Made by a program: the position numbers and the translations under genes
In this document: positions 1-64,000 of the stretch, in pieces
How the letters are laid out: each line of letters starts with the position of its first letter
How positions within the stretch are numbered: the stretch's first letter is position 1
Source of the DNA: Hyphomicrobiales bacterium
Lineage (GTDB): Bacteria > Pseudomonadota > Alphaproteobacteria > Rhizobiales > Xanthobacteraceae
Assembly: GCA_016185205.1 (NCBI GenBank)
Contig: JACPOA010000026.1
Location: 1-64,000 of the forward strand
Direction of reading: 5' to 3'
Length of the DNA: 64,000 nt
The notes under the pieces: generated by a model
Database searches by the model: none
What the model was told of the DNA's origin: nothing
What the model saw: the letters and a program-made list of their open reading frames with translations, nothing else

Positions 1-2
1 CC

Positions 3-242
3 ATCCGCCTGCGCGTGCAGCTGCGCAGCTTCGATGCGATCTGTCGTCTGGTCGAATGCAATGTCGGCGTCGGCATCGTGCCGGAAACCACCGTGCAGCG
101 GGCGGCGCGCAACATGGCGATCAATGCCGTGCGGCTGACCGATTCCTGGGCGCCGCGCGAATTGACCATCTGCGTGCGCGACGTCGAGGCGCTGCCGCCT
201 TATGCGCGGCAACTGCTGGATCATTTGAAGGCGAGTGCTTAA
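3..242 (+). CDS. LysR-family transcriptional regulator, C-terminal end (partial)
   Basis: The reading frame is open from the window edge and stops at 240-242, so only about 79 C-terminal residues are present. The stretch around GVGIVPETTVQRAA, followed by a region ending in ARQLLDHLKA, matches the end of the LysR substrate-binding domain, where the G-x-GI-x-P turn and a final helix are typical. The DNA-binding N-terminus lies outside the window, so target and effector cannot be inferred. A palindromic repeat begins three bases after the stop. Confidence is limited by the short fragment. Confidence 0.7.
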   Translation: MRLRVQLRSFDAICRLVECNVGVGIVPETTVQRAARNMAINAVRLTDSWAPRELTICVRDVEALPPYARQLLDHLKASA

Positions 243-244
243 TC

Positions 245-346
245 GTCATTCCGGGGCGCGCCGAAGGCGCGAACCCGGAATCCAGAAGCAACACGGGATG
301 TGTCTCTGGATTCCGGGTCCGGCGCTTTGCGCCGTCCCGGAATGAC
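245..346. repeat. Composite GTCAT...ATGAC palindromic repeat
   Basis: The element begins GTCATTCCGG and ends CCCGGAATGAC. Each half forms its own hairpin (ATTCCGGG/CCCGGAAT arms), and an inner TCCAGA/TCTGGA pair joins the halves. It lies between the LysR stop and the 3' end of the MaoC gene, so it could fold in both converging transcripts. The same architecture recurs at 33879-34045, 56275-56363 and 57598-57682. Confidence 0.8.
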
Positions 347-349
347 AAG

Positions 350-1414
350 TCACCGCGGCATCAGCACCCAATAATCGAGATCGAGGATCACCGCCGGGTC
401 GTATTCGTCGCCGACTTTGGAAGGGAAATCCGCGCACGGCCGGTCCTTGGTGGCGACGGTGCGCAGGCGGAGCGCTCCGACATCGTGGCGGCCGGGCAGT
501 TCGGCGCGATCAAGCACTTCCGACCAAGCGAACACGGTGAGGCCTGCAAACAGCGGCGCCACGTGGCGTCCGCCATTGATCGCCGCCACGTGGAACGCGT
601 TGCCGAGCCCGTTGAAACTGAGCGCGCGCGCCAGCGAAATGGCGTGGCCGCCATAGATCAGGCGGCGGCCGAAGCGGCCCTTGCCCTCGGCGAACTGGTT
701 GAAATGCACGCGCGCGGTGTTCTGATAAAGCCGCGTCGCGATCTGATGCTCGGCCTCCTCCACCGTGACGCCATCGACATGGTCGATTCTGTCGCCGGTC
801 TTGTAGTCGCCGAAACGGTGCGGGCTGCCGGACAGCACCGTGTCATACGCCGAAGCATCGAGCGGCGGGCAGGCGGTGCCGAGCTTGGCGACATCCACGC
901 TCTTAGGGACCTCCGGTACTTTCTCGGTTGGCGCGGGCGACGTCTCGTCGCGCTTGCGCACCATCACCCAGCGCACATAGTCGAGCACCGCGGCGCCTTC
1001 CTGGTCGAAGCCGCGCGAGCGTACAGTGACGATGCCGGTCTTGCGGTTGGAGTTTTCCTTCAGGCCGATCACTTCCGACGCCGCATGCAGCGTGTCTCCC
1101 GGATAGACCGGCTTCAAGAAACGGCAATCGGCATAGCCGAGATTGGCAACGGCATTGAGCGAGACGTCCGGCACTGTCTTGCCGAACACCGTGTGGAACA
1201 CCAGCAGATCGTCGAGCGGCGAGCGCGGATAGCCGAGCTTGCGCGCGAAAGCATCCGACGACTGCACGGCAAAGCGCGCCCCGAACAGCCCGTTGTAGAG
1301 CGCCACGTCCCCGAGGGTGACGGTGCGCGGCGTGGCGTGGCGGATTTCCTGGCCAAGCCGGAAATCCTCGAAGAAATTTCCCGGGTTGGTTTTGTGCGCG
1401 AACGGCTCGCTCAC
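350..1414 (-). CDS. MaoC-family dehydratase, probable mesaconyl-CoA hydratase
   Basis: A protein of about 354 residues with two hot-dog (MaoC-like) halves. The N-terminal half starts near NFFEDFRLGQEIRHATPRTV and the C-terminal half carries GRFGRRLIYGGHAISLARAL. Length and double-domain layout match mesaconyl-CoA (beta-methylmalyl-CoA) hydratase of the ethylmalonyl-CoA and related pathways. I chose the GTG at 1414 because GGAA stands about 8 bases upstream; GTG at 1459 and ATG at 1453 are in frame but have no ribosome-binding site. A CoA-ester lyase that could share the pathway lies at 12205. The exact substrate is inferred from family resemblance. Confidence 0.75.
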   Translation of the reverse strand: MSEPFAHKTNPGNFFEDFRLGQEIRHATPRTVTLGDVALYNGLFGARFAVQSSDAFARKLGYPRSPLDDLLVFHTVFGKTVPDVSLNAVANLGYADCRFLKPVYPGDTLHAASEVIGLKENSNRKTGIVTVRSRGFDQEGAAVLDYVRWVMVRKRDETSPAPTEKVPEVPKSVDVAKLGTACPPLDASAYDTVLSGSPHRFGDYKTGDRIDHVDGVTVEEAEHQIATRLYQNTARVHFNQFAEGKGRFGRRLIYGGHAISLARALSFNGLGNAFHVAAINGGRHVAPLFAGLTVFAWSEVLDRAELPGRHDVGALRLRTVATKDRPCADFPSKVGDEYDPAVILDLDYWVLMPR

Positions 1415-1568
1415 TGAACTGGTTCCTTCATCCGGTCTTGCCCGGTCCGGCATTCTCACAAAACCGTGAGCCGAACGCTAGGTTCGGGCAACGGGAAACT
1501 GATGAGGACGTGTTTAGCCCTTGTGTTAGCGACTAAAGTGCAAATCCATCCCAGAGGGAGCACACGCG

Positions 1569-1805
1569 ATGAAAAAGGGTCTTTTGTTTTCCGCCATTCT
1601 GTCGACCGCGATCGCAGCCGGCGTGGCCATGGCGCCGGTGGCTTTCGCCGACGACATGAAGAAGGACACCATGTCCAAGGACAGCATGTCGAAGGATTCG
1701 ATGAAGAAGGACACGATGTCGAAAGATACCATGTCCAAGGACTCGATGAAGAAGGACGACGGCATGGCCAAGGACAATATGGCCAAGGACAACATGAAGA
1801 AATAA
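1569..1805 (+). CDS. Exported Met-rich pentapeptide MXKDX repeat protein (MrpX-like)
   Basis: A 78-residue protein. A signal peptide (MKKGLLFSAILSTAIAAG, cleavage probably after VAFA) is followed by about ten tandem five-residue units of the form M-(K/S/A)-K-D-x. The mature part is almost only Met, Lys, Asp, Ser, Thr and Asn, with no Cys or aromatic residues. This matches the pentapeptide MXKDX family and resembles MrpX, a periplasmic Met-rich peptide oxidised by hypochlorite and reduced by a molybdenum Met-sulfoxide reductase. A cytochrome b and a molybdopterin oxidoreductase follow on the same strand, 79 bp downstream, which supports that role. Ribosome-binding site AGAGGGAG. The 15-bp DNA repeat underlies the protein repeat. 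Confidence 0.82.
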   Translation: MKKGLLFSAILSTAIAAGVAMAPVAFADDMKKDTMSKDSMSKDSMKKDTMSKDTMSKDSMKKDDGMAKDNMAKDNMKK

Positions 1806-1884
1806 ATTGCCCGCTGCCGGGTTCTTGCAGCCAGGGGCCCGGCGGCGACGTATATTGGCCAACCGCCAGTATCGGACATGAACC

Positions 1885-2514
1885 ATGAGCGCGGAAACGG
1901 CAGTCGGCGGCAGTCAGATCGCAGCGCGCGAGGCCATTCATCCGGCCTGGGTGCGCGTCACCCATTGGATCAATGCGATCGCGATCCTGGTGATGATCGG
2001 TTCCGGCTGGCAGATCTACGACGCCGCGCCGCTATTCGAGGGGCTGCGCTTCGGCAAGAGTATCTCGCTCGGCAACTGGCTGGCCGGCGCGCTGCTCTGG
2101 CACTTCGCCGCCATGTGGGTGCTGGCGATCAACGGCCTCGTCTATGTGACGCTGGGGATCGTCAGCGGCCGTTTCCGCCGCAAGCTGTTGCCGATCAGCC
2201 CGGCCCAAGTGTTGGCCGATGCCAAGGCGGCGCTCAGCTTCAAGCTCTCGCACGAGGATATTTCGCGCTACAACGCGGTGCAGAAGCTGCTCTATGCCGG
2301 CGTGATCCTCACCGGCATCGTGATCGTGCTGTCGGGTCTGGCGATCTGGAAGCCGGTGCAGTTGCAGGAACTGACCGTGCTGTTCGGCGGTTACGATGTC
2401 GCGCGCTACGTGCATTTCTTCGCCATGGCCGCGATCGTCGGATTTCTGGTCGTGCATGTGGCGCTCGCCTTGTTGGTGCCCAAGAGCCTGCGCGCCATGA
2501 TCACCGGCAGGTAG
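1885..2514 (+). CDS. Cytochrome b/b561-type membrane protein (YedZ1-like)
   Basis: A 209-residue integral membrane protein with four or five hydrophobic segments. His residues are placed as in di-heme cytochrome b: H27 in VRVTHWINA, a His in LLWHFAAMW, and two in the YVHFFAM...VVHVALALL helix. Such proteins pass quinol electrons to a periplasmic partner. The next gene, a Tat-exported molybdopterin oxidoreductase, starts 11 bp downstream, so the two are very likely one electron-transfer unit. It is of the Ni/Fe-hydrogenase cytochrome b/b561 type rather than classical MsrQ. Quinone as electron donor is inferred. Confidence 0.82.
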   Translation: MSAETAVGGSQIAAREAIHPAWVRVTHWINAIAILVMIGSGWQIYDAAPLFEGLRFGKSISLGNWLAGALLWHFAAMWVLAINGLVYVTLGIVSGRFRRKLLPISPAQVLADAKAALSFKLSHEDISRYNAVQKLLYAGVILTGIVIVLSGLAIWKPVQLQELTVLFGGYDVARYVHFFAMAAIVGFLVVHVALALLVPKSLRAMITGR

Positions 2515-2525
2515 GGAGAGACCTC

Positions 2526-3299
2526 ATGCGCCAGCGCAAAATCATTCCCGGCGTCGATCCCAGGCTGCTGATCAAGGATGCAGCCGCGCTGATGCCCGAG
2601 GCCAGCCGGCGCGGCTTCCTGCGCGGCGCCGCCAGCCTGGGCGCGCTCACCTTCCTGACCGGCTGCGACATCATCGACGGCGACACCGCCGAAGGCGTGT
2701 TGCGCAAGATTTCCGCCTTCAACGACGGCGCGCAGGCAGCGCTGTTCAGCCGCAGCAAGCTGGCGCCGACGTATCCGGAAAGCGCCATCACCCGGCCGTT
2801 CCCGTTCAACGCCTATTACGACGAGGACGAGGCGCCGGAGGTGGACGGCGGCACCTACAAACTTGAAGTGGCCGGCTTGGTCGACAACAAGAAACCGTGG
2901 ACGCTTGAGCAGCTGCACGCGCTGCCCGAGGTGTCGCAGATCACCCGCCATGTCTGCGTCGAAGGCTGGAGCGCTATCGGCTCCTGGCAGGGCACGCCGC
3001 TGTCGGAATTCCTCACGCGCATCGGCGCCGACACCCGCGCCAAATACGTCTGGTTCAAATGCGCCGAGGGCTACAGCAACACCATCGACATGCCGACCGC
3101 GCTGCATCCGCAGACGCAGATGACCTTCAAATACGACCACAAGATCCTGCCGCGCGCCTATGGCTTCCCGATGAAGATCCGCATGCCCACCAAGCTCGGC
3201 TTCAAGAACCCGAAATACGTGGTGGCGATGGAAGTCACCAACACCGACAGAGGCGGCTATTGGGAGGACCAGGGCTACAACTGGTTCAGCGGGTTGTAG
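2526..3299 (+). CDS. Tat-exported molybdopterin-dependent oxidoreductase (YedY1-like)
   Basis: A protein of 257 residues. The N-terminus has a twin-arginine motif (SRRGFLRG, R28-R29) followed by a lipobox-like LTGC (Cys47), suggesting a Tat-exported lipoprotein. The sulfite-oxidase-fold Moco domain follows, with the molybdenum-ligating Cys144 in RHVCVEGWSAIGSW. It lacks the C-terminal dimerisation domain of sulfite oxidases, and its length fits the MsrP/YedY group. I took the ATG at 2526; the longer frame upstream belongs to the cytochrome b gene in another phase. With the cytochrome b and the Met-rich peptide it plausibly reduces periplasmic Met sulfoxide. Substrate not proven. Confidence 0.82.
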   Translation: MRQRKIIPGVDPRLLIKDAAALMPEASRRGFLRGAASLGALTFLTGCDIIDGDTAEGVLRKISAFNDGAQAALFSRSKLAPTYPESAITRPFPFNAYYDEDEAPEVDGGTYKLEVAGLVDNKKPWTLEQLHALPEVSQITRHVCVEGWSAIGSWQGTPLSEFLTRIGADTRAKYVWFKCAEGYSNTIDMPTALHPQTQMTFKYDHKILPRAYGFPMKIRMPTKLGFKNPKYVVAMEVTNTDRGGYWEDQGYNWFSGL

Positions 3300-3302
3300 C
3301 GG

Positions 3303-3710
3303 TCACCGCGCCATAAATGGGTTTATTAGCTCCACCCCGAATTCCTTGAAGTCCTTCACGTTCCTGGTCACGACGGAGAGCCCGTGCAGCTTCGCTGTTG
3401 CCGCGATCATCGCGTCCGCGATCAGTTCATCTGACTTTCCATGCATGAGCCTGCCCCACAGGCGAAATGCGGCGCCGTCCAACGGCAATACACTCCATGT
3501 ATCGGCGATGTGATCGGCCCAGGCTTCGATCTCGGCCGCCCTTTCCGCATCTTGCCCGCGCGTGATTTCAATCCCGACTTGAATTTCGCCAAGTGAGACG
3601 GCCGAAATGTGGAGATGCCGGTCGTCCACGCCACGTATCCAGGCGATAACGGCGCCATGCGGCTTCGACTTGCGCAGTTCGGAAAGTACATTCGTATCGA
3701 GCAGATACAT
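3303..3710 (-). CDS. vapC: VapC-type PIN-domain toxin (FitB-like)
   Basis: A 135-residue PIN-domain protein. The acidic metal site is complete: D5 in LLDTNVLSELR, E42 in SLGEIQVG, D99 in IADAMIAATA and D120 in VTRNVKDF. PIN toxins are Mg-dependent RNases, often cutting tRNA or rRNA. It follows the antitoxin gene by 6 bp on the same strand, the usual antitoxin-first order. The opening of LLDTNVLSELRK is characteristic of the FitB/VapC subgroup. Its RNA target cannot be read from sequence. Confidence 0.9.
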   Translation of the reverse strand: MYLLDTNVLSELRKSKPHGAVIAWIRGVDDRHLHISAVSLGEIQVGIEITRGQDAERAAEIEAWADHIADTWSVLPLDGAAFRLWGRLMHGKSDELIADAMIAATAKLHGLSVVTRNVKDFKEFGVELINPFMAR

Positions 3711-3716
3711 CCGCGC

Positions 3717-3974
3717 TTACTCGAAGCGCTCAGGCCGACGCCATTTCCATCGCCGGCGCGGCGGGATATTTAGTTCGCCGCGGCCTTCGTCGCTCAACAG
3801 CAATTCCTTGAGCGTCGGCTTGCTGCCCTTTGCCAGCCGTTTCCATTGCTCGGCCGGCACCAGAACCGCAGCGTCCACGCCTCGCCGGGTGACGAGCTGC
3901 GGGCCTTTCTTCAAGCAGGCGTCGAGCATCTCGCTGAACCGCGCTTTGGCATCCTGCACCGGCCAGGTTTTCAT
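3717..3974 (-). CDS. Phd/YefM-family antitoxin
   Basis: An 85-residue protein whose N-terminus (TWPVQDAKARFSEMLDACLK) is the DNA-binding Phd/YefM fold. It continues with QLVTRRGVDAAVLVPAEQW, the standard family core. The C-terminal part (about residues 50-85) is basic and would wrap the toxin. It is the first gene of the pair with the PIN toxin. Two 12-bp direct repeats with an ACTAGT core lie 10-33 bp before its start and are the likely autoregulatory operator. Confidence 0.9.
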   Translation of the reverse strand: MKTWPVQDAKARFSEMLDACLKKGPQLVTRRGVDAAVLVPAEQWKRLAKGSKPTLKELLLSDEGRGELNIPPRRRWKWRRPERFE

Positions 3975-3983
3975 AGGGAAGCC

Positions 3984-4007
3984 TCTGACTAGTTATCTGA
4001 CTAGTTT
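3984..4007 (-). promoter_or_regulatory. Probable toxin-antitoxin operator, two 12-bp direct repeats
   Basis: TCTGACTAGTTA (3984-3995) is followed directly by TCTGACTAGTTT (3996-4007), each centred on the palindrome ACTAGT. The pair sits just upstream of the antitoxin ATG at 3974. Phd/YefM proteins bind short palindromes repeated at about one helical turn, which fits this layout. The role is inferred from position and symmetry. Confidence 0.6.
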
Positions 4008-4145
4008 AAGAGGGAGGGGCGCCGGGCGCAAGGGCCGCTTGACCGGGTCGCTCCGGTCTTTCGTATTAAAAATTTGCTCGTCTTGCCATTCCCGGCGCGG
4101 CGCCTTAGCACTCCGCGCGAGTTCAGTCATGGCGAGGCGTAAAAA

Positions 4146-5258
4146 ATGGCGACCCACAATCTCCTGCTGCTGCCCGGCGACGGCATCGGCCCCGAAGTGA
4201 TGGCGCAGGTGAAGCGCGTCATCGACTTCTTCAACAGACAAGGCCCGGACAAATTCACCTCCGAGGAGGCGCTGGTCGGTGGCTGCTGTTTCGATGCCCA
4301 CAGGGTCGCCATCACCGACGCCACCATGGCGAAGGCCAAGGCCGCCGATGCCGTCATCTTCGGCTCGGTGGGCGGGCCGAAATGGGACAAGGTGCCCTTT
4401 GACGCGCGGCCCGAGGCCGGGCTGTTGCGCCTGCGCAAGGACCTCGCGCTCTACGCCAATTTGCGTCCGGCGGTGACCTATCCCGCGCTCGCCGATGCCT
4501 CTTCGCTCAAGCGCGAGCTGGTCGAGGGCCTCGACATCATGATTTTGCGCGAGCTGACCGGCGGCGTGTATTTCGGCGAGCCCAAGACCATCACCGATCT
4601 CGGCAACGGCCAGAAGCGCGCCATCGACACCCAGGTCTACGACACCTACGAGATCGAGCGCATCGGGCGCGTGGCCTTCGAGCTGGCGCGCAAGCGGCGC
4701 AACAAGGTCACCTCGATGGAAAAGCGCAACGTCATGGTATCGGGCGTGCTGTGGAACGAGGTGATGACGGCGCTGCACGCGCGCGAGTTCAAGGACGTGC
4801 AGCTCGAGCACATGCTGGCGGACGCCGGCGGCATGCAGCTGGTGCGCAATCCGAAACAGTTCGATGTCATCGTCACCGACAATCTGTTCGGCGACATGCT
4901 GTCGGATGTGGCGTCGATGCTCACCGGCTCGCTCGGCATGCTGGCGTCGGCCTCATTGGGCGAAGTCGATCCCAAGACCAAACGGCGCAAGGCGCTGTAC
5001 GAGCCGGTGCACGGCTCGGCGCCCGACATCGCGGGCAAGGGCATCGCCAACCCGATCGCCATGATCGCCTCGTTCGGCATGGCGCTGCGCTATTCGTTCA
5101 ATCTCGGCAGAGAGGCCGACATGATCGATCAGGCGATCGCCGCCACGCTCGCCAAGGGCCTGCGCACCGCCGATATCAAGTCGGAGGGCACGAAGGTGGT
5201 GAGCACGGCGGAGATGGGCGACGCGATTTTGGCGGAGTTGGAAAAGCTGGCGGGTTAG
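4146..5258 (+). CDS. leuB: 3-isopropylmalate dehydrogenase
   Basis: A 370-residue isocitrate/isopropylmalate dehydrogenase-family protein. It oxidises and decarboxylates 3-isopropylmalate to 2-oxoisocaproate with NAD in leucine synthesis. Visible signatures are the N-terminal [38 protein letters not shown], the catalytic region with [16 protein letters not shown], and [18 protein letters not shown] in the cofactor site. Length matches the family. leuD and leuC are 14-19 kb away in this window and on the other strand, so the leucine genes are dispersed. A bidirectional terminator follows. Confidence 0.97.
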
Positions 5259-5284
5259 CGCCTCGCACACTGAATTCAAAAACA

Positions 5285-5310
5285 AAAACGCGGCCATTTG
5301 GCCGCGTTTT
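5285..5310. terminator. Bidirectional Rho-independent terminator
   Basis: AAAACGCGGCC (5285-5295), an ATTT loop, then GGCCGCGTTTT (5300-5310). This perfect 11-bp stem ends in A/T runs on both sides. It can terminate leuB on the plus strand and the small gene at 5336 on the minus strand. Confidence 0.85.
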
Positions 5311-5335
5311 GCATTCTCTCGACTTGAAATTCGTT

Positions 5336-5695
5336 TTAGTAGCCGATCCAGGGATTATTGCGGCCGGGCAGCGTCCACATGTTGGGCAGCGCCGACTGGT
5401 TGCTGCCGAACGCCGTGTTGTCGAGCACGCTCGACGCGCGATGGTTCGGCGTGAAGGCGTAGCCGTGTTCGCTGTTTTCGCCGGGGAATCTTTCCGTGCC
5501 CGGATCGAGATAGGACCGCTTCTGAATGATGATGCGGGTGCGCCTACGGCCATCCTCGTCGCGGCTGACGAAGACGGTATGGCCGCGGGTCGCGACCACC
5601 ACGCGCTTTTTCTGCGGCGCGGCGTCGGCCGGCAGGGCCATCAGGCCGATGGCGGCGGTAACCGCCAAGGCGGTGGCAACGACTTTCAAACGCAT
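5336..5695 (-). CDS. Hypothetical exported protein
   Basis: A 119-residue protein with a clear signal peptide (MRLKVVATALAVTAAIGLMA, cleavage probably after ADA). The mature part is basic, then low in recognisable motifs: KKRVVVATRGHTVFVSRDED, then RRRTRIIIQKRSYLDPGT and a C-terminus ending in PGRNNPWIGY. I took the ATG at 5695 because GAGGAA precedes it by six bases; an upstream in-frame start at 5725 would mask the signal peptide. No enzyme motif is visible. It resembles small periplasmic proteins of unknown function common in Hyphomicrobiales. It converges on leuB across the shared terminator. Confidence 0.75.
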   Translation of the reverse strand: MRLKVVATALAVTAAIGLMALPADAAPQKKRVVVATRGHTVFVSRDEDGRRRTRIIIQKRSYLDPGTERFPGENSEHGYAFTPNHRASSVLDNTAFGSNQSALPNMWTLPGRNNPWIGY

Positions 5696-5900
5696 GGATT
5701 CCTCGCCGGTGGCTCTATGTTGCAACGCAGTCTAGCGGGCATTGGTTCGCGGTAACAGGGCTAATCACGCGCAATAATCGCGGCAAATCATTAAAAATAA
5801 GCCACGGCCAGGTATCGGGACGCCGTTTTCCGCAATCTAAGCGTCTGGCGACAAGGGGGTGCGCGTCGCGCAAGGTCCCGCACCCAATCTCACGCGACGG

Positions 5901-5924
5901 GATTCATTCCGGTGGGAGTGAATC
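5901..5924 (+). promoter_or_regulatory. Imperfect 24-bp dyad upstream of the sulfite oxidase gene
   Basis: GATTCATTCC, a GGTG spacer, then GGAGTGAATC: 10-bp arms matching at nine of ten positions. It shares arm and spacer lengths with the dyad 45 bp downstream and contains a CATTC...GAAT core. Possible regulator site; the protein is unknown. Confidence 0.4.
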
Positions 5925-5945
5925 GCCGGCGCGCAAGCGTATTCC

Positions 5946-5969
5946 AAACATTCGCGATTGCGAATGTTT
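5946..5969 (+). promoter_or_regulatory. Perfect 24-bp dyad, candidate sulfur-responsive operator
   Basis: AAACATTCGC, a GATT spacer, then GCGAATGTTT: perfect 10-bp arms, 66 bp before the sulfite oxidase ATG. It contains ATTC-N8-GAAT (5950-5965), which I recall as the consensus for the persulfide-sensing ArsR-family repressor SqrR/BigR. Regulation of a sulfite-oxidising enzyme by such a repressor would make sense. The link is inference. Confidence 0.5.
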
Positions 5970-6035
5970 ATTCCATGCGTTACGCTTTGAGAGAAAAAGC
6001 GCCCTGCAATGGGGGCCGATCAGGGAGAAAACATC

Positions 6036-7388
6036 ATGTCTGGGCGCACAGAACGTTCTATCGAGGAACTCTATCGCGACGATCCTGAGCGGGCCGATGC
6101 CTTGGCCTTCGGACGCGAGAGCGGCCCGAACCGCCGCGGCTTCTTGGGCGGCGCCGGCCTTGCCGCCATGAGCGCGGCCGTCGGCGGCGCGATTCCCTTC
6201 GCAGCGACTATGCCGGGCGGGCTGGTTCCGTCCGCCTTTGCGCAAAGCACCCCTCCGGCTGCGGCGCCCGCTGCGCCAAAGGGCCCGCAATACCTGAAAT
6301 TCCCCGGCAAGAGCGACAAGCTCGTGGTGCTCGGCGAAAAGCCGCTGGTTGCGGAAACACCAGAGCATCTGCTCGACGATGCGACCACGCCGACCGACAA
6401 GCTGTTCGTGCGCAATAACGGCCAAATTCCGGACGAGGCTAAAGAGCCGGACAAGTGGAAGATCACCATCGACGGCGAGGTGAACAAGAAGCTCGAACTC
6501 ACGCTCGGGGAGCTGAAATCCAAATATAAGCCGGTGACCCGCCGCTTGGTGCTCGAATGCGGCGGCAACGGCCGCTCGTTCTTCACGCCGCAGGCGCGTG
6601 GTAACCAATGGACCAATGGTGGTGCCGGCAGTTCCGAATGGACCGGCGTGCGGCTCGCCGATCTGCTTAAGGCGGCGGGCGTGAAGCCCTCCGCTGTTTT
6701 CAGCGGTCACTACGGCACTGACCCGCACCTCTCCGGCGACGCCAGCAAGCCGTCGCTGTCGCGCGGCGTGCCGATCAAGAAGCTGATGGACGAGAACAAT
6801 CTCGTAGTCTGGGCACTCAACGGCCAGCCGTTGCCGAACATCCATGGCGGACCGGTTCGTCTGTTGATCCCCGGCTGGCCCGGTTCGGTGTCGGCCAAGT
6901 GGCTGTCCCGCATTTGGCTCCGCGACAAGGTGCATGATGGCCCCGGCATGGGGCAGTTCTCGTACCGCGTCGCCATCAAGCCAATGGTGCCGGGCGGCAA
7001 GCCGGATGAGAAGAATTTCAAGGATATGGAATCGATGCCGGTGCGTTCGATTATTACCAGTCCGGCCAACGGCACTAAGCTTCCCGCCGGCACCAAGGAA
7101 GTAAAGCTTCGTGGCGCGGCGTGGGCCGGTGACTACACCGTCAAGCAGGTCGATGTGTCGACCGACTTCGGCGCGACCTGGACGCGCGCCACGGTCGAGA
7201 GCCCGAAGAACAAGTACGATTGGCAGCGCTGGACCGCGTCAGTGAAGCTGCCGTCGGACGGCTATTTCGAAATCTGGACACGCGGCACCGATTCCAAAGG
7301 GACAATGCAACCGCACCTCGCTGGGTTCTGGAATCCCCAGGGTTACGGCGGCAACCCGATGCACCGGGTGGCAGTGCTGGTCGGCTGA
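6036..7388 (+). CDS. Sulfite oxidase-family molybdenum enzyme (SorA/SoxC-like), Tat-exported
   Basis: A 450-residue protein. A twin-arginine signal (NRRGFLGGAGLAAM, residues 32-45) is followed by an Ala/Pro-rich linker. The Moco domain carries Cys175 in RRLVLECGGNGRSFF, and the C-terminal Mo-co dimerisation domain (about 330-450) includes AAWAGDYTVKQVDVSTDFG. This two-domain layout is that of periplasmic sulfite:cytochrome c oxidoreductases, oxidising sulfite to sulfate. The ATG at 6036 has AGGGAG eight bases before it; a start at 6009 has none. The next frame overlaps its stop by one base and looks like a truncated cytochrome c subunit, so the natural electron acceptor may be missing. Confidence 0.85.
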   Translation: MSGRTERSIEELYRDDPERADALAFGRESGPNRRGFLGGAGLAAMSAAVGGAIPFAATMPGGLVPSAFAQSTPPAAAPAAPKGPQYLKFPGKSDKLVVLGEKPLVAETPEHLLDDATTPTDKLFVRNNGQIPDEAKEPDKWKITIDGEVNKKLELTLGELKSKYKPVTRRLVLECGGNGRSFFTPQARGNQWTNGGAGSSEWTGVRLADLLKAAGVKPSAVFSGHYGTDPHLSGDASKPSLSRGVPIKKLMDENNLVVWALNGQPLPNIHGGPVRLLIPGWPGSVSAKWLSRIWLRDKVHDGPGMGQFSYRVAIKPMVPGGKPDEKNFKDMESMPVRSIITSPANGTKLPAGTKEVKLRGAAWAGDYTVKQVDVSTDFGATWTRATVESPKNKYDWQRWTASVKLPSDGYFEIWTRGTDSKGTMQPHLAGFWNPQGYGGNPMHRVAVLVG

Positions 7389-7653
7389 TGCGGTACCCTC
7401 ACAACTTCGCCGCCGCGCGCTTTGCGCGGCGGCTCATTGTTTCCGCAATCCTGGCGGCCGGCCTTGTGCCGTCCGCCGGGCCGGCATGAGCCGCCGGCAG
7501 TGGGAGGAGACGCTCACCCTCATGAACGAAAAGCACGGCATGCCCGCGCTCGACGCCAAGGACCGCGAAACCGTGCTTGGCTATCTCGAAGTGGCTTTTC
7601 CGCCGCGCACGCCCGCCGGCGGCGGCTGGCAAAACCCGTTCCTCAATCGTTGA
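7388..7653 (+). pseudogene. Remnant of the cytochrome c subunit of the sulfite dehydrogenase (SorB-like)
   Basis: Two short frames follow the sulfite oxidase in series. 7388-7489 encodes 33 residues that look like a complete signal peptide ending in GLVPSAGPA. 7486-7653 encodes 55 residues (SRRQWEETLTLMNEKHGM...DRETVLGYLEVAFPP) that match the C-terminal helices of SorB-type monoheme cytochromes. The CxxCH heme-binding middle part is absent and the halves are in different phases. The simplest reading is an internal deletion with a frameshift. The first ATG overlaps the upstream stop (TGATG), the normal arrangement for a co-translated subunit. Alternatively the second frame is a tiny independent protein. 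Confidence 0.6.
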
Positions 7654-7656
7654 TCG

Positions 7657-7742
7657 CGCATGATCCCGAAAAGTGGGAACCGGTTTCCCGCCTTCGCGAA
7701 GCCAGCTTCGGCGGGCGAAGGAAGGTCGGACAAGATCATGCG
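7657..7742. repeat. CGCATGATC-bounded palindromic repeat
   Basis: The element begins CGCATGATCCCGAAAAGTGG and ends GATCATGCG, with an internal CCGCCTTCGCGAAG...CTTCGGCGGG hairpin. Copies of this CATGATC-CGAAAAGTGG repeat are familiar from Bradyrhizobiaceae genomes. It fills most of the gap between the cytochrome remnant and the gene at 7769, so it may mark the DNA rearranged when that gene was damaged. Confidence 0.75.
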
Positions 7743-7768
7743 CAAAAAGTGATCGGCGCGGACCGTGA

Positions 7769-8557
7769 TTAACGGCCGAGGCGCCGCGGGTCCGGCCGCG
7801 TCGCCAGCGCCTTCCACAGTGTCTTGTACTTCGGCGTCGACGCAAGGATCGTGTCGCGCTGGCCGCAGAAGCTGCGATTGAGCTCGACTTGCGCGAACAG
7901 CGCGCCCACCTTCGGCTCGCTGCCGGCGGAGAGCAGCGACAGCCGGTCGAGCGCGCAGGCGAGCGTGCTGCGCTCGACGAATTCGGCGCCTCCCTGGCAG
8001 AACCAGCCGGACAATTGCAGCCGCGGATCGTCATAGGCGCGCACGAAGCCGAGGCAGTGCCGCGGGGTGCCGTTGGAGGTGTCGAACGTGACAATGTCCA
8101 GCAGCCCGAACTTGCTGGTCAGCGGCTCGTCGCTATGCACGTCGATGGGTCCCAGCGCGGCCGCACTTTCGGCGATCGCCGTCCGCGGCTCGGCGAAACG
8201 GCGCGTCTCGCCGCCCGGCCGGTAGATTTCGACCTGCAGATAAGGCGCCAGGGTATCCGGCTCGCCCAGTTCGAGGATGTCCTTGCGGCCGCCGCCTTGC
8301 GCATGGCGGCGGATGGCATAATGCGACGGCACGTCGATGGCTTCGGGGATGGTGAGCGCGAAGGCCGGGAACGGCCGTTCGATCTCGATCCACGGCGAAC
8401 GATGCATGGGGGTGATGGCACTCATCACCGGCGGCGATTGAAAAACCTGCGCGGCAACGGTGGAAAGCACCGCCAAACCGCCCACATATGCCAGTAAGCG
8501 CACGAGGGTGGAGGGCAGTTCCTCACGCCAGGAATGCAGGGCCGGGTGCATGGCCAT
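7769..8557 (-). CDS. Hypothetical membrane-anchored protein
   Basis: A 262-residue protein with one N-terminal membrane segment (LVRLLAYVGGLAVLSTVAAQ, about 18-37) and a soluble, probably periplasmic, remainder. Two Cys-containing stretches (TPRHCLGFVRAY and LQLSGWFCQG) and a third near LNRSFCGQRD may form disulfides. I recognise no catalytic motif and no named family. It is divergent from asd, 122 bp away, and no neighbour suggests a role. Similar lone proteins are common in Hyphomicrobiales. Confidence 0.75.
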   Translation of the reverse strand: MAMHPALHSWREELPSTLVRLLAYVGGLAVLSTVAAQVFQSPPVMSAITPMHRSPWIEIERPFPAFALTIPEAIDVPSHYAIRRHAQGGGRKDILELGEPDTLAPYLQVEIYRPGGETRRFAEPRTAIAESAAALGPIDVHSDEPLTSKFGLLDIVTFDTSNGTPRHCLGFVRAYDDPRLQLSGWFCQGGAEFVERSTLACALDRLSLLSAGSEPKVGALFAQVELNRSFCGQRDTILASTPKYKTLWKALATRPDPRRLGR

Positions 8558-8679
8558 GTCCTCGGCAACGAACGCAGGTTCGGCGCCGTTGTCTTAAGTC
8601 AAGTTCTCGCCTAGAAGCCCCTGCTATCTGGTTGCGCCGAGACCGGCCGTGCCGGAGAAATTATTTCGGAGAGTTAACA

Positions 8680-9714
8680 ATGGGTTACAAGGTCGCCGTG
8701 GTGGGTGCCACCGGCAATGTCGGGCGCGAAATGCTCAACATTCTGGCCGAGCGCAATTTCCCAGCCGACGAGGTGGTCGCGCTCGCCTCGCGCAAGAGCA
8801 TGGGCCAGGAGTGCTCGTTTGGCGACAAGACCCTGAAGGTCAAGGCGCTCGATCACTACGATTTCTCCGATGTCGACATCTGCCTGATGTCGGCGGGCGG
8901 AGCTGTGTCGAAGGAATGGTCGCCCAAGATCGGCGCGCAGGGCGCGGTGGTGATCGACAATTCATCGGCCTGGCGCATGGACCCGGACGTGCCGCTGATC
9001 GTGCCGGAGGTGAACGCCGATGCGATCGCCGGCTTTGCCAAGAAGAACATCATCGCCAATCCGAACTGCTCGACCGCCCAGCTCGTGGTCGCGCTCAAGC
9101 CGCTGCACGACAAGGCCACGATCAAGCGCGTGGTGGTGGCGACCTATCAATCGGTGTCGGGCGCCGGCAAGGCGGCGATGGACGAGCTGTTCTCGCAGAC
9201 CAAGGCGGTGTTCACGCTCGGCGAAATCGCGAACAAGAAGTTTCCCAAGCGCATCGCGTTCAATCTGATTCCGCAGATCGATGTGTTCATGGAGGACGGC
9301 TACACCAAGGAAGAGTGGAAGATGGTGGTCGAGACCAAGAAGATTCTCGATCCCAAGATCAAGCTCACCGCCACCTGCGTGCGCGTGCCGGTGTTCGTCG
9401 GCCATTCCGAAGCGGTGAACATCGAGTTCGAGAATCCGATCAGCGTCGCGGAAGCGCAAGCCATTCTGCGCAGCGCGCCCGGTTGCCTGGTGATCGACAA
9501 GCACGAGCCCGGCGGCTACGTCACGCCCTATGAATGCGTCGGCGAGGATGCGACCTATATCAGCCGCATCCGCACCGATCCGACCGTCGACAACGGCCTG
9601 CAGATCTGGGTGGTGTCCGACAATCTGCGCAAGGGCGCAGCCCTCAACGCCATCCAGATCGCCGAGTGCCTGATCAACCGCAAGTTGATCAGCGCGAAGA
9701 AGAAGGCGGCGTAG
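8680..9714 (+). CDS. asd: Aspartate-semialdehyde dehydrogenase
   Basis: A 344-residue enzyme reducing aspartyl phosphate to aspartate semialdehyde with NADPH, the branch point to lysine/diaminopimelate, threonine and methionine. The Rossmann motif VAVVGATGNVGREML is at residues 5-19 and the catalytic Cys130 lies in ANPNCSTAQ. ATYQSVSGAGKAAMDEL and the GHSEAVNIEFE substrate segment are also visible. The ATG at 8680 follows a GGAGAG site. Its stop abuts the stop of the convergent carbonic anhydrase gene with no base between. Confidence 0.97.
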   Translation: MGYKVAVVGATGNVGREMLNILAERNFPADEVVALASRKSMGQECSFGDKTLKVKALDHYDFSDVDICLMSAGGAVSKEWSPKIGAQGAVVIDNSSAWRMDPDVPLIVPEVNADAIAGFAKKNIIANPNCSTAQLVVALKPLHDKATIKRVVVATYQSVSGAGKAAMDELFSQTKAVFTLGEIANKKFPKRIAFNLIPQIDVFMEDGYTKEEWKMVVETKKILDPKIKLTATCVRVPVFVGHSEAVNIEFENPISVAEAQAILRSAPGCLVIDKHEPGGYVTPYECVGEDATYISRIRTDPTVDNGLQIWVVSDNLRKGAALNAIQIAECLINRKLISAKKKAA

Positions 9715-10353
9715 TCAAGGCGCCCGCTTGATCGCTTGAAATTGTCCGGTCGTCCTGTCGAGCACCGACAATTCGCCGGTGGCGACGCCAAAATAGGCAC
9801 CGTGCAGCACGACGCTGCCGCGCTCGATCAGTTTGCGCAGGCGCGGAAACGTCATCAGATTGTCGAGGCTGTTGACGATATTGGCCTGTTCAAGCCGCAC
9901 CAGATAATCGGCGGCGGACAGACTGCCGCGTGGCGTCTTGCCCGCCGCCGGCGCCATCAGTTTCATCCAGTTGCCGATGAAGTCGCCAGGCGACAGCGGC
10001 TCGGTGTCCTCGGCGAAGGCCTTCACGCCGCCGCAGTGCGCGTGGCCGAGCACCACGATGTGCTTCACCTTTAGCGCCGCGACGCCGAACTCCAGCGCGG
10101 CCGAGACGCCATGCGCCTGGCCGTCCGGCGCGTAGGGCGGCACGATATTGGCGACGTTGCGCACGACGAAGAGTTCGCCCGGCCGCGCGTCGAAGATCAC
10201 CTCGGGCGAGACCCGCGAGTCGCTACAGCCGATCAGCATGATCTGCGGCGACTGGCCGCCTTCGGCGAGTGCGCGGTAGCGATCCTGCTCCTGCGGCAGC
10301 CGGCCGGTGGCGAAGGCGTTATAGCCATCGATCAAACGCTGCGGGAAGGTCAT
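9715..10353 (-). CDS. Beta-class carbonic anhydrase
   Basis: A 212-residue zinc enzyme interconverting CO2 and bicarbonate. The beta-class signature is complete: Cys43, Asp45 and Arg47 in GCSDSRVSPE, then His104 and Cys107 in VVLGHAHCGGV. The VRNVANIVPPY segment is also typical. It probably supplies bicarbonate for carboxylations. Its stop directly abuts the asd stop, and the intergenic region behind its start holds two hairpins. Confidence 0.95.
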   Translation of the reverse strand: MTFPQRLIDGYNAFATGRLPQEQDRYRALAEGGQSPQIMLIGCSDSRVSPEVIFDARPGELFVVRNVANIVPPYAPDGQAHGVSAALEFGVAALKVKHIVVLGHAHCGGVKAFAEDTEPLSPGDFIGNWMKLMAPAAGKTPRGSLSAADYLVRLEQANIVNSLDNLMTFPRLRKLIERGSVVLHGAYFGVATGELSVLDRTTGQFQAIKRAP

Positions 10354-10431
10354 CGCAAGTCCGGGTCCATGAAACTGGGCATTTTCCTTGACGTATGCGA
10401 CAAAGCAAGCGCCGTGCCCAGAGCAGCATGT

Positions 10432-10457
10432 ATAACCCCTAAGGATTGTGGGGTTAT
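10432..10457. other. Perfect inverted repeat (hairpin 1) between carbonic anhydrase and membrane protein genes
   Basis: ATAACCCC (10432-10439), a 10-base loop, then GGGGTTAT (10450-10457). There is no T-run after the stem, so it is not a typical terminator. It could be an operator or 5'-leader structure for either divergent gene. Confidence 0.4.
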
Positions 10458-10468
10458 GGCGGCGGAAC

Positions 10469-10497
10469 GAATGAGGCGCTCATTTGCCGCCTCATTC
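10469..10497. other. Perfect inverted repeat (hairpin 2), 10-bp arms
   Basis: GAATGAGGCG (10469-10478), a nine-base loop, then CGCCTCATTC (10488-10497). It lies 12 bp after hairpin 1 and 79 bp before the ATG at 10576. No T-run follows on either strand. Function unknown. Confidence 0.4.
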
Positions 10498-10575
10498 CTA
10501 TGCCGGCGGAACCGCGGCGCGTTCATCACTTGTTCAGACGGAATCGACGACTGATGGGCGTCAATAAGGTCCCGC

Positions 10576-12168
10576 ATGCTCTCGACCGATAAGCCCGTCA
10601 TCTCAAGCCCATCGTTGCCGCGCTACCGGTCGCCCGGGCTTTCCCCGGCGAATATCGCCGTGCTGTTCGCCGCGCTGACCTTGCTCATTTCGATACCGAT
10701 ATGGACGCATCCGCTGCCGCCGCTGTCGGACTACGTCAATCACCTCGCGCGCATGCATGTGATCGCGACGCTGGCGAAGAACCCGCAAGTTGCGGGCTTC
10801 TACGAGATCGATTGGCAGGTGATTCCCAACCTGATCATGGACCTCATCGTCCCGCTGCTGGCGCGCGTCATGAATATCTATCTGGCCGGCCAGGTGTTCA
10901 TCGTCCTGACGTTCGCGCTGATCATTTCCGGCACGCTGGCGCTCAACCGGGCGCTGCTCGGGCGCTGGTCGGCGATGCCGTTGTTCGCCTTTCCGCTGGT
11001 CTACAATTACGTCTTCCTGGTCGGATTGATGAACTACATTTTCGGCATCGGCGTCGCGCTCTGGGCGCTCGCCGGCTGGATCGCGGTGCGCGAGCGGGCG
11101 TGGCCGATCCGTTTGGCGCTGTCGACCGCCTGCGCCGTCGTGCTGTTCTTCTGCCATCTCTCGTCGCTCGGCATCTACGGCATCGGGGTGCTGTCGTATG
11201 AAATCCTGCGGCTGTGGGAGCGCCGCCAGCAGCCCTGGCCCGGCCGCATCGTCGACTTCGTGGTCAGCGGACTGCCGTTCCTGATCGCGGCGCCGCTGCT
11301 CTATGCCAGCCCGACCATGGACTTGATCTCGCGCACCTATTGGGACCAGCGCGGCAAGATCGACGGGCTGATGTATGTCATCGCCGACTATTCCGACATG
11401 GTCGCCTTCGCTCTCGTGGCGGCCATGGTCGCCAGCATCGTCTGGGCGGTCCGCCATCGCGTGCTGCGCTTTCATCCGCTGGTCTTCGTGCTGCTCATCG
11501 TCGGCAGCGCGGTGTATTTCGCATTGCCGCGCATCATGTTCGACACCTACATGACCGACCAGCGCGTGCCGATCGGCGTCGCCTTCATGCTGTTCGCCTG
11601 CGGCGATCTGGAGTTGCGCCGCCGCCTGGTGCGGCGGGCCTTCTTGGTCGTACTCATCGTGCTGATGGCCGGCCGGCTGATCGAGATCGATCTCAACTGG
11701 TCGCAATTGTCGGATTCAACCGGCCAGTTCCGCTCGTCGGTGCGCCGCATCGCGCCCGGCTCGAAAGTCTTCGTGGCCTATGCCGACCGCGCCTCGGGCG
11801 AGGACGTGCGCGACCTCGGCCTCGTGCACGCCGCTTGCATCGCCATGATCGAGCGCGCCGCGCTGGTCACCACGGCGTTCACGGTGGCCGGCAAGCATGT
11901 GCTGCATGTGCGGCCGGAATATCGCGACTTTGTCGACCTCCAGGATGGCACGCCGCCGTCGACCGCGCAGCTCATCGTCGCCGCCGAGCACCCGCAGCCG
12001 GGGACGCCTGCATTCTGGAAGAACTGGACCCAGTTCGACTATCTGTACGTTCTTTTCACCGAGGACGAAGCGGCCAATCCCGACCCCGCGCGCCTGCGGC
12101 TCGTCGCCGACGGCGACCGTTTCCAGCTTTATCGTATCCTCAAGCCCAAAACGGTCGCAACCCAGTAG
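10576..12168 (+). CDS. Polytopic membrane protein, possible GT-C-type glycosyltransferase
   Basis: A 530-residue protein with about ten hydrophobic segments between residues 28 and 370, then a soluble C-terminal domain of about 150 residues. The first outer loop carries PPLSDYVNHLARMH, an acidic-plus-His motif like that of GT-C lipid-sugar glycosyltransferases, where an Asp in the first loop is catalytic. I cannot assign donor or acceptor. Length and topology fit, but overall identity to a named family is not evident by eye. The CoA-lyase gene follows after 36 bp. Confidence 0.65.
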   Translation: MLSTDKPVISSPSLPRYRSPGLSPANIAVLFAALTLLISIPIWTHPLPPLSDYVNHLARMHVIATLAKNPQVAGFYEIDWQVIPNLIMDLIVPLLARVMNIYLAGQVFIVLTFALIISGTLALNRALLGRWSAMPLFAFPLVYNYVFLVGLMNYIFGIGVALWALAGWIAVRERAWPIRLALSTACAVVLFFCHLSSLGIYGIGVLSYEILRLWERRQQPWPGRIVDFVVSGLPFLIAAPLLYASPTMDLISRTYWDQRGKIDGLMYVIADYSDMVAFALVAAMVASIVWAVRHRVLRFHPLVFVLLIVGSAVYFALPRIMFDTYMTDQRVPIGVAFMLFACGDLELRRRLVRRAFLVVLIVLMAGRLIEIDLNWSQLSDSTGQFRSSVRRIAPGSKVFVAYADRASGEDVRDLGLVHAACIAMIERAALVTTAFTVAGKHVLHVRPEYRDFVDLQDGTPPSTAQLIVAAEHPQPGTPAFWKNWTQFDYLYVLFTEDEAANPDPARLRLVADGDRFQLYRILKPKTVATQ

Positions 12169-12204
12169 CTTGATAGTTTCCAGGCGGCCGATAAAGTCGC
12201 CGGC

Positions 12205-13083
12205 ATGACCCTTCGTCCGCGCCGCAGCGTGCTTTACATGCCTGGCTCCAATGCCCGCGCGCTGGAAAAGGCCAAGACGCTCGCCGCCGACGGCGTCATC
12301 CTCGACCTGGAAGATTCGGTTGCGCCCGAGGCTAAGGAGGCCGCGCGCCGGCAGGTTGCCGATGCTGTCAAAGCCGGCGGCTTCGGTGGGCGCGAGGTGT
12401 TCATTCGCGTCAATGGCGTCGATACGCCCTGGCATGCCGACGATCTGCGCGCGGCCGCCCATGCCGCGCCCGACGTCATCCTGGTGCCGAAAATATCGAG
12501 CCCGGAGATGCTGGAAGTGATCGGCCGCCGCCTGCTCGACATGCACAGCGATCACAAGATCAGAATCTGGGCGATGATCGAGACCCCGCTGGCGATCTTC
12601 AACATCCTGTCGATCGCCGCGGAAGCGCGCGACTCGGAGTCGCGGCTATCCGGCTTTGTGATGGGCACCAACGATCTGGCCAAGGACACGCGCGCGCGCA
12701 TCGTGCCCGGCCGCGCGCCGATGCTGCCGTGGCTGACCACCTGCGTGGCGGCGGCGCGCATCCACGGCATCGATATTCTCGACGGCGTCTACAACGACAT
12801 CGGCAACGCCGAAGGCTTCGCCGCCGAATGCGCGCAAGCGGTCGATCTCGGCTTCGACGGCAAGACGCTGATCCATCCCGGCCAGATCGAGCCCTGCAAC
12901 AAGGCGTTCTCGCCCTCAGCCGAAGAGGTCGCGCTGGCGCGCAAGATGATCGCCGCTTTCGATCTGCCGGAAAACAAGAGCAAGGGCGTGGTATCGATCG
13001 ACGGGCGCATGGTCGAGCGCCTGCATGCCGAGATGGCGCGGCGCACGGTGGCGATCGCCGACGCGATAGGGGCCAAGACATGA
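12205..13083 (+). CDS. HpcH/HpaI-family CoA-ester lyase (CitE/Mcl-like)
   Basis: A 292-residue TIM-barrel lyase. Conserved residues are Arg68 in FIRVNGVDTPW, Glu126 in AMIETPLAIFN and Asp158 in GFVMGTNDLAKD, with the typical DGKTLIHPGQIEPCN near the end. The family includes malyl-CoA/beta-methylmalyl-CoA lyases, citramalyl-CoA lyases and malyl-CoA thioesterases. Length is nearer the short CitE-like forms than Mcl1 (about 318 residues). Its stop overlaps the next start (ATGA), so it is translationally coupled to a periplasmic binding protein. The mesaconyl-CoA hydratase homologue at 350-1414 could act in the same C5 route. Confidence 0.85.
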   Translation: MTLRPRRSVLYMPGSNARALEKAKTLAADGVILDLEDSVAPEAKEAARRQVADAVKAGGFGGREVFIRVNGVDTPWHADDLRAAAHAAPDVILVPKISSPEMLEVIGRRLLDMHSDHKIRIWAMIETPLAIFNILSIAAEARDSESRLSGFVMGTNDLAKDTRARIVPGRAPMLPWLTTCVAAARIHGIDILDGVYNDIGNAEGFAAECAQAVDLGFDGKTLIHPGQIEPCNKAFSPSAEEVALARKMIAAFDLPENKSKGVVSIDGRMVERLHAEMARRTVAIADAIGAKT

Positions 13084-13883
13084 AACATCTGGCGATTCTC
13101 GGGTTGCTGCTGGCCATATTCGGCGCACAGCCCACATTGGCCGACGACCGCGCTATCGCTCCGGGCGGCACGCTGCGCGCGGTCTATCTGGCGAGCAATC
13201 CGGCGCAAGCGGTGCAGGATCGCGCCACCGGCGCCATCCGCGGCGCGTCCGCCGATCTCGCGCGCGAACTCGGCCGCCGCATCAATATGCCGGTCGAGCT
13301 CAAGCCGGTCGCCAATCCGAAGGCGGTGATCGACGCGGTCAGCGGCGGTGAGGCCGATATCGGCTTCGTGGCGTTCGAGCCCTCGCGCGCCGGACCGGTG
13401 GAATTTTCGCAGACCTACATGCTGGTACGGCAGAGCTTCCTCGTGCGCGAGGATTCCAGCATCCGCGCCATTGCCGATATCGATCGTAAGGATCAAAACA
13501 TCGCCGGTACCGTCAACGATTCCATCACGCTGTTCATGAAACGGAAATTGCGCAACGCGACGCTGCGCGAGATCGCCAATGACCCGGCCGAGATCAAGCG
13601 CCTGCTGCTGGCGAAGGAGATCGACGCCTTCGGCGCCAATCGCCAGCGGCTGACCAATTTGATGAAGGACACGCCAGGTCTGCGGTTGTTGCCGGACAAT
13701 CTGTTCGGCGTGCCGCAGACCATCATCGTGCCGAAGGGCAAGGCCGAGGTGCTCACTGCCATCAATCGCTTCATCGACGACGTACGCGCGTCGGGCTTCC
13801 TGAAAACGGCGATCGAAAACAGCGGCGTTGTCGGGCTCGAAGCCGCGCCGGCCGGTTCGTGGCAACCCTCGGTACCGGATTAA
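13080..13883 (+). CDS. Periplasmic solute-binding protein, ABC family 3
   Basis: A 267-residue protein with a signal peptide (MKHLAILGLLLAIFGAQPTLA). The mature part starts like family-3 binding proteins: GTLRAVYLASNPAQ, then an ASADLARELGRR segment, VIDAVSGGEADIGFVAFEPS and FSQTYMLVRQSFLV. These bind amino acids or small carboxylates for ABC uptake. No permease or ATPase gene is near. The start overlaps the CoA-lyase stop by four bases, linking ligand capture to CoA-ester metabolism. Ligand unknown. Confidence 0.85.
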   Translation: MKHLAILGLLLAIFGAQPTLADDRAIAPGGTLRAVYLASNPAQAVQDRATGAIRGASADLARELGRRINMPVELKPVANPKAVIDAVSGGEADIGFVAFEPSRAGPVEFSQTYMLVRQSFLVREDSSIRAIADIDRKDQNIAGTVNDSITLFMKRKLRNATLREIANDPAEIKRLLLAKEIDAFGANRQRLTNLMKDTPGLRLLPDNLFGVPQTIIVPKGKAEVLTAINRFIDDVRASGFLKTAIENSGVVGLEAAPAGSWQPSVPD

Positions 13884-14027
13884 GGCGTCGATCCCCAAGA
13901 CCACTTCTCTCTCCGGCATGGCCGACCTTGACCGATATCAAGGTCATTCCGCGCGCGCCCGAATATTCAAGATAAAGGCGTTGCGCGACCGGCGACGTCG
14001 TGCGTCTTTCAGGAAAGCAGCCGGCAC

Positions 14028-15671
14028 ATGCTGCAAGGATGCACAGCCTGGCCCGAGGATGTTGCGCGCCGGTACCGGCAGCAGGGCTTTTGGTCGGACA
14101 TCACGCTCAACGACATGCTGCGGCAATCGGCCGTAGCCAGGCCCGATTCTATCGCGCTGGTGCATGGCACGCGGCGCATGAGCTACGCGCAACTCGTGAA
14201 CGCGATCGACCGGCTGGCCGGCCGACTGATCGAGCTCGGCTTCAAGCCGCTCGATCGTGTGGTATTCCAGCTGCCCAACTCGATCGATTTCGTCATCGCC
14301 CTTTTCGCGTTGCTGCGCATCGGCGTGATCCCGGTGCTGGCATTGCCGGCGCATCGGCGCGAAGAAATCTCGCACATCTTCGCCCACACCAAGGCGACCG
14401 GCTATTTCGTGGCGGAGCAATGGCGCGGCTTCGACTATCGCGCGCTGGCTGCGGAAATATCCGGCCTGGCGCCGTCGCTGCGCAGCGTGCTTGTGCTCGG
14501 CGCACCCGGTCCCGGGCAAATTTCATTAAGCGACTTGCTTGAGCGGGACGGCGGCGCGCCCGCCGAAGCCCTTGCCACATTCGCCCCGGCGCCCGATGAA
14601 GTGGCGCTGATGCTGCTGTCGGGCGGCACCACGGGCCTGCCCAAGCTCATCCCGCGCACGCACAACGATTACGTCTATAATTGCCGGCAAAGCGGCACAG
14701 TCGCCGGCTTCAACAACACCGGAACGGTGTTCCTGGCCTTGCTGCCGATGGCGCACAACTACACGCTCGGATGTCCGGGCGTGCTCGGCGCGCTGGCGCA
14801 CGGCGGCACCGCCGTGATCGCACCGGACACAACTATCGAAACCGTCGCGCAATTGGTTGAAGCCGAGCGCGTGTCGGTCATCTCCGCCGCCGTTCCGCTG
14901 ATCGTCAACTGGCTGAATGCCAATCGCCCGCAGCATCGCGATTTTTCCTCATTGCGCGTCATGATGAACGGCGGCGCCAAGCTCGCGCCCGAACTGCGCC
15001 GCCGGGTCGAGCTGCGGTTCGGCTGTACGTTTCAGGAAAGCTTCGGCACCGGCGAGGGTCTGCTGAACATGACCCGGCGCGACGATCCGGCCGAAATCCG
15101 CTTCACCAGTTCCGGGCGGCCGATATCGCCGGCCGATGAAATCCGTGTTGTCGACGAGCAGGGCAACGATGTGCCCGATGGCGCGGTCGGCGAGCTAATC
15201 TGCCGCGGCCCCTATACCGTTCGCAGCTACTATAACGCCCCGGAGAAAGACCGCGCCGCCTTCACCAGCGACGGTTTCTACCGGATGGGCGACATGGTGC
15301 GTCGGATCGACGGCAATCTGTATGTCGAGGGGCGGCTGAAGGACATCATCAATCGCGGCGGCGAAAAAATCAGCTGCGAGGAAGTCGAAAATCTCATTTT
15401 GAGTCATCCCAAGATCAAGAACGTCTGCGTGGTGGCGATGCCTGACGAGACGTTCGGCGAAAAAGCCTGCGCTTTCGTGATCCCGGTGGATGGCGCCACG
15501 ATCGATCTGGACGAGATCAAGACCTTCCTGCTGGGCTGCAACATCGCGAAATTCAAATTGCCGGAGCGGCTCGCGGTCGTGCAACAGTTTCCGATCAGTC
15601 CGGCCGGGAAAATTCTTCGCCGTGAATTGCGTCAAGTCGCCGCCGGCAAGGTCGCAGGCGCGCATGCGTGA
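14028..15671 (+). CDS. Aryl-acid adenylate-forming ligase (EntE/DhbE-like or aryl-CoA ligase)
   Basis: A 547-residue ANL-superfamily enzyme that adenylates a carboxylic acid and probably transfers it to CoA. The P-loop LLSGGTTGLPKLIPR is at 197-210, the A5-type GTGEGLLNMTR near 340-350, and the C-terminal catalytic Lys is in SPAGKILRRE. Asn244 in LPMAHNYTL is the residue seen in 2,3-dihydroxybenzoate/salicylate-activating enzymes, which suggests an aromatic acid. No carrier-protein or siderophore gene is near, so degradation via a CoA thioester is more likely than siderophore synthesis. It is followed 12 bp later by a flavin oxidoreductase gene. Confidence 0.85.
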   Translation: MLQGCTAWPEDVARRYRQQGFWSDITLNDMLRQSAVARPDSIALVHGTRRMSYAQLVNAIDRLAGRLIELGFKPLDRVVFQLPNSIDFVIALFALLRIGVIPVLALPAHRREEISHIFAHTKATGYFVAEQWRGFDYRALAAEISGLAPSLRSVLVLGAPGPGQISLSDLLERDGGAPAEALATFAPAPDEVALMLLSGGTTGLPKLIPRTHNDYVYNCRQSGTVAGFNNTGTVFLALLPMAHNYTLGCPGVLGALAHGGTAVIAPDTTIETVAQLVEAERVSVISAAVPLIVNWLNANRPQHRDFSSLRVMMNGGAKLAPELRRRVELRFGCTFQESFGTGEGLLNMTRRDDPAEIRFTSSGRPISPADEIRVVDEQGNDVPDGAVGELICRGPYTVRSYYNAPEKDRAAFTSDGFYRMGDMVRRIDGNLYVEGRLKDIINRGGEKISCEEVENLILSHPKIKNVCVVAMPDETFGEKACAFVIPVDGATIDLDEIKTFLLGCNIAKFKLPERLAVVQQFPISPAGKILRRELRQVAAGKVAGAHA

Positions 15672-15683
15672 GGGACAGGTGCC

Positions 15684-17120
15684 ATGAAATTATTCGAGTC
15701 ATTAAACGTCGCCGGGATGGTCATCCCCAATCGCGTGATGGTGCCGGCCATGGTGACGCGGCTGTCGGGCGAGGACGGCCTGGTCAACAAGGACATCACT
15801 GATCGCTATGTCCGCTACGCGCAGGGCGGCGCCGGTCTCATCGTGATCGAGGCGATGGCGGTGCATCACGCCAAATCCGGCCCGCTGCTGCGCATCAGCG
15901 ACGATCGGGACGTGCCGGGCCTCGGCGATCTGGTCCGCCGTATTCATGACACCTCGGATTCCAAGGTGGTGCCGCAGATCATCCATTTTCTGAAAATCTC
16001 CAAGTCGGGATGGCGGCAGACGGTCGACATGCTGTCGCTGGCGGAGATCGATCGCATCGTCGAGGAATTCGGCGACGCGGTGGTGCGGGCACGCGCGGCC
16101 GGCTTCGACGGCGCCGAGCTGCATTCGGCGCACGCCTATACGCTGGCGTCGTTCCTGTCGCGCGCCAATCCGCGCAAGGACGATTACGGCGGCGACACGC
16201 TGGAAGGCCGTCTGCATCTGATCACCCGAATTTTCGCGAATATCCGGCGCAAGGTCGGCAACGACTTTCCGGTCGGCGTGCGGTACCTGGCCGACGAATT
16301 CATCAAGGACGGCTACACCGTCAACGACGCCAAGCTCATCGGCTTGCGGCTGGCCCAGCTCGGCGCGGCCTATCTGTCGCTGTCGGTCGGCGGCAAATTC
16401 GAGGACGCCATCCACGTGGCGGGCCAGGTGCCCTATCCCTACACCGGCTATTCCGGCGATCGCTGCATGCCTGGCGACTGGTATCCGGCGGTGCCGCACG
16501 CGCAATTTTCGGCGGAGGTCAAAGCCTTCATCCGGGCGCATGGTTTCAACACGCCGGTTGCGACCGCCGGAAAAATCTCCGATCCCGGCGACGCCGAGCG
16601 TCTGGTCGCCACCGGCGCCGTCGATATCGTCGGCATCGCGCGCGGCCTCTTGGCCGATCCCGATTGGCCGAACAAGGTCCGCCACGGCGAGGCCGATCGC
16701 ATCGTCAAATGCGATTACTGCAACGTCTGCAAGCATCTCGACGGCACGCATATGCGCGTGATCTGCGCGCTGTGGCCGCAAGGCTCATTGCAGGCGCCGC
16801 CGGACGACCGCAGCACGCAAGCGCCGCGCTGGAGCGCGGACGGCGCCAATTTGGTCGCGACCGTCGGTCAGGGCAAGGCGGCGCTGAAATGGAACAAGGC
16901 GGCCGGTGCCGCTCGCTACGATATTTTCCGCACCGACCCGCTCGGCCATGTCGAGGTTGCCGACGCCGTCAAAGTCACGCGCTGGGAGGATCACAACCTG
17001 CTGGCGGGCATGCCGTATCGCTATCACGTGTGCGTCTATGGTGCCGCTGGACAAGGTGGCGTCCCATCGAACACAGTCACGGTGTCATTGCCGATGCCCG
17101 ATGTGTCGGCCCGCGCGTAA
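15684..17120 (+). CDS. Old Yellow Enzyme-family Fe-S flavoprotein with C-terminal fibronectin-III-like domain
   Basis: A 478-residue protein. Residues 1-365 are an FMN TIM barrel of the 2,4-dienoyl-CoA reductase/OYE type: LHSAHAYTLASFLSR...NPRKDDYGG (147-170) and GAVDIVGIARGLLADP. Cys343, 346, 349 and 361 give the C-x2-C-x2-C-x11-C 4Fe-4S motif of that group. The usual FAD/NAD(P)H domain is missing. Instead, residues 387-472 look like one fibronectin type III module (LKWNKAAGAARYDIFR, then PYRYHVCVYGAAG and NTVTVSLP). It probably reduces an unsaturated acyl- or aryl-CoA made by the upstream ligase and must take electrons from another source. Both points are inferred. Confidence 0.82.
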   Translation: MKLFESLNVAGMVIPNRVMVPAMVTRLSGEDGLVNKDITDRYVRYAQGGAGLIVIEAMAVHHAKSGPLLRISDDRDVPGLGDLVRRIHDTSDSKVVPQIIHFLKISKSGWRQTVDMLSLAEIDRIVEEFGDAVVRARAAGFDGAELHSAHAYTLASFLSRANPRKDDYGGDTLEGRLHLITRIFANIRRKVGNDFPVGVRYLADEFIKDGYTVNDAKLIGLRLAQLGAAYLSLSVGGKFEDAIHVAGQVPYPYTGYSGDRCMPGDWYPAVPHAQFSAEVKAFIRAHGFNTPVATAGKISDPGDAERLVATGAVDIVGIARGLLADPDWPNKVRHGEADRIVKCDYCNVCKHLDGTHMRVICALWPQGSLQAPPDDRSTQAPRWSADGANLVATVGQGKAALKWNKAAGAARYDIFRTDPLGHVEVADAVKVTRWEDHNLLAGMPYRYHVCVYGAAGQGGVPSNTVTVSLPMPDVSARA

Positions 17121-17156
17121 TTCGCACTGAACAGTAACGAGTGTAAGGAGACCACC

Positions 17157-18131
17157 ATGTCCGCCTGGGCCCGCGCCGCCGCGATGCTGTTTGGACTGAT
17201 GCTGCTGACGCTTGCGCCCGCCAACGCGCAGAGCTGGCCGACCAAGCCCGTCAAGATCATCGTCTCGCTCGCCGCTGGTGGTACGCCCGACATCATCTGC
17301 CGCCTGATCAGCGAACGTCTGTCCGTTCTGCTGGGCCAGCCGGTCGTGGTCGAGAACCGCCCCGGCGGCGCCAACGTCGTGGGCGCCATGGCGGCCGCGC
17401 ATGCGCCGGCCGATGGCTACACCTTGTTGTTCGCGACCGCCGCCACGCTGGTGAGCAATCCCTACACGTTCAAGGCGCTGCCCTACGACCCGGTGAAGGA
17501 GTTCGTCGCGGTCTCGATGGTGGCGAAGAATCCGTTTCTGATCCTTGCCCATCCGAGCGTGCCGGCGAACACGCTGCCGGAGCTGGTGGCCTACGATAAG
17601 GCCAATCCGGGCAAGCTCACCTTCGCCACCGACGGCAAACGGAATTTCTCCGGCATCCTGGCGACATGGTTCAACAAGGCGAGCGGCGCCGACATTCTGC
17701 AGGTGCCCTACACCACCATGCCGCAGGGCGTGCAGGACACGCTGGCCGGCCGCACCCAGCTCACCATCCTGTCGCCTCCGTCGGCGGCGCCGCATATCGA
17801 AAGCGGCAAGCTCAAGCCGCTCGCCGTCAGCTGGTCGAAGCGCCTGCCGCAATTTCCGAATGTGCCGCCGATCTCCGACAGCTATCCGGGCGTCGAGCTC
17901 ACCGGCTGGTTCGCGCTGGTCGCCCCGGCCGGCACGCCCGCCGACGCGATCGCCCGCGTCAATCGCGAGATGGACAAGGTGCTCAAGACGCCGGACATGG
18001 TGAACCGGCTGGCCCAGCTCGGCTTCTTCACCGACGGCGCCGGGACGCCGGAGGCGACCCGCGCCTTCGTACAGGCGCAGTATGAGCTGTGGGGCAAAGT
18101 GGTGCGCGAGATTGGACTACAGCCGGAGTAA
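17157..18131 (+). CDS. Tripartite tricarboxylate transporter receptor (Bug/TctC family)
   Basis: A 324-residue periplasmic binding protein. The signal peptide ends at PANAQ. The family opening SWPTKPVKIIVSLAAGGTPD and the NRPGGANVVGAMAAAHAPAD stretch are clear. Bug proteins capture carboxylates, often aromatic, for TctAB permeases. No tctA/tctB is near, which is common because Bug genes vastly outnumber permeases. GTAAGGAG precedes the ATG. The gene follows the OYE-like gene by 36 bp and probably belongs to its operon, with a substrate of the same pathway. Confidence 0.92.
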   Translation: MSAWARAAAMLFGLMLLTLAPANAQSWPTKPVKIIVSLAAGGTPDIICRLISERLSVLLGQPVVVENRPGGANVVGAMAAAHAPADGYTLLFATAATLVSNPYTFKALPYDPVKEFVAVSMVAKNPFLILAHPSVPANTLPELVAYDKANPGKLTFATDGKRNFSGILATWFNKASGADILQVPYTTMPQGVQDTLAGRTQLTILSPPSAAPHIESGKLKPLAVSWSKRLPQFPNVPPISDSYPGVELTGWFALVAPAGTPADAIARVNREMDKVLKTPDMVNRLAQLGFFTDGAGTPEATRAFVQAQYELWGKVVREIGLQPE

Positions 18132-18298
18132 CTTGTCCGGGTTCGGCGCCTTACGCCCATGGGCTGCGCCGGGGCTTTCCCTCGGCCCGTATTAGCGTAA
18201 GATTGTACCGTCGGCCGCCTGGGCGAGAGGCGAACTGGGACATTTACAGGTGGAATCTCCTCCGGTCGGCGGACCGACTTACAACGAGGGGAAACGCC

Positions 18299-19387
18299 AT
18301 GAAACGTCGTCAATTCCTGCAAGCCGCCGGCGTCGGGCTCGCCGCGTCGGCCGTTGCCGCGCCCGCTATTGCGCAATCGTCGCCGGAAGTTAAATGGCGG
18401 CTAACGGCAAGTTGGCCGAAGTCGCTCGATACGCTGTACGGCGGCTGTGAATATTTCGCCAAGCGTGTCGCCGAGATCACCGACAACAAATTCCAGATTC
18501 AAGTTTTCGCCGCCGGCGAAATCGTTCCGGGTCTGCAAGTGCTCGATGCCATCGGCAACGGCACCGTCGAGATGGGCAACACCGCGTTGTACTACTACTT
18601 CGGTAAGAACGCGGCCTTCACCTTCGGGACCGCGCTGCCGTTTGGGTTGAATGCTCGCCAGATGATTTCCTGGCTGCGCCATGGCGGCGGCGAGGAACTG
18701 CTCAACGGTCTGCTCAAGGACCACAACTGCATCGGCTTTGCCGCGGCCAACACCGGCGCGCAGATGGGCGGCTGGTTCCGCAAGGAAATCAATACGTCCG
18801 AAGATCTCAGAGGGTTGAAGTTCCGGGTCGGCGGGTTCGCTGGCACTATCTTGGCCAAGCTCGGCACCGTGCCGCAACAGCTCGCCGCCGGCGATATTTA
18901 TCCGGCGCTGGAAAAAGGCACCATCGACGCTTGCGAATGGGTCGGTCCTTACGACGACGAAAAGCTCGGCTTCGTGAAGGTCGCCAAATACTACTATTAC
19001 CCCGGTTGGTGGGAGGGCTGCGGCCAAGCCCACAACATCATGAATATGGCCAAATGGAACGTGCTGCCCAAGGCCTATCAGTCGGCCATCATCACGGCCT
19101 CGAACGACGCGTGGATTTGGACGCTGTCGAAATACGACTACGTCAATCCGCCCGCCATGAGGCGGCTGGTATCGGCTGGCGCGGAGTTGCGCGCGTTCCC
19201 GCAGCCGGTTCTAGAAGATTGCTACAAGGCGGCGACCGCGATCTACGACGACCTGTCGAAGACAAATCCGCACTTCAAGAAACTGTACGAAAGTCTGGTG
19301 CCCTATCGCAACGACGCCTATGCGTGGTTGCAGGTGGCCGAGATCGGCTTCGACAGCTTCCAGATTCGCATGCGCGCGCGAGCCTGA
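18299..19387 (+). CDS. TRAP-type solute-binding protein (DctP family, TakP-like)
   Basis: A 362-residue protein with a Tat-like signal (MKRRQFLQAAGVGLAASAVA). The mature part has the DctP fold: VKWRLTASWPKSLDTLYGG, AGEIVPGLQVLDAIGNGTVE, the ligand-carboxylate Arg in RGLKFRVGGFAG, and IDACEWVGPYDDEKLGF. The last segment and the length resemble TakP-type keto-acid binders. The DctQ/DctM membrane genes are absent. A 167-bp gap before it may hold its own promoter. A strong terminator follows, closing the region. Confidence 0.9.
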   Translation: MKRRQFLQAAGVGLAASAVAAPAIAQSSPEVKWRLTASWPKSLDTLYGGCEYFAKRVAEITDNKFQIQVFAAGEIVPGLQVLDAIGNGTVEMGNTALYYYFGKNAAFTFGTALPFGLNARQMISWLRHGGGEELLNGLLKDHNCIGFAAANTGAQMGGWFRKEINTSEDLRGLKFRVGGFAGTILAKLGTVPQQLAAGDIYPALEKGTIDACEWVGPYDDEKLGFVKVAKYYYYPGWWEGCGQAHNIMNMAKWNVLPKAYQSAIITASNDAWIWTLSKYDYVNPPAMRRLVSAGAELRAFPQPVLEDCYKAATAIYDDLSKTNPHFKKLYESLVPYRNDAYAWLQVAEIGFDSFQIRMRARA

Positions 19388-19406
19388 TCGAAGCCATCGA
19401 CAAAAC

Positions 19407-19443
19407 GGCCCCGGAGCAGGTGCGCTCCGGGGCCAAATTTTTT
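19407..19443 (+). terminator. Rho-independent terminator of the TRAP binding-protein gene
   Basis: GGCCCCGGAGC (19407-19417), a six-base loop, GCTCCGGGGCC (19424-19434), then AAATTTTTT. The 11-bp perfect GC stem with a T-run lies 20 bp after the stop codon. Confidence 0.9.
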
Positions 19444-19474
19444 GATGTCGCCGTTTGACGCGAGAGCGCGAGCC

Positions 19475-20080
19475 TCACGCCCACGGGCGCGCGGCGGCGG
19501 CCTTTTCCTCGTAGCTGACGATCTTGCTCTTCTTCTGCTGCGTCAGCCCGATATCGTCGAGCCCGTTGAGCATGCAGTGCTTGCGGTGCGCATCGATCTC
19601 GAACTTGACCATGCCGCCGTCGGGGCCGCGGATTTCCTGTTTCTCCAGGTCGATACTGAGCGTGGCATTGGAGCCGCGCTCGGCATCGTCGAACAATTTT
19701 TCCAAATCTTCGGGCGACACGCGGATCGGCAGCACGCCGTTCTTGAAACAGTTGTTGTAGAAAATGTCGCCGAACGAGGTCGAGATCACGCAGCGGATGC
19801 CGAAATCCATCAACGCCCAGGGCGCGTGCTCGCGGCTTGAGCCGCAGCCGAAATTGTCGCCGGCGACCAGGATCTTGGCTTTGCGATAGGCCGGCTTGTT
19901 GAGCACGAAATCGGGGTTCTCGGAGCCGTCGTCCTTGTAACGCATCTCGGAGAACAGGCCCTTGCCCAAGCCGGTGCGCTTGATGGTCTTCAAGTATTGC
20001 TTGGGGATGACCATGTCGGTGTCGACATTGATGATCTTCAAGGGCGCGGCGACGCCTTCCAAAGTGGTGAATTTGTCCAT
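19475..20080 (-). CDS. leuD: 3-isopropylmalate dehydratase small subunit
   Basis: A 201-residue swivel-domain subunit that works with LeuC to isomerise 2- to 3-isopropylmalate. Signatures: [39 protein letters not shown], and the substrate loop [18 protein letters not shown]. The ATG at 20080 gives the family's normal start; the frame extends upstream without merit. leuC lies 1.7 kb upstream on the same strand, separated by four small genes, two of them on the opposite strand. Confidence 0.96.
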
Positions 20081-20159
20081 CGGATTTCTCTGCACTCTTC
20101 CGTTTCCGGGCGGCGAGACACCTACATGCGCACTCGGCGCGCGCAGGTCAAGACTGTAG

Positions 20160-20471
20160 CTAGGCGGAGCCGTCACGCTTGAACTTCGACTCGCGCACCA
20201 CCTCGCAAATCTGAATGCCGTATTCGGAATAGTAGACTTCGCGCGCCTTCTTCTGCGCCGCGCGGTGTTCGGGATTCATCCGCCAGGCGCGCATGCCTTC
20301 TTCGGATTCAAACTCGACCACCGTGACGCGCTCGCCGTCGTCGGCGAAAAATCCCTTGTGCGAGATATAGCCCGGCATGGTCCGGGCGAGTTCGTTCATG
20401 CGGGCGGCCAGCGCGAGGTAATCCTCGCGCGCGCCGGGCATCAGGCGGGAGCGGAAGACGGTCACGATCAT
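20160..20471 (-). CDS. Antibiotic biosynthesis monooxygenase (ABM)-fold protein
   Basis: A protein of 103 residues starting [20 protein letters not shown], typical of the dimeric ABM ferredoxin-like fold. [20 protein letters not shown] and [16 protein letters not shown] (His near residue 75) continue the family pattern. Members range from quinol monooxygenases to heme-degrading and non-catalytic proteins, so activity is not assigned. I prefer the ATG at 20471 with AGGG 12 bases before; an in-frame ATG at 20504 would add 11 residues. It lies 79 bp upstream of leuD on the same strand. Confidence 0.8.
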
Positions 20472-20572
20472 TGTTTCGGCCCTGTTGGGAAGCTGGGTGT
20501 CCATGCTCGGACGCCCAGGCTGGCCGATGCAAATCAAAATTATCGATTGGCGCGATCCAAGTCGTTGATCGC

Positions 20573-20998
20573 TCAGTCGACGCTGGCCTCGATCGCTTCG
20601 ATGTCGTCGTCCGACAGCCCGAAATGGTGGCCGATCTCGTGCACCAGCACGTGGGTGACGATGGCGCCCAGGCTTTCCTCGTGCTCGGCCCAGTAGTCGA
20701 GGATCGGCCGGCGGTAGAGCCAGATCATGTTGGGCATGAGCTCCGGCACCGATTCCGACCGGAATGGCAGGCCGACCCCCTGGAACAGGCCGAGCAGGTC
20801 GAATTCGCTGTCGATTTCCATGGATTTCAGCACCTCGTCGGTGGGGAAATCCTCCACCCGGATGATGAGGCCCTCGCACAGGCCGCGGAAGCGCTCCGGC
20901 AGCCGGCCATAGGCTTCCGCCGCCAGCACCTCGATATCGGCCAGCGAGGGCGCCGCCACCCCCCGCCAAGCCTGCGGATCGTCGAATTGGCCTTTCAT
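20573..20998 (-). CDS. Minimal zinc metallopeptidase (zincin-like, PF06262-type)
   Basis: A 141-residue protein with the metal motif HEIGHHFGLSDDD: the HExxH is at residues 120-124, with acidic residues after it. Length and a single late HExxH match the small zincin-like family widespread in Actinobacteria and Alphaproteobacteria. Its substrate is unknown. No signal peptide is seen, so it is probably cytoplasmic. Confidence 0.85.
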   Translation of the reverse strand: MKGQFDDPQAWRGVAAPSLADIEVLAAEAYGRLPERFRGLCEGLIIRVEDFPTDEVLKSMEIDSEFDLLGLFQGVGLPFRSESVPELMPNMIWLYRRPILDYWAEHEESLGAIVTHVLVHEIGHHFGLSDDDIEAIEASVD

Positions 20999-21091
20999 GC
21001 CGGTGTTTTAGGGGAGGTTGGCGTATTCACCAAGCGGTTGACGGAAACGGCGGAGTGGGCGACCGTCAATCCGGCTGGCGGGGGGAATGCG

Positions 21092-21337
21092 ATGGTGAAA
21101 ATCGCAATTGTGATGACGGCGCTCGCGCTCGGTTTCGGCCTTATGCCGCCGGCCGTGGCCGCTGCCGGCGACCAGCGCCAGGAGCTGTCGGCGCAGCGGC
21201 GGCCGCACGTCACCATCTATCCGCGCCATCGCAGACTTGGCCCCAACGCCAAGCGGCAATGTCGCTTCTGGCTGGCGCAGGAATACCGCGTCAGCGGGAC
21301 GGTGATCGTGCCGCGCCAGCATTGCTGGTGGGAATAG
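21092..21337 (+). CDS. Small exported protein of unknown function
   Basis: An 81-residue protein with a signal peptide (MVKIAIVMTALALGFGLMPP, cleavage probably after AVAAA). The short mature part is basic and has two Cys, in RQCRFWLAQEY and RQHCWWE, which could pair. It contains ELSAQRR soon after the signal, a heptamer nearly repeated (DLSAQRR) in the next gene. No known domain. The start at 21092 gives the signal peptide; the longer frame upstream is antisense to the metallopeptidase gene. Confidence 0.7.
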   Translation: MVKIAIVMTALALGFGLMPPAVAAAGDQRQELSAQRRPHVTIYPRHRRLGPNAKRQCRFWLAQEYRVSGTVIVPRQHCWWE

Positions 21338-21410
21338 GTTTTTTCTGCGAGTTGGAACCTTACGGCCCGGAACGGTGTTGTCCAAGGTCACCAACCAAGA
21401 GGCAACACGT

Positions 21411-21689
21411 ATGATGAAAATTCTTGCAGCGGCGCTCGTCGTTACCGGCGCTGTCTGGCTCACGGCGTCGACGCCGGCCAATGCCGCGCCCCGTCTCGAC
21501 GGAATTCAGACCACCACGCAGACCGATCTGAGCGCGCAGAGAAGGCATTATCGTAATTATCGTAATCGCGGCGCGCGCGTTTACAGCTATCCCGGCAGGA
21601 CGCCGCACGGCTATTATGGCCCGACTTATTACCAGCAGCCGTATGCGCGTCCGGCGCCGTTCTTTTTCGGCCTAGGCGGTCACTGGTAA
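21411..21689 (+). CDS. Small exported Tyr/Arg-rich protein
   Basis: A 92-residue protein with a signal peptide (MMKILAAALVVTGAVWLTAS, cleavage probably after ANA). The mature part is rich in Tyr, Arg, Gly and Pro, with DLSAQRRHYRNYRNRGARVY and a C-terminus of PFFFGLGGHW. Such basic, aromatic-rich periplasmic or surface proteins are common in Bradyrhizobium and relatives. AAGAGG precedes the start. A strong terminator follows at 21711. Confidence 0.75.
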   Translation: MMKILAAALVVTGAVWLTASTPANAAPRLDGIQTTTQTDLSAQRRHYRNYRNRGARVYSYPGRTPHGYYGPTYYQQPYARPAPFFFGLGGHW

Positions 21690-21710
21690 GAATTTCGACT
21701 GCGAAAAACG

Positions 21711-21738
21711 AAAGGCCCGTCAGATGGCGGGCCTTTTT
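21711..21738 (+). terminator. Rho-independent terminator after the small exported protein genes
   Basis: AAAGGCCCG (21711-21719), an eight-base loop, CGGGCCTTT (21728-21736), ending in a run of five Ts. It lies between the plus-strand gene ending at 21689 and the convergent leuC; the A-run on the other side could also serve leuC. Confidence 0.85.
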
Positions 21739-21768
21739 GCATTTGGATTCTTGAATGTCGCGGCCGCG

Positions 21769-23175
21769 CTATTTCCACTCCCGCACGTCGACGAAGTGGC
21801 CGGCGATCGCCGCCGCCGCCGCCATCGCGGGCGATACTAAGTGAGTTCGCCCCTTGTAGCCCTGGCGGCCTTCGAAGTTGCGGTTCGAGGTCGAGGCGCA
21901 GCGCTCGCCCGGCTTGAGCTTGTCCGGATTCATCGCCAGGCACATCGAGCAGCCGGGCTCGCGCCAGTCGAAGCCGGCGGCCTTGAAAATCCTGTCAAGC
22001 CCTTCGGCTTCCGCCTGCTCCTTCACCAGGCCGGAGCCGGGCACGATCATGGCGTAGACATTGGCGTTGACGGTCTTGTCCTTGGCGACGCGCGCGACTT
22101 CGCGCAGGTCCTCGATGCGCCCATTGGTGCAGGAGCCGATGAACACGCGGTCGAGCTTGATGTCGGTGATCTTCTCGCCGCCGGCGAGCCCCATGTAGCC
22201 GAGCGAACGCTCGGCGGCGATGCGCTTCTTCTCGTCTTGAATCTCGGCTACCACCGGCACCCGGCCGGTGATCGACACCACCTGCTCGGGGCTGGTGCCC
22301 CAGGTCACCAAGGGCGGCAGCTTGCCGGCATCGAGCCTGATCTCGCGGTCGAAATGGGCGTCGTCGTCGGAGCGCAAGTTCTCCCAATAGCGCATGGCCT
22401 CGTCCCAGGCCTTGCCTTTGGGTGCCATGGGGCGGCCTTTGAGATAAGTGAAAACCTTTTCGTCGGGCGCGATGAAGCCGGCCTTGGCGCCGCCTTCCAC
22501 CGACATGTTGCAGACGGTCATGCGGCCTTCGATCGAGATCGCGCGGATCGCCTCGCCGGCATATTCCAGCGCATAGCCGGTACCGCCGGCGGTGCCGATC
22601 TCCCCGATGATCGCGAGGATGATGTCCTTGGCGGTCACGCCCGGCGGCAGCGTGCCGTTGACCAGCGCGCGCATGTTCATGGATTTCTTCTGGATCAGCG
22701 TCTGCGTCGCCAGCACGTGCTCGACTTCCGAGGTGCCGATGCCGTAGGCGAGCGCGCCGAAGGCGCCATGCGTGGCGGTGTGGCTGTCGCCGCACACGAT
22801 GGTGGTGCCGGGTAGCGTGAAGCCCTGCTCGGGGCCGATGATGTGGACGATACCCTGGCGCTTATCGAACTCGTTGAAATATTCGATGCCGAAATCCTTG
22901 GCGTTCTGCGCCAGCGTGGCGATCTGCTCGGCGCTTTCCGGATCGGGATTGGGCTTGCTGCGGTCGGAGGTCGGCACATTATGGTCGACGACCGCCAGCG
23001 TCTTTTCCGGCGCATGCACCTGGCGGCCGGCGGTGCGCAGGCCCTCGAAGGCCTGCGGCGAGGTGACCTCGTGCACCAGATGGCGGTCGATATAGAGCAG
23101 GCAGGTTCCGTCCGGCTGCTCGTCCACCAGATGGTCGTCCCAGATCTTGTCGTACAGGGTACGCGGCTTGGCCAT
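21769..23175 (-). CDS. leuC: 3-isopropylmalate dehydratase large subunit
   Basis: A 468-residue aconitase-superfamily enzyme with a 4Fe-4S cluster, partner of LeuD. Visible: [12 protein letters not shown] at the start, [37 protein letters not shown] with the first cluster Cys, and [15 protein letters not shown] with the other two. The end is [20 protein letters not shown] took the ATG at 23175 (MAKPRTL), which has GGAGA nine bases upstream, over the in-frame start at 23193. Confidence 0.97.
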
Positions 23176-23224
23176 CGTCGAAGTCTCCATCACTCGGTGG
23201 TTATGTAACCCGCGCCGTTCGCAA

Positions 23225-23251
23225 GCAAAAGGGGCCGAACGTCGGCCCCTT
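23225..23251 (-). terminator. Rho-independent terminator of the rplS operon
   Basis: Read on the minus strand: AAGGGGCCGA, a short loop, TCGGCCCCTT, then TTGC. The stem (23229-23251 on the plus strand) lies 25 bp after the rplS stop and 54 bp before leuC, so it separates the ribosomal operon from leuC. Confidence 0.8.
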
Positions 23252-23275
23252 CATGCATTCAAGAATAGCAAAATC

Positions 23276-23674
23276 CTATTCTTTAGCTGAAGCCTCGGCC
23301 GATTCCGCTCCGGCGGCGCTGGTCGCCTCGGTGATGCGAGCCTTCTTGCCGCGCAGGCCGCGCAGATAATACAGCTTGGCGCGACGCACCTTGCCGCGGC
23401 GCACGACCGAGATCGAGTCGATCATCGGCGCATAGAGCGGGAACACGCGCTCGACGCCCTCGCCGTAGGAAATCTTGCGCACGGTGAAGTTCTGGTTCAG
23501 CCCGGCGCCGGCGCGGCCGATGCAGACGCCCTCGTAGGCCTGGATGCGGCTCTTGTCGCCCTCGACCACCTTGACGTTGACCAGCACGGTATCGCCCGGG
23601 CCGAAATCGGGGATGGTCTTGCCGGCCGAGAGTTTCTCGACCTGCTCTTTATTGAGCTGTTGGATCAGGTTCAT
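23276..23674 (-). CDS. rplS: 50S ribosomal protein L19
   Basis: A 132-residue protein. The family core is plain: [35 protein letters not shown], then [18 protein letters not shown] and [20 protein letters not shown]19 sits at the 30S/50S interface. The C-terminus has an Ala/Glu-rich tail of about 20 residues beyond the bacterial core, usual in rhizobia. It is the last gene of ffh-rpsP-rimM-trmD-rplS, 94 bp after trmD. Confidence 0.98.
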
Positions 23675-23768
23675 GGCGAATTCTCCGTCGGCAGCGCCAG
23701 CAACCGGCGCGCGGTCGTTGTCGGGTCTGAATGGGTTGGCGAGCTTGTATTACAAAGCTTTCGCCTTG

Positions 23769-24488
23769 TCACCCTCGGCTTTTTGGCCCGTTTTGGGGCT
23801 TTTTACGGGCCAGATAGGCCGCCCACAGGTCCGGCCGGCGCTCCTTGGTCAGCCGTTCGGCCTCCGCCCGCCGCCAGGCCGCGATTTTGGCGTGGTCGCC
23901 GGACAAGAGAACCTCCGGGATCGGTTGCCCCTCCCAGAACGGCGGCCGGGTGTATTGCGGGTATTCCAGCAGCCCGTCGGCGAAGCTTTCCTCGGCCGCC
24001 GAGGCCTCCTTGCCCATGACGCCGGGCAGCAGCCGGACGCAGGCATCGAGCAGAGCGAGCGCCGCGATTTCGCCGCCTGAGAGCACGAAATCGCCGAGCG
24101 ACACCTCCTCGAGCTGGCGCGCGGAAATCAGCCGTTCGTCGACGCCTTCGAAGCGGGCGCAGACGATGACGACGCCCTGGCCGGCGGCGAGCTCGGCGGC
24201 CCGCGCTTGCGTCAGCGGCTTGCCGCGCGGGCTCATCAACAGGCGCGGGCGCTTGTCGTGCGGGACGGTGTCGAGCGCGCGCGCCAGCACGTCGGATTTC
24301 ATCACCATGCCGGGCCCGCCGCCGGCCGGCGTGTCGTCGACGGTGCGATGCTTGTCGGTTGCGCTGGCGCGAATGTCGTGGATGTCGAGGGACCAGATGG
24401 CGGAGTGCAGCGCCTTGCCGGCGAGGCTTGTGCCCAGCGGCCCGGGAAACATCTCCGGGAAAATCGTCAGGATGCTGGCGCGCCACAT
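23769..24488 (-). CDS. trmD: tRNA (guanine37-N1)-methyltransferase
   Basis: A 239-residue SPOUT-class enzyme that methylates G37 next to the anticodon with S-adenosylmethionine. The knot region is visible: [13 protein letters not shown] and [15 protein letters not shown], then [11 protein letters not shown] and [15 protein letters not shown] in the SAM site, and [12 protein letters not shown] near the C-terminus. It starts 5 bp after rimM, in the classic operon order. Confidence 0.98.
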
Positions 24489-24493
24489 GACGG

Positions 24494-25012
24494 CTACTCG
24501 TCCGCTTCCGGCCGGGCGATAACGACGTCCGGCGGCACCACGACGATTCGCCGCCCCGCCATATCGATCTTCGGCACAATCGCTTCGGTGAACGGCAGCA
24601 GCAGCGGCTCGCCGCCGGCGGTGAGCGCGATCTCGATCAGGTCGCCGGCGCCGAAATTATGCACCGCGGTGACGTTGCCGAGCGCGGCGCCAGTTTCGGT
24701 CACAGCCGCGAGGCCGATCAGGTCGGCATGATAGAAAGTGTCGGCCTCTTCGATCGGCGGCAGGCGCTCGCGCGCCACGAACAGATCGAGATTGCGCAGG
24801 CTGGTAGCCGCGTCACGGTCGCCGATGCCTTTGAGGCGCGCGACCAGATGATCCTTGGCCGGCCGCAGCGTCTCGATCTCGAAACGCCGCTTGCCGTCAT
24901 CGGTTTCCAGCGGCCCGTAATTCGCGACGGCAAGAGGCTCCTCGGTGAACGACCACAGCTTCACCTCGCCGCGCACGCCATGCGCCGCCCCGATGCGGGC
25001 GACGCGGATCAT
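24494..25012 (-). CDS. rimM: Ribosome maturation factor RimM
   Basis: A 172-residue protein that binds S19 and assists 30S head assembly. The N-terminal RimM barrel starts [20 protein letters not shown] and the C-terminal PRC-barrel part carries [21 protein letters not shown] chose ATG 25012 (GGGA seven bases upstream) over the GTG at 25063, which has no ribosome-binding site and adds 17 basic residues. The gene lies between rpsP and trmD. Confidence 0.93.
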
Positions 25013-25077
25013 GTTTCCCGCAAGGGAAGGCGAGCGGCGCGAGGGTTGCGACCGGCGAGCCACGGCTTAAGCCGCGA

Positions 25078-25506
25078 TCAGCTCGCCGCCGCCGCCGCAG
25101 CCTTGTCGGCGGCTGCCTTTTCCGTGGCGGCCTTGACGGTCGCGGCGGTCTTGGCGGCCGCGGCGCCGGCTTCCTTGGCCTTCAAGGCTTCTTCGGCCGC
25201 GGCCCTGCGTTCCTTGCGCGGGATCGCCTTGACCGGATTGTTGCGCTTCTCGCGCTTGGCGACGCCGGCGGCATCGAGGAAGCGCATGACGCGGTCGGAC
25301 GGCTGCGCGCCCTTCTTCATCCAGGCCTGCACCTTCTCGAGGTCGAGCTTGAGTCGCTCGGTCTTTTCCTTCGGCAGTAGCGGATTGAAATGGCCGAGCC
25401 GCTCGATGAAGCGGCCGTCGCGGGGGCTACGCGAGTCGGCGACGACGATGTGATAAACCGGACGCTTCTTAGTGCCGGCGCGGGCCATGCGGATAACGAG
25501 AGACAT
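25078..25506 (-). CDS. rpsP: 30S ribosomal protein S16
   Basis: A 142-residue protein. The first 85 residues are the S16 core: [40 protein letters not shown] and [17 protein letters not shown]. The rest is a long Ala/Lys/Glu tail (about 55 residues) that E. coli S16 (82 residues) lacks but alphaproteobacterial S16 often has. It is 24 bp after ffh on the same strand. Confidence 0.97.
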
Positions 25507-25530
25507 TTGAGTTCCTTTCTTACGTGTTGA

Positions 25531-27081
25531 TCACTTCTTCTTTCCGAAACCGGGCAAGTCTGGAAATTTGCCCGGCAATCCAGGAAACTTTCCGCCGCCG
25601 AGGCCGGGCAGTCCCGGAATATTCGGCGGCAATTTCGGCATGGTCGGCGGCAGCCCCGGCATCCCTGGCGGCAGTTGCGCGCCGGGCGGCATCTTCTTCG
25701 CGAGTTCGGCCATCTGTTCCGGCGTCGGCGCTCCGCTGCCGAAGCCCATCATCTGTCCTAAGCCCGCGAGAGGGCCGCGCTTGCCGCTGCCCATCGCCTT
25801 CATCATGTCGGCCATGCCGCGATGCATTTTCAGCAGCTTGTTGATCGCCTCCGGCGTGGTGCCGGAGCCGGCGGCGATGCGCTTCTTGCGGCTGGCCTTG
25901 AGAATATCGGGGTTGCGGCGCTCCTTCGGAGTCATCGAATCGATGATCGCCATCTGGCGCTTGAGCAGTTTGTCGTCGAGACCGGCGGCGGCGATCTGGT
26001 TCTTCATCTTGGCGACGCCGGGCAACATGCCCATCAATCCGCCGAGCCCGCCCATCGACTGCATTTGCGTGAGCTGTTCGCGCAGATCGGCGAGATCGAA
26101 TTGGCCCTTGCGCATCTTCTCGGCGGCGCGCATCGCCTTCTCGGCGTCGATATTGGCGGCGGCTTTCTCGACTAGCGCGACGATGTCGCCCATGCCGAGA
26201 ATGCGGCCGGCGATGCGGGCGGGGTCGAACTCCTCCAGTGCGTCGAGCTTCTCGCCGGTGCCGATCAGCTTGATCGGCTTGTTGGTGACCGCGCGCATCG
26301 ACAGCGCAGCGCCGCCGCGGCCGTCGCCGTCGACGCGGGTGAGCACGATGCCGGTGAGGCCGACGCGCTCGTCGAAGGCGCGCGCCAGATTGACCGCGTC
26401 CTGGCCGGTCAGGCTGTCGGCGACCAGCAGCACTTCGTGCGGATTGGCCGCGCGCTTGACCTCGGCCGCCTCGCTCATCATGGCGTCGTCGAGCGTGGTG
26501 CGGCCGGCGGTGTCGAGCAGCACCACGTCGTAGCCGCCGAGCCTTGCGGCCTCGAGCGCGCGCTTGGCAATCTGCGGCGGCATCTGACCAGCGACCACCG
26601 GCAGCGTGTCGATCTGCGCCTCGCGCCCGAGCACCGCCAGCTGCTCCATCGCCGCCGGCCGGCGCACGTCGAGCGAGGCCATCAGAACTTTTTTCTTCTG
26701 CCGGTCGGTCAGGCGGCGGGCGATCTTGGCGGTGGTGGTGGTTTTGCCGGAGCCTTGCAGGCCGACCATCATGATGGCGACCGGCGGCGCGGCATTGAGA
26801 TCGATGGACTGGCTGTCGGCGCCGAGCGTCGCCACCAGCTGGTCGTGCACGATCTTGACGACCATCTGGCCGGGCGTGACCGACTTCACCACCTCGACGC
26901 CGACCGACTGCTTCTTCACGCTGTCGGTGAAGGCGCGCGCCACGTCGAGCGCGACGTCGGCCTCGAGCAGCGCGCGGCGCACCTCGCGCAACGCGGCGTC
27001 GACATCGGCTTCGCTGAGCGCGCCGCGGCGGGTGAGGCGGTCGAGAATGCCGCCGAGTTTTTCCGACAGGTTGTCGAACAT
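25531..27081 (-). CDS. ffh: Signal recognition particle protein Ffh
   Basis: A 516-residue SRP GTPase that brings inner-membrane proteins to FtsY. N domain about 1-90, G domain with GLQGSGKTTTTAKIARRL, DVRRPAAMEQL, DTAGRTTLDDAMM and TRVDGDGRGGAALS, then the Met-rich M domain (about 300-440) with GSGTTPEAINKLLKMH. The last 65 residues are a Pro/Gly/Leu-rich tail (LPPGMPGLPPTMPKLPPN and onward) absent from E. coli Ffh. Start at the MFDNLSEKLGGILDRLTRRG ATG. Two perfect palindromes lie just upstream. Confidence 0.97.
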   Translation of the reverse strand: MFDNLSEKLGGILDRLTRRGALSEADVDAALREVRRALLEADVALDVARAFTDSVKKQSVGVEVVKSVTPGQMVVKIVHDQLVATLGADSQSIDLNAAPPVAIMMVGLQGSGKTTTTAKIARRLTDRQKKKVLMASLDVRRPAAMEQLAVLGREAQIDTLPVVAGQMPPQIAKRALEAARLGGYDVVLLDTAGRTTLDDAMMSEAAEVKRAANPHEVLLVADSLTGQDAVNLARAFDERVGLTGIVLTRVDGDGRGGAALSMRAVTNKPIKLIGTGEKLDALEEFDPARIAGRILGMGDIVALVEKAAANIDAEKAMRAAEKMRKGQFDLADLREQLTQMQSMGGLGGLMGMLPGVAKMKNQIAAAGLDDKLLKRQMAIIDSMTPKERRNPDILKASRKKRIAAGSGTTPEAINKLLKMHRGMADMMKAMGSGKRGPLAGLGQMMGFGSGAPTPEQMAELAKKMPPGAQLPPGMPGLPPTMPKLPPNIPGLPGLGGGKFPGLPGKFPDLPGFGKKK

Positions 27082-27107
27082 CGATCTTGCTTCCTTCACC
27101 TCTCCCA

Positions 27108-27172
27108 ATCGAAGTCGGATTTATCCGACTTCGATCATTATTAATACCGAACTCGGGTAAACCCGAGTTCGG
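27108..27172. repeat. Twin perfect palindromes upstream of ffh
   Basis: First: ATCGAAGTCGGAT, TT, ATCCGACTTCGAT (27108-27135, 13-bp arms). Second: CCGAACTCGGGT, AA, ACCCGAGTTCGG (27147-27172, 12-bp arms). They are joined by the AT-rich CATTATTAATA. The two-base loops mean both could extrude as cruciforms. They may be REP-like elements or a regulatory site; no regulator is suggested. Confidence 0.7.
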
Positions 27173-27173
27173 T

Positions 27174-27296
27174 GGGTGAGGTCGGATCGCGAAGCGATCC
27201 GGGTGAGGGGTTACGCCCTCTCGATTTCAGTTACCCCCTCACCCGATCCTTAGGCTTCGCCTTCGGATCGACCTCTCCCCACAGGGGAGAGGTGAA
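27174..27296. repeat. Nested inverted-repeat element
   Basis: The left part GTGAGGTCGGATC...CGGGTGAGGGG is mirrored by CCCCCTCACCCG...GATCGACCTCTCCCC on the right. Each side has its own small hairpin (GGATCGCGAAGCGATCC; TTAGGCTTCGCCTTCGG). This resembles non-coding palindromic repeats common in Bradyrhizobiaceae intergenic DNA. Confidence 0.7.
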
Positions 27297-27466
27297 GAAA
27301 GGGCCGCAAACACTTCTACGCCCGAGGGCGCATTGCGCTGTCGGGCGGTGGCCTCCGGCCTCTCAAGGACCGGGCGGCGAAGCTGAATTTCACGTCTCGT
27401 AGCGAGAAGTGGGCGGAACCTAGGGTTGGGGCCGGTCCAAGTCAAGGAGGACGAAAGCAAGTCCTG

Positions 27467-28165
27467 TCAGGGCGTTAGCTCGTAAGTCACCGTCGCCACC
27501 GCCCGCAGCGTCTGCTCGCCGGGTGAGAACGGGGGCGCGCCCGGACCCCCCGCCCGCATGGCCTGCATCAGGCGCAGCGGTGGCGCCGCGCCCGCTTCCG
27601 TGATCTCCACCACGGACCCAACCTTCACGCCGGCGGCGCGCGCATAGAGCGTGGCCTTGCGATGGGCGTCGGCGATGGCCTCGCCGCGCGCCTGGTCGAG
27701 CAGCTTGGACTGCTCCGACACCACGAATTCGATACCCGACATCTCGTTGGCGCCGGCGCCGATGGCGCGATCGAGGATCGCGGGCACCTTGTCGACGTCG
27801 CGGATCTTGACCGTGAGCTGATTGGTCACCTGGAAGCCGAGCAGGCGGGCGCCGCCCGTCTTGTTCGGATCGTATTGCGGCTGCAGCGACAGCCGCGAGG
27901 TCTGCACGTCGCGCTCGGCGATGCCGGCGTCCTTTATGGCGGCCAGCACGGCGGTCATCTGCCTGGCATTGGCGTCGCTGGCTTCGCGCGCGGTCCTACC
28001 CTGGCTGGCCACGCCGATGCGGATCACGACCATGTCGGGTGCGACAGAGACCGTTGCCTCGCCGGTGACCGTCACCAGCCGCTCGGCGGCGCGCGCCGGC
28101 AAAGACATGCATACCGAGGCGATGATGAGCGCGGAGAACAGAGGGCGCAAAGCTGTCATGATCAT
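27467..28165 (-). CDS. SIMPL-domain (DUF541) exported protein
   Basis: A 232-residue protein with a signal peptide ending near LPARAAE. The SIMPL domain opening LVTVTGEATVSVAPDMVVIR and later QTSRLSLQPQYDP and GARLLGFQVTNQLTVKIRD match the YggE/BP26 family of periplasmic proteins linked to stress and, in Brucella, to a channel-like oligomer. The start overlaps the stop of the GyrI-like gene (ATGA), so the two are coupled. A second ATG six bases in is equally possible. Confidence 0.88.
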   Translation of the reverse strand: MIMTALRPLFSALIIASVCMSLPARAAERLVTVTGEATVSVAPDMVVIRIGVASQGRTAREASDANARQMTAVLAAIKDAGIAERDVQTSRLSLQPQYDPNKTGGARLLGFQVTNQLTVKIRDVDKVPAILDRAIGAGANEMSGIEFVVSEQSKLLDQARGEAIADAHRKATLYARAAGVKVGSVVEITEAGAAPPLRLMQAMRAGGPGAPPFSPGEQTLRAVATVTYELTP

Positions 28166-28761
28166 TTCACCGGCACGAACACGTTGATCACCAGTTTGTC
28201 CGGATCGGACTTCACCGGGTCGGTGGCATATTCTTCGATGAACAGGTCCTTGGCTTCCAGGCCCTTGTCCTCAAGATAATTGGTGATCGCCTCATAGGTC
28301 GAATCCATGGCGTCGTAGGAGCCGCGATGGACGAATTTGAGCGCCTTGCCGGACGGCGCCTGCCCGACCGCGATATCGCCCTTGGGCGGATTGGCCGGCG
28401 CCGCGGCGAGCGGCACCGCAGCCTCGAACTGGAAACCGGTGTCGTCGGTCTGGGTATAGATCGTCATGGCCGGGCCGTTCGGCTTGAGGCCCTGCTTGTC
28501 GAGATATTCGTTGAGCGACTTGAAGGCGTCGACCAGCGTTTCGAAGGCGGCGTCCCAGTTGGTGTGGCCCTTCAGATAGAGGATGGTCCGCGGCGGCAGC
28601 GTGACCGGCTCGCCGAAGGCGTCGCCAGGCTGCAGCGGGGCCGGCGAGCCCGGCATCGCCGGCTGGGATTGCGCCGGCGGGCTTGCGGTTTGCGCCGCGG
28701 CCGGGCCGGCGGCAAAGGCCAGCGCCACGAAAATCGACGCCGCCAAGCGTGTGCACGACAT
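28162..28761 (-). CDS. Exported GyrI-like (effector-binding) domain protein
   Basis: A 199-residue protein with a signal peptide (MSCTRLAASIFVALAFAAGP) and a Pro/Gln-rich linker. The body (LPPRTILYLKGHTNWDAAFE, then FKSLNEYLDKQGLKPNGPAM and GDIAVGQAPSGKALKFVHRG) fits the GyrI-like/SOUL ligand-binding fold, here without a DNA-binding domain and apparently periplasmic. The ligand is unknown. ATG 28761 has GGAGA upstream; the longer frame is spurious. It precedes the SIMPL gene with a four-base overlap. Confidence 0.8.
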   Translation of the reverse strand: MSCTRLAASIFVALAFAAGPAAAQTASPPAQSQPAMPGSPAPLQPGDAFGEPVTLPPRTILYLKGHTNWDAAFETLVDAFKSLNEYLDKQGLKPNGPAMTIYTQTDDTGFQFEAAVPLAAAPANPPKGDIAVGQAPSGKALKFVHRGSYDAMDSTYEAITNYLEDKGLEAKDLFIEEYATDPVKSDPDKLVINVFVPVK

Positions 28762-28886
28762 CAGGAGTCTCCGTCGGTGGGATGCGGCGATCCCGGCGAT
28801 TCGCAGCATCGGGTTCATTCTATCACGCGCTACTAGCCTTCCTGAGCTTATTCGCCATATAAACCGGGCGAAACCCGGGCAAATCA

Positions 28887-29765
28887 ATGGGCGCGCTCGC
28901 CAACCAGTCCTTCGTGAAGATGAACGGTATCGGCAACGAGATCGTCGTGGTCGATCTGCGCGCGCGCGCGAGCAAAATCGAACCCGACGAGGCGCGCGCG
29001 GCCGCCACGCCGCAAGGCGCGCCCTACGATCAGCTGATGGCGCTTTATCCACCGCGCACGCCCGGCACCGACGCCTTCATCCGCATCTACAATAACGACG
29101 GTTCGGAAGCCGGCGCCTGCGGCAACGGCATGCGCTGCGTGGCCGATCTCATGTCGAAGGAAAGCGGCAAGTCGGCGCTGACCTTCGAAACGACCGCCGG
29201 CATCTTGAACTGCTGGAAGGGCGCCGACGGGCTGTTCACCGTCGACATGGGGCCGCCGCGTTTCAAGTGGAACGAGATCCCGCTGGCCGAGGAGTTCCGC
29301 GACACCCGCGCCATCGAATTGCAGATCGGGCCGATCGACAAGCCGATCCTGCATTCGCCCGCGGTGGTGAACATGGGCAATCCGCACGCGATCTTCTGGG
29401 TCGACGACGTGAACGCCTATGATCTCGCCCGCTTTGGCCCGCTGCTGGAAAATCATCCGATCTTCCCCGAGCGCGCCAACATCACGCTCGCGAATATCGT
29501 CTCGCGCGATCACATCATGATCCGGACCTGGGAACGCGGTGCCGGGCTGACCAAGGCCTGTGGCTCGGCCGCCTGCGCGGCCGCGGTCGCCGCGGCGCGG
29601 CTCAAGCGCACCAACCGCAAGGTCAAGGTGACGCTTCCCGGCGGCGAACTGACCATCGAATGGCGCGAGCGCGACGACCACGTGCTGATGACCGGGCCGG
29701 TGCAATTCGAATTCACCGGTACGTTCGATCCGGCGCTGTTTGCCCCCAAAGGGAGGGGGCCGTGA
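28887..29765 (+). CDS. dapF: Diaminopimelate epimerase
   Basis: A 292-residue cofactor-free racemase turning LL- into meso-diaminopimelate for lysine and peptidoglycan. Both catalytic cysteines are present: Cys78 in [15 protein letters not shown] and the second in [12 protein letters not shown]. The start [19 protein letters not shown] and [15 protein letters not shown] are typical. Its stop overlaps the mtaB GTG start (GTGA). Confidence 0.97.
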
Positions 29766-31006
29766 GCCTGGACATCGTTACCTTCGGCTGCCGGCTCAAC
29801 ACCGCCGAGTCGGAAGTGATCCGGCGCGCGGCCGGTGAGGCCGGGCTTGACGATGCGGTGGTCGTCAACACCTGCAATGTGACGGGCGAAGCGGTGCGTC
29901 AGGCGCGGCAGACCATCCGCCGCATCAAGCGCGAGCGCCCGGATGCGCGCATCGTGGTCACCGGCTGCGCGGCGCAGGCCGAGCCCGCGCGCTTTGCCGG
30001 CATGGCGGAAGTCGACCGCGTGCTCGGCAACGAAGAAAAACTCGACGCGCGGCTATGGACACCAGGCGAGAGAGTCGCCGTCGGCGACATCATGCGCGTC
30101 AAAGAGATGCGGCCGCACGCGGTCGATCACATCGAGGGTCACACCCGCGCCTTCGTGCAGGTGCAGAACGGCTGCGACCACCGCTGCACCTTCTGCATCA
30201 TCCCGTTCGGGCGCGGCAATTCGCGCTCGCTGCCGGTCGACGACGTGATCGCGCAGGCGCGGCGTCTGGTCGAGCGCGGCTATCGCGAGATCGTGCTCAC
30301 CGGCGTCGACATCACCAGTTATGGCGCGGACCTGACTGGCGCGCCAAATCTGGATACGCCAAGTCTGGGCGCGCTGGTCAAGCGCCTGCTCAGGGAGATT
30401 CCGGAGCTCGCGCGCCTGCGGCTGTCCTCGATCGATTCGGTGGAGGCCGACCGCGATCTGCTCGACGCGCTGGCCAATGAAGCGCGGCTGATGCCGCATC
30501 TGCATCTGTCGCTGCAGCATGGCGACGATCTCATTCTCAAGCGCATGAAGCGGCGGCACACGCGCCAGGACGCCGTCGCGTTCTGCGACCAAGCCCGCCG
30601 GCTGCGCCCGGACGTGGCCTTTGGCGCCGATATCATCGCCGGTTTCCCGACCGAGACCGAGGCGATGTTTGCGCGCTCGCTCGCGCTGGTGGACGAATGC
30701 GGCCTCACGCAGCTGCACGTGTTTCCGTTCTCGCCGCGGCCCGGTACGCCGGCGGCGCGCATGCCGCAGCTCGAGCGGACAATCGTCAAGGAGCGCGCCC
30801 GGCGGCTGCGTGACAAGGGCGACGCGGCGCTCACATGCCATCTCGACCGCGAAATCGGTGCGCGCCGAGCGGTGCTGACCGAGCGCGGCGGGGTCGGGCA
30901 CACCGAGCAGTTCATGCCGGTACGGCTTGCCTCAGCAGTGGAGCCCGGTCACATTCTCGATCTGACGATGGTCGCGCATGATGGCCGGCAATTGCTGGCT
31001 GCTTAA
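29762..31006 (+). CDS. mtaB: tRNA threonylcarbamoyladenosine methylthiotransferase MtaB
   Basis: A 414-residue radical-SAM enzyme adding a methylthio group to t6A37. The N-terminal UPF0004 domain has the three cluster cysteines in [22 protein letters not shown] and [10 protein letters not shown]. The radical-SAM CxxxCxxC is in [17 protein letters not shown], and a TRAM-like part ends the protein. The GTG at 29762 overlaps the dapF stop; this start gives the family's standard N-terminus ([12 protein letters not shown]). Confidence 0.94.
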
Positions 31007-31018
31007 GGGGAGCGTTCC

Positions 31019-31642
31019 ATGATCGCGAGCGAGCATCTGGTGACCACCATGGCGCAGCTCGAAGCGCTCTATGGCGAGAAAATGCCGGCCGCGGTCGTCA
31101 AGGAAATCGACCACATCAATGGCAGCTATCGCAAGCTGATCGAGAGGGCCCCGTTCGTGGCGGTGGCGACCGGCGGCCCGGAAGGGCTCGACTGCTCGCC
31201 CAAGGGCGATGCGCCCGGCTTCGTGCGCATCCTCGACGAAAAGACGCTCGCCATCCCCGACCGGCCGGGCAACAACCGCATCGACGGTTTCCGCAACATC
31301 GTGCGCGATCCGCGCATCGCGCTGCTGTTTCTCATCCCCGGCGTGGGCGAAACTTTGCGCGTGAACGGCCGCGCGTCGATCTCGATCGATCCGGAGTTGA
31401 TGAGGAGCTTCGCGGTGAACGGCAAGTTGCCGCGCTGCGTGCTGATCGTGCACATTGACAGCATCTATTTCCACTGCTCGAAGGCGATCGTCCGCTCCAA
31501 GCTGTGGGACGAGAAGACGAAGGTCGACCGCAGCAGCCTGCCCTCGACCGGAACGATCATCGCTGAGCTCAGCCAAGGCCGCCTCGGCGGCGAGGCCTAC
31601 GACCGCGAACTGCCCGAGCGCATCAAGACACAGTTATACTAA
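31019..31642 (+). CDS. Pyridoxamine 5'-phosphate oxidase-family FMN-binding protein
   Basis: A 207-residue split-barrel protein. The stretch FVAVATGGPEGLDCSPKGDA and IPDRPGNNRIDGFRNIVRDP match the PNPOx-like group often annotated as the MSMEG_1061 family; these bind FMN or F420 and probably reduce or protect small molecules. Not PdxH, whose substrate residues are absent. AGGGGAG precedes the ATG, 12 bp after mtaB. Its stop overlaps the convergent RluA gene by four bases. Confidence 0.85.
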   Translation: MIASEHLVTTMAQLEALYGEKMPAAVVKEIDHINGSYRKLIERAPFVAVATGGPEGLDCSPKGDAPGFVRILDEKTLAIPDRPGNNRIDGFRNIVRDPRIALLFLIPGVGETLRVNGRASISIDPELMRSFAVNGKLPRCVLIVHIDSIYFHCSKAIVRSKLWDEKTKVDRSSLPSTGTIIAELSQGRLGGEAYDRELPERIKTQLY

Positions 31643-32319
31643 TCCTTCCACCCGCATTGGCCCAGCAGCTCGCGCATATGCGCCGGCACCGGCGCGGTGA
31701 TGGTGACCGGCGGCTTGTTCTTGAAGATCGGCACCACGACCTCGCGCGCGTGCAAGTGAAGCGTGGGCCCGCCCAGGCGCGGCGCGCTGCCGTAGATATT
31801 ATCGCCAACGATGGGCCAGCCCATCTCGGCGCAGTGCACGCGCAGCTGATGCGTGCGTCCGGTCAGCGGCTCGAGCGCGAGCCAGGCATGGCCCGGCCCG
31901 CGCCCCATCACCTTCCAGGTGGTCGCCGAAGGCATGCCGTGCGGGTCGGGCTTCATCCACCAGCCGCGGGTCTCGTCGAGCTTGCCGAGCGCAATGTCGA
32001 TGCGGCCTTCATCTGCGTCCGGCCCGCCTTCCACCACCGCCCAATAGGTCTTGGCGATCTTGCCCTGCTTGAACAGCTTGCCCAGCAGCGCCAGCGCCTT
32101 GCGATGGCGGCCGAGCACCAGGCAGCCGGACGTGTCCTTGTCGAGCCGATGCGCCAGCGCCGGCGCGCGCGGCAGGCCGAAGCGCAGCGCGTCGAAATCG
32201 TCCTCCAGGCTCGACCCGCCCTTCGGCCCGCGATGCACCGCGACGCCGGCCGGCTTGTCGATCACCAGTATCAGCCCGTCGCGGTAGAGCAGGCGGGCGA
32301 GTATCTCTTCCGGTGTCAT
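31639..32319 (-). CDS. RluA-family pseudouridine synthase
   Basis: A 226-residue enzyme. The catalytic Asp is in LAHRLDKDTSGCLVLGR, with VIDKPAGVAVHRGPKGG before it and LEPLTGRTHQLRVHCAEMGW after it. There is no N-terminal S4 domain, as in RluA/RluE-like short forms. RNA target (tRNA or 23S rRNA) is not decidable. Its start is only 26 bp from the divergent ftsY start. Confidence 0.9.
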   Translation of the reverse strand: MTPEEILARLLYRDGLILVIDKPAGVAVHRGPKGGSSLEDDFDALRFGLPRAPALAHRLDKDTSGCLVLGRHRKALALLGKLFKQGKIAKTYWAVVEGGPDADEGRIDIALGKLDETRGWWMKPDPHGMPSATTWKVMGRGPGHAWLALEPLTGRTHQLRVHCAEMGWPIVGDNIYGSAPRLGGPTLHLHAREVVVPIFKNKPPVTITAPVPAHMRELLGQCGWKD

Positions 32320-32345
32320 GACGAAACGGCTATCACGGGCGCGCC

Positions 32346-33275
32346 ATGAACGACAGGACCGAGAGCGGGAGCTGGTGGAAACGCTTGAGCGGCGGGCTCA
32401 AGCGCACCTCGTCGTCGCTCGGTTCGGCAATCGCCGACCTTGTGTCGAAGCGCAAGCTCGACGCCGCGGCGGTGGAGGCTCTGGAAAACGAATTGATCCG
32501 CGCCGATCTGGGACCCGAATTTGCCGGCCGCATCGCCGCGGTGCTGAGCGATGGCCGCTTCGACAAGGCGATCGCGCCCGACGAGGTCAAGGCGGTTTTG
32601 GCCGGCGAGATCGAGAAGGTGCTGGCGGGCGTCGCCATGCCGCTCGACATCACGGCCAAGCCCTTCATCATCCTGGTCGCCGGCGTCAACGGCTCCGGCA
32701 AGACCACCACCATCGGCAAGCTCGCCGCCAAATTCCGCGCCGAGGGCAAGACGGTGATGCTGGTGGCCGGCGACACCTTCCGCGCCGCCGCCATCGACCA
32801 GTTGAAAATCTGGGCGACACGCACCGGCGCCAGCATCATGGCTAGCACGCCGGGCGCCGACGCGGCGGGCTTGGCGTTCGACGCGCTCACCGCCGCCAAG
32901 ACGGACGGCACGGACGTGGTGCTGGTCGACACCGCCGGCCGCCTGCAGAACCGCACCGAGCTGATGAGCGAGCTGGAAAAGATGGTGCGCGTGATGCGCA
33001 AGGTCGAACCGGCGGCGCCGCACGCGGTGCTGCTGGTGCTCGATGCCACCGTCGGGCAGAACGCACTCAGTCAGGTCGATATTTTCGGCAAGATCGCGGG
33101 CGTCACCGGCCTGGTCATGACCAAGCTCGACGGCACCGCGCGCGGCGGCATCCTGGTGGCGATCGCCGCCAGGTTCGGTCTGCCGGTGCATTTCATCGGC
33201 GTCGGCGAGGGTGTCGAGGATCTGGCGGCCTTCACGGCGCGCGATTTCGCGCGCGCGATTGTGGGGCTGGAATGA
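32346..33275 (+). CDS. ftsY: Signal recognition particle receptor FtsY
   Basis: A 309-residue NG-domain GTPase, the membrane docking partner of Ffh. G1 is VAGVNGSGKTTTIGKLAAKF (111-130), followed by GDTFRAAAIDQLKIWA, DTAGRLQNRTELMSELEKM and TKLDGTARGGILVAIA. The acidic A domain of E. coli FtsY is missing; a short basic, Trp-containing N-terminus (SGSWWKRLSGGLKRTSSSL) may be the membrane anchor, as usual in this order. The gene is 31 bp before the YciB homologue. Confidence 0.96.
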   Translation: MNDRTESGSWWKRLSGGLKRTSSSLGSAIADLVSKRKLDAAAVEALENELIRADLGPEFAGRIAAVLSDGRFDKAIAPDEVKAVLAGEIEKVLAGVAMPLDITAKPFIILVAGVNGSGKTTTIGKLAAKFRAEGKTVMLVAGDTFRAAAIDQLKIWATRTGASIMASTPGADAAGLAFDALTAAKTDGTDVVLVDTAGRLQNRTELMSELEKMVRVMRKVEPAAPHAVLLVLDATVGQNALSQVDIFGKIAGVTGLVMTKLDGTARGGILVAIAARFGLPVHFIGVGEGVEDLAAFTARDFARAIVGLE

Positions 33276-33306
33276 CAAAGAGAGCGGAGCGCGCTAGAAG
33301 CTGCCC

Positions 33307-33867
33307 ATGACCGAAAAGAATCAGCTCAACCCCATCCTCAAGCTGGTGCTCGACATCGGGCCGCTGGTGCTGTTCTTCGCCGCCAATGCGAAGTTCGGCA
33401 TCTATGCGGCGACCGGGTCCTTCATGGTCGCGGTGCTGATCGCGCTGGCCGTGTCCTATTCGCTGACGCGGCACATCGCGATCATGCCACTGGTCACCGC
33501 GGCCATCGTGCTGGTGTTCGGCGGGCTGACGCTGTTCCTGCACGACGACTTGTTCATCAAGCTCAAGCCGACCATCATTTATGTCTTGTTCGGCGGTACG
33601 CTGCTGGCGGGCTTGGCGCTCGGCAAGCCGTTCCTCAGCATCCTGTTCGACCAGATGTTCCACCTCACGGAGGAAGGCTGGCGCAAGCTGACCTGGCGCT
33701 GGTCGCTGTTCTTCTTCGCGCTGGCGATCGCGAACGAAATCGTCTGGCGCACGCAGACCACCGATTTCTGGGTGAGCTTCAAGCTGTTCGGCGTGGTGCC
33801 GCTGACATTCGTGTTCGGCGCGCTGCAAATGCCGCTGATCAACAAATATAGCGCAGACAAGAAGTAG
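33307..33867 (+). CDS. YciB/IspZ-type inner membrane septation protein
   Basis: A 186-residue protein with five or six hydrophobic helices. The conserved start NPILKLVLDIGPLVLFFAAN and TWRWSLFFFALAIANEIVWR identify the YciB (IspZ, septation protein A) family, involved in envelope maintenance and septation. It is 31 bp after ftsY on the same strand and followed by a composite palindromic repeat. Confidence 0.92.
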   Translation: MTEKNQLNPILKLVLDIGPLVLFFAANAKFGIYAATGSFMVAVLIALAVSYSLTRHIAIMPLVTAAIVLVFGGLTLFLHDDLFIKLKPTIIYVLFGGTLLAGLALGKPFLSILFDQMFHLTEEGWRKLTWRWSLFFFALAIANEIVWRTQTTDFWVSFKLFGVVPLTFVFGALQMPLINKYSADKK

Positions 33868-33878
33868 CACTCACGGCC

Positions 33879-34045
33879 GTCATGCTCCGCGACCCGCCTA
33901 CGCTCGCTTTGCGAGCTACGGCGCGCTGGGAGTCCGCCGAAGCGCGGAGCGCGAAGGCGGAAAGCGGGGCATCCAGTAAACGCAAGCACTTCGGTTTATT
34001 GAGAACGGCGAGATTACTGGATCGCCCGCTTTCGCGGGCGATGAC
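33879..34045. repeat. Composite GTCAT...ATGAC palindromic repeat, long variant
   Basis: It starts GTCATGCTCCGCGA and ends CGGGCGATGAC, with an inner ATCCAGTAA/TTACTGGAT pair and a hairpin in each half (CGCTCGCTTTGCGAGC; CGCCCGCTTTCGCGGGCG). It ends one base before the ccmG stop codon, so it lies in the 3' tail of the ccm transcript and behind the yciB-like gene. Confidence 0.8.
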
Positions 34046-34046
34046 A

Positions 34047-34640
34047 TTAATTTTTCGCCAGCGCCTTCTCGATTTCCGGCTGCAGCACCTTGACCAGGTT
34101 TTCGGCGGTGACCGGCCCGACCAGCTTGTAGGCGATGCGGCCGTCGCGTCCGATCAGGAAATTCTCCGGCACGCCATAGACGCCCCAGTCGATCGAGCCA
34201 CGGCCGTTGATGTCGGTGCCGTTGGCGACGAACGGATTGCCATAGCGGCTGAGGAAGCGGCGCGCGTTGTCGGGGGCATCCTTGTAGTTGATGCCGACAA
34301 TCTGGATACGTTTGTCCTTCGCCAGCTTTTCCAGGAACGGCACCTCGTCGGCGCAGGGCACGCACCACGATGCCCAGACATTGACCAGCGTCACCGCGCC
34401 CGTGAAGGTCGCATTGCTCAGGCCGGGCAGCGCCTTGCCGTCGCGCTCCAAACCAGCCAGCGGCGGCAGATCGGTCTTGGGCACCGGCTGTCCGATCAGC
34501 GCGGAGGGAATGCGCGAGATATCGCCGGCGCCGAGCCGAAAAAAGAACAACGCCGCCAGCGCGAGAAAGGCCAGCAGCGGCAGCAGCAGCAGAATATTCC
34601 GCCGCTTGGTGCCGGTGCTTTCGTCGGAGGTGGTGCTCAT
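34047..34640 (-). CDS. ccmG: Cytochrome c biogenesis thiol:disulfide interchange protein CcmG/DsbE
   Basis: A 197-residue membrane-anchored thioredoxin-fold protein that keeps apocytochrome c cysteines reduced. One N-terminal helix (ILLLLPLLAFLALAALFFF, 16-34), then the active site WASWCVPCADEVPFLE with Cys93 and Cys96, and the family segment YGVPENFLIGRDGRI. The start overlaps the ccmD stop (ATGA). Last gene of ccmABCDG. Confidence 0.95.
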   Translation of the reverse strand: MSTTSDESTGTKRRNILLLLPLLAFLALAALFFFRLGAGDISRIPSALIGQPVPKTDLPPLAGLERDGKALPGLSNATFTGAVTLVNVWASWCVPCADEVPFLEKLAKDKRIQIVGINYKDAPDNARRFLSRYGNPFVANGTDINGRGSIDWGVYGVPENFLIGRDGRIAYKLVGPVTAENLVKVLQPEIEKALAKN

Positions 34641-34816
34641 CGTTCGTCCTTGCCCGTTCGCCGCGACCGCCGCGTCACGCCTTGGTCCTCCAGATTGCCC
34701 AGGATGCGCCGCTGCGCCGAATAATCGAGCACGATCCACGCAATCAGCGAGCCGATCACGAACACGGTCACCGCATAGGATGCGATGATGAAGTCGGCAT
34801 GCGGGCCCAGGTTCAT
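34637..34816 (-). CDS. ccmD: Heme exporter protein CcmD
   Basis: A 59-residue single-pass protein: MNLGPHADFIIASYAVTVFV, a helix to about residue 30, then a basic cytoplasmic tail. CcmD stabilises holo-CcmE release from CcmABC. It overlaps both neighbours by four bases, so the three genes are translationally coupled. Identified by size, sequence and position. Confidence 0.9.
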   Translation of the reverse strand: MNLGPHADFIIASYAVTVFVIGSLIAWIVLDYSAQRRILGNLEDQGVTRRSRRTGKDER

Positions 34817-35553
34817 GTCCGCGCCTCCGCCAATTCCTGCGCTTGGATCAGCCGCATGCTGCGCACGCGCCGGCGCAGAATCTCGTTGCGCATGGCGGCA
34901 AAGTGCAAGGTGAAAAACAGCAGCGTGAACCCGCCGGCCATGACCAGCAGCGGAATGAGGATCGAGGGATCGATGGCCGAGCCGCCCCTGCGGAACAACG
35001 AGGCCGGCTGATGCAGCGTGTTCCAATATTCCACGGAAAACTTGATGATCGGAATATTGATGGCGCCGACCAGCGCCAGGATGGCCGCCGCGCGTGAACC
35101 GCGGCCGGGATCTTCCGCGGTCCAATAGAGCGCCAGCACGCCGAGATAGAGCAGAAACAGCACCAGCATCGAGGTGAGCCTGGCGTCCCATACCCAATAG
35201 GTGCCCCAGGTTGGGCGGCCCCAGAGCGAGCCGGTGATCAGGCAAATGAAGGTAAAGGCGGCGCCGATGGGCGCGGCCGCCTTGCCGGCGACGTCCGACA
35301 GCGGATGCCGCCAGACCAGGGTGCCGAGCGCCGCCACGGTCATGACGCCCCAGCACATCATGCTCAGCCAAGCCGCCGGCACGTGCAGGTACATGATCTT
35401 CACCGTGGCGCCCTGCTGATAGTCGTCGGGCGCGTTCATGATGCGGGCGAGCCCGAAGGCGAAGACCAGGACGGTCGCGGCCGCGAGCCACGGCAATACG
35501 CGGTTGACGATGCTGAGAAATCGGGTCGGATTGGCGAGATCGATGATCGGCAT
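34813..35553 (-). CDS. ccmC: Heme transporter membrane protein CcmC
   Basis: A 246-residue six-helix membrane protein that loads heme on CcmE. The Trp-rich loop WGRPTWGTYWVWDARLTS is diagnostic, with heme-ligand His in MYLHVPAAWLSM and the WNTLHQP segment. It lies between ccmB (63 bp upstream) and ccmD (overlapping). Confidence 0.96.
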   Translation of the reverse strand: MPIIDLANPTRFLSIVNRVLPWLAAATVLVFAFGLARIMNAPDDYQQGATVKIMYLHVPAAWLSMMCWGVMTVAALGTLVWRHPLSDVAGKAAAPIGAAFTFICLITGSLWGRPTWGTYWVWDARLTSMLVLFLLYLGVLALYWTAEDPGRGSRAAAILALVGAINIPIIKFSVEYWNTLHQPASLFRRGGSAIDPSILIPLLVMAGGFTLLFFTLHFAAMRNEILRRRVRSMRLIQAQELAEART

Positions 35554-35616
35554 GGGCGCCTTTTAATATCCAGCAGGGGTCCGGGCAATGCCGGGCAATT
35601 GCGTAGGCGGCTACCG

Positions 35617-36285
35617 TCACTCCAGGCCATGGCGCAGCGCTGCGGCGGCCGCAACCGGCCCCAGCACAAAACTGGCCAAGGATAAGGCGCAAAGAATGGT
35701 GAAAGGTGGGCCGAACGGCGCCGGCCCCACGATGGCGGCATTGGCGGCGGCAACGCCGAAAATCAGCACCGGCACCGTCAACGGCAGCACCAGCACCGCC
35801 AGCAGCAAGCCGCCGCGCCGCAGCGTCACCGACAGTGCGGCGCCGATCAGCCCGATGAAAGTGAGCGCGGGCGTGCCGGCGAGCAATGTCAGCGAGACCC
35901 AGCCCATGGCGTGCATCTCGACATTGAGCATCAGGCCGAGCACCGGCGTGATCACCACCAGCGGCAAGCAGGTGGTCAGCCAATGCGCGATGGCCTTCGC
36001 CGCCACCGCCAGTTCCAGTGGCATGCTGCCCATCATCAGCAGATCGAGCGAACCGTCGTCGTGATCGTTGGCAAACAGGCGGTCGAGCGCCAGCAGGCTC
36101 GCCAGCAGCGCGCCCAGCCAAAGGATCGCCGGGCCGATGCGCGCGAGCAGGCCCAGGTCGGGGCCGATCGCGAACGGCATCATGGTGACCACGATCAGGA
36201 AGAACAGCGCGCCCATCAGCGCGCCGCCGCCGACGCGGACCGCGATGCGCATGTCGCGCAGCAGAAGCGAGGTGAAGGCGCTCAT
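35617..36285 (-). CDS. ccmB: Heme exporter membrane protein CcmB
   Basis: A 222-residue permease with six helices, partner of the CcmA ATPase in releasing holo-CcmE. Recognisable by [20 protein letters not shown] near residue 66 and by position. Its start overlaps the ccmA stop by four bases. Confidence 0.94.
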
Positions 36286-36884
36286 TCCGGGCTCACCTTC
36301 AGTTCGCGGGCGCGTTCGAGCCCGATCGGCCCATGGGTCGCGGCCATGATCATGCCGCCGCCGGCGAGGTGGTCGCGCATCAATCCGGCCAGCCGGTCCT
36401 GCGACTGCACGTCGAGCGCCGAGGTCGGCTCGTCGAGCAGCCAGAGCGGCCGCTTGGCTGCGATCAGGCGGGCAATCGACAGCCGCCGCCTTTGTCCGGC
36501 CGACAGATAGGCGGCCGGCAGATCGGCCAGCGGGGCGAGGTCGACCGCCGCCAGCGCCGGTTCGAGCGTGGCGTCCGAGTTACCCAGAAAATCGGCCCAA
36601 AACCGAAGATTTTCGCTGACCGAAAGCGACGGTTTCAACGCGTCCTGGTGGCCGAGATAGTGCGCCTGCCCGGCCAGCGTGGCGTCGGGCTCGCCGCCCG
36701 ATAGATCGAGACGCCCAGCGGATATGCATATCAGCCCAGCAATCATGCGCAGCAGCGAGGATTTGCCGGCGCCGTTGCGGCCGGTGACCATCATGGCTTC
36801 TCCGCCGGACAGGCTGAAATTAAGCCCGGAAAACACGGTGCGGCCGCCACGCTGGCAGGTCAGATTGTCGCCGGTGAGTTGCAT
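36282..36884 (-). CDS. ccmA: Heme exporter ATP-binding protein CcmA
   Basis: A 200-residue ABC ATPase. Walker A is [18 protein letters not shown], the signature is [15 protein letters not shown] and Walker B is [13 protein letters not shown]. It energises release of heme-loaded CcmE. First gene of ccmABCDG; the divergent acnA lies 255 bp away. ccmE, F and H are not in the window. Confidence 0.95.
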
Positions 36885-37139
36885 CAGGCCTGCCGTCGCC
36901 GCGCCGCGGGGCAGGGGCCAGCGGCGCTTATTGCAGAAAACATCGATATTTTGCGCATCCTTTACAACAATCCCGGTAAATATGGCGTCCAGCGCGAAAA
37001 GACCTTATAAGCCCCGCACCTGCGGCGCTACGGTAATGAATTTCGGGCGCAAGTTTGACCAGCGAGAATATCCCTGACTTGCTAGTAGCTTAGACCGATC
37101 CACCGCCGATGTTCCGCGCCGGGAATGGAAACAGCCGAC
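36885..37139. other. Divergent promoter region between ccmA and acnA
   Basis: 255 bp with no gene. AT-rich patches occur at 36938-36960 and near 36972. TTGACC at about 37055, followed some 17-20 bp later by CTTGCTAGTAGCTTAG, is a weak candidate acnA promoter. No operator dyad was identified. Confidence 0.35.
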
Positions 37140-39845
<2,706 letters not shown>

Positions 39846-39971
39846 CCGAACCCGGCCAGCCGCATCCCACCAAGCGAAGTGGGCCACTCACCGTGAAGTG
39901 AGTGGCGGGTGATCGACGGGGCGCTTTATAAAAAGCCTCGCGAGCGGGCACGAGGGGATCGTGGGTCCGGC

Positions 39972-40730
39972 ATGAACTATCGCCACATCATCTTTGCGGC
40001 CGTGTTGATCTGCACGTCGCCGATCGCGCTGACGGCAGCTTCCGCCGGCGAGCCGCGTGCCGTGATCGAACTGTTCACCAGCCAGGGCTGTTCGTCCTGT
40101 CCGCCCGCCGACAGACTGCTCGGCGAGCTGGCGAAGGACTCATCGCTGCTGACAATGAGTCTGGCGGTCGATTATTGGGACTATCTCGGCTGGAAGGACA
40201 CGCTTGCGCTGCACGGACACACCACCCGCCAGCGCGCCTATGCCGAGGCGCGCGGCGACCGCGCGGTCTACACGCCGCAGGTCGTGGTCAACGGCATCGT
40301 GCATGTGCTTGGCAGCGACAGGGCGGCGATCGAAGCCGCGATCGCAAAGACCAGGGCTTCCGCCGCCCCGCTGATCTTGCCGGTGACGATGACCGTTGCG
40401 GATGGAAAAGTGACCGTGAATGTACCGGCCGCCAAGGACGAACACCGCGGCGGCGAAGTCTGGCTCTGCCCCATCACCAAAGCGACGCCGGTCGCGATCG
40501 GACGCGGCGAGAACCATGGCCGTACGCTGACCTACCACAACGTCGTGCGCCGCTGGGTCAAGCTCGGAGACTGGACCGGCCAGGCGGCGAGCTTCAGCCG
40601 GCCGCTGGCCGATCTACCCAATGCCGATTATTCGCTTCATGACATCGACCGCCTCGCGGTGGTCGTGCAAGGCGGCGTCGCCGCCAAGCCCGGCCTGATG
40701 CTCGGCGCCGCCACGGTCAGCCTGCGCTGA
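39972..40730 (+). CDS. DUF1223 exported thioredoxin-like protein
   Basis: A 252-residue protein with a signal peptide (MNYRHIIFAAVLICTSPIAL, cleavage near ASAG). The DUF1223 core AVIELFTSQGCSSCPPADRL has a thioredoxin-like CSSC motif. VDYWDYLGWKDTLA and TPQVVVNGIVHVLGSD follow. These secreted proteins are common in rhizobia and of unknown function; a redox or disulfide role is suggested only by the CxxC fold. The start at 39972 exposes the signal peptide; the longer frame from 39909 does not. Confidence 0.9.
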   Translation: MNYRHIIFAAVLICTSPIALTAASAGEPRAVIELFTSQGCSSCPPADRLLGELAKDSSLLTMSLAVDYWDYLGWKDTLALHGHTTRQRAYAEARGDRAVYTPQVVVNGIVHVLGSDRAAIEAAIAKTRASAAPLILPVTMTVADGKVTVNVPAAKDEHRGGEVWLCPITKATPVAIGRGENHGRTLTYHNVVRRWVKLGDWTGQAASFSRPLADLPNADYSLHDIDRLAVVVQGGVAAKPGLMLGAATVSLR

Positions 40731-40739
40731 TATAATTCC

Positions 40740-40778
40740 GTCATTCCGGAACGCGCGTTAGCGCGAACCCGGAATGAC
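40740..40778. repeat. Half-unit GTCATTCCGG palindromic repeat
   Basis: GTCATTCCGG (40740-40749) pairs with CCGGAATGAC (40769-40778), and the middle contains CGCGCGTTAGCGCG. It looks like one hairpin of the composite GTCAT repeat family. It lies ten bases after the DUF1223 stop. Confidence 0.75.
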
Positions 40779-40793
40779 GACTTCCGCGCGCAC

Positions 40794-40826
40794 AAAAAAA
40801 TCGGGCCGGCTATGGAGCCGGCCCGA
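40794..40826 (-). terminator. Strong Rho-independent terminator on the minus strand
   Basis: On the minus strand: TCGGGCCGGCT, a CCAT loop, AGCCGGCCCGA, then seven Ts. The perfect 11-bp stem and T-run make it the strongest terminator in the window. No annotated gene on this strand ends near it; the nearest upstream is the acetyltransferase whose stop is at 41606, about 780 bp away. Confidence 0.85.
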
Positions 40827-41030
40827 AGACTTAGGGGATTGAACCGTACGCTGAACTCAACTGACCCGGTCGGCTGAGCCCCGGGGGGCTGGGGGGCTGA
40901 GGAATCCGGAACTCGAACCGGACCGGGCCTTGAGGCAACGCTGGCCTTATCCCAGCCCAGCGTGACCGGCGATTGGCCGAAATAGGGCGTTATTGTGGGG
41001 GCTTTTAACGTCTTCGTGATCGCCCGCCGG
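40794..41030 (-). ncRNA. Candidate small RNA ending at an orphan terminator
   Basis: The minus-strand DNA before the orphan terminator can form several stems: CGCTGG/CCAGCG (40939-40962), a longer-range CCCGGTC/GACCGGG pair (40865-40871 with 40921-40927) and a small hairpin at 40905-40922. No convincing protein is encoded here. The 5' end is a guess, and no known RNA family was recognised; it does not look like tmRNA, 6S or SRP RNA. Confidence 0.3.
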
Positions 41031-41148
41031 GCGATTTTGCCCGTTTCCAAGCCATTTGCCGCATCGAGGAAGCCCTTGCCGTGGGCCCGCCCCGGCGCGA
41101 TCATTGCCGCTTGGAGATTTATCGCAGCAAGAAAAAAGGAGGCGCCGC

Positions 41149-41553
41149 ATGACTTTCGTTTCCGGCGATACCGATCCTAGCCAGTCCCTCGGGGGCGGAT
41201 CCCCGGCGCGAGCCAGCACCGCCCCCGGAAGCCAAGTCACTGCCCAAGTCGCTGCTCAAGTCACCTTCAGCCGCCGCGAGCTCAAACGCATTCTCGATCT
41301 CTATGGCCGCAAGGTTGCCGCCGGCGAGTGGCGCGATTACGCCATCGATTTTCTTAAAGACCGCGCCGTGTTCTCGGTCTTCCGCCGCAGCTCGGAAGTG
41401 CCGATCTACCGCATCGAAAAAAATCCAAAGCTGGAGCGCCGCCAGGGCGCCTATAGCGTGATCTCGGCGACCGGCCTGATCGTGCGGCGCGGTCACGAAC
41501 TCGACCGCGTGCTGCGCTCGATCGATGTTTCGCTGTCGCTGGTGGTGAACTAG
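41149..41553 (+). CDS. DUF2794 protein
   Basis: A 134-residue protein. After a low-complexity N-terminus (about 35 residues) the DUF2794 core runs VTFSRRELKRILDLYGRKVA, EWRDYAIDFLKDRAVFSVFR and IYRIEKNPKLERRQGAYSVI. The family is limited to Alphaproteobacteria and uncharacterised. AAGGAGG, a near-ideal ribosome-binding site, lies ten bases before the ATG. Confidence 0.92.
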   Translation: MTFVSGDTDPSQSLGGGSPARASTAPGSQVTAQVAAQVTFSRRELKRILDLYGRKVAAGEWRDYAIDFLKDRAVFSVFRRSSEVPIYRIEKNPKLERRQGAYSVISATGLIVRRGHELDRVLRSIDVSLSLVVN

Positions 41554-41554
41554 C

Positions 41555-41597
41555 TGTCATTCCGGGGCGCGCGAGGCGCGAACCCCGAATAATGATG
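41555..41597. repeat. Degenerate half-unit GTCATTCCGG repeat
   Basis: TGTCATTCCGGGGCGCGCGA is followed by GGCGCGAACCCCGAATAATG. It is the half repeat seen at 40740 with a mismatched right arm, placed just after the DUF2794 stop. Confidence 0.6.
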
Positions 41598-41605
41598 AAT
41601 TGAGA

Positions 41606-42127
41606 TCACGGATCGCTCGTCGCCCCCGGTCCAAGCGCGCGCTGCATGAGCACGGTGTCGAGCCAGCGGCCGTGCTTGAAGCCGACATTTTCTAGATTGC
41701 CGGCGTGATGGAATCCGGCGGATAGGTGCAGGCCGATCGAAGCCGCCTGAGCGGAGTCGCCGATCACTGCGATCATCTGCCGGAAACCGCGCGCCGCTGC
41801 CGCATCCACCAGCGCATTCAACAGCACCAGGCCGGCGCCGCGGCGGTGCATGTCAGGCGCGACATAAACCGAATCTTCGACCGTTTTGCGATAGGCCGGC
41901 CGCTCCCGATAGAGCGCGGCATAGGCATAGCCGGCAAGCCGCCCATCAACCTCGGCGGCGAGATAGGGAAACCCGCCTTCCAGCAGCTTCGACATGCGCC
42001 GCGCCATCTCGGTCTCGTCCGGCGGCGTCAGCTCGAACGAGGCGGTGCCGTGCTCGACGGCATGCGCGTAGATGCGGGTAATGGCCGGAATATCGGCGGT
42101 TTTGGCGGGGCGGATGGTGACGGTCAT
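41606..42127 (-). CDS. GNAT N-acetyltransferase, phosphinothricin-acetyltransferase-like
   Basis: A 173-residue GNAT protein that uses acetyl-CoA. The start TVTIRPAKTADIPAITRIYA, ELTPPDETEMARRM and GYAYAALYRERPAYRKTVED match the Pat/Bar/YncA group. The acetyl-CoA P-loop is MHRRGAGLVLLNALVDAA. The amine substrate (Met sulfone, phosphinothricin or other) is not determined. ATG 42127 gives the family start; an upstream in-frame start at 42145 is less likely. Confidence 0.9.
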   Translation of the reverse strand: MTVTIRPAKTADIPAITRIYAHAVEHGTASFELTPPDETEMARRMSKLLEGGFPYLAAEVDGRLAGYAYAALYRERPAYRKTVEDSVYVAPDMHRRGAGLVLLNALVDAAAARGFRQMIAVIGDSAQAASIGLHLSAGFHHAGNLENVGFKHGRWLDTVLMQRALGPGATSDP

Positions 42128-42143
42128 TTGTCGCCAAGGTACC

Positions 42144-42176
42144 AAAAAGAAAACGCCCGGGCACGAGGCCCGGGCG
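42144..42176 (-). terminator. Rho-independent terminator of the Bax inhibitor-1 gene
   Basis: On the minus strand: CGCCCGGGC, CTCGT, GCCCGGGCG, then TTTTCTTTTT. The nine-bp GC stem with a T-rich tail lies 28 bp after the stop at 42205. Confidence 0.85.
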
Positions 42177-42204
42177 CTGATCAGGTATCCGTTCGTGACG
42201 CGGC

Positions 42205-42963
42205 TTACCGGCGGTCGCCGAGAAAGCGCAGCATGAACAGGAACAGGTTGATGAAGTCGAGATAGAGCGTCAGCGCGCCCATCACCGTCTTGCGGCCGGA
42301 GACGGTGCCGTCGTCATTGGCGTCATACATCTCCTTGATCTTCTGGGTATCCCAGGCGGTCAAGCCTGCGAAGATCAGCACGCCGATCGCCGAGATCGCG
42401 AAGTCGAGGCCCGAGCTCTTCAGGAACAGGTTGACGAGCATCGCCAGGATGAGCCCGAACAGGCCCATGATCAGGAACGAGCCGATCGGCGAGAGATCGC
42501 GCTGCGTCGTGTAGCCGTACAGGCTCAGCGCGCCGAACGAGGCCGCCGCGATGAAGAAGGTGCGGGTCACCGACGCGCCGGTATAGGCGAGAAACACCGA
42601 CGACAGCATCAGCCCGAGCAAGCCGGCGTAGAGCATGAACAGCACGAGCGCGGTGCTCGCCTGCAGCTTGTCGATCCGGAAGCTCAGGAAGAAGACGATG
42701 CCGAGCGTGCCGAGGAACAGCACGATCGTCAGCGGACCGCTGAAGATCGTCTGCCCGAACGAAGTCAACCCGGTGATCTTCCCGGCCGCATCGGTGACGA
42801 CCGCGGCATTGAAGGTCAGCCAGGAGACGACGCCGGTCAGAGCGACGCCGGCGGCCATGTAATTGTAGATGCGGATCATGTAGGCGCGCAGGCCTGCATC
42901 GATCTCGGCGGCACGCGCGGCGCCGAAGCCGCGGGCAGCTACGTTACGGTCGAAGTCCGACAT
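42205..42963 (-). CDS. Bax inhibitor-1/YccA-family membrane protein
   Basis: A 252-residue protein with seven hydrophobic segments. GLRAYMIRIYNYMAAGVALT at the start and LTAWDTQKIKEMYD and ALTLYLDFINLFLFMLRFLG at the end are the family hallmarks. Homologues (YbhL, YccA) are pH-sensitive calcium leak channels or FtsH modulators. ATG 42963 gives the standard MSDFDRN start; the frame begins six codons earlier. Confidence 0.93.
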   Translation of the reverse strand: MSDFDRNVAARGFGAARAAEIDAGLRAYMIRIYNYMAAGVALTGVVSWLTFNAAVVTDAAGKITGLTSFGQTIFSGPLTIVLFLGTLGIVFFLSFRIDKLQASTALVLFMLYAGLLGLMLSSVFLAYTGASVTRTFFIAAASFGALSLYGYTTQRDLSPIGSFLIMGLFGLILAMLVNLFLKSSGLDFAISAIGVLIFAGLTAWDTQKIKEMYDANDDGTVSGRKTVMGALTLYLDFINLFLFMLRFLGDRR

Positions 42964-43082
42964 CGAGGTTCCCTCTCTCAAGTCCCGGCTTTAAGGGCCG
43001 GTCACGTCACGCGCGCCGGCGACAGCCGTCGCGCTCGTGTCCCAAATGTAGGGTACGTAGAGTGTTAGCGCCAGATATGGCC

Positions 43083-43115
43083 TTAACGATGACCGGCATC
43101 ATTGCCGGTCGTTAA
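43083..43115. other. Hairpin between ybbP and the Bax inhibitor-1 gene
   Basis: ACCGGCA (43092-43098), TCAT, TGCCGGT (43103-43109), flanked by TTAACG and CGTTAA. A TATAAT lies just beyond it on the minus strand (plus 43134-43139) and might be a -10 box for the Bax inhibitor-1 gene, 170 bp downstream. Roles are guesses. Confidence 0.35.
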
Positions 43116-43196
43116 CCTTCCCCAGACCAACTGATTATAGGCCGAATCGGTTGCCCCGCGCAGGGGGCCTAGGACGCGACTGAATGCCGCAAAAAG

Positions 43197-45770
43197 CTAC
43201 AGATTCCTCAAGACCGGGGCCGGTTTCTGCCCCAGCGCCGAGAAAGTGCCGATAAGCCCAAGCGCCACGGTGACCAGGACCGCCATGATAGCCGCCGCCA
43301 GCGCCGGCCATGGCTGCCAGCTAAAGCGCAGATGCATGAGGTCGGCAACGATCAGCCAGCCGGCGAGCGAGCCGCTCAGGACGCCGAACAGCGCGGTGGC
43401 GGCGCCCAGCAGCAGGTATTCGATCGTATAGGCGGCGAGCAGCCGCGCCCGGGTGGCGCCCAGCGTCTTGAGGATCACCGCGTCATACACCCGGTGGCGA
43501 TGGCCGGCGGCGAGCGCGCCGCCCAGCACCAGGGCCGCCGCCAGCAGCGTGATCGCGCTGGCGCCGCGGATGCCGAGCACCAGGTTGGCGATGATGGCGC
43601 CGACCGCCGCCAGCGCATCCTTCACCTGCACGGTGGTGACCATCGGGAAGCTGTCGGCGACCGCGCGGATCACCGCGCCTTCCTGCGCCGGCGAGCCGCC
43701 ATCGGGATAGGTGAGGGTGGCGAGATGGGTGTGCGGCGCGCCATCGAAGGCGCGCGGCGAAAACACCATGACGAAATTGATGCCGAGGCTCTGCCAGTCC
43801 ACGGTGCGCAGATTGGCGATGCGGGCGCCGATGTTGCGGCCGAGCACGTTGACCACGATCGAATCGCCGAGCTTGAGGCCGAGCCCGTCGGCGATGCGCT
43901 TCTCGAACGAAACCAGCGGCGGTCCATCGTAATCGCCGGCCCACCATTGGCCCTCGACCAGCCGCGAGCCGGTGGGGATGTCGCGGCTGTAGGTGATGCC
44001 GCGGTCGCTTTGCAGCACCCAGGCGGCGTCCTGCGTCGGCTTGATGTTTTCCGCCGGGATGCCGTTGGCGGAGACGATGCGCCCGCGCAGCATCGGCACC
44101 TCCACCAAACTCGCTGCTGGCGCCTGCGCGCGCACGAAACCGTCGAAGCGCTCGGCCTGATCCGACGGGATGTCGAGGAAATAGAACGACGGCGCCCTGG
44201 CCGGCAGTTCGTTGGAGAACTGCTGGCGCAGATTGCCGTCAATCTCGATCACGGTGACCAGCAGCGTGATGCCCAAGCCCAGCGACAGCACGATGGTCGG
44301 CGTCAGCGCGCTCGGCCGATGGATATTGGCGATGGCCATGCGCAGCACGGTGGAGCGCGCGCGCGGCGCGTGTCGGGCGGCAAACATCAGCAGCGACGCC
44401 ACCAGCCGCAGCAGGACGAAGACGCCGGCCGCGACCGCGACATAAATAACCGCGACCCGTTTGTCATAGGCGAGCAGCACGGCGACGGACGCCAGCACCA
44501 GCACCGCGGTCGCGGTCAGCGCGATGTATATTTTGCGGGGCCAACGCGGCTGCGCGGCCACCGCGTCGCGGAACAATTCGCCGACCGGCACGTCATGCGC
44601 GCGCCCCAAGGGCCAGAGCGCGAAGGCGAGCGCCGTCAGCAGTCCATAAAGCAGCGCCAGCCCCAATTCGGCCGGATGCAGCGCGGGCATGATCGGAAAC
44701 GGAATGATGGCGCCGAAGCCCCAGACGATCAGGTATGGCAGCGTCGCGCCCAGCACGACGCCGATAACGCCGCCAATGAGCGCCAGCAGCAGCACCTGCG
44801 TGAGATAGACCGCGAACACGCGTCTGCCGCTGGCGCCGAGCGCCTTCAGGGTGGCGATCACCTCGCGCCGCCGGTCGAGATGGCTTTTCACCGCATTGCC
44901 GACACCGACGCCGCCGACCAAGAGCGCGGTCAGCCCGACAATGGTGAGAAATTGCGTGAAGCGCTCGACGTTGCGCTCGAGCTGCGGCGAGGCATTGGAG
45001 CGGTTGCGGATGTCCCAGCCGGCCTCGGGCAATTGCGCGCGCGTTTGCGCCGTCACGGCTTTGGCCGCGGCATCGCTGGCACCGCTCTGCGGCAGGCGCA
45101 GGCGATAATGCCAGCGTACCAGGCTGCCGGGCTGCAGCAGGCCGGTGGCGCGCAGCGCCGCCTCGCTCACCAGCAGCCGCGGGCCGAAGCCGATGCCGCC
45201 GGCAAGCTTGTCCGGCTCATTGCTGAGCGCGGCGCGGATTTCGAAAGCGGCATTGCCGATGGTCAGCCGCGCCGGCGGCGTGATGCCGAGCCGCGCCAGC
45301 AGCGTCGGGTCGGCGGCGGCGCCGAAGACGCCGTCGCGTTGCGCCAATGTCTCCACGAGTCGGCCGGGCGGATCGAGCCTGACGTCGCCGAACAGCGGAT
45401 AGGCGCCGTCGACCGCTTTCATTTCGACCAGCGTGGCCTTGCCGTCGGGATTGCGCGCCATGGCCCGCATGGTCGCGGCGATCGACAGGCTGCCGCGACT
45501 TTGCAGGAATGCCTTTTCGTCCGGCGTGGCCTCGCGCTGAATCAGCGTGAACGACAGGTCGCCGCCGAGGATGACCTGGCCTTCGCGCGCCAGCCCGTCG
45601 GCCAGACTGGCGGCGAGCGAGCCGACGCCGGCGATCGCCATGCTGCCAAGCGCGATGCAGGCGACGAATACGTAGAAGCCGTGCAAGCCGCCGCGCAATT
45701 CCCGCCATGCAAAACGCAGCGCGAGCCATCGGCTGCCGTCACGCGCGCTTGCGGGTGCGGCCAAGCTCAT
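43197..45770 (-). CDS. ybbP: FtsX-like ABC transporter permease (YbbP-type)
   Basis: An 857-residue membrane protein with a helix near residue 30, a large periplasmic part, a central block of helices (about 240-470), another periplasmic part, and three C-terminal helices. Two FtsX domains are visible (VGLTALLVGGVGVGNAVKSH, then ITLLAAALVLGGALAAGHRH). With YbbA it forms a MacB-like, mechanotransmitting ABC complex of unknown substrate. The start overlaps the ybbA stop (ATGA). ATG 45770 was preferred to the longer frame from 45818. Confidence 0.9.
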   Translation of the reverse strand: MSLAAPASARDGSRWLALRFAWRELRGGLHGFYVFVACIALGSMAIAGVGSLAASLADGLAREGQVILGGDLSFTLIQREATPDEKAFLQSRGSLSIAATMRAMARNPDGKATLVEMKAVDGAYPLFGDVRLDPPGRLVETLAQRDGVFGAAADPTLLARLGITPPARLTIGNAAFEIRAALSNEPDKLAGGIGFGPRLLVSEAALRATGLLQPGSLVRWHYRLRLPQSGASDAAAKAVTAQTRAQLPEAGWDIRNRSNASPQLERNVERFTQFLTIVGLTALLVGGVGVGNAVKSHLDRRREVIATLKALGASGRRVFAVYLTQVLLLALIGGVIGVVLGATLPYLIVWGFGAIIPFPIMPALHPAELGLALLYGLLTALAFALWPLGRAHDVPVGELFRDAVAAQPRWPRKIYIALTATAVLVLASVAVLLAYDKRVAVIYVAVAAGVFVLLRLVASLLMFAARHAPRARSTVLRMAIANIHRPSALTPTIVLSLGLGITLLVTVIEIDGNLRQQFSNELPARAPSFYFLDIPSDQAERFDGFVRAQAPAASLVEVPMLRGRIVSANGIPAENIKPTQDAAWVLQSDRGITYSRDIPTGSRLVEGQWWAGDYDGPPLVSFEKRIADGLGLKLGDSIVVNVLGRNIGARIANLRTVDWQSLGINFVMVFSPRAFDGAPHTHLATLTYPDGGSPAQEGAVIRAVADSFPMVTTVQVKDALAAVGAIIANLVLGIRGASAITLLAAALVLGGALAAGHRHRVYDAVILKTLGATRARLLAAYTIEYLLLGAATALFGVLSGSLAGWLIVADLMHLRFSWQPWPALAAAIMAVLVTVALGLIGTFSALGQKPAPVLRNL

Positions 45771-46474
45771 GATCCGTTCACCACGTGGCCCGAGCGCAGT
45801 CGCACGACGCGCTGGCACCGCTGGGCCAGCGCCGCATCATGCGTGACCAGAACCAGCGTGGTGCCGCGCTTGGCATGCCCGGCAAACAACAGATCGATGA
45901 TCTGCCGGCCGGTATCTTCGTCGAGATTTCCGGTCGGCTCGTCGGCCACCAGAATCGCCGGATTGGGTGCCAGCGCGCGGGCGACCGCCACGCGCTGCTG
46001 CTCGCCGCCCGATAGTTCGGCCGGGTAATGATGCAGCCGCTCGCTCAAGCCCACCGCGGCGAGTTCGTCGCGTGCACGCGTCTGCGCGTCTGCGACGCCG
46101 GCCAACTCCAGCGGCACCGCGACGTTTTCCAGCGCGGTCATGGTCGGGATCAGGTGGAACGACTGGAAGACGATGCCGACATTGCGGCCGCGAAAGCGCG
46201 CCAGTGCGTCCTCGTCGAGCGCATTTAAGGTCTCGCCCGCCACCGCCACCGTGCCGGTGTCGGCCCGCTCCAGACCGGCCATCACCATCAGCAGCGTGGA
46301 TTTGCCAGAACCGGACGGGCCCACCAGGCCGATCGCCTCGCCGCTGCCTATATTCAGATCGATATCTTTGAGGATATGAACGCGGGCCGCCCCCTGCCCG
46401 AGCGAGAGATTGACACCGGCAAGTCTGATGGCGGGTTGCGCAAGGGCCGGCCCGGCCTGAGAGTCATTCGTCAT
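45767..46474 (-). CDS. ybbA: ABC transporter ATP-binding protein (YbbA-type)
   Basis: A 235-residue ATPase of the LolD/MacB type. Walker A is [21 protein letters not shown]-loop [17 protein letters not shown], signature [17 protein letters not shown] and Walker [13 protein letters not shown]. It pairs with the overlapping ybbP permease gene. Its ATG shares bases with the divergent tesA ATG; no other standard start codon exists near the N-terminus. Confidence 0.92.
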
Positions 46475-47174
46475 GTGGTTCCACCGTTGGCAACCCCGCT
46501 CATATGGGACAAAGCCCGTCCGGGTCCAGCGTCTCGCCGCGCTGGTCCTGATCACGGTATTTTGCGCATGGCCGCCGGCCGGCGGCTTCGCGGCCAGCGA
46601 CGCCCCGGTGAAGATCGTGGCGCTGGGCGATTCGCTCACCGCCGGCCTTGGCCTGCCGGTCGAGGCCAGCTTTCCGGCCCGGCTCGTCGTAGCACTCAAG
46701 GCCAAGGGTATTGCCGCCAGCGTCGTCAATGCCGGGGTGTCCGGCGATACCGCGTCCGGCGGGCTCGGCCGTCTCGATTGGTCGGTTGCGGAGGGGACCG
46801 AGGCGGTGATCCTCGAGCTCGGCGCCAACGACGCATTGCGCGGGATCGATCCGACGGTGACCAAGACGGCACTCGATGCCATCCTGAAGAAACTCAAGGA
46901 TCGTCATATTGCCGTGCTGCTCGCCGGCATGCGGGCGCCGCGCAATCTGGGCCCCGATTATGTCGGCGCCTTCGACGCGATCTATCCGGCCCTTGCCTCG
47001 ACTCATGCGGTCGTTTTTTATCCCTTCTTCCTTGACGGTGTCGCCAGCGATCCCAAACTCAACCAGGGCGATGGCCTGCACCCGAACGCCGCCGGCGTCG
47101 ACGTCATCGTGGCGCGTATCCTGCCGCAGGTCGAAGAGCTGATCGCCCGGGTGCGGGCCGCGCGCGGAACTTAA
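46473..47174 (+). CDS. tesA: Arylesterase/lysophospholipase of the TesA type (SGNH hydrolase)
   Basis: A 233-residue exported hydrolase. A hydrophobic segment (AALVLITVFCAWPPAGGFAA) is a signal peptide. The SGNH blocks are KIVALGDSLTAGLGL (catalytic Ser), NAGVSGDTASGG, ELGANDALRGID and QGDGLHPNAAG (catalytic Asp and His). Members hydrolyse acyl-CoAs, lysophospholipids and esters in the periplasm. tesA next to ybbA-ybbP is conserved across Proteobacteria. The ATG at 46473 overlaps the ybbA start codon on the other strand. Confidence 0.92.
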   Translation: MWFHRWQPRSYGTKPVRVQRLAALVLITVFCAWPPAGGFAASDAPVKIVALGDSLTAGLGLPVEASFPARLVVALKAKGIAASVVNAGVSGDTASGGLGRLDWSVAEGTEAVILELGANDALRGIDPTVTKTALDAILKKLKDRHIAVLLAGMRAPRNLGPDYVGAFDAIYPALASTHAVVFYPFFLDGVASDPKLNQGDGLHPNAAGVDVIVARILPQVEELIARVRAARGT

Positions 47175-47186
47175 ATTGGATTTCCT

Positions 47187-47723
47187 ATGCCGCGTCTCTT
47201 CACCGGTGTCGAAATTCCGTCCGATGTGGGCGAGTCGCTCGGCATGTTGCGCGGCGGACTGCCGGGCGCGCGCTGGATCACACCGGACAACTATCACCTG
47301 ACGCTGCGCTTCATCGGCGACGTGAACGACGTGATCGCGCACGAGGTCGCCTCGCTGCTCGGCCGGGTCAAGCGCGGCGCCTTCGAACTGCACATGGAGG
47401 GGCTGACGTCGTTCGGCGGCCGCAAGCCGCGCGCGGTGGTGGCGACCGTGGCGCCAGAACAAGCTTTGCTCGACGTGCAGGCCGAGCACGAACGGCTGAT
47501 GCAGCGCATCGGGCTGCAGCCGGAAGGCCGCAAATATTTGCCGCACGTGACGCTGGCGCGTTTGCGCACTTCATCCAGCCGCGACGTCGCGGAATATCTG
47601 TCGGCGCGCGGGCTATTCCGTACCGCGAGCTTTCCGGTCTCGCGCTTTGTGCTGTTCTCGTCGCGCAATTCGGTCGGCGGCGGGCCCTATGTGGTGGAAG
47701 CGGGTTATCCGCTCAGCGCATGA
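47187..47723 (+). CDS. thpR: RNA 2',3'-cyclic phosphodiesterase
   Basis: A 178-residue 2H-phosphoesterase (LigT family). Both H-x-T/S-x motifs are present: DNYHLTLRFIGDV and LPHVTLARLR. Start PRLFTGVEIPSDVGESLGML is typical. It opens 2',3'-cyclic phosphates on RNA ends; the cellular role is unclear. It follows tesA by 12 bp and converges on the acetyltransferase gene. Confidence 0.93.
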   Translation: MPRLFTGVEIPSDVGESLGMLRGGLPGARWITPDNYHLTLRFIGDVNDVIAHEVASLLGRVKRGAFELHMEGLTSFGGRKPRAVVATVAPEQALLDVQAEHERLMQRIGLQPEGRKYLPHVTLARLRTSSSRDVAEYLSARGLFRTASFPVSRFVLFSSRNSVGGGPYVVEAGYPLSA

Positions 47724-47734
47724 GCTGTAAGCCG

Positions 47735-48313
47735 TCACGCCGGCCGGAACAGGCGCCGCCAATGCGCGTCGAGGATTGCTGTCGTAATACTGTGGCTGTC
47801 GGCCACCGCCTCGCGCATCAGCGACAGCGGCGTCAGGCGCGGCGGATCGACTTCGCCGACCACGCTGCCGAAATCGAATGTGAGTTCGGCCTCGAACTTG
47901 CGGGCCAGCTGCTGCATGCGCTTATTGTCGGCCAGGCATTGCATGTGCAGCGCCTTGATGCCGCGGTTGCGCGCGGAGAGCAGCGTGCGCTCGAGCAGGA
48001 CGGTTCCGACGCCGTGGCTTTGCCATGGCAGTTCGATGCTGAAGGCGGCTTCCGCCTCGGTCGCGAACGGTGAGCCGATGTGGCGCAGCTCGGCGGCGCC
48101 GCGCAGCACGCCATCGACAAAGAAGCCATGCGCGACGACGCCGACGCCGCTGATGGTCGCGGCGTGGCCGACGATGATCTCGTCAGACACTGTACCGGTA
48201 AAGCGCCGGTGCCGGCTCTCGGGATCCAGGCGAAGCAGGTGATCGCGATAGGCGTCGGCTTCCCCGACCCAGAGTTTGCGCACGATGCCCCCGTCGGGCA
48301 GAAGTTCATGCAT
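47735..48313 (-). CDS. GNAT-family N-acetyltransferase
   Basis: A 192-residue GNAT protein. The acetyl-CoA motif is WQSHGVGTVLLERTLLSARN, preceded by GVLRGAAELRHIGS and followed by IKALHMQCLADNKRMQQLAR. The start region LRLDPESRHRRFTGTVSDE resembles the acetyltransferases that modify acyl-CoA synthetases or other proteins. Substrate not assigned. ATG 48313 has GAGGAG upstream, better than the start at 48328. Confidence 0.86.
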   Translation of the reverse strand: MHELLPDGGIVRKLWVGEADAYRDHLLRLDPESRHRRFTGTVSDEIIVGHAATISGVGVVAHGFFVDGVLRGAAELRHIGSPFATEAEAAFSIELPWQSHGVGTVLLERTLLSARNRGIKALHMQCLADNKRMQQLARKFEAELTFDFGSVVGEVDPPRLTPLSLMREAVADSHSITTAILDAHWRRLFRPA

Positions 48314-48633
48314 TTCGGCTCTCCTCACGTCGGAAAGCCCTGCATTGCGACGTTTCTAATCCCCGGCGGCCGCGATTCCCCGCGATTCGCTTGTCCCTAG
48401 CTATATGGTGCATTGCAGCAAAATATCGACTTAAATTTTCATGGTGCGGGACCCCCACCTGCGAAAAGCGCATGGCTAACAAAGCGTTAACGCCACTTTT
48501 TTGCGGCATTTGCCGCACCATGCAGACCGCATATTCCGCACAGCCGATTTACAGACGCCCCGGATCGCCCTAGGGGGTGGCGCTGCAGGCCGGCCGCGGC
48601 CCGCCCGCTTGCTCCCGATTGTCCCAGAGCCGC
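48314..48633. other. Intergenic region between the GNAT gene and zapE
   Basis: A 320-bp gap between divergent genes. Seen in it: the TGC-rich TGCATTGCAGCA (48409-48420), an AT-rich stretch (48420-48440) that may hold a promoter, and a TTTTTTGCGGCATTTGCCGC hairpin near 48498-48517 which lacks the T-run of a terminator in either direction. No gene or RNA recognised. Confidence 0.45.
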
Positions 48634-49809
48634 ATGCCTGAAACTTTCAGAACGCGCTATGCGGCGCTCGTCGCCGCCGGAAAAATCGAAGCCGATCCCG
48701 GCCAGGCGGTTTTGGCGAAGCACATGTCGCAGCTCGCGCATCGCCTCGACCAGCATCGGCTGGCGCGAAAATCCTCGGCGCTCGGCTGGCTGTTCGGCAA
48801 GATCGAAAAGCGCGAGCCGACGCTGCAAGGACTTTACGTCCACGGCGAGGTCGGCCGCGGCAAGACCATGCTGATGGATCTGTTCTTCGCGACCAGCCCG
48901 GTGCTGCGCAAGCGCCGCGTCCATTTCCACGAGTTCATGGCCGACGTGCATGAGCGCGTGCACACCTATCGCCTGGAAATCAAGAACGGCGACGCCGGCG
49001 AGCACGATCAGATCCAGCGCGCCGCCACCGCCATCGCCGAGGAATCCTGGCTGTTGTGCTTCGACGAATTTCACATCACCGATATCGCCGACGCCATGAT
49101 CCTCGGCCGGCTGTTCACGCGGCTGTTCGAGCTCGGCGTCATCGTGGTGGCGACGTCAAATCTGGCGCCGAGCGAACTCTACAAGGACGGGCTCAATCGC
49201 TCGCTGTTCCTGCCCTTCGTCGCCATGCTGGAGCGGCATTGCGTGGTGGCGCGGCTCGATGCGCGCGTGGATTTTCGGCTGGAGAAGCTGACCGGCGTGC
49301 CGACCTGGTATGTGCCGCCGGACGCTGGGGCCGATGCCGCGCTCGACGATGCGTGGACGCGGCTCGCGGGCGAACTGGGCGGTGCGCCGCACGAGCTGGT
49401 GGTGAAGGGCCATATCGTGAAGGTGCCGAAGACGGCGATGGGCGTGGCGCGGTTTTCCTTCGAGGATCTCTGCGCGCAGCCGCTGGCGGCCGCCGACTAT
49501 CTCAAGATCGCGCACGAATTCCACACCATCATTCTCGACCGCATCCCGGTCATGGATGTCAGCCGCCGCAACGAGGCCAAGCGCTTTATTATTTTAATCG
49601 ACACGCTGTACGACCACGCGGTGAAGCTGCTCGCCTCGGCGCATGCGCAGCCGGACCAGCTCTATCTCGCAACCGAGGGCTACGAGGCGAACGAATTCAA
49701 GCGCACCGCCTCGCGCCTGATCGAGATGCGCTCGCAGACCTATCTCGGCCTGCCGCACGGCCCGCGCCAGGGGGCGGCGGTCGATGCCGGGACAATCGTC
49801 GAGACGTGA
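48634..49809 (+). CDS. zapE: Cell division protein ZapE (AFG1-like ATPase)
   Basis: A 391-residue AAA-type P-loop ATPase. Walker A is VHGEVGRGKTMLMDLFF (about residues 69-85); then VHFHEFMADVHERVH, the Walker B-type LLCFDEFHITDIADAMIL, and VVATSNLAPSELYKDGLNR. ZapE binds FtsZ and aids late division. It precedes mdh by 215 bp, a conserved neighbour in this order. Confidence 0.93.
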   Translation: MPETFRTRYAALVAAGKIEADPGQAVLAKHMSQLAHRLDQHRLARKSSALGWLFGKIEKREPTLQGLYVHGEVGRGKTMLMDLFFATSPVLRKRRVHFHEFMADVHERVHTYRLEIKNGDAGEHDQIQRAATAIAEESWLLCFDEFHITDIADAMILGRLFTRLFELGVIVVATSNLAPSELYKDGLNRSLFLPFVAMLERHCVVARLDARVDFRLEKLTGVPTWYVPPDAGADAALDDAWTRLAGELGGAPHELVVKGHIVKVPKTAMGVARFSFEDLCAQPLAAADYLKIAHEFHTIILDRIPVMDVSRRNEAKRFIILIDTLYDHAVKLLASAHAQPDQLYLATEGYEANEFKRTASRLIEMRSQTYLGLPHGPRQGAAVDAGTIVET

Positions 49810-49894
49810 CCGATCGTGCCGCCGGGCCGGCGGCCATGCGCACGCGCTGTCGTGGTGAAAAATGCCTCTGGACTCCCGCCCGAACGTCTGCTGG

Positions 49895-49906
49895 TATAAT
49901 GTATAC
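49895..49906 (+). promoter_or_regulatory. Candidate -10 element upstream of mdh
   Basis: TATAATGTATAC includes a perfect TATAAT (49895-49900) and is nearly symmetric. It lies 125 bp before the mdh ATG. No good -35 hexamer is seen 16-18 bp upstream, so this may be a weak or activator-dependent promoter of the mdh-suc-lpd genes. Confidence 0.35.
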
Positions 49907-49937
49907 ACGGCAAGCAAAACGGAGGGCTGCCATTTGA

Positions 49938-50990
<1,053 letters not shown>

Positions 50991-51051
50991 GCGAATAGCG
51001 AATAGCGAATAGGGGTATCAACTACTCACTATTTCGCTACTCGCTATTCGC
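50991..51051. repeat. GCGAATA-rich inverted repeat between mdh and sucC
   Basis: Three tandem GCGAATA units (50991-51011) start right after the mdh stop and are mirrored by CTACTCGCTATTCGC (51037-51051); 14 of 15 arm bases pair. The stem ends 17 bp before the sucC ATG. Similar GCGAATAG repeats occur in Bradyrhizobiaceae genomes. No T-run, so read-through is possible. Confidence 0.75.
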
Positions 51052-51068
51052 TGTAGCCGGAGGGGCTC

Positions 51069-52237
<1,169 letters not shown>

Positions 52238-52238
<1 letters not shown>

Positions 52239-53122
52239 TGTCGGTCCTCATCGACAAGAACACCAAGGTCATCTGCCAGGGCTTCACCGGCAAGAATGGC
52301 AAATTCCATTCCGAGCAGGCGATCGCCTACGGCACCAAGATGGTGGGCGGCACCTCGCCCGGCAAAGGCGGCACCACGCACCTCAATCTGCCGGTGTTCG
52401 ACACCGTGGCGGAAGCGCGCGAGCAGACCGGCTGCGACGCCAGCGTGATCTACGTGCCGCCGCCGGGCGCGGCCGACGCGATCTGCGAAGCCATCCAGGC
52501 CGAGATCCCGCTCATCGTCTGCATCACCGAAGGCATCCCGGTGATGGACATGGTCAAGGTCAAGCGCTCGCTCTCAGGCTCGAAGTCGCGGCTGATCGGG
52601 CCGAACTGCCCGGGCGTGATGACGGCGGGCGAATGCAAGATCGGCATCATGCCGGGCAACATCTTCAAGCCCGGCAAAGTGGGGATCGTGTCACGCTCCG
52701 GCACGCTCACCTATGAGGCGGTGTTCCAGACCACCCGCGAGGGGCTCGGCCAGACCACGGCGGTCGGCATCGGCGGCGATCCGATCAAAGGCACCGAATT
52801 CATCGACGTGCTGGAGATGTTCCTGGCCGACAAGGCGACGACCGCCATCGTCATGATCGGCGAGATCGGCGGCTCGGCCGAAGAGGACGCCGCACAGTTT
52901 CTCAAAGACGAGGCCAAGCGCGGCCGCAAGAAGCCCACGGTCGGCTTCATCGCCGGGCGCACGGCTCCCCCGGGCCGCCGCATGGGCCACGCCGGCGCCA
53001 TCATCTCGGGCGGGAAAGGCGACGCCGAATCCAAGATCGCGGCCATGGAATCGGCCGGCATCAAGGTGTCACCGTCGCCGGCGCGTATCGGGAAGACCCT
53101 GGTCGAAGTATTGAAATCCTGA
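52238..53122 (+). CDS. sucD: Succinyl-CoA synthetase alpha subunit
   Basis: A 294-residue subunit. The CoA-binding part starts [40 protein letters not shown] is typical, and the phospho-His is in [20 protein letters not shown]. The ATG at 52238 overlaps the sucC stop by one base, so the subunits are coupled. The frame open further upstream belongs to sucC DNA. Confidence 0.97.
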
Positions 53123-53259
53123 TTCAGTCTTAGGTCATTTGTAGACTTACAGCCGACATAAATAGCGTTAAAACGGCAAATCGCCGGGTGGCGGTGGGGT
53201 CGATGGTGACTTCGCCGCCGCAACGGTGGGTTTTTCGCCCGCAAGGACCGAATCAGACC

Positions 53260-56200
53260 ATGTCCCGCCAGGACGCCAACGCCGCCTTTGCCCGCTCCTC
53301 GTTCCTGTATGGCGGCAACGCCGCCTACATCGAAGACCTCTACGCCAAGTACGAAGCCGACCCGGCCGCGGTCGACGCCGAATGGCGCGGCTTTTTTCAG
53401 AGCCTGAAGGACGAGGCCGCCGACGCCGTCAAGAGCGCGCGCGGCGCCTCCTGGAAAAAGCCGAACTGGCCGCTGCGCGCCGACGGCGATCTGGTGGCCG
53501 CGCTCGACGGCCAATGGGCCGAGACCGAAAAGAAAATTGGCGAGAAAATTTCCGGCAAGTTGCAGCCTTTGGCGCAAGCCAAGGGCGTCGAGCTGACTTC
53601 CGCCGACGTCATGCAGGCGACGCGCGACTCCATCCACGCGCTGATGCTGATCCGCGCCTACCGCATCCGTGGTCACTTCCACGCCAAGCTCGATCCGCTC
53701 GCGCTCGAGCCGGAGAAGAACGAGGAGGAGCTCGATCCGCGCTCCTACGGTTTCGGCGAAGCCGACATGGGCCGCCGCATCTTCCTCGACAAGGTGCTCG
53801 GGCTCGATTTCGCGTCGATGCGCGAAATTGTCGCCATCCTGCGCCGCACCTACTGCCAGACGCTCGGCGTCGAATTCATGCACATCTCCAACGCCGCGCA
53901 GAAGGCGTGGATCCAGGAACGCATCGAGGGCCGCGACAAGGAGATCACTTTCACGCGCGAAGGCAAGCGCGCCATCCTCAACAAGCTGGTGGAATCCGAA
54001 GGTTTCGAGAAATTTCTCGACGTCAAATACACCGGCACCAAGCGTTTCGGCCTCGACGGCGCGGAATCGCTGATCCCGGCGCTCGAGCAGATCATCAAGC
54101 GCGGCGGCAATCTCGGCGTGAAGGAGATCGTGCTCGGCATGCCGCATCGCGGCCGCCTCAATGTCCTGACCCAAGTGATGGGCAAGCCGCACCGTGCGCT
54201 GTTCCACGAATTCAAGGGCGGCTCCTCGACGCCCGACGAAACCGAAGGCTCCGGCGATGTGAAATATCACCTGGGCGCGTCATCGGACCGCGAGTTCGAC
54301 AACAACAAGGTACACCTGTCGCTCGCGCCCAATCCATCGCATCTGGAAATCGTCGATCCGGTCACGCTCGGCAAGGTGCGCGCCAAGCAGGACCAGCACG
54401 GCGCCACGCCCGACGAGCGCACCATGGTGATGCCGCTGCTCATGCACGGCGACGCCGCCTTCGCCGGCCAGGGCGTGGTGGAGGAATGTTTCGGACTGTC
54501 GGATCTGAAAGGCTACCGCACCGGCGGTTCCTTGCATTTCATCGTCAACAACCAGATCGGCTTCACGACGTATCCGCGCTATTCGCGCTCCTCGCCCTAT
54601 CCCTCCGATGTCGCCAAGATGATCGAGGCGCTGATCCTGCACGTCAACGGCGACGACCCGGAAGCGGTGGTGTTCGCCGCCAAGGTGGCGACCGAATACC
54701 GGCAGAAATTCCAGCGCCCGGTGGTCATCGACATGTTCTGCTACCGGCGCTTCGGCCACAACGAAGGCGACGAGCCCTCGTTCACCCAGCCGCTGATGTA
54801 CAAGAAGATCCGCGCGCATCCGAGCACGCTGGAAATCTACAGCAAGAAGCTGATTTCCGAAGGCGTGGTCACCGCCGGCGAAGTCGACAAGATGAAGTCC
54901 GACTGGCGCGCCCGGCTCGACGCCGAATTCGAAGCGGCGCTGAGCTACAAGCCCAACAAGGCCGATTGGCTCGACGGCCGCTGGGCCGGGCTGAAGGCGG
55001 CGCGCGACTACGAGGATCCGCGCCGCGGCAATACCGGCGTCGCGATCGAGGAGCTACGCGAGATCGGCAAGAAGATCACCGTCATTCCGCAAGGCTTCCA
55101 GGTTCACAAGACCATCCAGCGCTTCCTCGATCATCGCGCCAAGACGATCGAAAGCGGCGAAGGCATCGACTGGTCGACCGCGGAGGCGCTTGCCTTCGGC
55201 GCTCTGCTCAAGGAAAGCCACCCGGTTCGGCTGTCCGGCCAGGATACCGAGCGCGGCACCTTTTCGCAGCGCCATTCGGTGCTGTTCGATCAGGACACCG
55301 AGGAACGCTACACGCCGCTCAATCATCTGGGCGCCGGCCAGGCGCGTTTCGAGGTGCTCAATTCGAGCCTGTCGGAAGTGGCCGTGCTCGGTTTCGAATA
55401 CGGCTATTCGACCGCCGAGCCGAACGCGCTGACGCTGTGGGAGGCGCAGTTCGGCGACTTCGCCAACGGCGCGCAGGTGGTGTTCGACCAGTTCATCTCC
55501 TCCGGCGAGCGCAAATGGCTGCGGCTGTCCGGCCTGGTGTGCCTGCTGCCGCACGGCTACGAGGGCCAGGGGCCGGAGCACTCCTCGGCCCGGCTCGAGC
55601 GCTTCCTGCAAATGTGCGCCGAGGACAACATGCAGGTGGCGAACTGCACGACACCGGCGAACTACTTCCACATCCTGCGCCGCCAATTGAAGCGCGACAC
55701 GCGCAAGCCGCTGATCCTGATGACGCCGAAGAGCCTGCTGCGTCACAAGCGGGCGGTCTCGCCGCTCGCCGAGATGGCGACCGGCACCTCGTTCCACCGT
55801 CTGCTGTGGGACGATGCGCAGTCCCCCCTCCCTAACCCTCCCCCGCGTGCGGGGGAGGGTAGGGTGGGGGCGATCAAGCTGGTCGCCGACGACAAGATCC
55901 GCCGCGTCGTCATGTGCTCGGGCAAGGTCTATTACGACCTCTACGAGGAGCGCGAGAAGCGCGGCATCGACGACATCTATCTACTGCGCATCGAGCAGCT
56001 CTATCCGTTCCCGACCAAGGCGCTGTGCGCCGAGCTCACGCGCTTCAAGCAGGCCGAGATGGTGTGGTGCCAGGAAGAGCCGCGCAACATGGGCGCCTGG
56101 TTTTTCGTCGATGTGTTCCTGCAATGGGTGCTCAACCAGATCGGCGCCAAGCATCGCCTCATGCGCTATGCCGGACGTCCGGCCGCCGCTTCGACCGCGG

Positions 56201-56262
56201 TCGGGCAGATGTCGAAGCATCTCGGGCAGCTCAAGCAGTTGCTGGATGAGGCGCTGGGCTGA
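53260..56262 (+). CDS. sucA: 2-oxoglutarate dehydrogenase E1 component
   Basis: A 1000-residue thiamin-diphosphate enzyme that decarboxylates 2-oxoglutarate. Signatures: FLYGGNAAYIEDLYAKYEAD at the start, VLGMPHRGRLNVLTQVMGKP, LAPNPSHLEIVDPV and the ThDP/Mg site CYRRFGHNEGDEPSFTQP, with LLPHGYEGQGPEHSSARLER late. Residues 855-871 (PLPNPPPRAGEGRVG) are encoded by a palindromic repeat inserted in frame between LLWDDAQ and IKLVADDKIRR. The ATG 53260 has AAGGA upstream. sucB follows after a composite repeat. Confidence 0.96.
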   Translation: MSRQDANAAFARSSFLYGGNAAYIEDLYAKYEADPAAVDAEWRGFFQSLKDEAADAVKSARGASWKKPNWPLRADGDLVAALDGQWAETEKKIGEKISGKLQPLAQAKGVELTSADVMQATRDSIHALMLIRAYRIRGHFHAKLDPLALEPEKNEEELDPRSYGFGEADMGRRIFLDKVLGLDFASMREIVAILRRTYCQTLGVEFMHISNAAQKAWIQERIEGRDKEITFTREGKRAILNKLVESEGFEKFLDVKYTGTKRFGLDGAESLIPALEQIIKRGGNLGVKEIVLGMPHRGRLNVLTQVMGKPHRALFHEFKGGSSTPDETEGSGDVKYHLGASSDREFDNNKVHLSLAPNPSHLEIVDPVTLGKVRAKQDQHGATPDERTMVMPLLMHGDAAFAGQGVVEECFGLSDLKGYRTGGSLHFIVNNQIGFTTYPRYSRSSPYPSDVAKMIEALILHVNGDDPEAVVFAAKVATEYRQKFQRPVVIDMFCYRRFGHNEGDEPSFTQPLMYKKIRAHPSTLEIYSKKLISEGVVTAGEVDKMKSDWRARLDAEFEAALSYKPNKADWLDGRWAGLKAARDYEDPRRGNTGVAIEELREIGKKITVIPQGFQVHKTIQRFLDHRAKTIESGEGIDWSTAEALAFGALLKESHPVRLSGQDTERGTFSQRHSVLFDQDTEERYTPLNHLGAGQARFEVLNSSLSEVAVLGFEYGYSTAEPNALTLWEAQFGDFANGAQVVFDQFISSGERKWLRLSGLVCLLPHGYEGQGPEHSSARLERFLQMCAEDNMQVANCTTPANYFHILRRQLKRDTRKPLILMTPKSLLRHKRAVSPLAEMATGTSFHRLLWDDAQSPLPNPPPRAGEGRVGAIKLVADDKIRRVVMCSGKVYYDLYEEREKRGIDDIYLLRIEQLYPFPTKALCAELTRFKQAEMVWCQEEPRNMGAWFFVDVFLQWVLNQIGAKHRLMRYAGRPAAASTAVGQMSKHLGQLKQLLDEALG
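55823..55870. repeat. Palindromic element inserted inside sucA
   Basis: The core is ACCCTCCCCCGC, GT, GCGGGGGAGGGT (55835-55860), perfect 12-bp arms. The flanks CCCCCCTCCCT and AGGGTGGGGGC extend an imperfect outer stem. It has no stop codon in the sucA frame and its length keeps the frame. The translation, PLPNPPPRAGEGRVG, is the familiar product of this non-coding repeat type. Confidence 0.85.
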
Positions 56263-56274
56263 CAATTTCACTCC

Positions 56275-56363
56275 GTCATGCCCGGCCTTGTGCCGGGCAT
56301 CCACGTCTTGACGGAGTATCGAATTAGAAAGACGTGGATGGCCGGGACAAGCCCGGCCATGAC
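56275..56363. repeat. Composite GTCAT...ATGAC palindromic repeat between sucA and sucB
   Basis: GTCATGCCCGGCC...GGGCATCCACGTC on the left, GACGTGGATGGCC...GGCCATGAC on the right. Each half forms a CCCGGC/GCCGGG-type hairpin and the inner AAGACGTGGAT pairs with ATCCACGTCTT. It ends 15 bp before the sucB ATG, with the AAAAGG ribosome-binding site just after it. Confidence 0.85.
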
Positions 56364-56378
56364 GAAAAGGAACGAGTC

Positions 56379-57593
<1,215 letters not shown>

Positions 57594-57597
57594 TTTC

Positions 57598-57682
57598 GTC
57601 ATTGCCGGGCCGCCGCGAAGCGGCGTGACCCGGCAATCCATCGTTTGAAAAGATGGATGCCCGGGTCAGGCCCGGACATGAC
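57598..57682. repeat. Composite GTCAT...ATGAC palindromic repeat between sucB and lpd
   Basis: GTCATTGCCGGGCCG...CCCGGCAATCCATC on the left, GATGGATGCCCGGGTCAGGC...GGACATGAC on the right, with an inner ATCCAT/ATGGAT pair. It starts four bases after the sucB stop and ends 20 bp before the lpd ATG. Confidence 0.85.
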
Positions 57683-57702
57683 CGTGGAAAGGGCGTCATT
57701 TC

Positions 57703-59103
57703 ATGGCCTACGACCTCATTGTCATCGGCACCGGCCCCGGCGGCTATGTCTGCGCCATTCGCGCGGCGCAGTTGGGCTTGAAAACCGCGGTGGTGGAAAA
57801 GCGCGCCACTTATGGCGGCACTTGCCTCAACATCGGCTGCATTCCGTCGAAGGCGCTGCTGCACGCATCCGAACTATTTGAAGAAGCCGGCCATAGCTTC
57901 GCCAAGATGGGCATCGGCGTGAGCGCGCCCAAGCTCGATCTGAAAGCGATGATGGCGTTCAAGGACCAGGGCGTCGACGGCAACGTCAAGGGCGTCGAAT
58001 TCCTGCTCAAGAAGAACAAGATCGATGCCTTCCACGGCACCGCGCGCGTGCTCGCGGCCGGCAAGGTCGAGGTCAAGGGCGCCGACGGCAAGACGCAGAC
58101 GCTCGAGGCTAAATCGATCGTGATCGCTACCGGCTCCGATGTCGCCAGGCTCAAAGGCATCGAGATCGACGAGAAGCGCATCGTGTCGTCGACTGGCGCG
58201 CTGTCGTTGCCGGAAGTGCCCAAGCATCTGCTAGTGGTCGGCGCCGGCGTGATCGGGCTGGAGCTCGGCTCGGTCTGGCGGCGGCTCGGCGCGCAGGTGA
58301 CGGTGGTGGAATTCCTCGACGGCGTGCTGCCCGGCATGGACGGCGAGGTGCGCCGCCAGGCGCAACGGCTTTTCGAAAAACAAGGAATGTCGTTCAAGCT
58401 GTCGTCCAAGGTGACCGCGGTCGACACGTCCGGCAAACGGCTGAAGGCGAAGGTCGAACCCGCGAAAGGCGGGGCTGCGGAAACCATCGAGGCCGATGTG
58501 GTGTTGGTCGCCATCGGCCGCGTGCCCTACACCGAGGGTCTCGGTCTCAAGGAAGCCGGCGTGACGCTCGACGAGCGCGGCCGCATCGTGGTCGATCATT
58601 ATTACGCGACCAGCGTGCAGGGCATCTGGGCGATCGGCGACGTGATCGCGGGGCCGATGCTGGCGCATAAAGCCGAAGACGAAGGCGTCGCGCTGGCCGA
58701 GATCCTGGTCGGGCAGGCCGGCCATGTGAACTACGACGCCATTCCGAACGTGGTCTACACCTATCCGGAGATCGCCACCGTCGGCAAAAGCGAAGAGGAA
58801 TTGAAGACCGCGGGCGTCGCCTACAATGTCGGCAAGTTTCCGATGACCGCCAATGGCCGCGCCAAGGTCAACCTGACCACCGACGGCTTCGTGAAAATCC
58901 TCGCCGATGCCAAGACCGACCGCGTGCTCGGCGTTCAGCTCATTTGCGCCGACGCCGGCAACATGATCGCGCAAGCGGCGCTGGCGATGGAATTCGGCGC
59001 CTCGGCCGAGGACATCGCGCGCACCTGCCACGCCCACCCGACGCTGCCCGAGGCGGTCAAGGAAGCGGCCATGGCGGTGGCGAAGCGCGCGATTCATATG
59101 TGA
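57703..59103 (+). CDS. lpd: Dihydrolipoamide dehydrogenase (E3)
   Basis: A 466-residue flavoprotein that reoxidises the lipoyl group of SucB with NAD. FAD motif LIVIGTGPGGYVCAIRAAQ (5-23), redox disulfide Cys41/Cys46 in YGGTCLNIGCIPSKALL, NAD motif LLVVGAGVIGLELGSVWRRL, GIWAIGDVIAGPMLAHKAED and the His-Glu pair in CHAHPTLPEAVKEAA. It closes the 2-oxoglutarate dehydrogenase cluster. Confidence 0.97.
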   Translation: MAYDLIVIGTGPGGYVCAIRAAQLGLKTAVVEKRATYGGTCLNIGCIPSKALLHASELFEEAGHSFAKMGIGVSAPKLDLKAMMAFKDQGVDGNVKGVEFLLKKNKIDAFHGTARVLAAGKVEVKGADGKTQTLEAKSIVIATGSDVARLKGIEIDEKRIVSSTGALSLPEVPKHLLVVGAGVIGLELGSVWRRLGAQVTVVEFLDGVLPGMDGEVRRQAQRLFEKQGMSFKLSSKVTAVDTSGKRLKAKVEPAKGGAAETIEADVVLVAIGRVPYTEGLGLKEAGVTLDERGRIVVDHYYATSVQGIWAIGDVIAGPMLAHKAEDEGVALAEILVGQAGHVNYDAIPNVVYTYPEIATVGKSEEELKTAGVAYNVGKFPMTANGRAKVNLTTDGFVKILADAKTDRVLGVQLICADAGNMIAQAALAMEFGASAEDIARTCHAHPTLPEAVKEAAMAVAKRAIHM

Positions 59104-59110
59104 ACTTGTT

Positions 59111-59136
59111 TATCCCTACCCTTTAGGGGAGGGATA
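59111..59136. other. Hairpin between lpd and the SDR gene
   Basis: TATCCCTACCC (59111-59121), TTTA, GGGGAGGGATA (59126-59136); ten of eleven arm positions pair. It has no T-run. Its right arm makes a false ribosome-binding site in front of an ATG at 59136. Confidence 0.6.
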
Positions 59137-59156
59137 TGAAAAGCGGGGGGTTTTTA

Positions 59157-59924
59157 ATGGCCAAAGGTCACAAAGACAAAGTCGCCGTCGTTACCGGCGC
59201 GGCGAACGGCATCGGGCAGGCGTTTGCGAAACGTTTGGCCGAGGACGGCGTCGATATCGCGGTGGTCGATATCGCCGACGGCAACGAGACGGTGAAGATG
59301 GTGCAGGCCGCCGGCCGCCAGGCGATCTACGTCAAGACCGACGTGTCGTCGGAAGAATCGGTCGCCGCCATGGCCAAACAGGTCAACGCCAAATTCAACC
59401 ACGTCGATATCGTGGTCAATTGCGCCGGCATCTTCCCGCAAAAGGATTTCGCCGAGATGACCTTCACCGACTGGCGCAAGGTGCTGTCGACCAATCTCGA
59501 CAGCACGTTCCTGGTCTCGTCCGCATTCGTCCCCGGCATGCGGGCGCGCAAATGGGGCCGCGTGGTCAACATGGCTTCCAGCACGCTCGGCTCGGTGGTC
59601 ACCGGTTTCGCGCATTACGTGGCGAGCAAGGGCGGCATCGTCGGCTTTACCCGCGCGCTGGCGTCCGACTTGGCCGCCGACGGCATCACCGTCAATGCGA
59701 TCGCGCCGGGGCTGACCCGCTCGCCCGGCACATTGGCGCGCAGCCCCCGCGCCGGCTTTGCCACCATGGACGACGAATTCGCGGCGGTGGCGCAGATGCA
59801 GGCGATCAAGCGGGTGGAGACGCCCGACGATCTGGTCGGCGCGGTGTCGTTCCTGACCAGCGACGATGCCGCCTTCATCACCGGGCAGACGTACAATGTC
59901 GACGGTGGGCGGGTGAGGACGTAG
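59157..59924 (+). CDS. SDR-family NAD(P)-dependent oxidoreductase
   Basis: A 255-residue classical short-chain dehydrogenase. Cofactor motif VAVVTGAANGIGQAFAKRLA, NCAG in VVNCAGIFPQKDF, catalytic Ser in VNMASSTLGSV, and YVASKGG with Tyr and Lys; DGG near the end. Asp in IAVVDIAD after beta-2 suggests NAD preference. FabG-like, but substrate unknown. I chose ATG 59157 because the purine-rich site before 59136 is part of a hairpin; the longer start adds seven residues. Confidence 0.9.
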   Translation: MAKGHKDKVAVVTGAANGIGQAFAKRLAEDGVDIAVVDIADGNETVKMVQAAGRQAIYVKTDVSSEESVAAMAKQVNAKFNHVDIVVNCAGIFPQKDFAEMTFTDWRKVLSTNLDSTFLVSSAFVPGMRARKWGRVVNMASSTLGSVVTGFAHYVASKGGIVGFTRALASDLAADGITVNAIAPGLTRSPGTLARSPRAGFATMDDEFAAVAQMQAIKRVETPDDLVGAVSFLTSDDAAFITGQTYNVDGGRVRT

Positions 59925-59988
59925 TCCGCAGGGCGTGTCCCGGGCGCAGTGCGTCAGCGTGCGCTGCAGAATCGGGACATGCGCCCCG

Positions 59989-60645
59989 TCAGTGCCCGCC
60001 CAGCAGATGCACCTGTGGGAAGAACAGCGCCATCGCCATGAACGCCAGCCCGAGAACGCCAAGCCCGCCCGCGACCCACACCAGCAGGATGATTCCGGTG
60101 ATGACTGCCGCCGAGCACAGCACGATGCCGATCTGCAACGCGGCCGAGGCAAACTCGAAATAGTGATATTTGTTGAGCGCGATATCGCGTTCGTGTTCCA
60201 TCTCCTTGGCGCGCCGTATCAGCTCGACCGTACCTTCGCCCTTGCCGTCTGCCGCCTCCGGCTCGGAGCGGTAGCGCGCCGCCGTCTTGGTCCAGTCGTC
60301 GACCTGCTTGGCGAGCGCGGCCTTGCGTGCCGCATCGCTCGTCGCCGCAAGGTCGATTTTCGCCGACTCGGAGGCGACGATCGTCAGGGTGCGGCGGATG
60401 TTCTTGGCCTGGAAGAAATTCCACAGGTTCGAGGCCTCGATTTGGAAATTGAGCGCCGAGGTCTGCGCGCTCTTGCCCAGCGTCTCGGAAAACGCGAGGC
60501 ACAACGCCAGCACCGAGATCACCAGCGCGATCCGTTTGTTCAGGCTGTCGTGGCCCCCGCCATGGCCGCCGCCGCCCTTGTGGCCCTCCTCGTGCTCGAT
60601 CTGATGCTCGACTTCGTGCTGAACCGCATGAACGCCATGGCTCAT
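59989..60645 (-). CDS. DUF4337 membrane protein
   Basis: A 218-residue protein. A His/Glu/Gly-rich N-terminus (HEVEHQIEHEEGHKGGGGHG) is followed by a helix (IALVISVLALCLAFSETLGK), a charged helical middle part with SNLWNFFQAKNIRRTLTIVA, and two C-terminal helices. This is the DUF4337 pattern, function unknown; the His-rich tail could bind metal. ATG 60645 has GGGAG upstream. Confidence 0.88.
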   Translation of the reverse strand: MSHGVHAVQHEVEHQIEHEEGHKGGGGHGGGHDSLNKRIALVISVLALCLAFSETLGKSAQTSALNFQIEASNLWNFFQAKNIRRTLTIVASESAKIDLAATSDAARKAALAKQVDDWTKTAARYRSEPEAADGKGEGTVELIRRAKEMEHERDIALNKYHYFEFASAALQIGIVLCSAAVITGIILLVWVAGGLGVLGLAFMAMALFFPQVHLLGGH

Positions 60646-60735
60646 GTCGCTCTCCCAGGCTTTATGAATCGCGACGTGACGATGAGGCCAACAGGTGGCA
60701 CGCCGCAAGGGGAATTCGACGTTGCCGCCGAAATG

Positions 60736-61668
60736 TCACGCGCGCGGATGCGCACTGGCATAAACTTCGAGTAAACGCTCGCTATCGACCGCGGTGTAGA
60801 TCTGCGTGGTCGACAGCGAGGCATGCCCGAGCAGTTCCTGGATCGCGCGCAGATCGCCGCCGCGCGCCAGCAGGTGGGTGGCGAACGAGTGCCGCAGCGC
60901 ATGCGGCGTCGCGCTGTCCGGCAGTCCCAGGGCGCCGCGCAGGCGCGCCATCGCCAGTTGCACGACGCGGGCGGTGAGCGGGCCGCCGCGCGCGCCGATG
61001 AACAGCGGGCCGTCCGCCGGCAATTCGGACGGGCAGAGTGCGACATAGTCGGCGATCAGCCGGAGGACCTGCGGCAGCAACGGAACCATGCGGGTCTTGT
61101 TGCCCTTGCCGGTGACGGTCAGCGAATCGCCGGTCGGCAAATCCTTGCGCTTGAGGCTGAGCGCTTCGGCGATGCGCAGGCCGCAGCCGTACAGCAGGCC
61201 GAGCACGGCGGCGTCGCGCGCGATGATCCAAGGCTCGCGCGCCTCGCCCGCGCGCAGATCGATGTCGGCGATGCGCTTGGCGGTCGCGATCGACAACGGC
61301 TTCGGCAGAGTGCGCGGCAGCTTGGGCGTGCGCACGGCGGCGAGCGCGCCGACCTTGCCCTTGCCATTGCGCTCCAGGAAACGGGCGAACGAGCGCGCGC
61401 CTGCCAGCACGCGCATCAGCGTGCGATTGCCGGCGCCTTGCGCGCGCCGTGCCGCCATGAAGGCGCGCACATCGGCCGGCGCGAGCTTGGCCAAGGCTTT
61501 GAGCGATGGCGCCCCGCCCAGATGCTCAGTCAGGAAATCGAGAAACTGGCCGACGTCGCGCGCATAGGCTTCCAAGGTCTTGGGCGACATGCGCCGCTCG
61601 GCGCCGAGATAGCCGAGCCAGCGGGCGATTTCCGCGCTGACGTCGGGGCTGGCTGCGAGGTGCGTCAT
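60736..61668 (-). CDS. xerC: Tyrosine recombinase XerC
   Basis: A 310-residue site-specific recombinase that resolves chromosome dimers at dif with XerD. N-terminal SAM-like core-binding domain (about 10-105). Catalytic residues: Arg165 (GCGLRIAEAL), Lys188 (TVTGKGNKTRMVPL), His256 and Arg259 (PHALRHSFATHLL), His282 (LLGHASLSTT) and nucleophile Tyr291 (QIYTAVD). It is divergent from priA, a common rhizobial arrangement. Confidence 0.93.
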   Translation of the reverse strand: MTHLAASPDVSAEIARWLGYLGAERRMSPKTLEAYARDVGQFLDFLTEHLGGAPSLKALAKLAPADVRAFMAARRAQGAGNRTLMRVLAGARSFARFLERNGKGKVGALAAVRTPKLPRTLPKPLSIATAKRIADIDLRAGEAREPWIIARDAAVLGLLYGCGLRIAEALSLKRKDLPTGDSLTVTGKGNKTRMVPLLPQVLRLIADYVALCPSELPADGPLFIGARGGPLTARVVQLAMARLRGALGLPDSATPHALRHSFATHLLARGGDLRAIQELLGHASLSTTQIYTAVDSERLLEVYASAHPRA

Positions 61669-61737
61669 GGCGGGCCAAGAGTGGCAGGCGTTCCTTCACC
61701 CTTTCTTAAGGGCGTGGAATCGGCCAGACCTACACAT

Positions 61738-63915
61738 ATGACAGCGCGCATTGTCGACGTCCTGGTGCCGGTGGCGCTCGACCAGACCTATTCCTATCGG
61801 GTGCCGGCGGGCCTTGCGCTCGCGCCGGGCGACGTGGTGAGCGTGCCGCTGGGCGCGCGCGGCGACACCATGGGCGTGGTCTGGGCCGAGAACGCCAATC
61901 CCGATCCGCGCCTGCACAATCGCATGAAGGACGTGAGCGCCAAGCTCGACGTGCCGCCGCTGAAAGCCGAGCTGCGCCAGTTCATCGACTGGATGGCCGG
62001 CTACACGCTGGCGGCGCGCGGCACGGTGCTGCGCATGGCGCTGCGCATGGGCGAGCATCTCGGCCCCGGGCGCGAGCGCGTCGGCGTGCGGCTCGCCGGT
62101 CCGCCTCCGCAGCGCATGACGCCGGCGCGATTGCGCGCCTTGCAGCTATTCTCCGACGGGATGCTGCGCTCTAAAGCCGAGGCCGCGCAGGAAGCCGGCG
62201 TCAGCGCCGGCGTCATCGACGGACTGATCGACGAGGGCACGCTGGAAACCGTGGTGCTGCCGCCGGAGAAGGTGGCGCAGCCGCCCGATCCTGATTTTCG
62301 CAAGCCGGATTTCGTGCTGACGCAACTGGCCGCCGCCGACGCGCTGCGCACCACCGTCGCGCAGGGCGGCTACACCGTCACGCTGCTCGACGGCGTCACC
62401 GGCTCCGGCAAGACCGCGGTCTATTTCGAGGGCGTCGCCGAAAACATCCGGCGCCAGCGGCAGTCGCTGATCCTGATGCCGGAAATCGCGCTCACCGCGC
62501 AATTCCTCGATCGCTTCGTCGAGCGCTTCGGTACGCGGCCGGCCGAATGGCATTCGCAACTGACGCCACGTATGCGCGCGCGCACCTGGGCGGCGGTGGC
62601 GGCCAACGAAGTGCAGGTGGTGGTGGGCGCGCGCTCGGCGCTGTTCCTGCCCTATGCCGATCTCGGGCTGATCATCGTCGATGAAGAGCACGACCCCGCC
62701 TACAAGCAGGAGGACGGCGCGCATTACCACGCCCGCGACATGGCGGTGGTGCGCGGCCGGGCGGCGAAGATTCCGGTGGTGCTGGCCTCGGCGACGCCGT
62801 CGGTCGAATCGGAGGTCAACGCCCGGCGCGGCCGCTACAAGCGCATCCATCTGCCGGAACGCTTCGGCGGCCAGATGATGCCCTCGATCGAGGCCATCGA
62901 CATGCGGCGCGAAGGCCCGCCGCGCGGCCGTTTCATCTCGCCGCGGCTGGCCGAAGCGGTGCAGATCGCGCTCGAGCGCAAAGAGCAGGCGCTCTTGTTC
63001 CTCAACCGCCGCGGCTACGCGCCGCTCACGCTCTGCCGCGCTTGCGGCTTCCGCCTGCAATGCCCGAACTGCGATGCCTGGCTGGTCGATCACCGCTTCA
63101 AGCGCCGGCTGGTCTGCCACCATTGCGGCTTCAACATGCCGCCGCCGGCGCAATGTCCGAATTGCCACGCCAGCGAAAGCTTCGCCGCCGTTGGCCCCGG
63201 CGTCGAGCGGCTGGAGCAGGAGGCGGCCGAGCTGTTCGCGGGCGCGCGCATTCTGGTGCTGTCGAGCGACTTGGTGGAATCAATCGAGCGGTTGCGCTCG
63301 GAGCTCGACGACGTGGCGCAGGGCCGTTTCGACATCGTGGTCGGCACGCAGCTGGTGGCCAAGGGCCATCATTTCCCCAAGCTCAATCTGGTCGGCATCG
63401 TCGACGCCGACTTGGGCCTCGGCAACGGCGATCCGCGCGCGGCCGAGCGCACGTTCCAGCTCTTGCATCAGGTGGTCGGGCGTGCGGGGCGCGAGGAGGG
63501 GCAGGGCGTCGGTCTGTTGCAGACGCACCAGCCCGAGCATCCGGTGATGAAGGCGCTGATCTCGGGCGACCGCGGGGCGTTCTATTCGAGCGAGATCGCG
63601 CTGCGCGAGGCGACCTCCTATCCGCCGTTCGGGCGGCTGGCCGGCATGGTGATATCGGCCGACGACCGCCATGTGGCGGAAGCTTACGGCCGCGCGCTGG
63701 TGGCCTGTGCGCCGAAGGACGATGCGGTGCGCGTGCTGGGCCCGGCGGAAGCGCCGATCGCGGTGGTGCGCGGACGCCATCGCTTCCGGCTGCTGGTGAA
63801 ATCGCCGCGCGCTTTCGATCTGTCGGGCTATTTGCGCGAATGGCTGGCCGCCACGCCGAAGACCAAGGGCAGCTTGAAGCTCGACGTCGACGTCGATCCG
63901 CAGAGCTTCTTTTAA
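61738..63915 (+). CDS. priA: Primosomal protein N' (replication-restart helicase PriA)
   Basis: A 725-residue superfamily-2 helicase that reloads the replisome at stalled forks. The 3'-DNA-binding domain starts IVDVLVPVALDQTYSYRVPA. Walker A is GVTGSGKTAVYFEG (about 219-232), DExH box VDEEHDPAYKQEDG (about 315), and eight zinc cysteines lie in LCRACGFRLQCPNCDAW and CHHCGFN...CPNCHAS (about 433-478). GTQLVAKGHHFPKLNLV is helicase motif V. ATG 61738 was chosen; the very long frame upstream is antisense to xerC. Confidence 0.96.
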   Translation: MTARIVDVLVPVALDQTYSYRVPAGLALAPGDVVSVPLGARGDTMGVVWAENANPDPRLHNRMKDVSAKLDVPPLKAELRQFIDWMAGYTLAARGTVLRMALRMGEHLGPGRERVGVRLAGPPPQRMTPARLRALQLFSDGMLRSKAEAAQEAGVSAGVIDGLIDEGTLETVVLPPEKVAQPPDPDFRKPDFVLTQLAAADALRTTVAQGGYTVTLLDGVTGSGKTAVYFEGVAENIRRQRQSLILMPEIALTAQFLDRFVERFGTRPAEWHSQLTPRMRARTWAAVAANEVQVVVGARSALFLPYADLGLIIVDEEHDPAYKQEDGAHYHARDMAVVRGRAAKIPVVLASATPSVESEVNARRGRYKRIHLPERFGGQMMPSIEAIDMRREGPPRGRFISPRLAEAVQIALERKEQALLFLNRRGYAPLTLCRACGFRLQCPNCDAWLVDHRFKRRLVCHHCGFNMPPPAQCPNCHASESFAAVGPGVERLEQEAAELFAGARILVLSSDLVESIERLRSELDDVAQGRFDIVVGTQLVAKGHHFPKLNLVGIVDADLGLGNGDPRAAERTFQLLHQVVGRAGREEGQGVGLLQTHQPEHPVMKALISGDRGAFYSSEIALREATSYPPFGRLAGMVISADDRHVAEAYGRALVACAPKDDAVRVLGPAEAPIAVVRGRHRFRLLVKSPRAFDLSGYLREWLAATPKTKGSLKLDVDVDPQSFF

Positions 63916-63919
63916 AGAC

Positions 63920-64000
63920 TTACTCCGGCATTTCCGTGTGCTTCACGTTAGGTTGCAGCAGCACGCAGGCGGCGGCGGCAAAAATCATCGCGAAGCCAAT
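63920..64000 (-). CDS. C-terminal end of a probable membrane transport protein (partial)
   Basis: A minus-strand frame enters from the window edge and stops at 63920-63922. The 26 visible residues (GFAMIFAAAACVLLQPNVKH and a short charged end) look like the last membrane helix of a transporter, possibly of the major facilitator type. It converges on priA with four bases between the stops. Too short for a firm call. Confidence 0.4.
   Translation of the reverse strand: MGFAMIFAAAACVLLQPNVKHTEMPE

Follow-up and report, generated by a model that had tools for sequence, protein, structure and literature searches.

A Putative Periplasmic Methionine Redox Operon in a Hyphomicrobiales Bacterium: Patchy Linkage of an MXKDX Peptide to a Constant Cytochrome b and Molybdopterin Protein Pair

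The first 64,000 nucleotides of contig JACPOA010000026.1 (assembly GCA_016185205.1, Hyphomicrobiales bacterium), hereafter the window, carry near their start a gene for a methionine-rich peptide followed by two genes for redox proteins. An initial annotation had read these as a hypochlorite-scavenging locus of the MrpX-YedYZ kind known from Azospira and had suggested the same role for MXKDX peptides at large, and the question is how far the locus and its relatives bear this out. The coordinates and the common strand of the trio were confirmed and all family matches were above their cut-offs, with gaps of 79 bases between peptide and cytochrome and 11 bases between cytochrome and molybdopterin (Moco) protein. 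The features are as follows.

350..1459, minus strand: divergent MaoC-like gene, mesaconyl-CoA hydratase family (PF19315, PF01575)
1489..1513, plus strand: candidate promoter (block CAAC-N16-CGTGT) lying 80 bases upstream of the peptide gene
1569..1805, plus strand: MXKDX peptide, predicted exported, 78 aa (TIGR02953, 79.8 bits; composition)
1885..2514, plus strand: membrane cytochrome b, 209 aa (PF01292, 92.3 bits)
2526..3299, plus strand: Tat-exported YedY-like Moco protein, 257 aa (PF00174, 95.6 bits; fold match)

The start of the MaoC-like reading frame at 1459 is the longest possible one. A homologue of this gene also lies near the cytochrome-Moco pair in relatives, and it is probably a synteny anchor outside the system. 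Directly past the Moco gene, at 3303-3974, the minus strand carries a PIN-domain toxin and Phd/YefM antitoxin pair.

The peptide scored 79.8 bits on TIGR02953 (penta_MxKDx) against a cut-off of 41, which places it in the MXKDX family, and the roughly ten M-x-K-D-x units first reported were found to be nine units and a final MKK. Residues 1-27 form the predicted signal peptide, as judged by eye. The 50 residues from 29 to 78 contain 10 Met (20%), 14 Lys and 11 Asp together with small polar residues, and by composition count this part has no Cys and no aromatic residue, while the whole peptide has no Cys or His. The repeat units vary in their synonymous codons, so that the protein pattern rather than a DNA repeat seems to be what is kept, and the linked peptides of relatives diverge in sequence and retain their Met-richness.

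The cytochrome b matched PF01292 (92.3 bits, cut-off 30.1) and was listed with no match to PF01794, the ferric-reductase-type domain of the MsrQ partner. Its five histidines (27, 73, 123, 177 and 191) were invariant across 13 aligned sequences. The Moco protein matched PF00174 (95.6 bits, cut-off 24), and the reading of it as Tat-exported with a lipobox was upheld by an alignment of 22 sequences, the window included, in which R28-R29, the lipobox Cys47 and Cys144 were invariant. Cys144 presumably occupies the position of the molybdenum-binding cysteine of YedY, which fits the alignment of the active-site stretch (CVE-WS) with YedY, and the Asp after the lipobox cysteine presumably marks retention at the inner membrane. 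A fold search with the AlphaFold model, which is of moderate quality (mean pLDDT 64.5), was led by the YedY chains 1xdy and 1xdq, with sulfite dehydrogenases next. The protein belongs to the sulfite-oxidase superfamily and, by sequence and predicted fold, lies nearest to YedY/MsrP. A canonical MsrPQ system was rejected, as the protein reached 70.9 bits on the MsrP model (cut-off 207), outside that family, and its cytochrome partner matched PF01292 only. Elsewhere in the window (6009-7388), and unrelated to the trio, lies a gene for a Tat-type sulfite dehydrogenase that is SorA-like and has a dimerisation domain.

Systems of this kind are already published, namely yedYZ-mrpX of Azospira, bcrXQP of Brucella and c3566-c3568 of uropathogenic Escherichia coli. 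If the MrpX-YedYZ kind is taken as an exported Met-rich peptide gene adjoining genes for a YedY-like Moco enzyme and a membrane cytochrome b, the window belongs to it. In Azospira, yedYZ-mrpX sits beside SigF/NrsF in the perchlorate reduction island and is described as a periplasmic methionine cycle (PMC4623255). By that description it has in common with the window a Met-rich peptide, an enzyme of the YedY type and a partner in the membrane; the 80 named loci include no Azospira record. The window copy has no adjoining sigma pair. In Brucella melitensis, bcrXQP with BcrS/AbcS is described as an MXKDX peptide gene followed by the Q and P genes under ECF16 control, the same peptide-then-enzyme order as in the window; HOCl induces the operon, HOCl survival of the triple deletion is reduced at 1.5 h, and a shared role of MXKDX proteins is already proposed (PMC8315932). 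The E. coli genes, of the OrhK/OrhR regulon, form a single operon for a cytochrome b, a Moco protein and a Met-rich peptide; mutants in c3566 and c3567 show sensitivity to tert-butyl hydroperoxide, and the growth tests in the available passages named c3564-c3567 and not c3568 (PMC8550376). That form is likened to the window by description, the sequence figures coming from a plasmid copy (L249) whose Moco protein is 52% identical to that of the window and whose trio falls in the same Pfam families. It differs from the window, where the peptide comes first, in its last-placed peptide, its adjoining two-component system and its link to peroxide. With E. coli MsrPQ (YedYZ) the window shares a Tat-exported YedY-type enzyme, a membrane heme partner, the fold and the CVE-WS stretch, but it departs in its PF01292 cytochrome, an MsrP score far under the cut-off, the lipobox and a peptide of its own.

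Because sigF/nrsF adjoins the Azospira trio but is absent from the E. coli form, it was treated as a variable trait. No such pair was seen beside the window trio, as the initial annotation had stated, although the contig begins at window base 1, and two NrsF genes lie elsewhere in the window genome. The comparison with MrpX-YedYZ is reasonable: gene content, constant enzyme pairing and relatives with adjoining SigF/NrsF bear it out, but the pair is not canonical MsrPQ, and the earlier interpretation as a whole is partly supported.

On present sequence evidence, the operon is probably a periplasmic methionine redox cycle, in which a sacrificial peptide is combined with enzymes that recharge it. 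Hypochlorite or another strong oxidant would convert the Met residues of the peptide to Met sulfoxide, sparing envelope proteins. Quinol electrons would pass through the cytochrome b to the Moco enzyme, which, tethered to the inner membrane, would reduce the Met sulfoxides of the peptide. The window copy would be read from its own upstream block, with no adjoining sigma/anti-sigma pair.

The association of peptide and enzymes was surveyed using the window Moco protein as query (P0003), with a family threshold of E 1e-30 or better. Among 249 genomes of the order, an MXKDX match was present in 35 (20 over the cut-off) and a P0003 relative in 87. The Moco proteins fell into two classes: class A, which includes the window (48% identity or more), and class B (about 30-44%), which carries a longer cytochrome b. 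In seven class-B genomes (G220, G023, G187, G225, G099, G130 and G179), no more than about 2 kb separated the Moco gene from an MXKDX match. Divergent SigF-NrsF genes were found at class-B loci L090 and L093, and a divergent SigF gene at L095. The divergent sigma arrangement of Brucella, as described, resembles that of L090 and L093, whose Moco proteins are 35-37% identical to that of the window. A different Met-rich, Cys-containing peptide lies directly downstream of the class-A Moco gene at two order-level loci (L073, 5824-6186; L077, 3942-4310); that of L073, the one scanned, matched no Pfam family.

The family survey of 218 genomes gave an MXKDX match in 79 (65 over the cut-off) and a P0003 relative in 147. 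The two lay together in at least 13 of the 79 (at least 10 of the 65), the peptide being just upstream on the same strand in 12 of the 13 and downstream on the other strand in one (G364). Besides the window, a TIGR02953 match and a P0003 relative lay no more than about 1 kb apart in at least 12 family genomes. The linkage is not a chance result, because only about 0.06 such cases would be expected among 79 genomes (our own estimate, for 2 kb either side in a 5-Mb genome) against the 12 observed. Two further linked Met-rich peptides (L188, L207) were found in genomes with no TIGR02953 match. The 60 family loci fetched were chosen nearest-first from the 147 positive genomes, which gives an undercount of peptides that have diverged beyond the reach of TIGR02953, and because some contigs are short the linkage counts are lower bounds. 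Within the genus, the peptide was present in 5 of 14 genomes and was linked in all five among the matches listed; six of the other nine had only a 53-56% identical Moco protein, and three had no relative at the threshold. Linkage is thus real but patchy, and the objection that it is not conserved in relatives applies in part, as the peptide was not beside the listed Moco relative in 66 of the 79 genomes. The enzyme pair itself is constant: the gene immediately preceding the Moco gene encodes a cytochrome b relative in all 79 class-A genome loci fetched and in 79 of 80 named loci, the odd one lying at a contig edge. These results argue against a simple conserved trio.

The closest named full-length match was a Pseudolabrys MAG (Moco protein 88% identical) with the peptide in place, while no peptide was found at the locus of a truncated Hyphomicrobiales match (91% identical). 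Among plasmids, 10 of the 246 records with a P0003 relative were examined. The trio was accompanied by SigF and DUF1109/NrsF in Caballeronia zhejiangensis and C. grimmiae, and by two-component systems in Rahnella and E. coli (L249). The trio was also present on a 6.4-kb plasmid of Klebsiella variicola, with the annotated MXKDX gene about 1.1 kb away on the other strand. Burkholderia contaminans had a Met-rich peptide not annotated as MXKDX, and in Microvirga a FAS1 gene occupied the slot before the cytochrome. Two Rhizobium plasmid loci and an Agrobacterium class-B record yielded no Met-rich peptide. Of 5426 E. coli genomes, 348 contained 80% or more of the trio, with 288 places chromosomal; among the matches listed, the chromosomal copies were about 73-74% identical to the plasmid copy, and they may include c3566-c3568. 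A Cu/Zn superoxide dismutase gene was seen near the MaoC-like or Moco gene in 18 relatives' loci (e.g. L219 1502-2017, L211, L202) and on another contig of the window genome.

The slot before the cytochrome was more often held by a FAS1 gene, which encodes a fasciclin-domain protein (PF02469). The gene was FAS1 in 65 of the 80 named loci, the peptide in 4 and another gene in 9, with one locus at a contig edge and one without the cytochrome, and seven same-family genomes of the order survey had FAS1 before the cytochrome and the peptide elsewhere. Both peptide and FAS1 were present at L192 and L257. On a tree of 92 Moco proteins, 26 were labelled FAS1, 16 peptide upstream, 9 peptide downstream and 41 none, the last including loci cut by contig ends. 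For the upstream peptide the minimum was 12 changes, of which well-supported branches force 7, and its label showed only weak clustering (6 of 500 shuffles as low). The tree shows an alternation of peptide and FAS1, which amounts to repeated exchange. FAS1 genes had an ECF-like promoter motif of their own, GAAAC-N-CGTA with a spacer of almost always 16 or 17, upstream in 86 of 90 cases (controls 9 and 0), and this motif preceded cytochrome genes in 3 of 159 stretches; many of the loci behind such promoter counts are closely related to one another and so not independent. RskA-like anti-sigma genes were near FAS1 at three loci only (L071, L072 and L243) and within 4 kb in none of the 80 named loci; in the window genome, a different contig holds FAS1 together with adjoining genes for an ECF sigma factor and an RskA-type protein. 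Mycobacterial SigK-RskA controls fasciclin proteins. In the titles, abstract openings and passages searched, no pairing of fasciclin with sulfite oxidase, molybdopterin or Met-sulfoxide reductase was found.

The same counts bear on an alternative that we judge unlikely, in which the cytochrome b-Moco pair is a general reductase of Met sulfoxide (or small S-oxides) in the envelope, the peptide is merely co-regulated, and the true clients are folded proteins such as FAS1. Most relatives have the pair with no nearby peptide, often with FAS1 in the slot, and canonical MsrPQ repairs the folded proteins SurA and Pal (quoted in passages of PMC8315932 and PMC8550376). Against such a reductase, part of the family has the peptide gene at the head of the operon, and in different lineages it has become attached to the pair on different sides, upstream or downstream.

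The candidate promoter block CAAC-N16-CGTGT was exact before 5 of 13 located linked peptides, the window included, with near variants before 4 more. It is conserved in the upstream sequences of relatives and is shared by the window and its nearest syntenic relatives, which have no sigF-nrsF pair. The published EcfF consensus, of group ECF16 (SigF/EcfF), is GTAAC(g,a)-N14-15-(c,t)CG(t,a) (PMC3420878); the window peptide is preceded instead by its CAAC-N16-CGTGT block, which has a SigF-like position and N16 spacing without SigF boxes. Pfam-confirmed sigF and nrsF genes lay directly upstream of the peptide on the same strand at L181, L184 and L218, and a SigF match directly upstream at L257; GTAAC-N-CGAA preceded the peptide in all four. 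The expectation that regulation would differ from the sigma/anti-sigma form was right locally, but genus mate L181 (Moco protein 86% identical) retains sigF-nrsF in the operon, where the two genes separate the peptide from the same MaoC-like gene. A SigF-NrsF pair preceded by SigF-type motifs is also present in the window genome, on a different contig. A small protein with several Met follows that nrsF (L247, 872-1210), with a SigF-type motif about 28 bases upstream; a Pfam scan of part of it gave no match.

For MXKDX genes of the family not linked to the pair, GTAAC-N15-17-CG(A/T) was present within 250 bases upstream in all 31 located (reverse-complemented controls on the same stretches 0, reversed 3), many of these loci being close relatives and not independent, and lay 69-87 bases before the start in 29. 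The strict EcfF consensus was found in 23 of the 31 (controls 0 and 0), and outside the family the loose motif preceded only 4 of 18 MXKDX genes. These counts left out L148 (no peptide found) and L125, L143 and L147 (near SigF or the pair). The proposed MXKDX-wide buffer role gains from these EcfF-type promoters, but in print it is not new, having been put forward for Brucella (PMC8315932).

A palindrome, TCACAAAACCGTGA, at window 1456-1469 beside the MaoC-like gene is conserved in relatives, and a similar one precedes FAS1 at L334. As a response-regulator box of the peptide operon it was dropped: the pattern occurs once in the window genome, about chance level by our own estimate, and relatives retain a similar palindrome next to the MaoC-like gene even where the following gene is FAS1 (L204, L210) or where no peptide was found (L196, L189).

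An improbable reading makes the peptide a buffer that binds a metal (e.g. Cu or Cd) under metal stress, with the reductase repairing metal-driven oxidation damage. The Met/Asp-rich sequence would suit it, in Caulobacter a YedY-like gene is under the control of SigF, which responds to chromium and cadmium (PMC3511200), and heavy-metal type two-component genes adjoin the pair in two Rhizobium plasmids; yet those two loci yielded no Met-rich peptide, the window peptide lacks Cys and His, and bcrXQP is induced by HOCl (PMC8315932). A reading of the Moco protein as a sulfite dehydrogenase, with the peptide incidental, is highly improbable and was rejected, for although PF00174 is a shared domain family and sulfite dehydrogenases rank after YedY in the fold search, the SorA and SoxC-type models gave 35 and 33.5 bits (cut-offs 600 and 420), the Mo-co dimerisation domain (PF03404) was unmatched in the Pfam search, unlike the case of the SorA-like gene at 6009-7388, and the active-site stretch aligns with YedY.

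The methionine cycle is favoured because of the family and motif matches, the YedY-led fold search, the constant enzyme pair and the linked peptides in relatives; because sigF-nrsF stands in the operons of three relatives and EcfF-type promoters precede unlinked peptides; and because of the Brucella HOCl and E. coli peroxide phenotypes reported in the available passages (PMC8315932, PMC8550376). It is weakened because those phenotypes, as given there, do not single out the peptide (a triple deletion in Brucella, tests without c3568 in E. coli), because in most of the family the peptide is absent or encoded elsewhere while the pair mostly adjoins FAS1 or neither, and because the window promoter is off the EcfF consensus, the E. 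coli form is tied to peroxide and not chlorine, and the structural model is moderate.

As far as our searches reach, the patchy linkage, the EcfF-type promoters on unlinked MXKDX genes and the repeated peptide-FAS1 exchange are new. A possible, tentative extension is that MXKDX peptides across the family, linked or not, form the dispersed sacrificial arm of the ECF16 (SigF/EcfF) oxidant response, and that the class-A reductase has two interchangeable co-encoded partners, one a disordered Met sink controlled by SigF/NrsF or by two-component systems, the other folded periplasmic FAS1 with the GAAAC-N16/17-CGTA promoter and, in some, an adjoining RskA-type ECF system. If so, a molybdenum Met-sulfoxide reductase would have FAS1 as its client or its redox partner. 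The exchange with FAS1 predicts that bacterial fasciclin proteins have a role here and points to a substrate of the Moco reductase. A test bed would be offered by Bradyrhizobium-type genomes, which combine FAS1-cytochrome-Moco operons with an MXKDX gene outside them and, in B. japonicum, a mapped EcfF regulon. The locus would extend the sacrificial-methionine mechanism to free-living Pseudolabrys relatives and give the MXKDX family a testable regulon.
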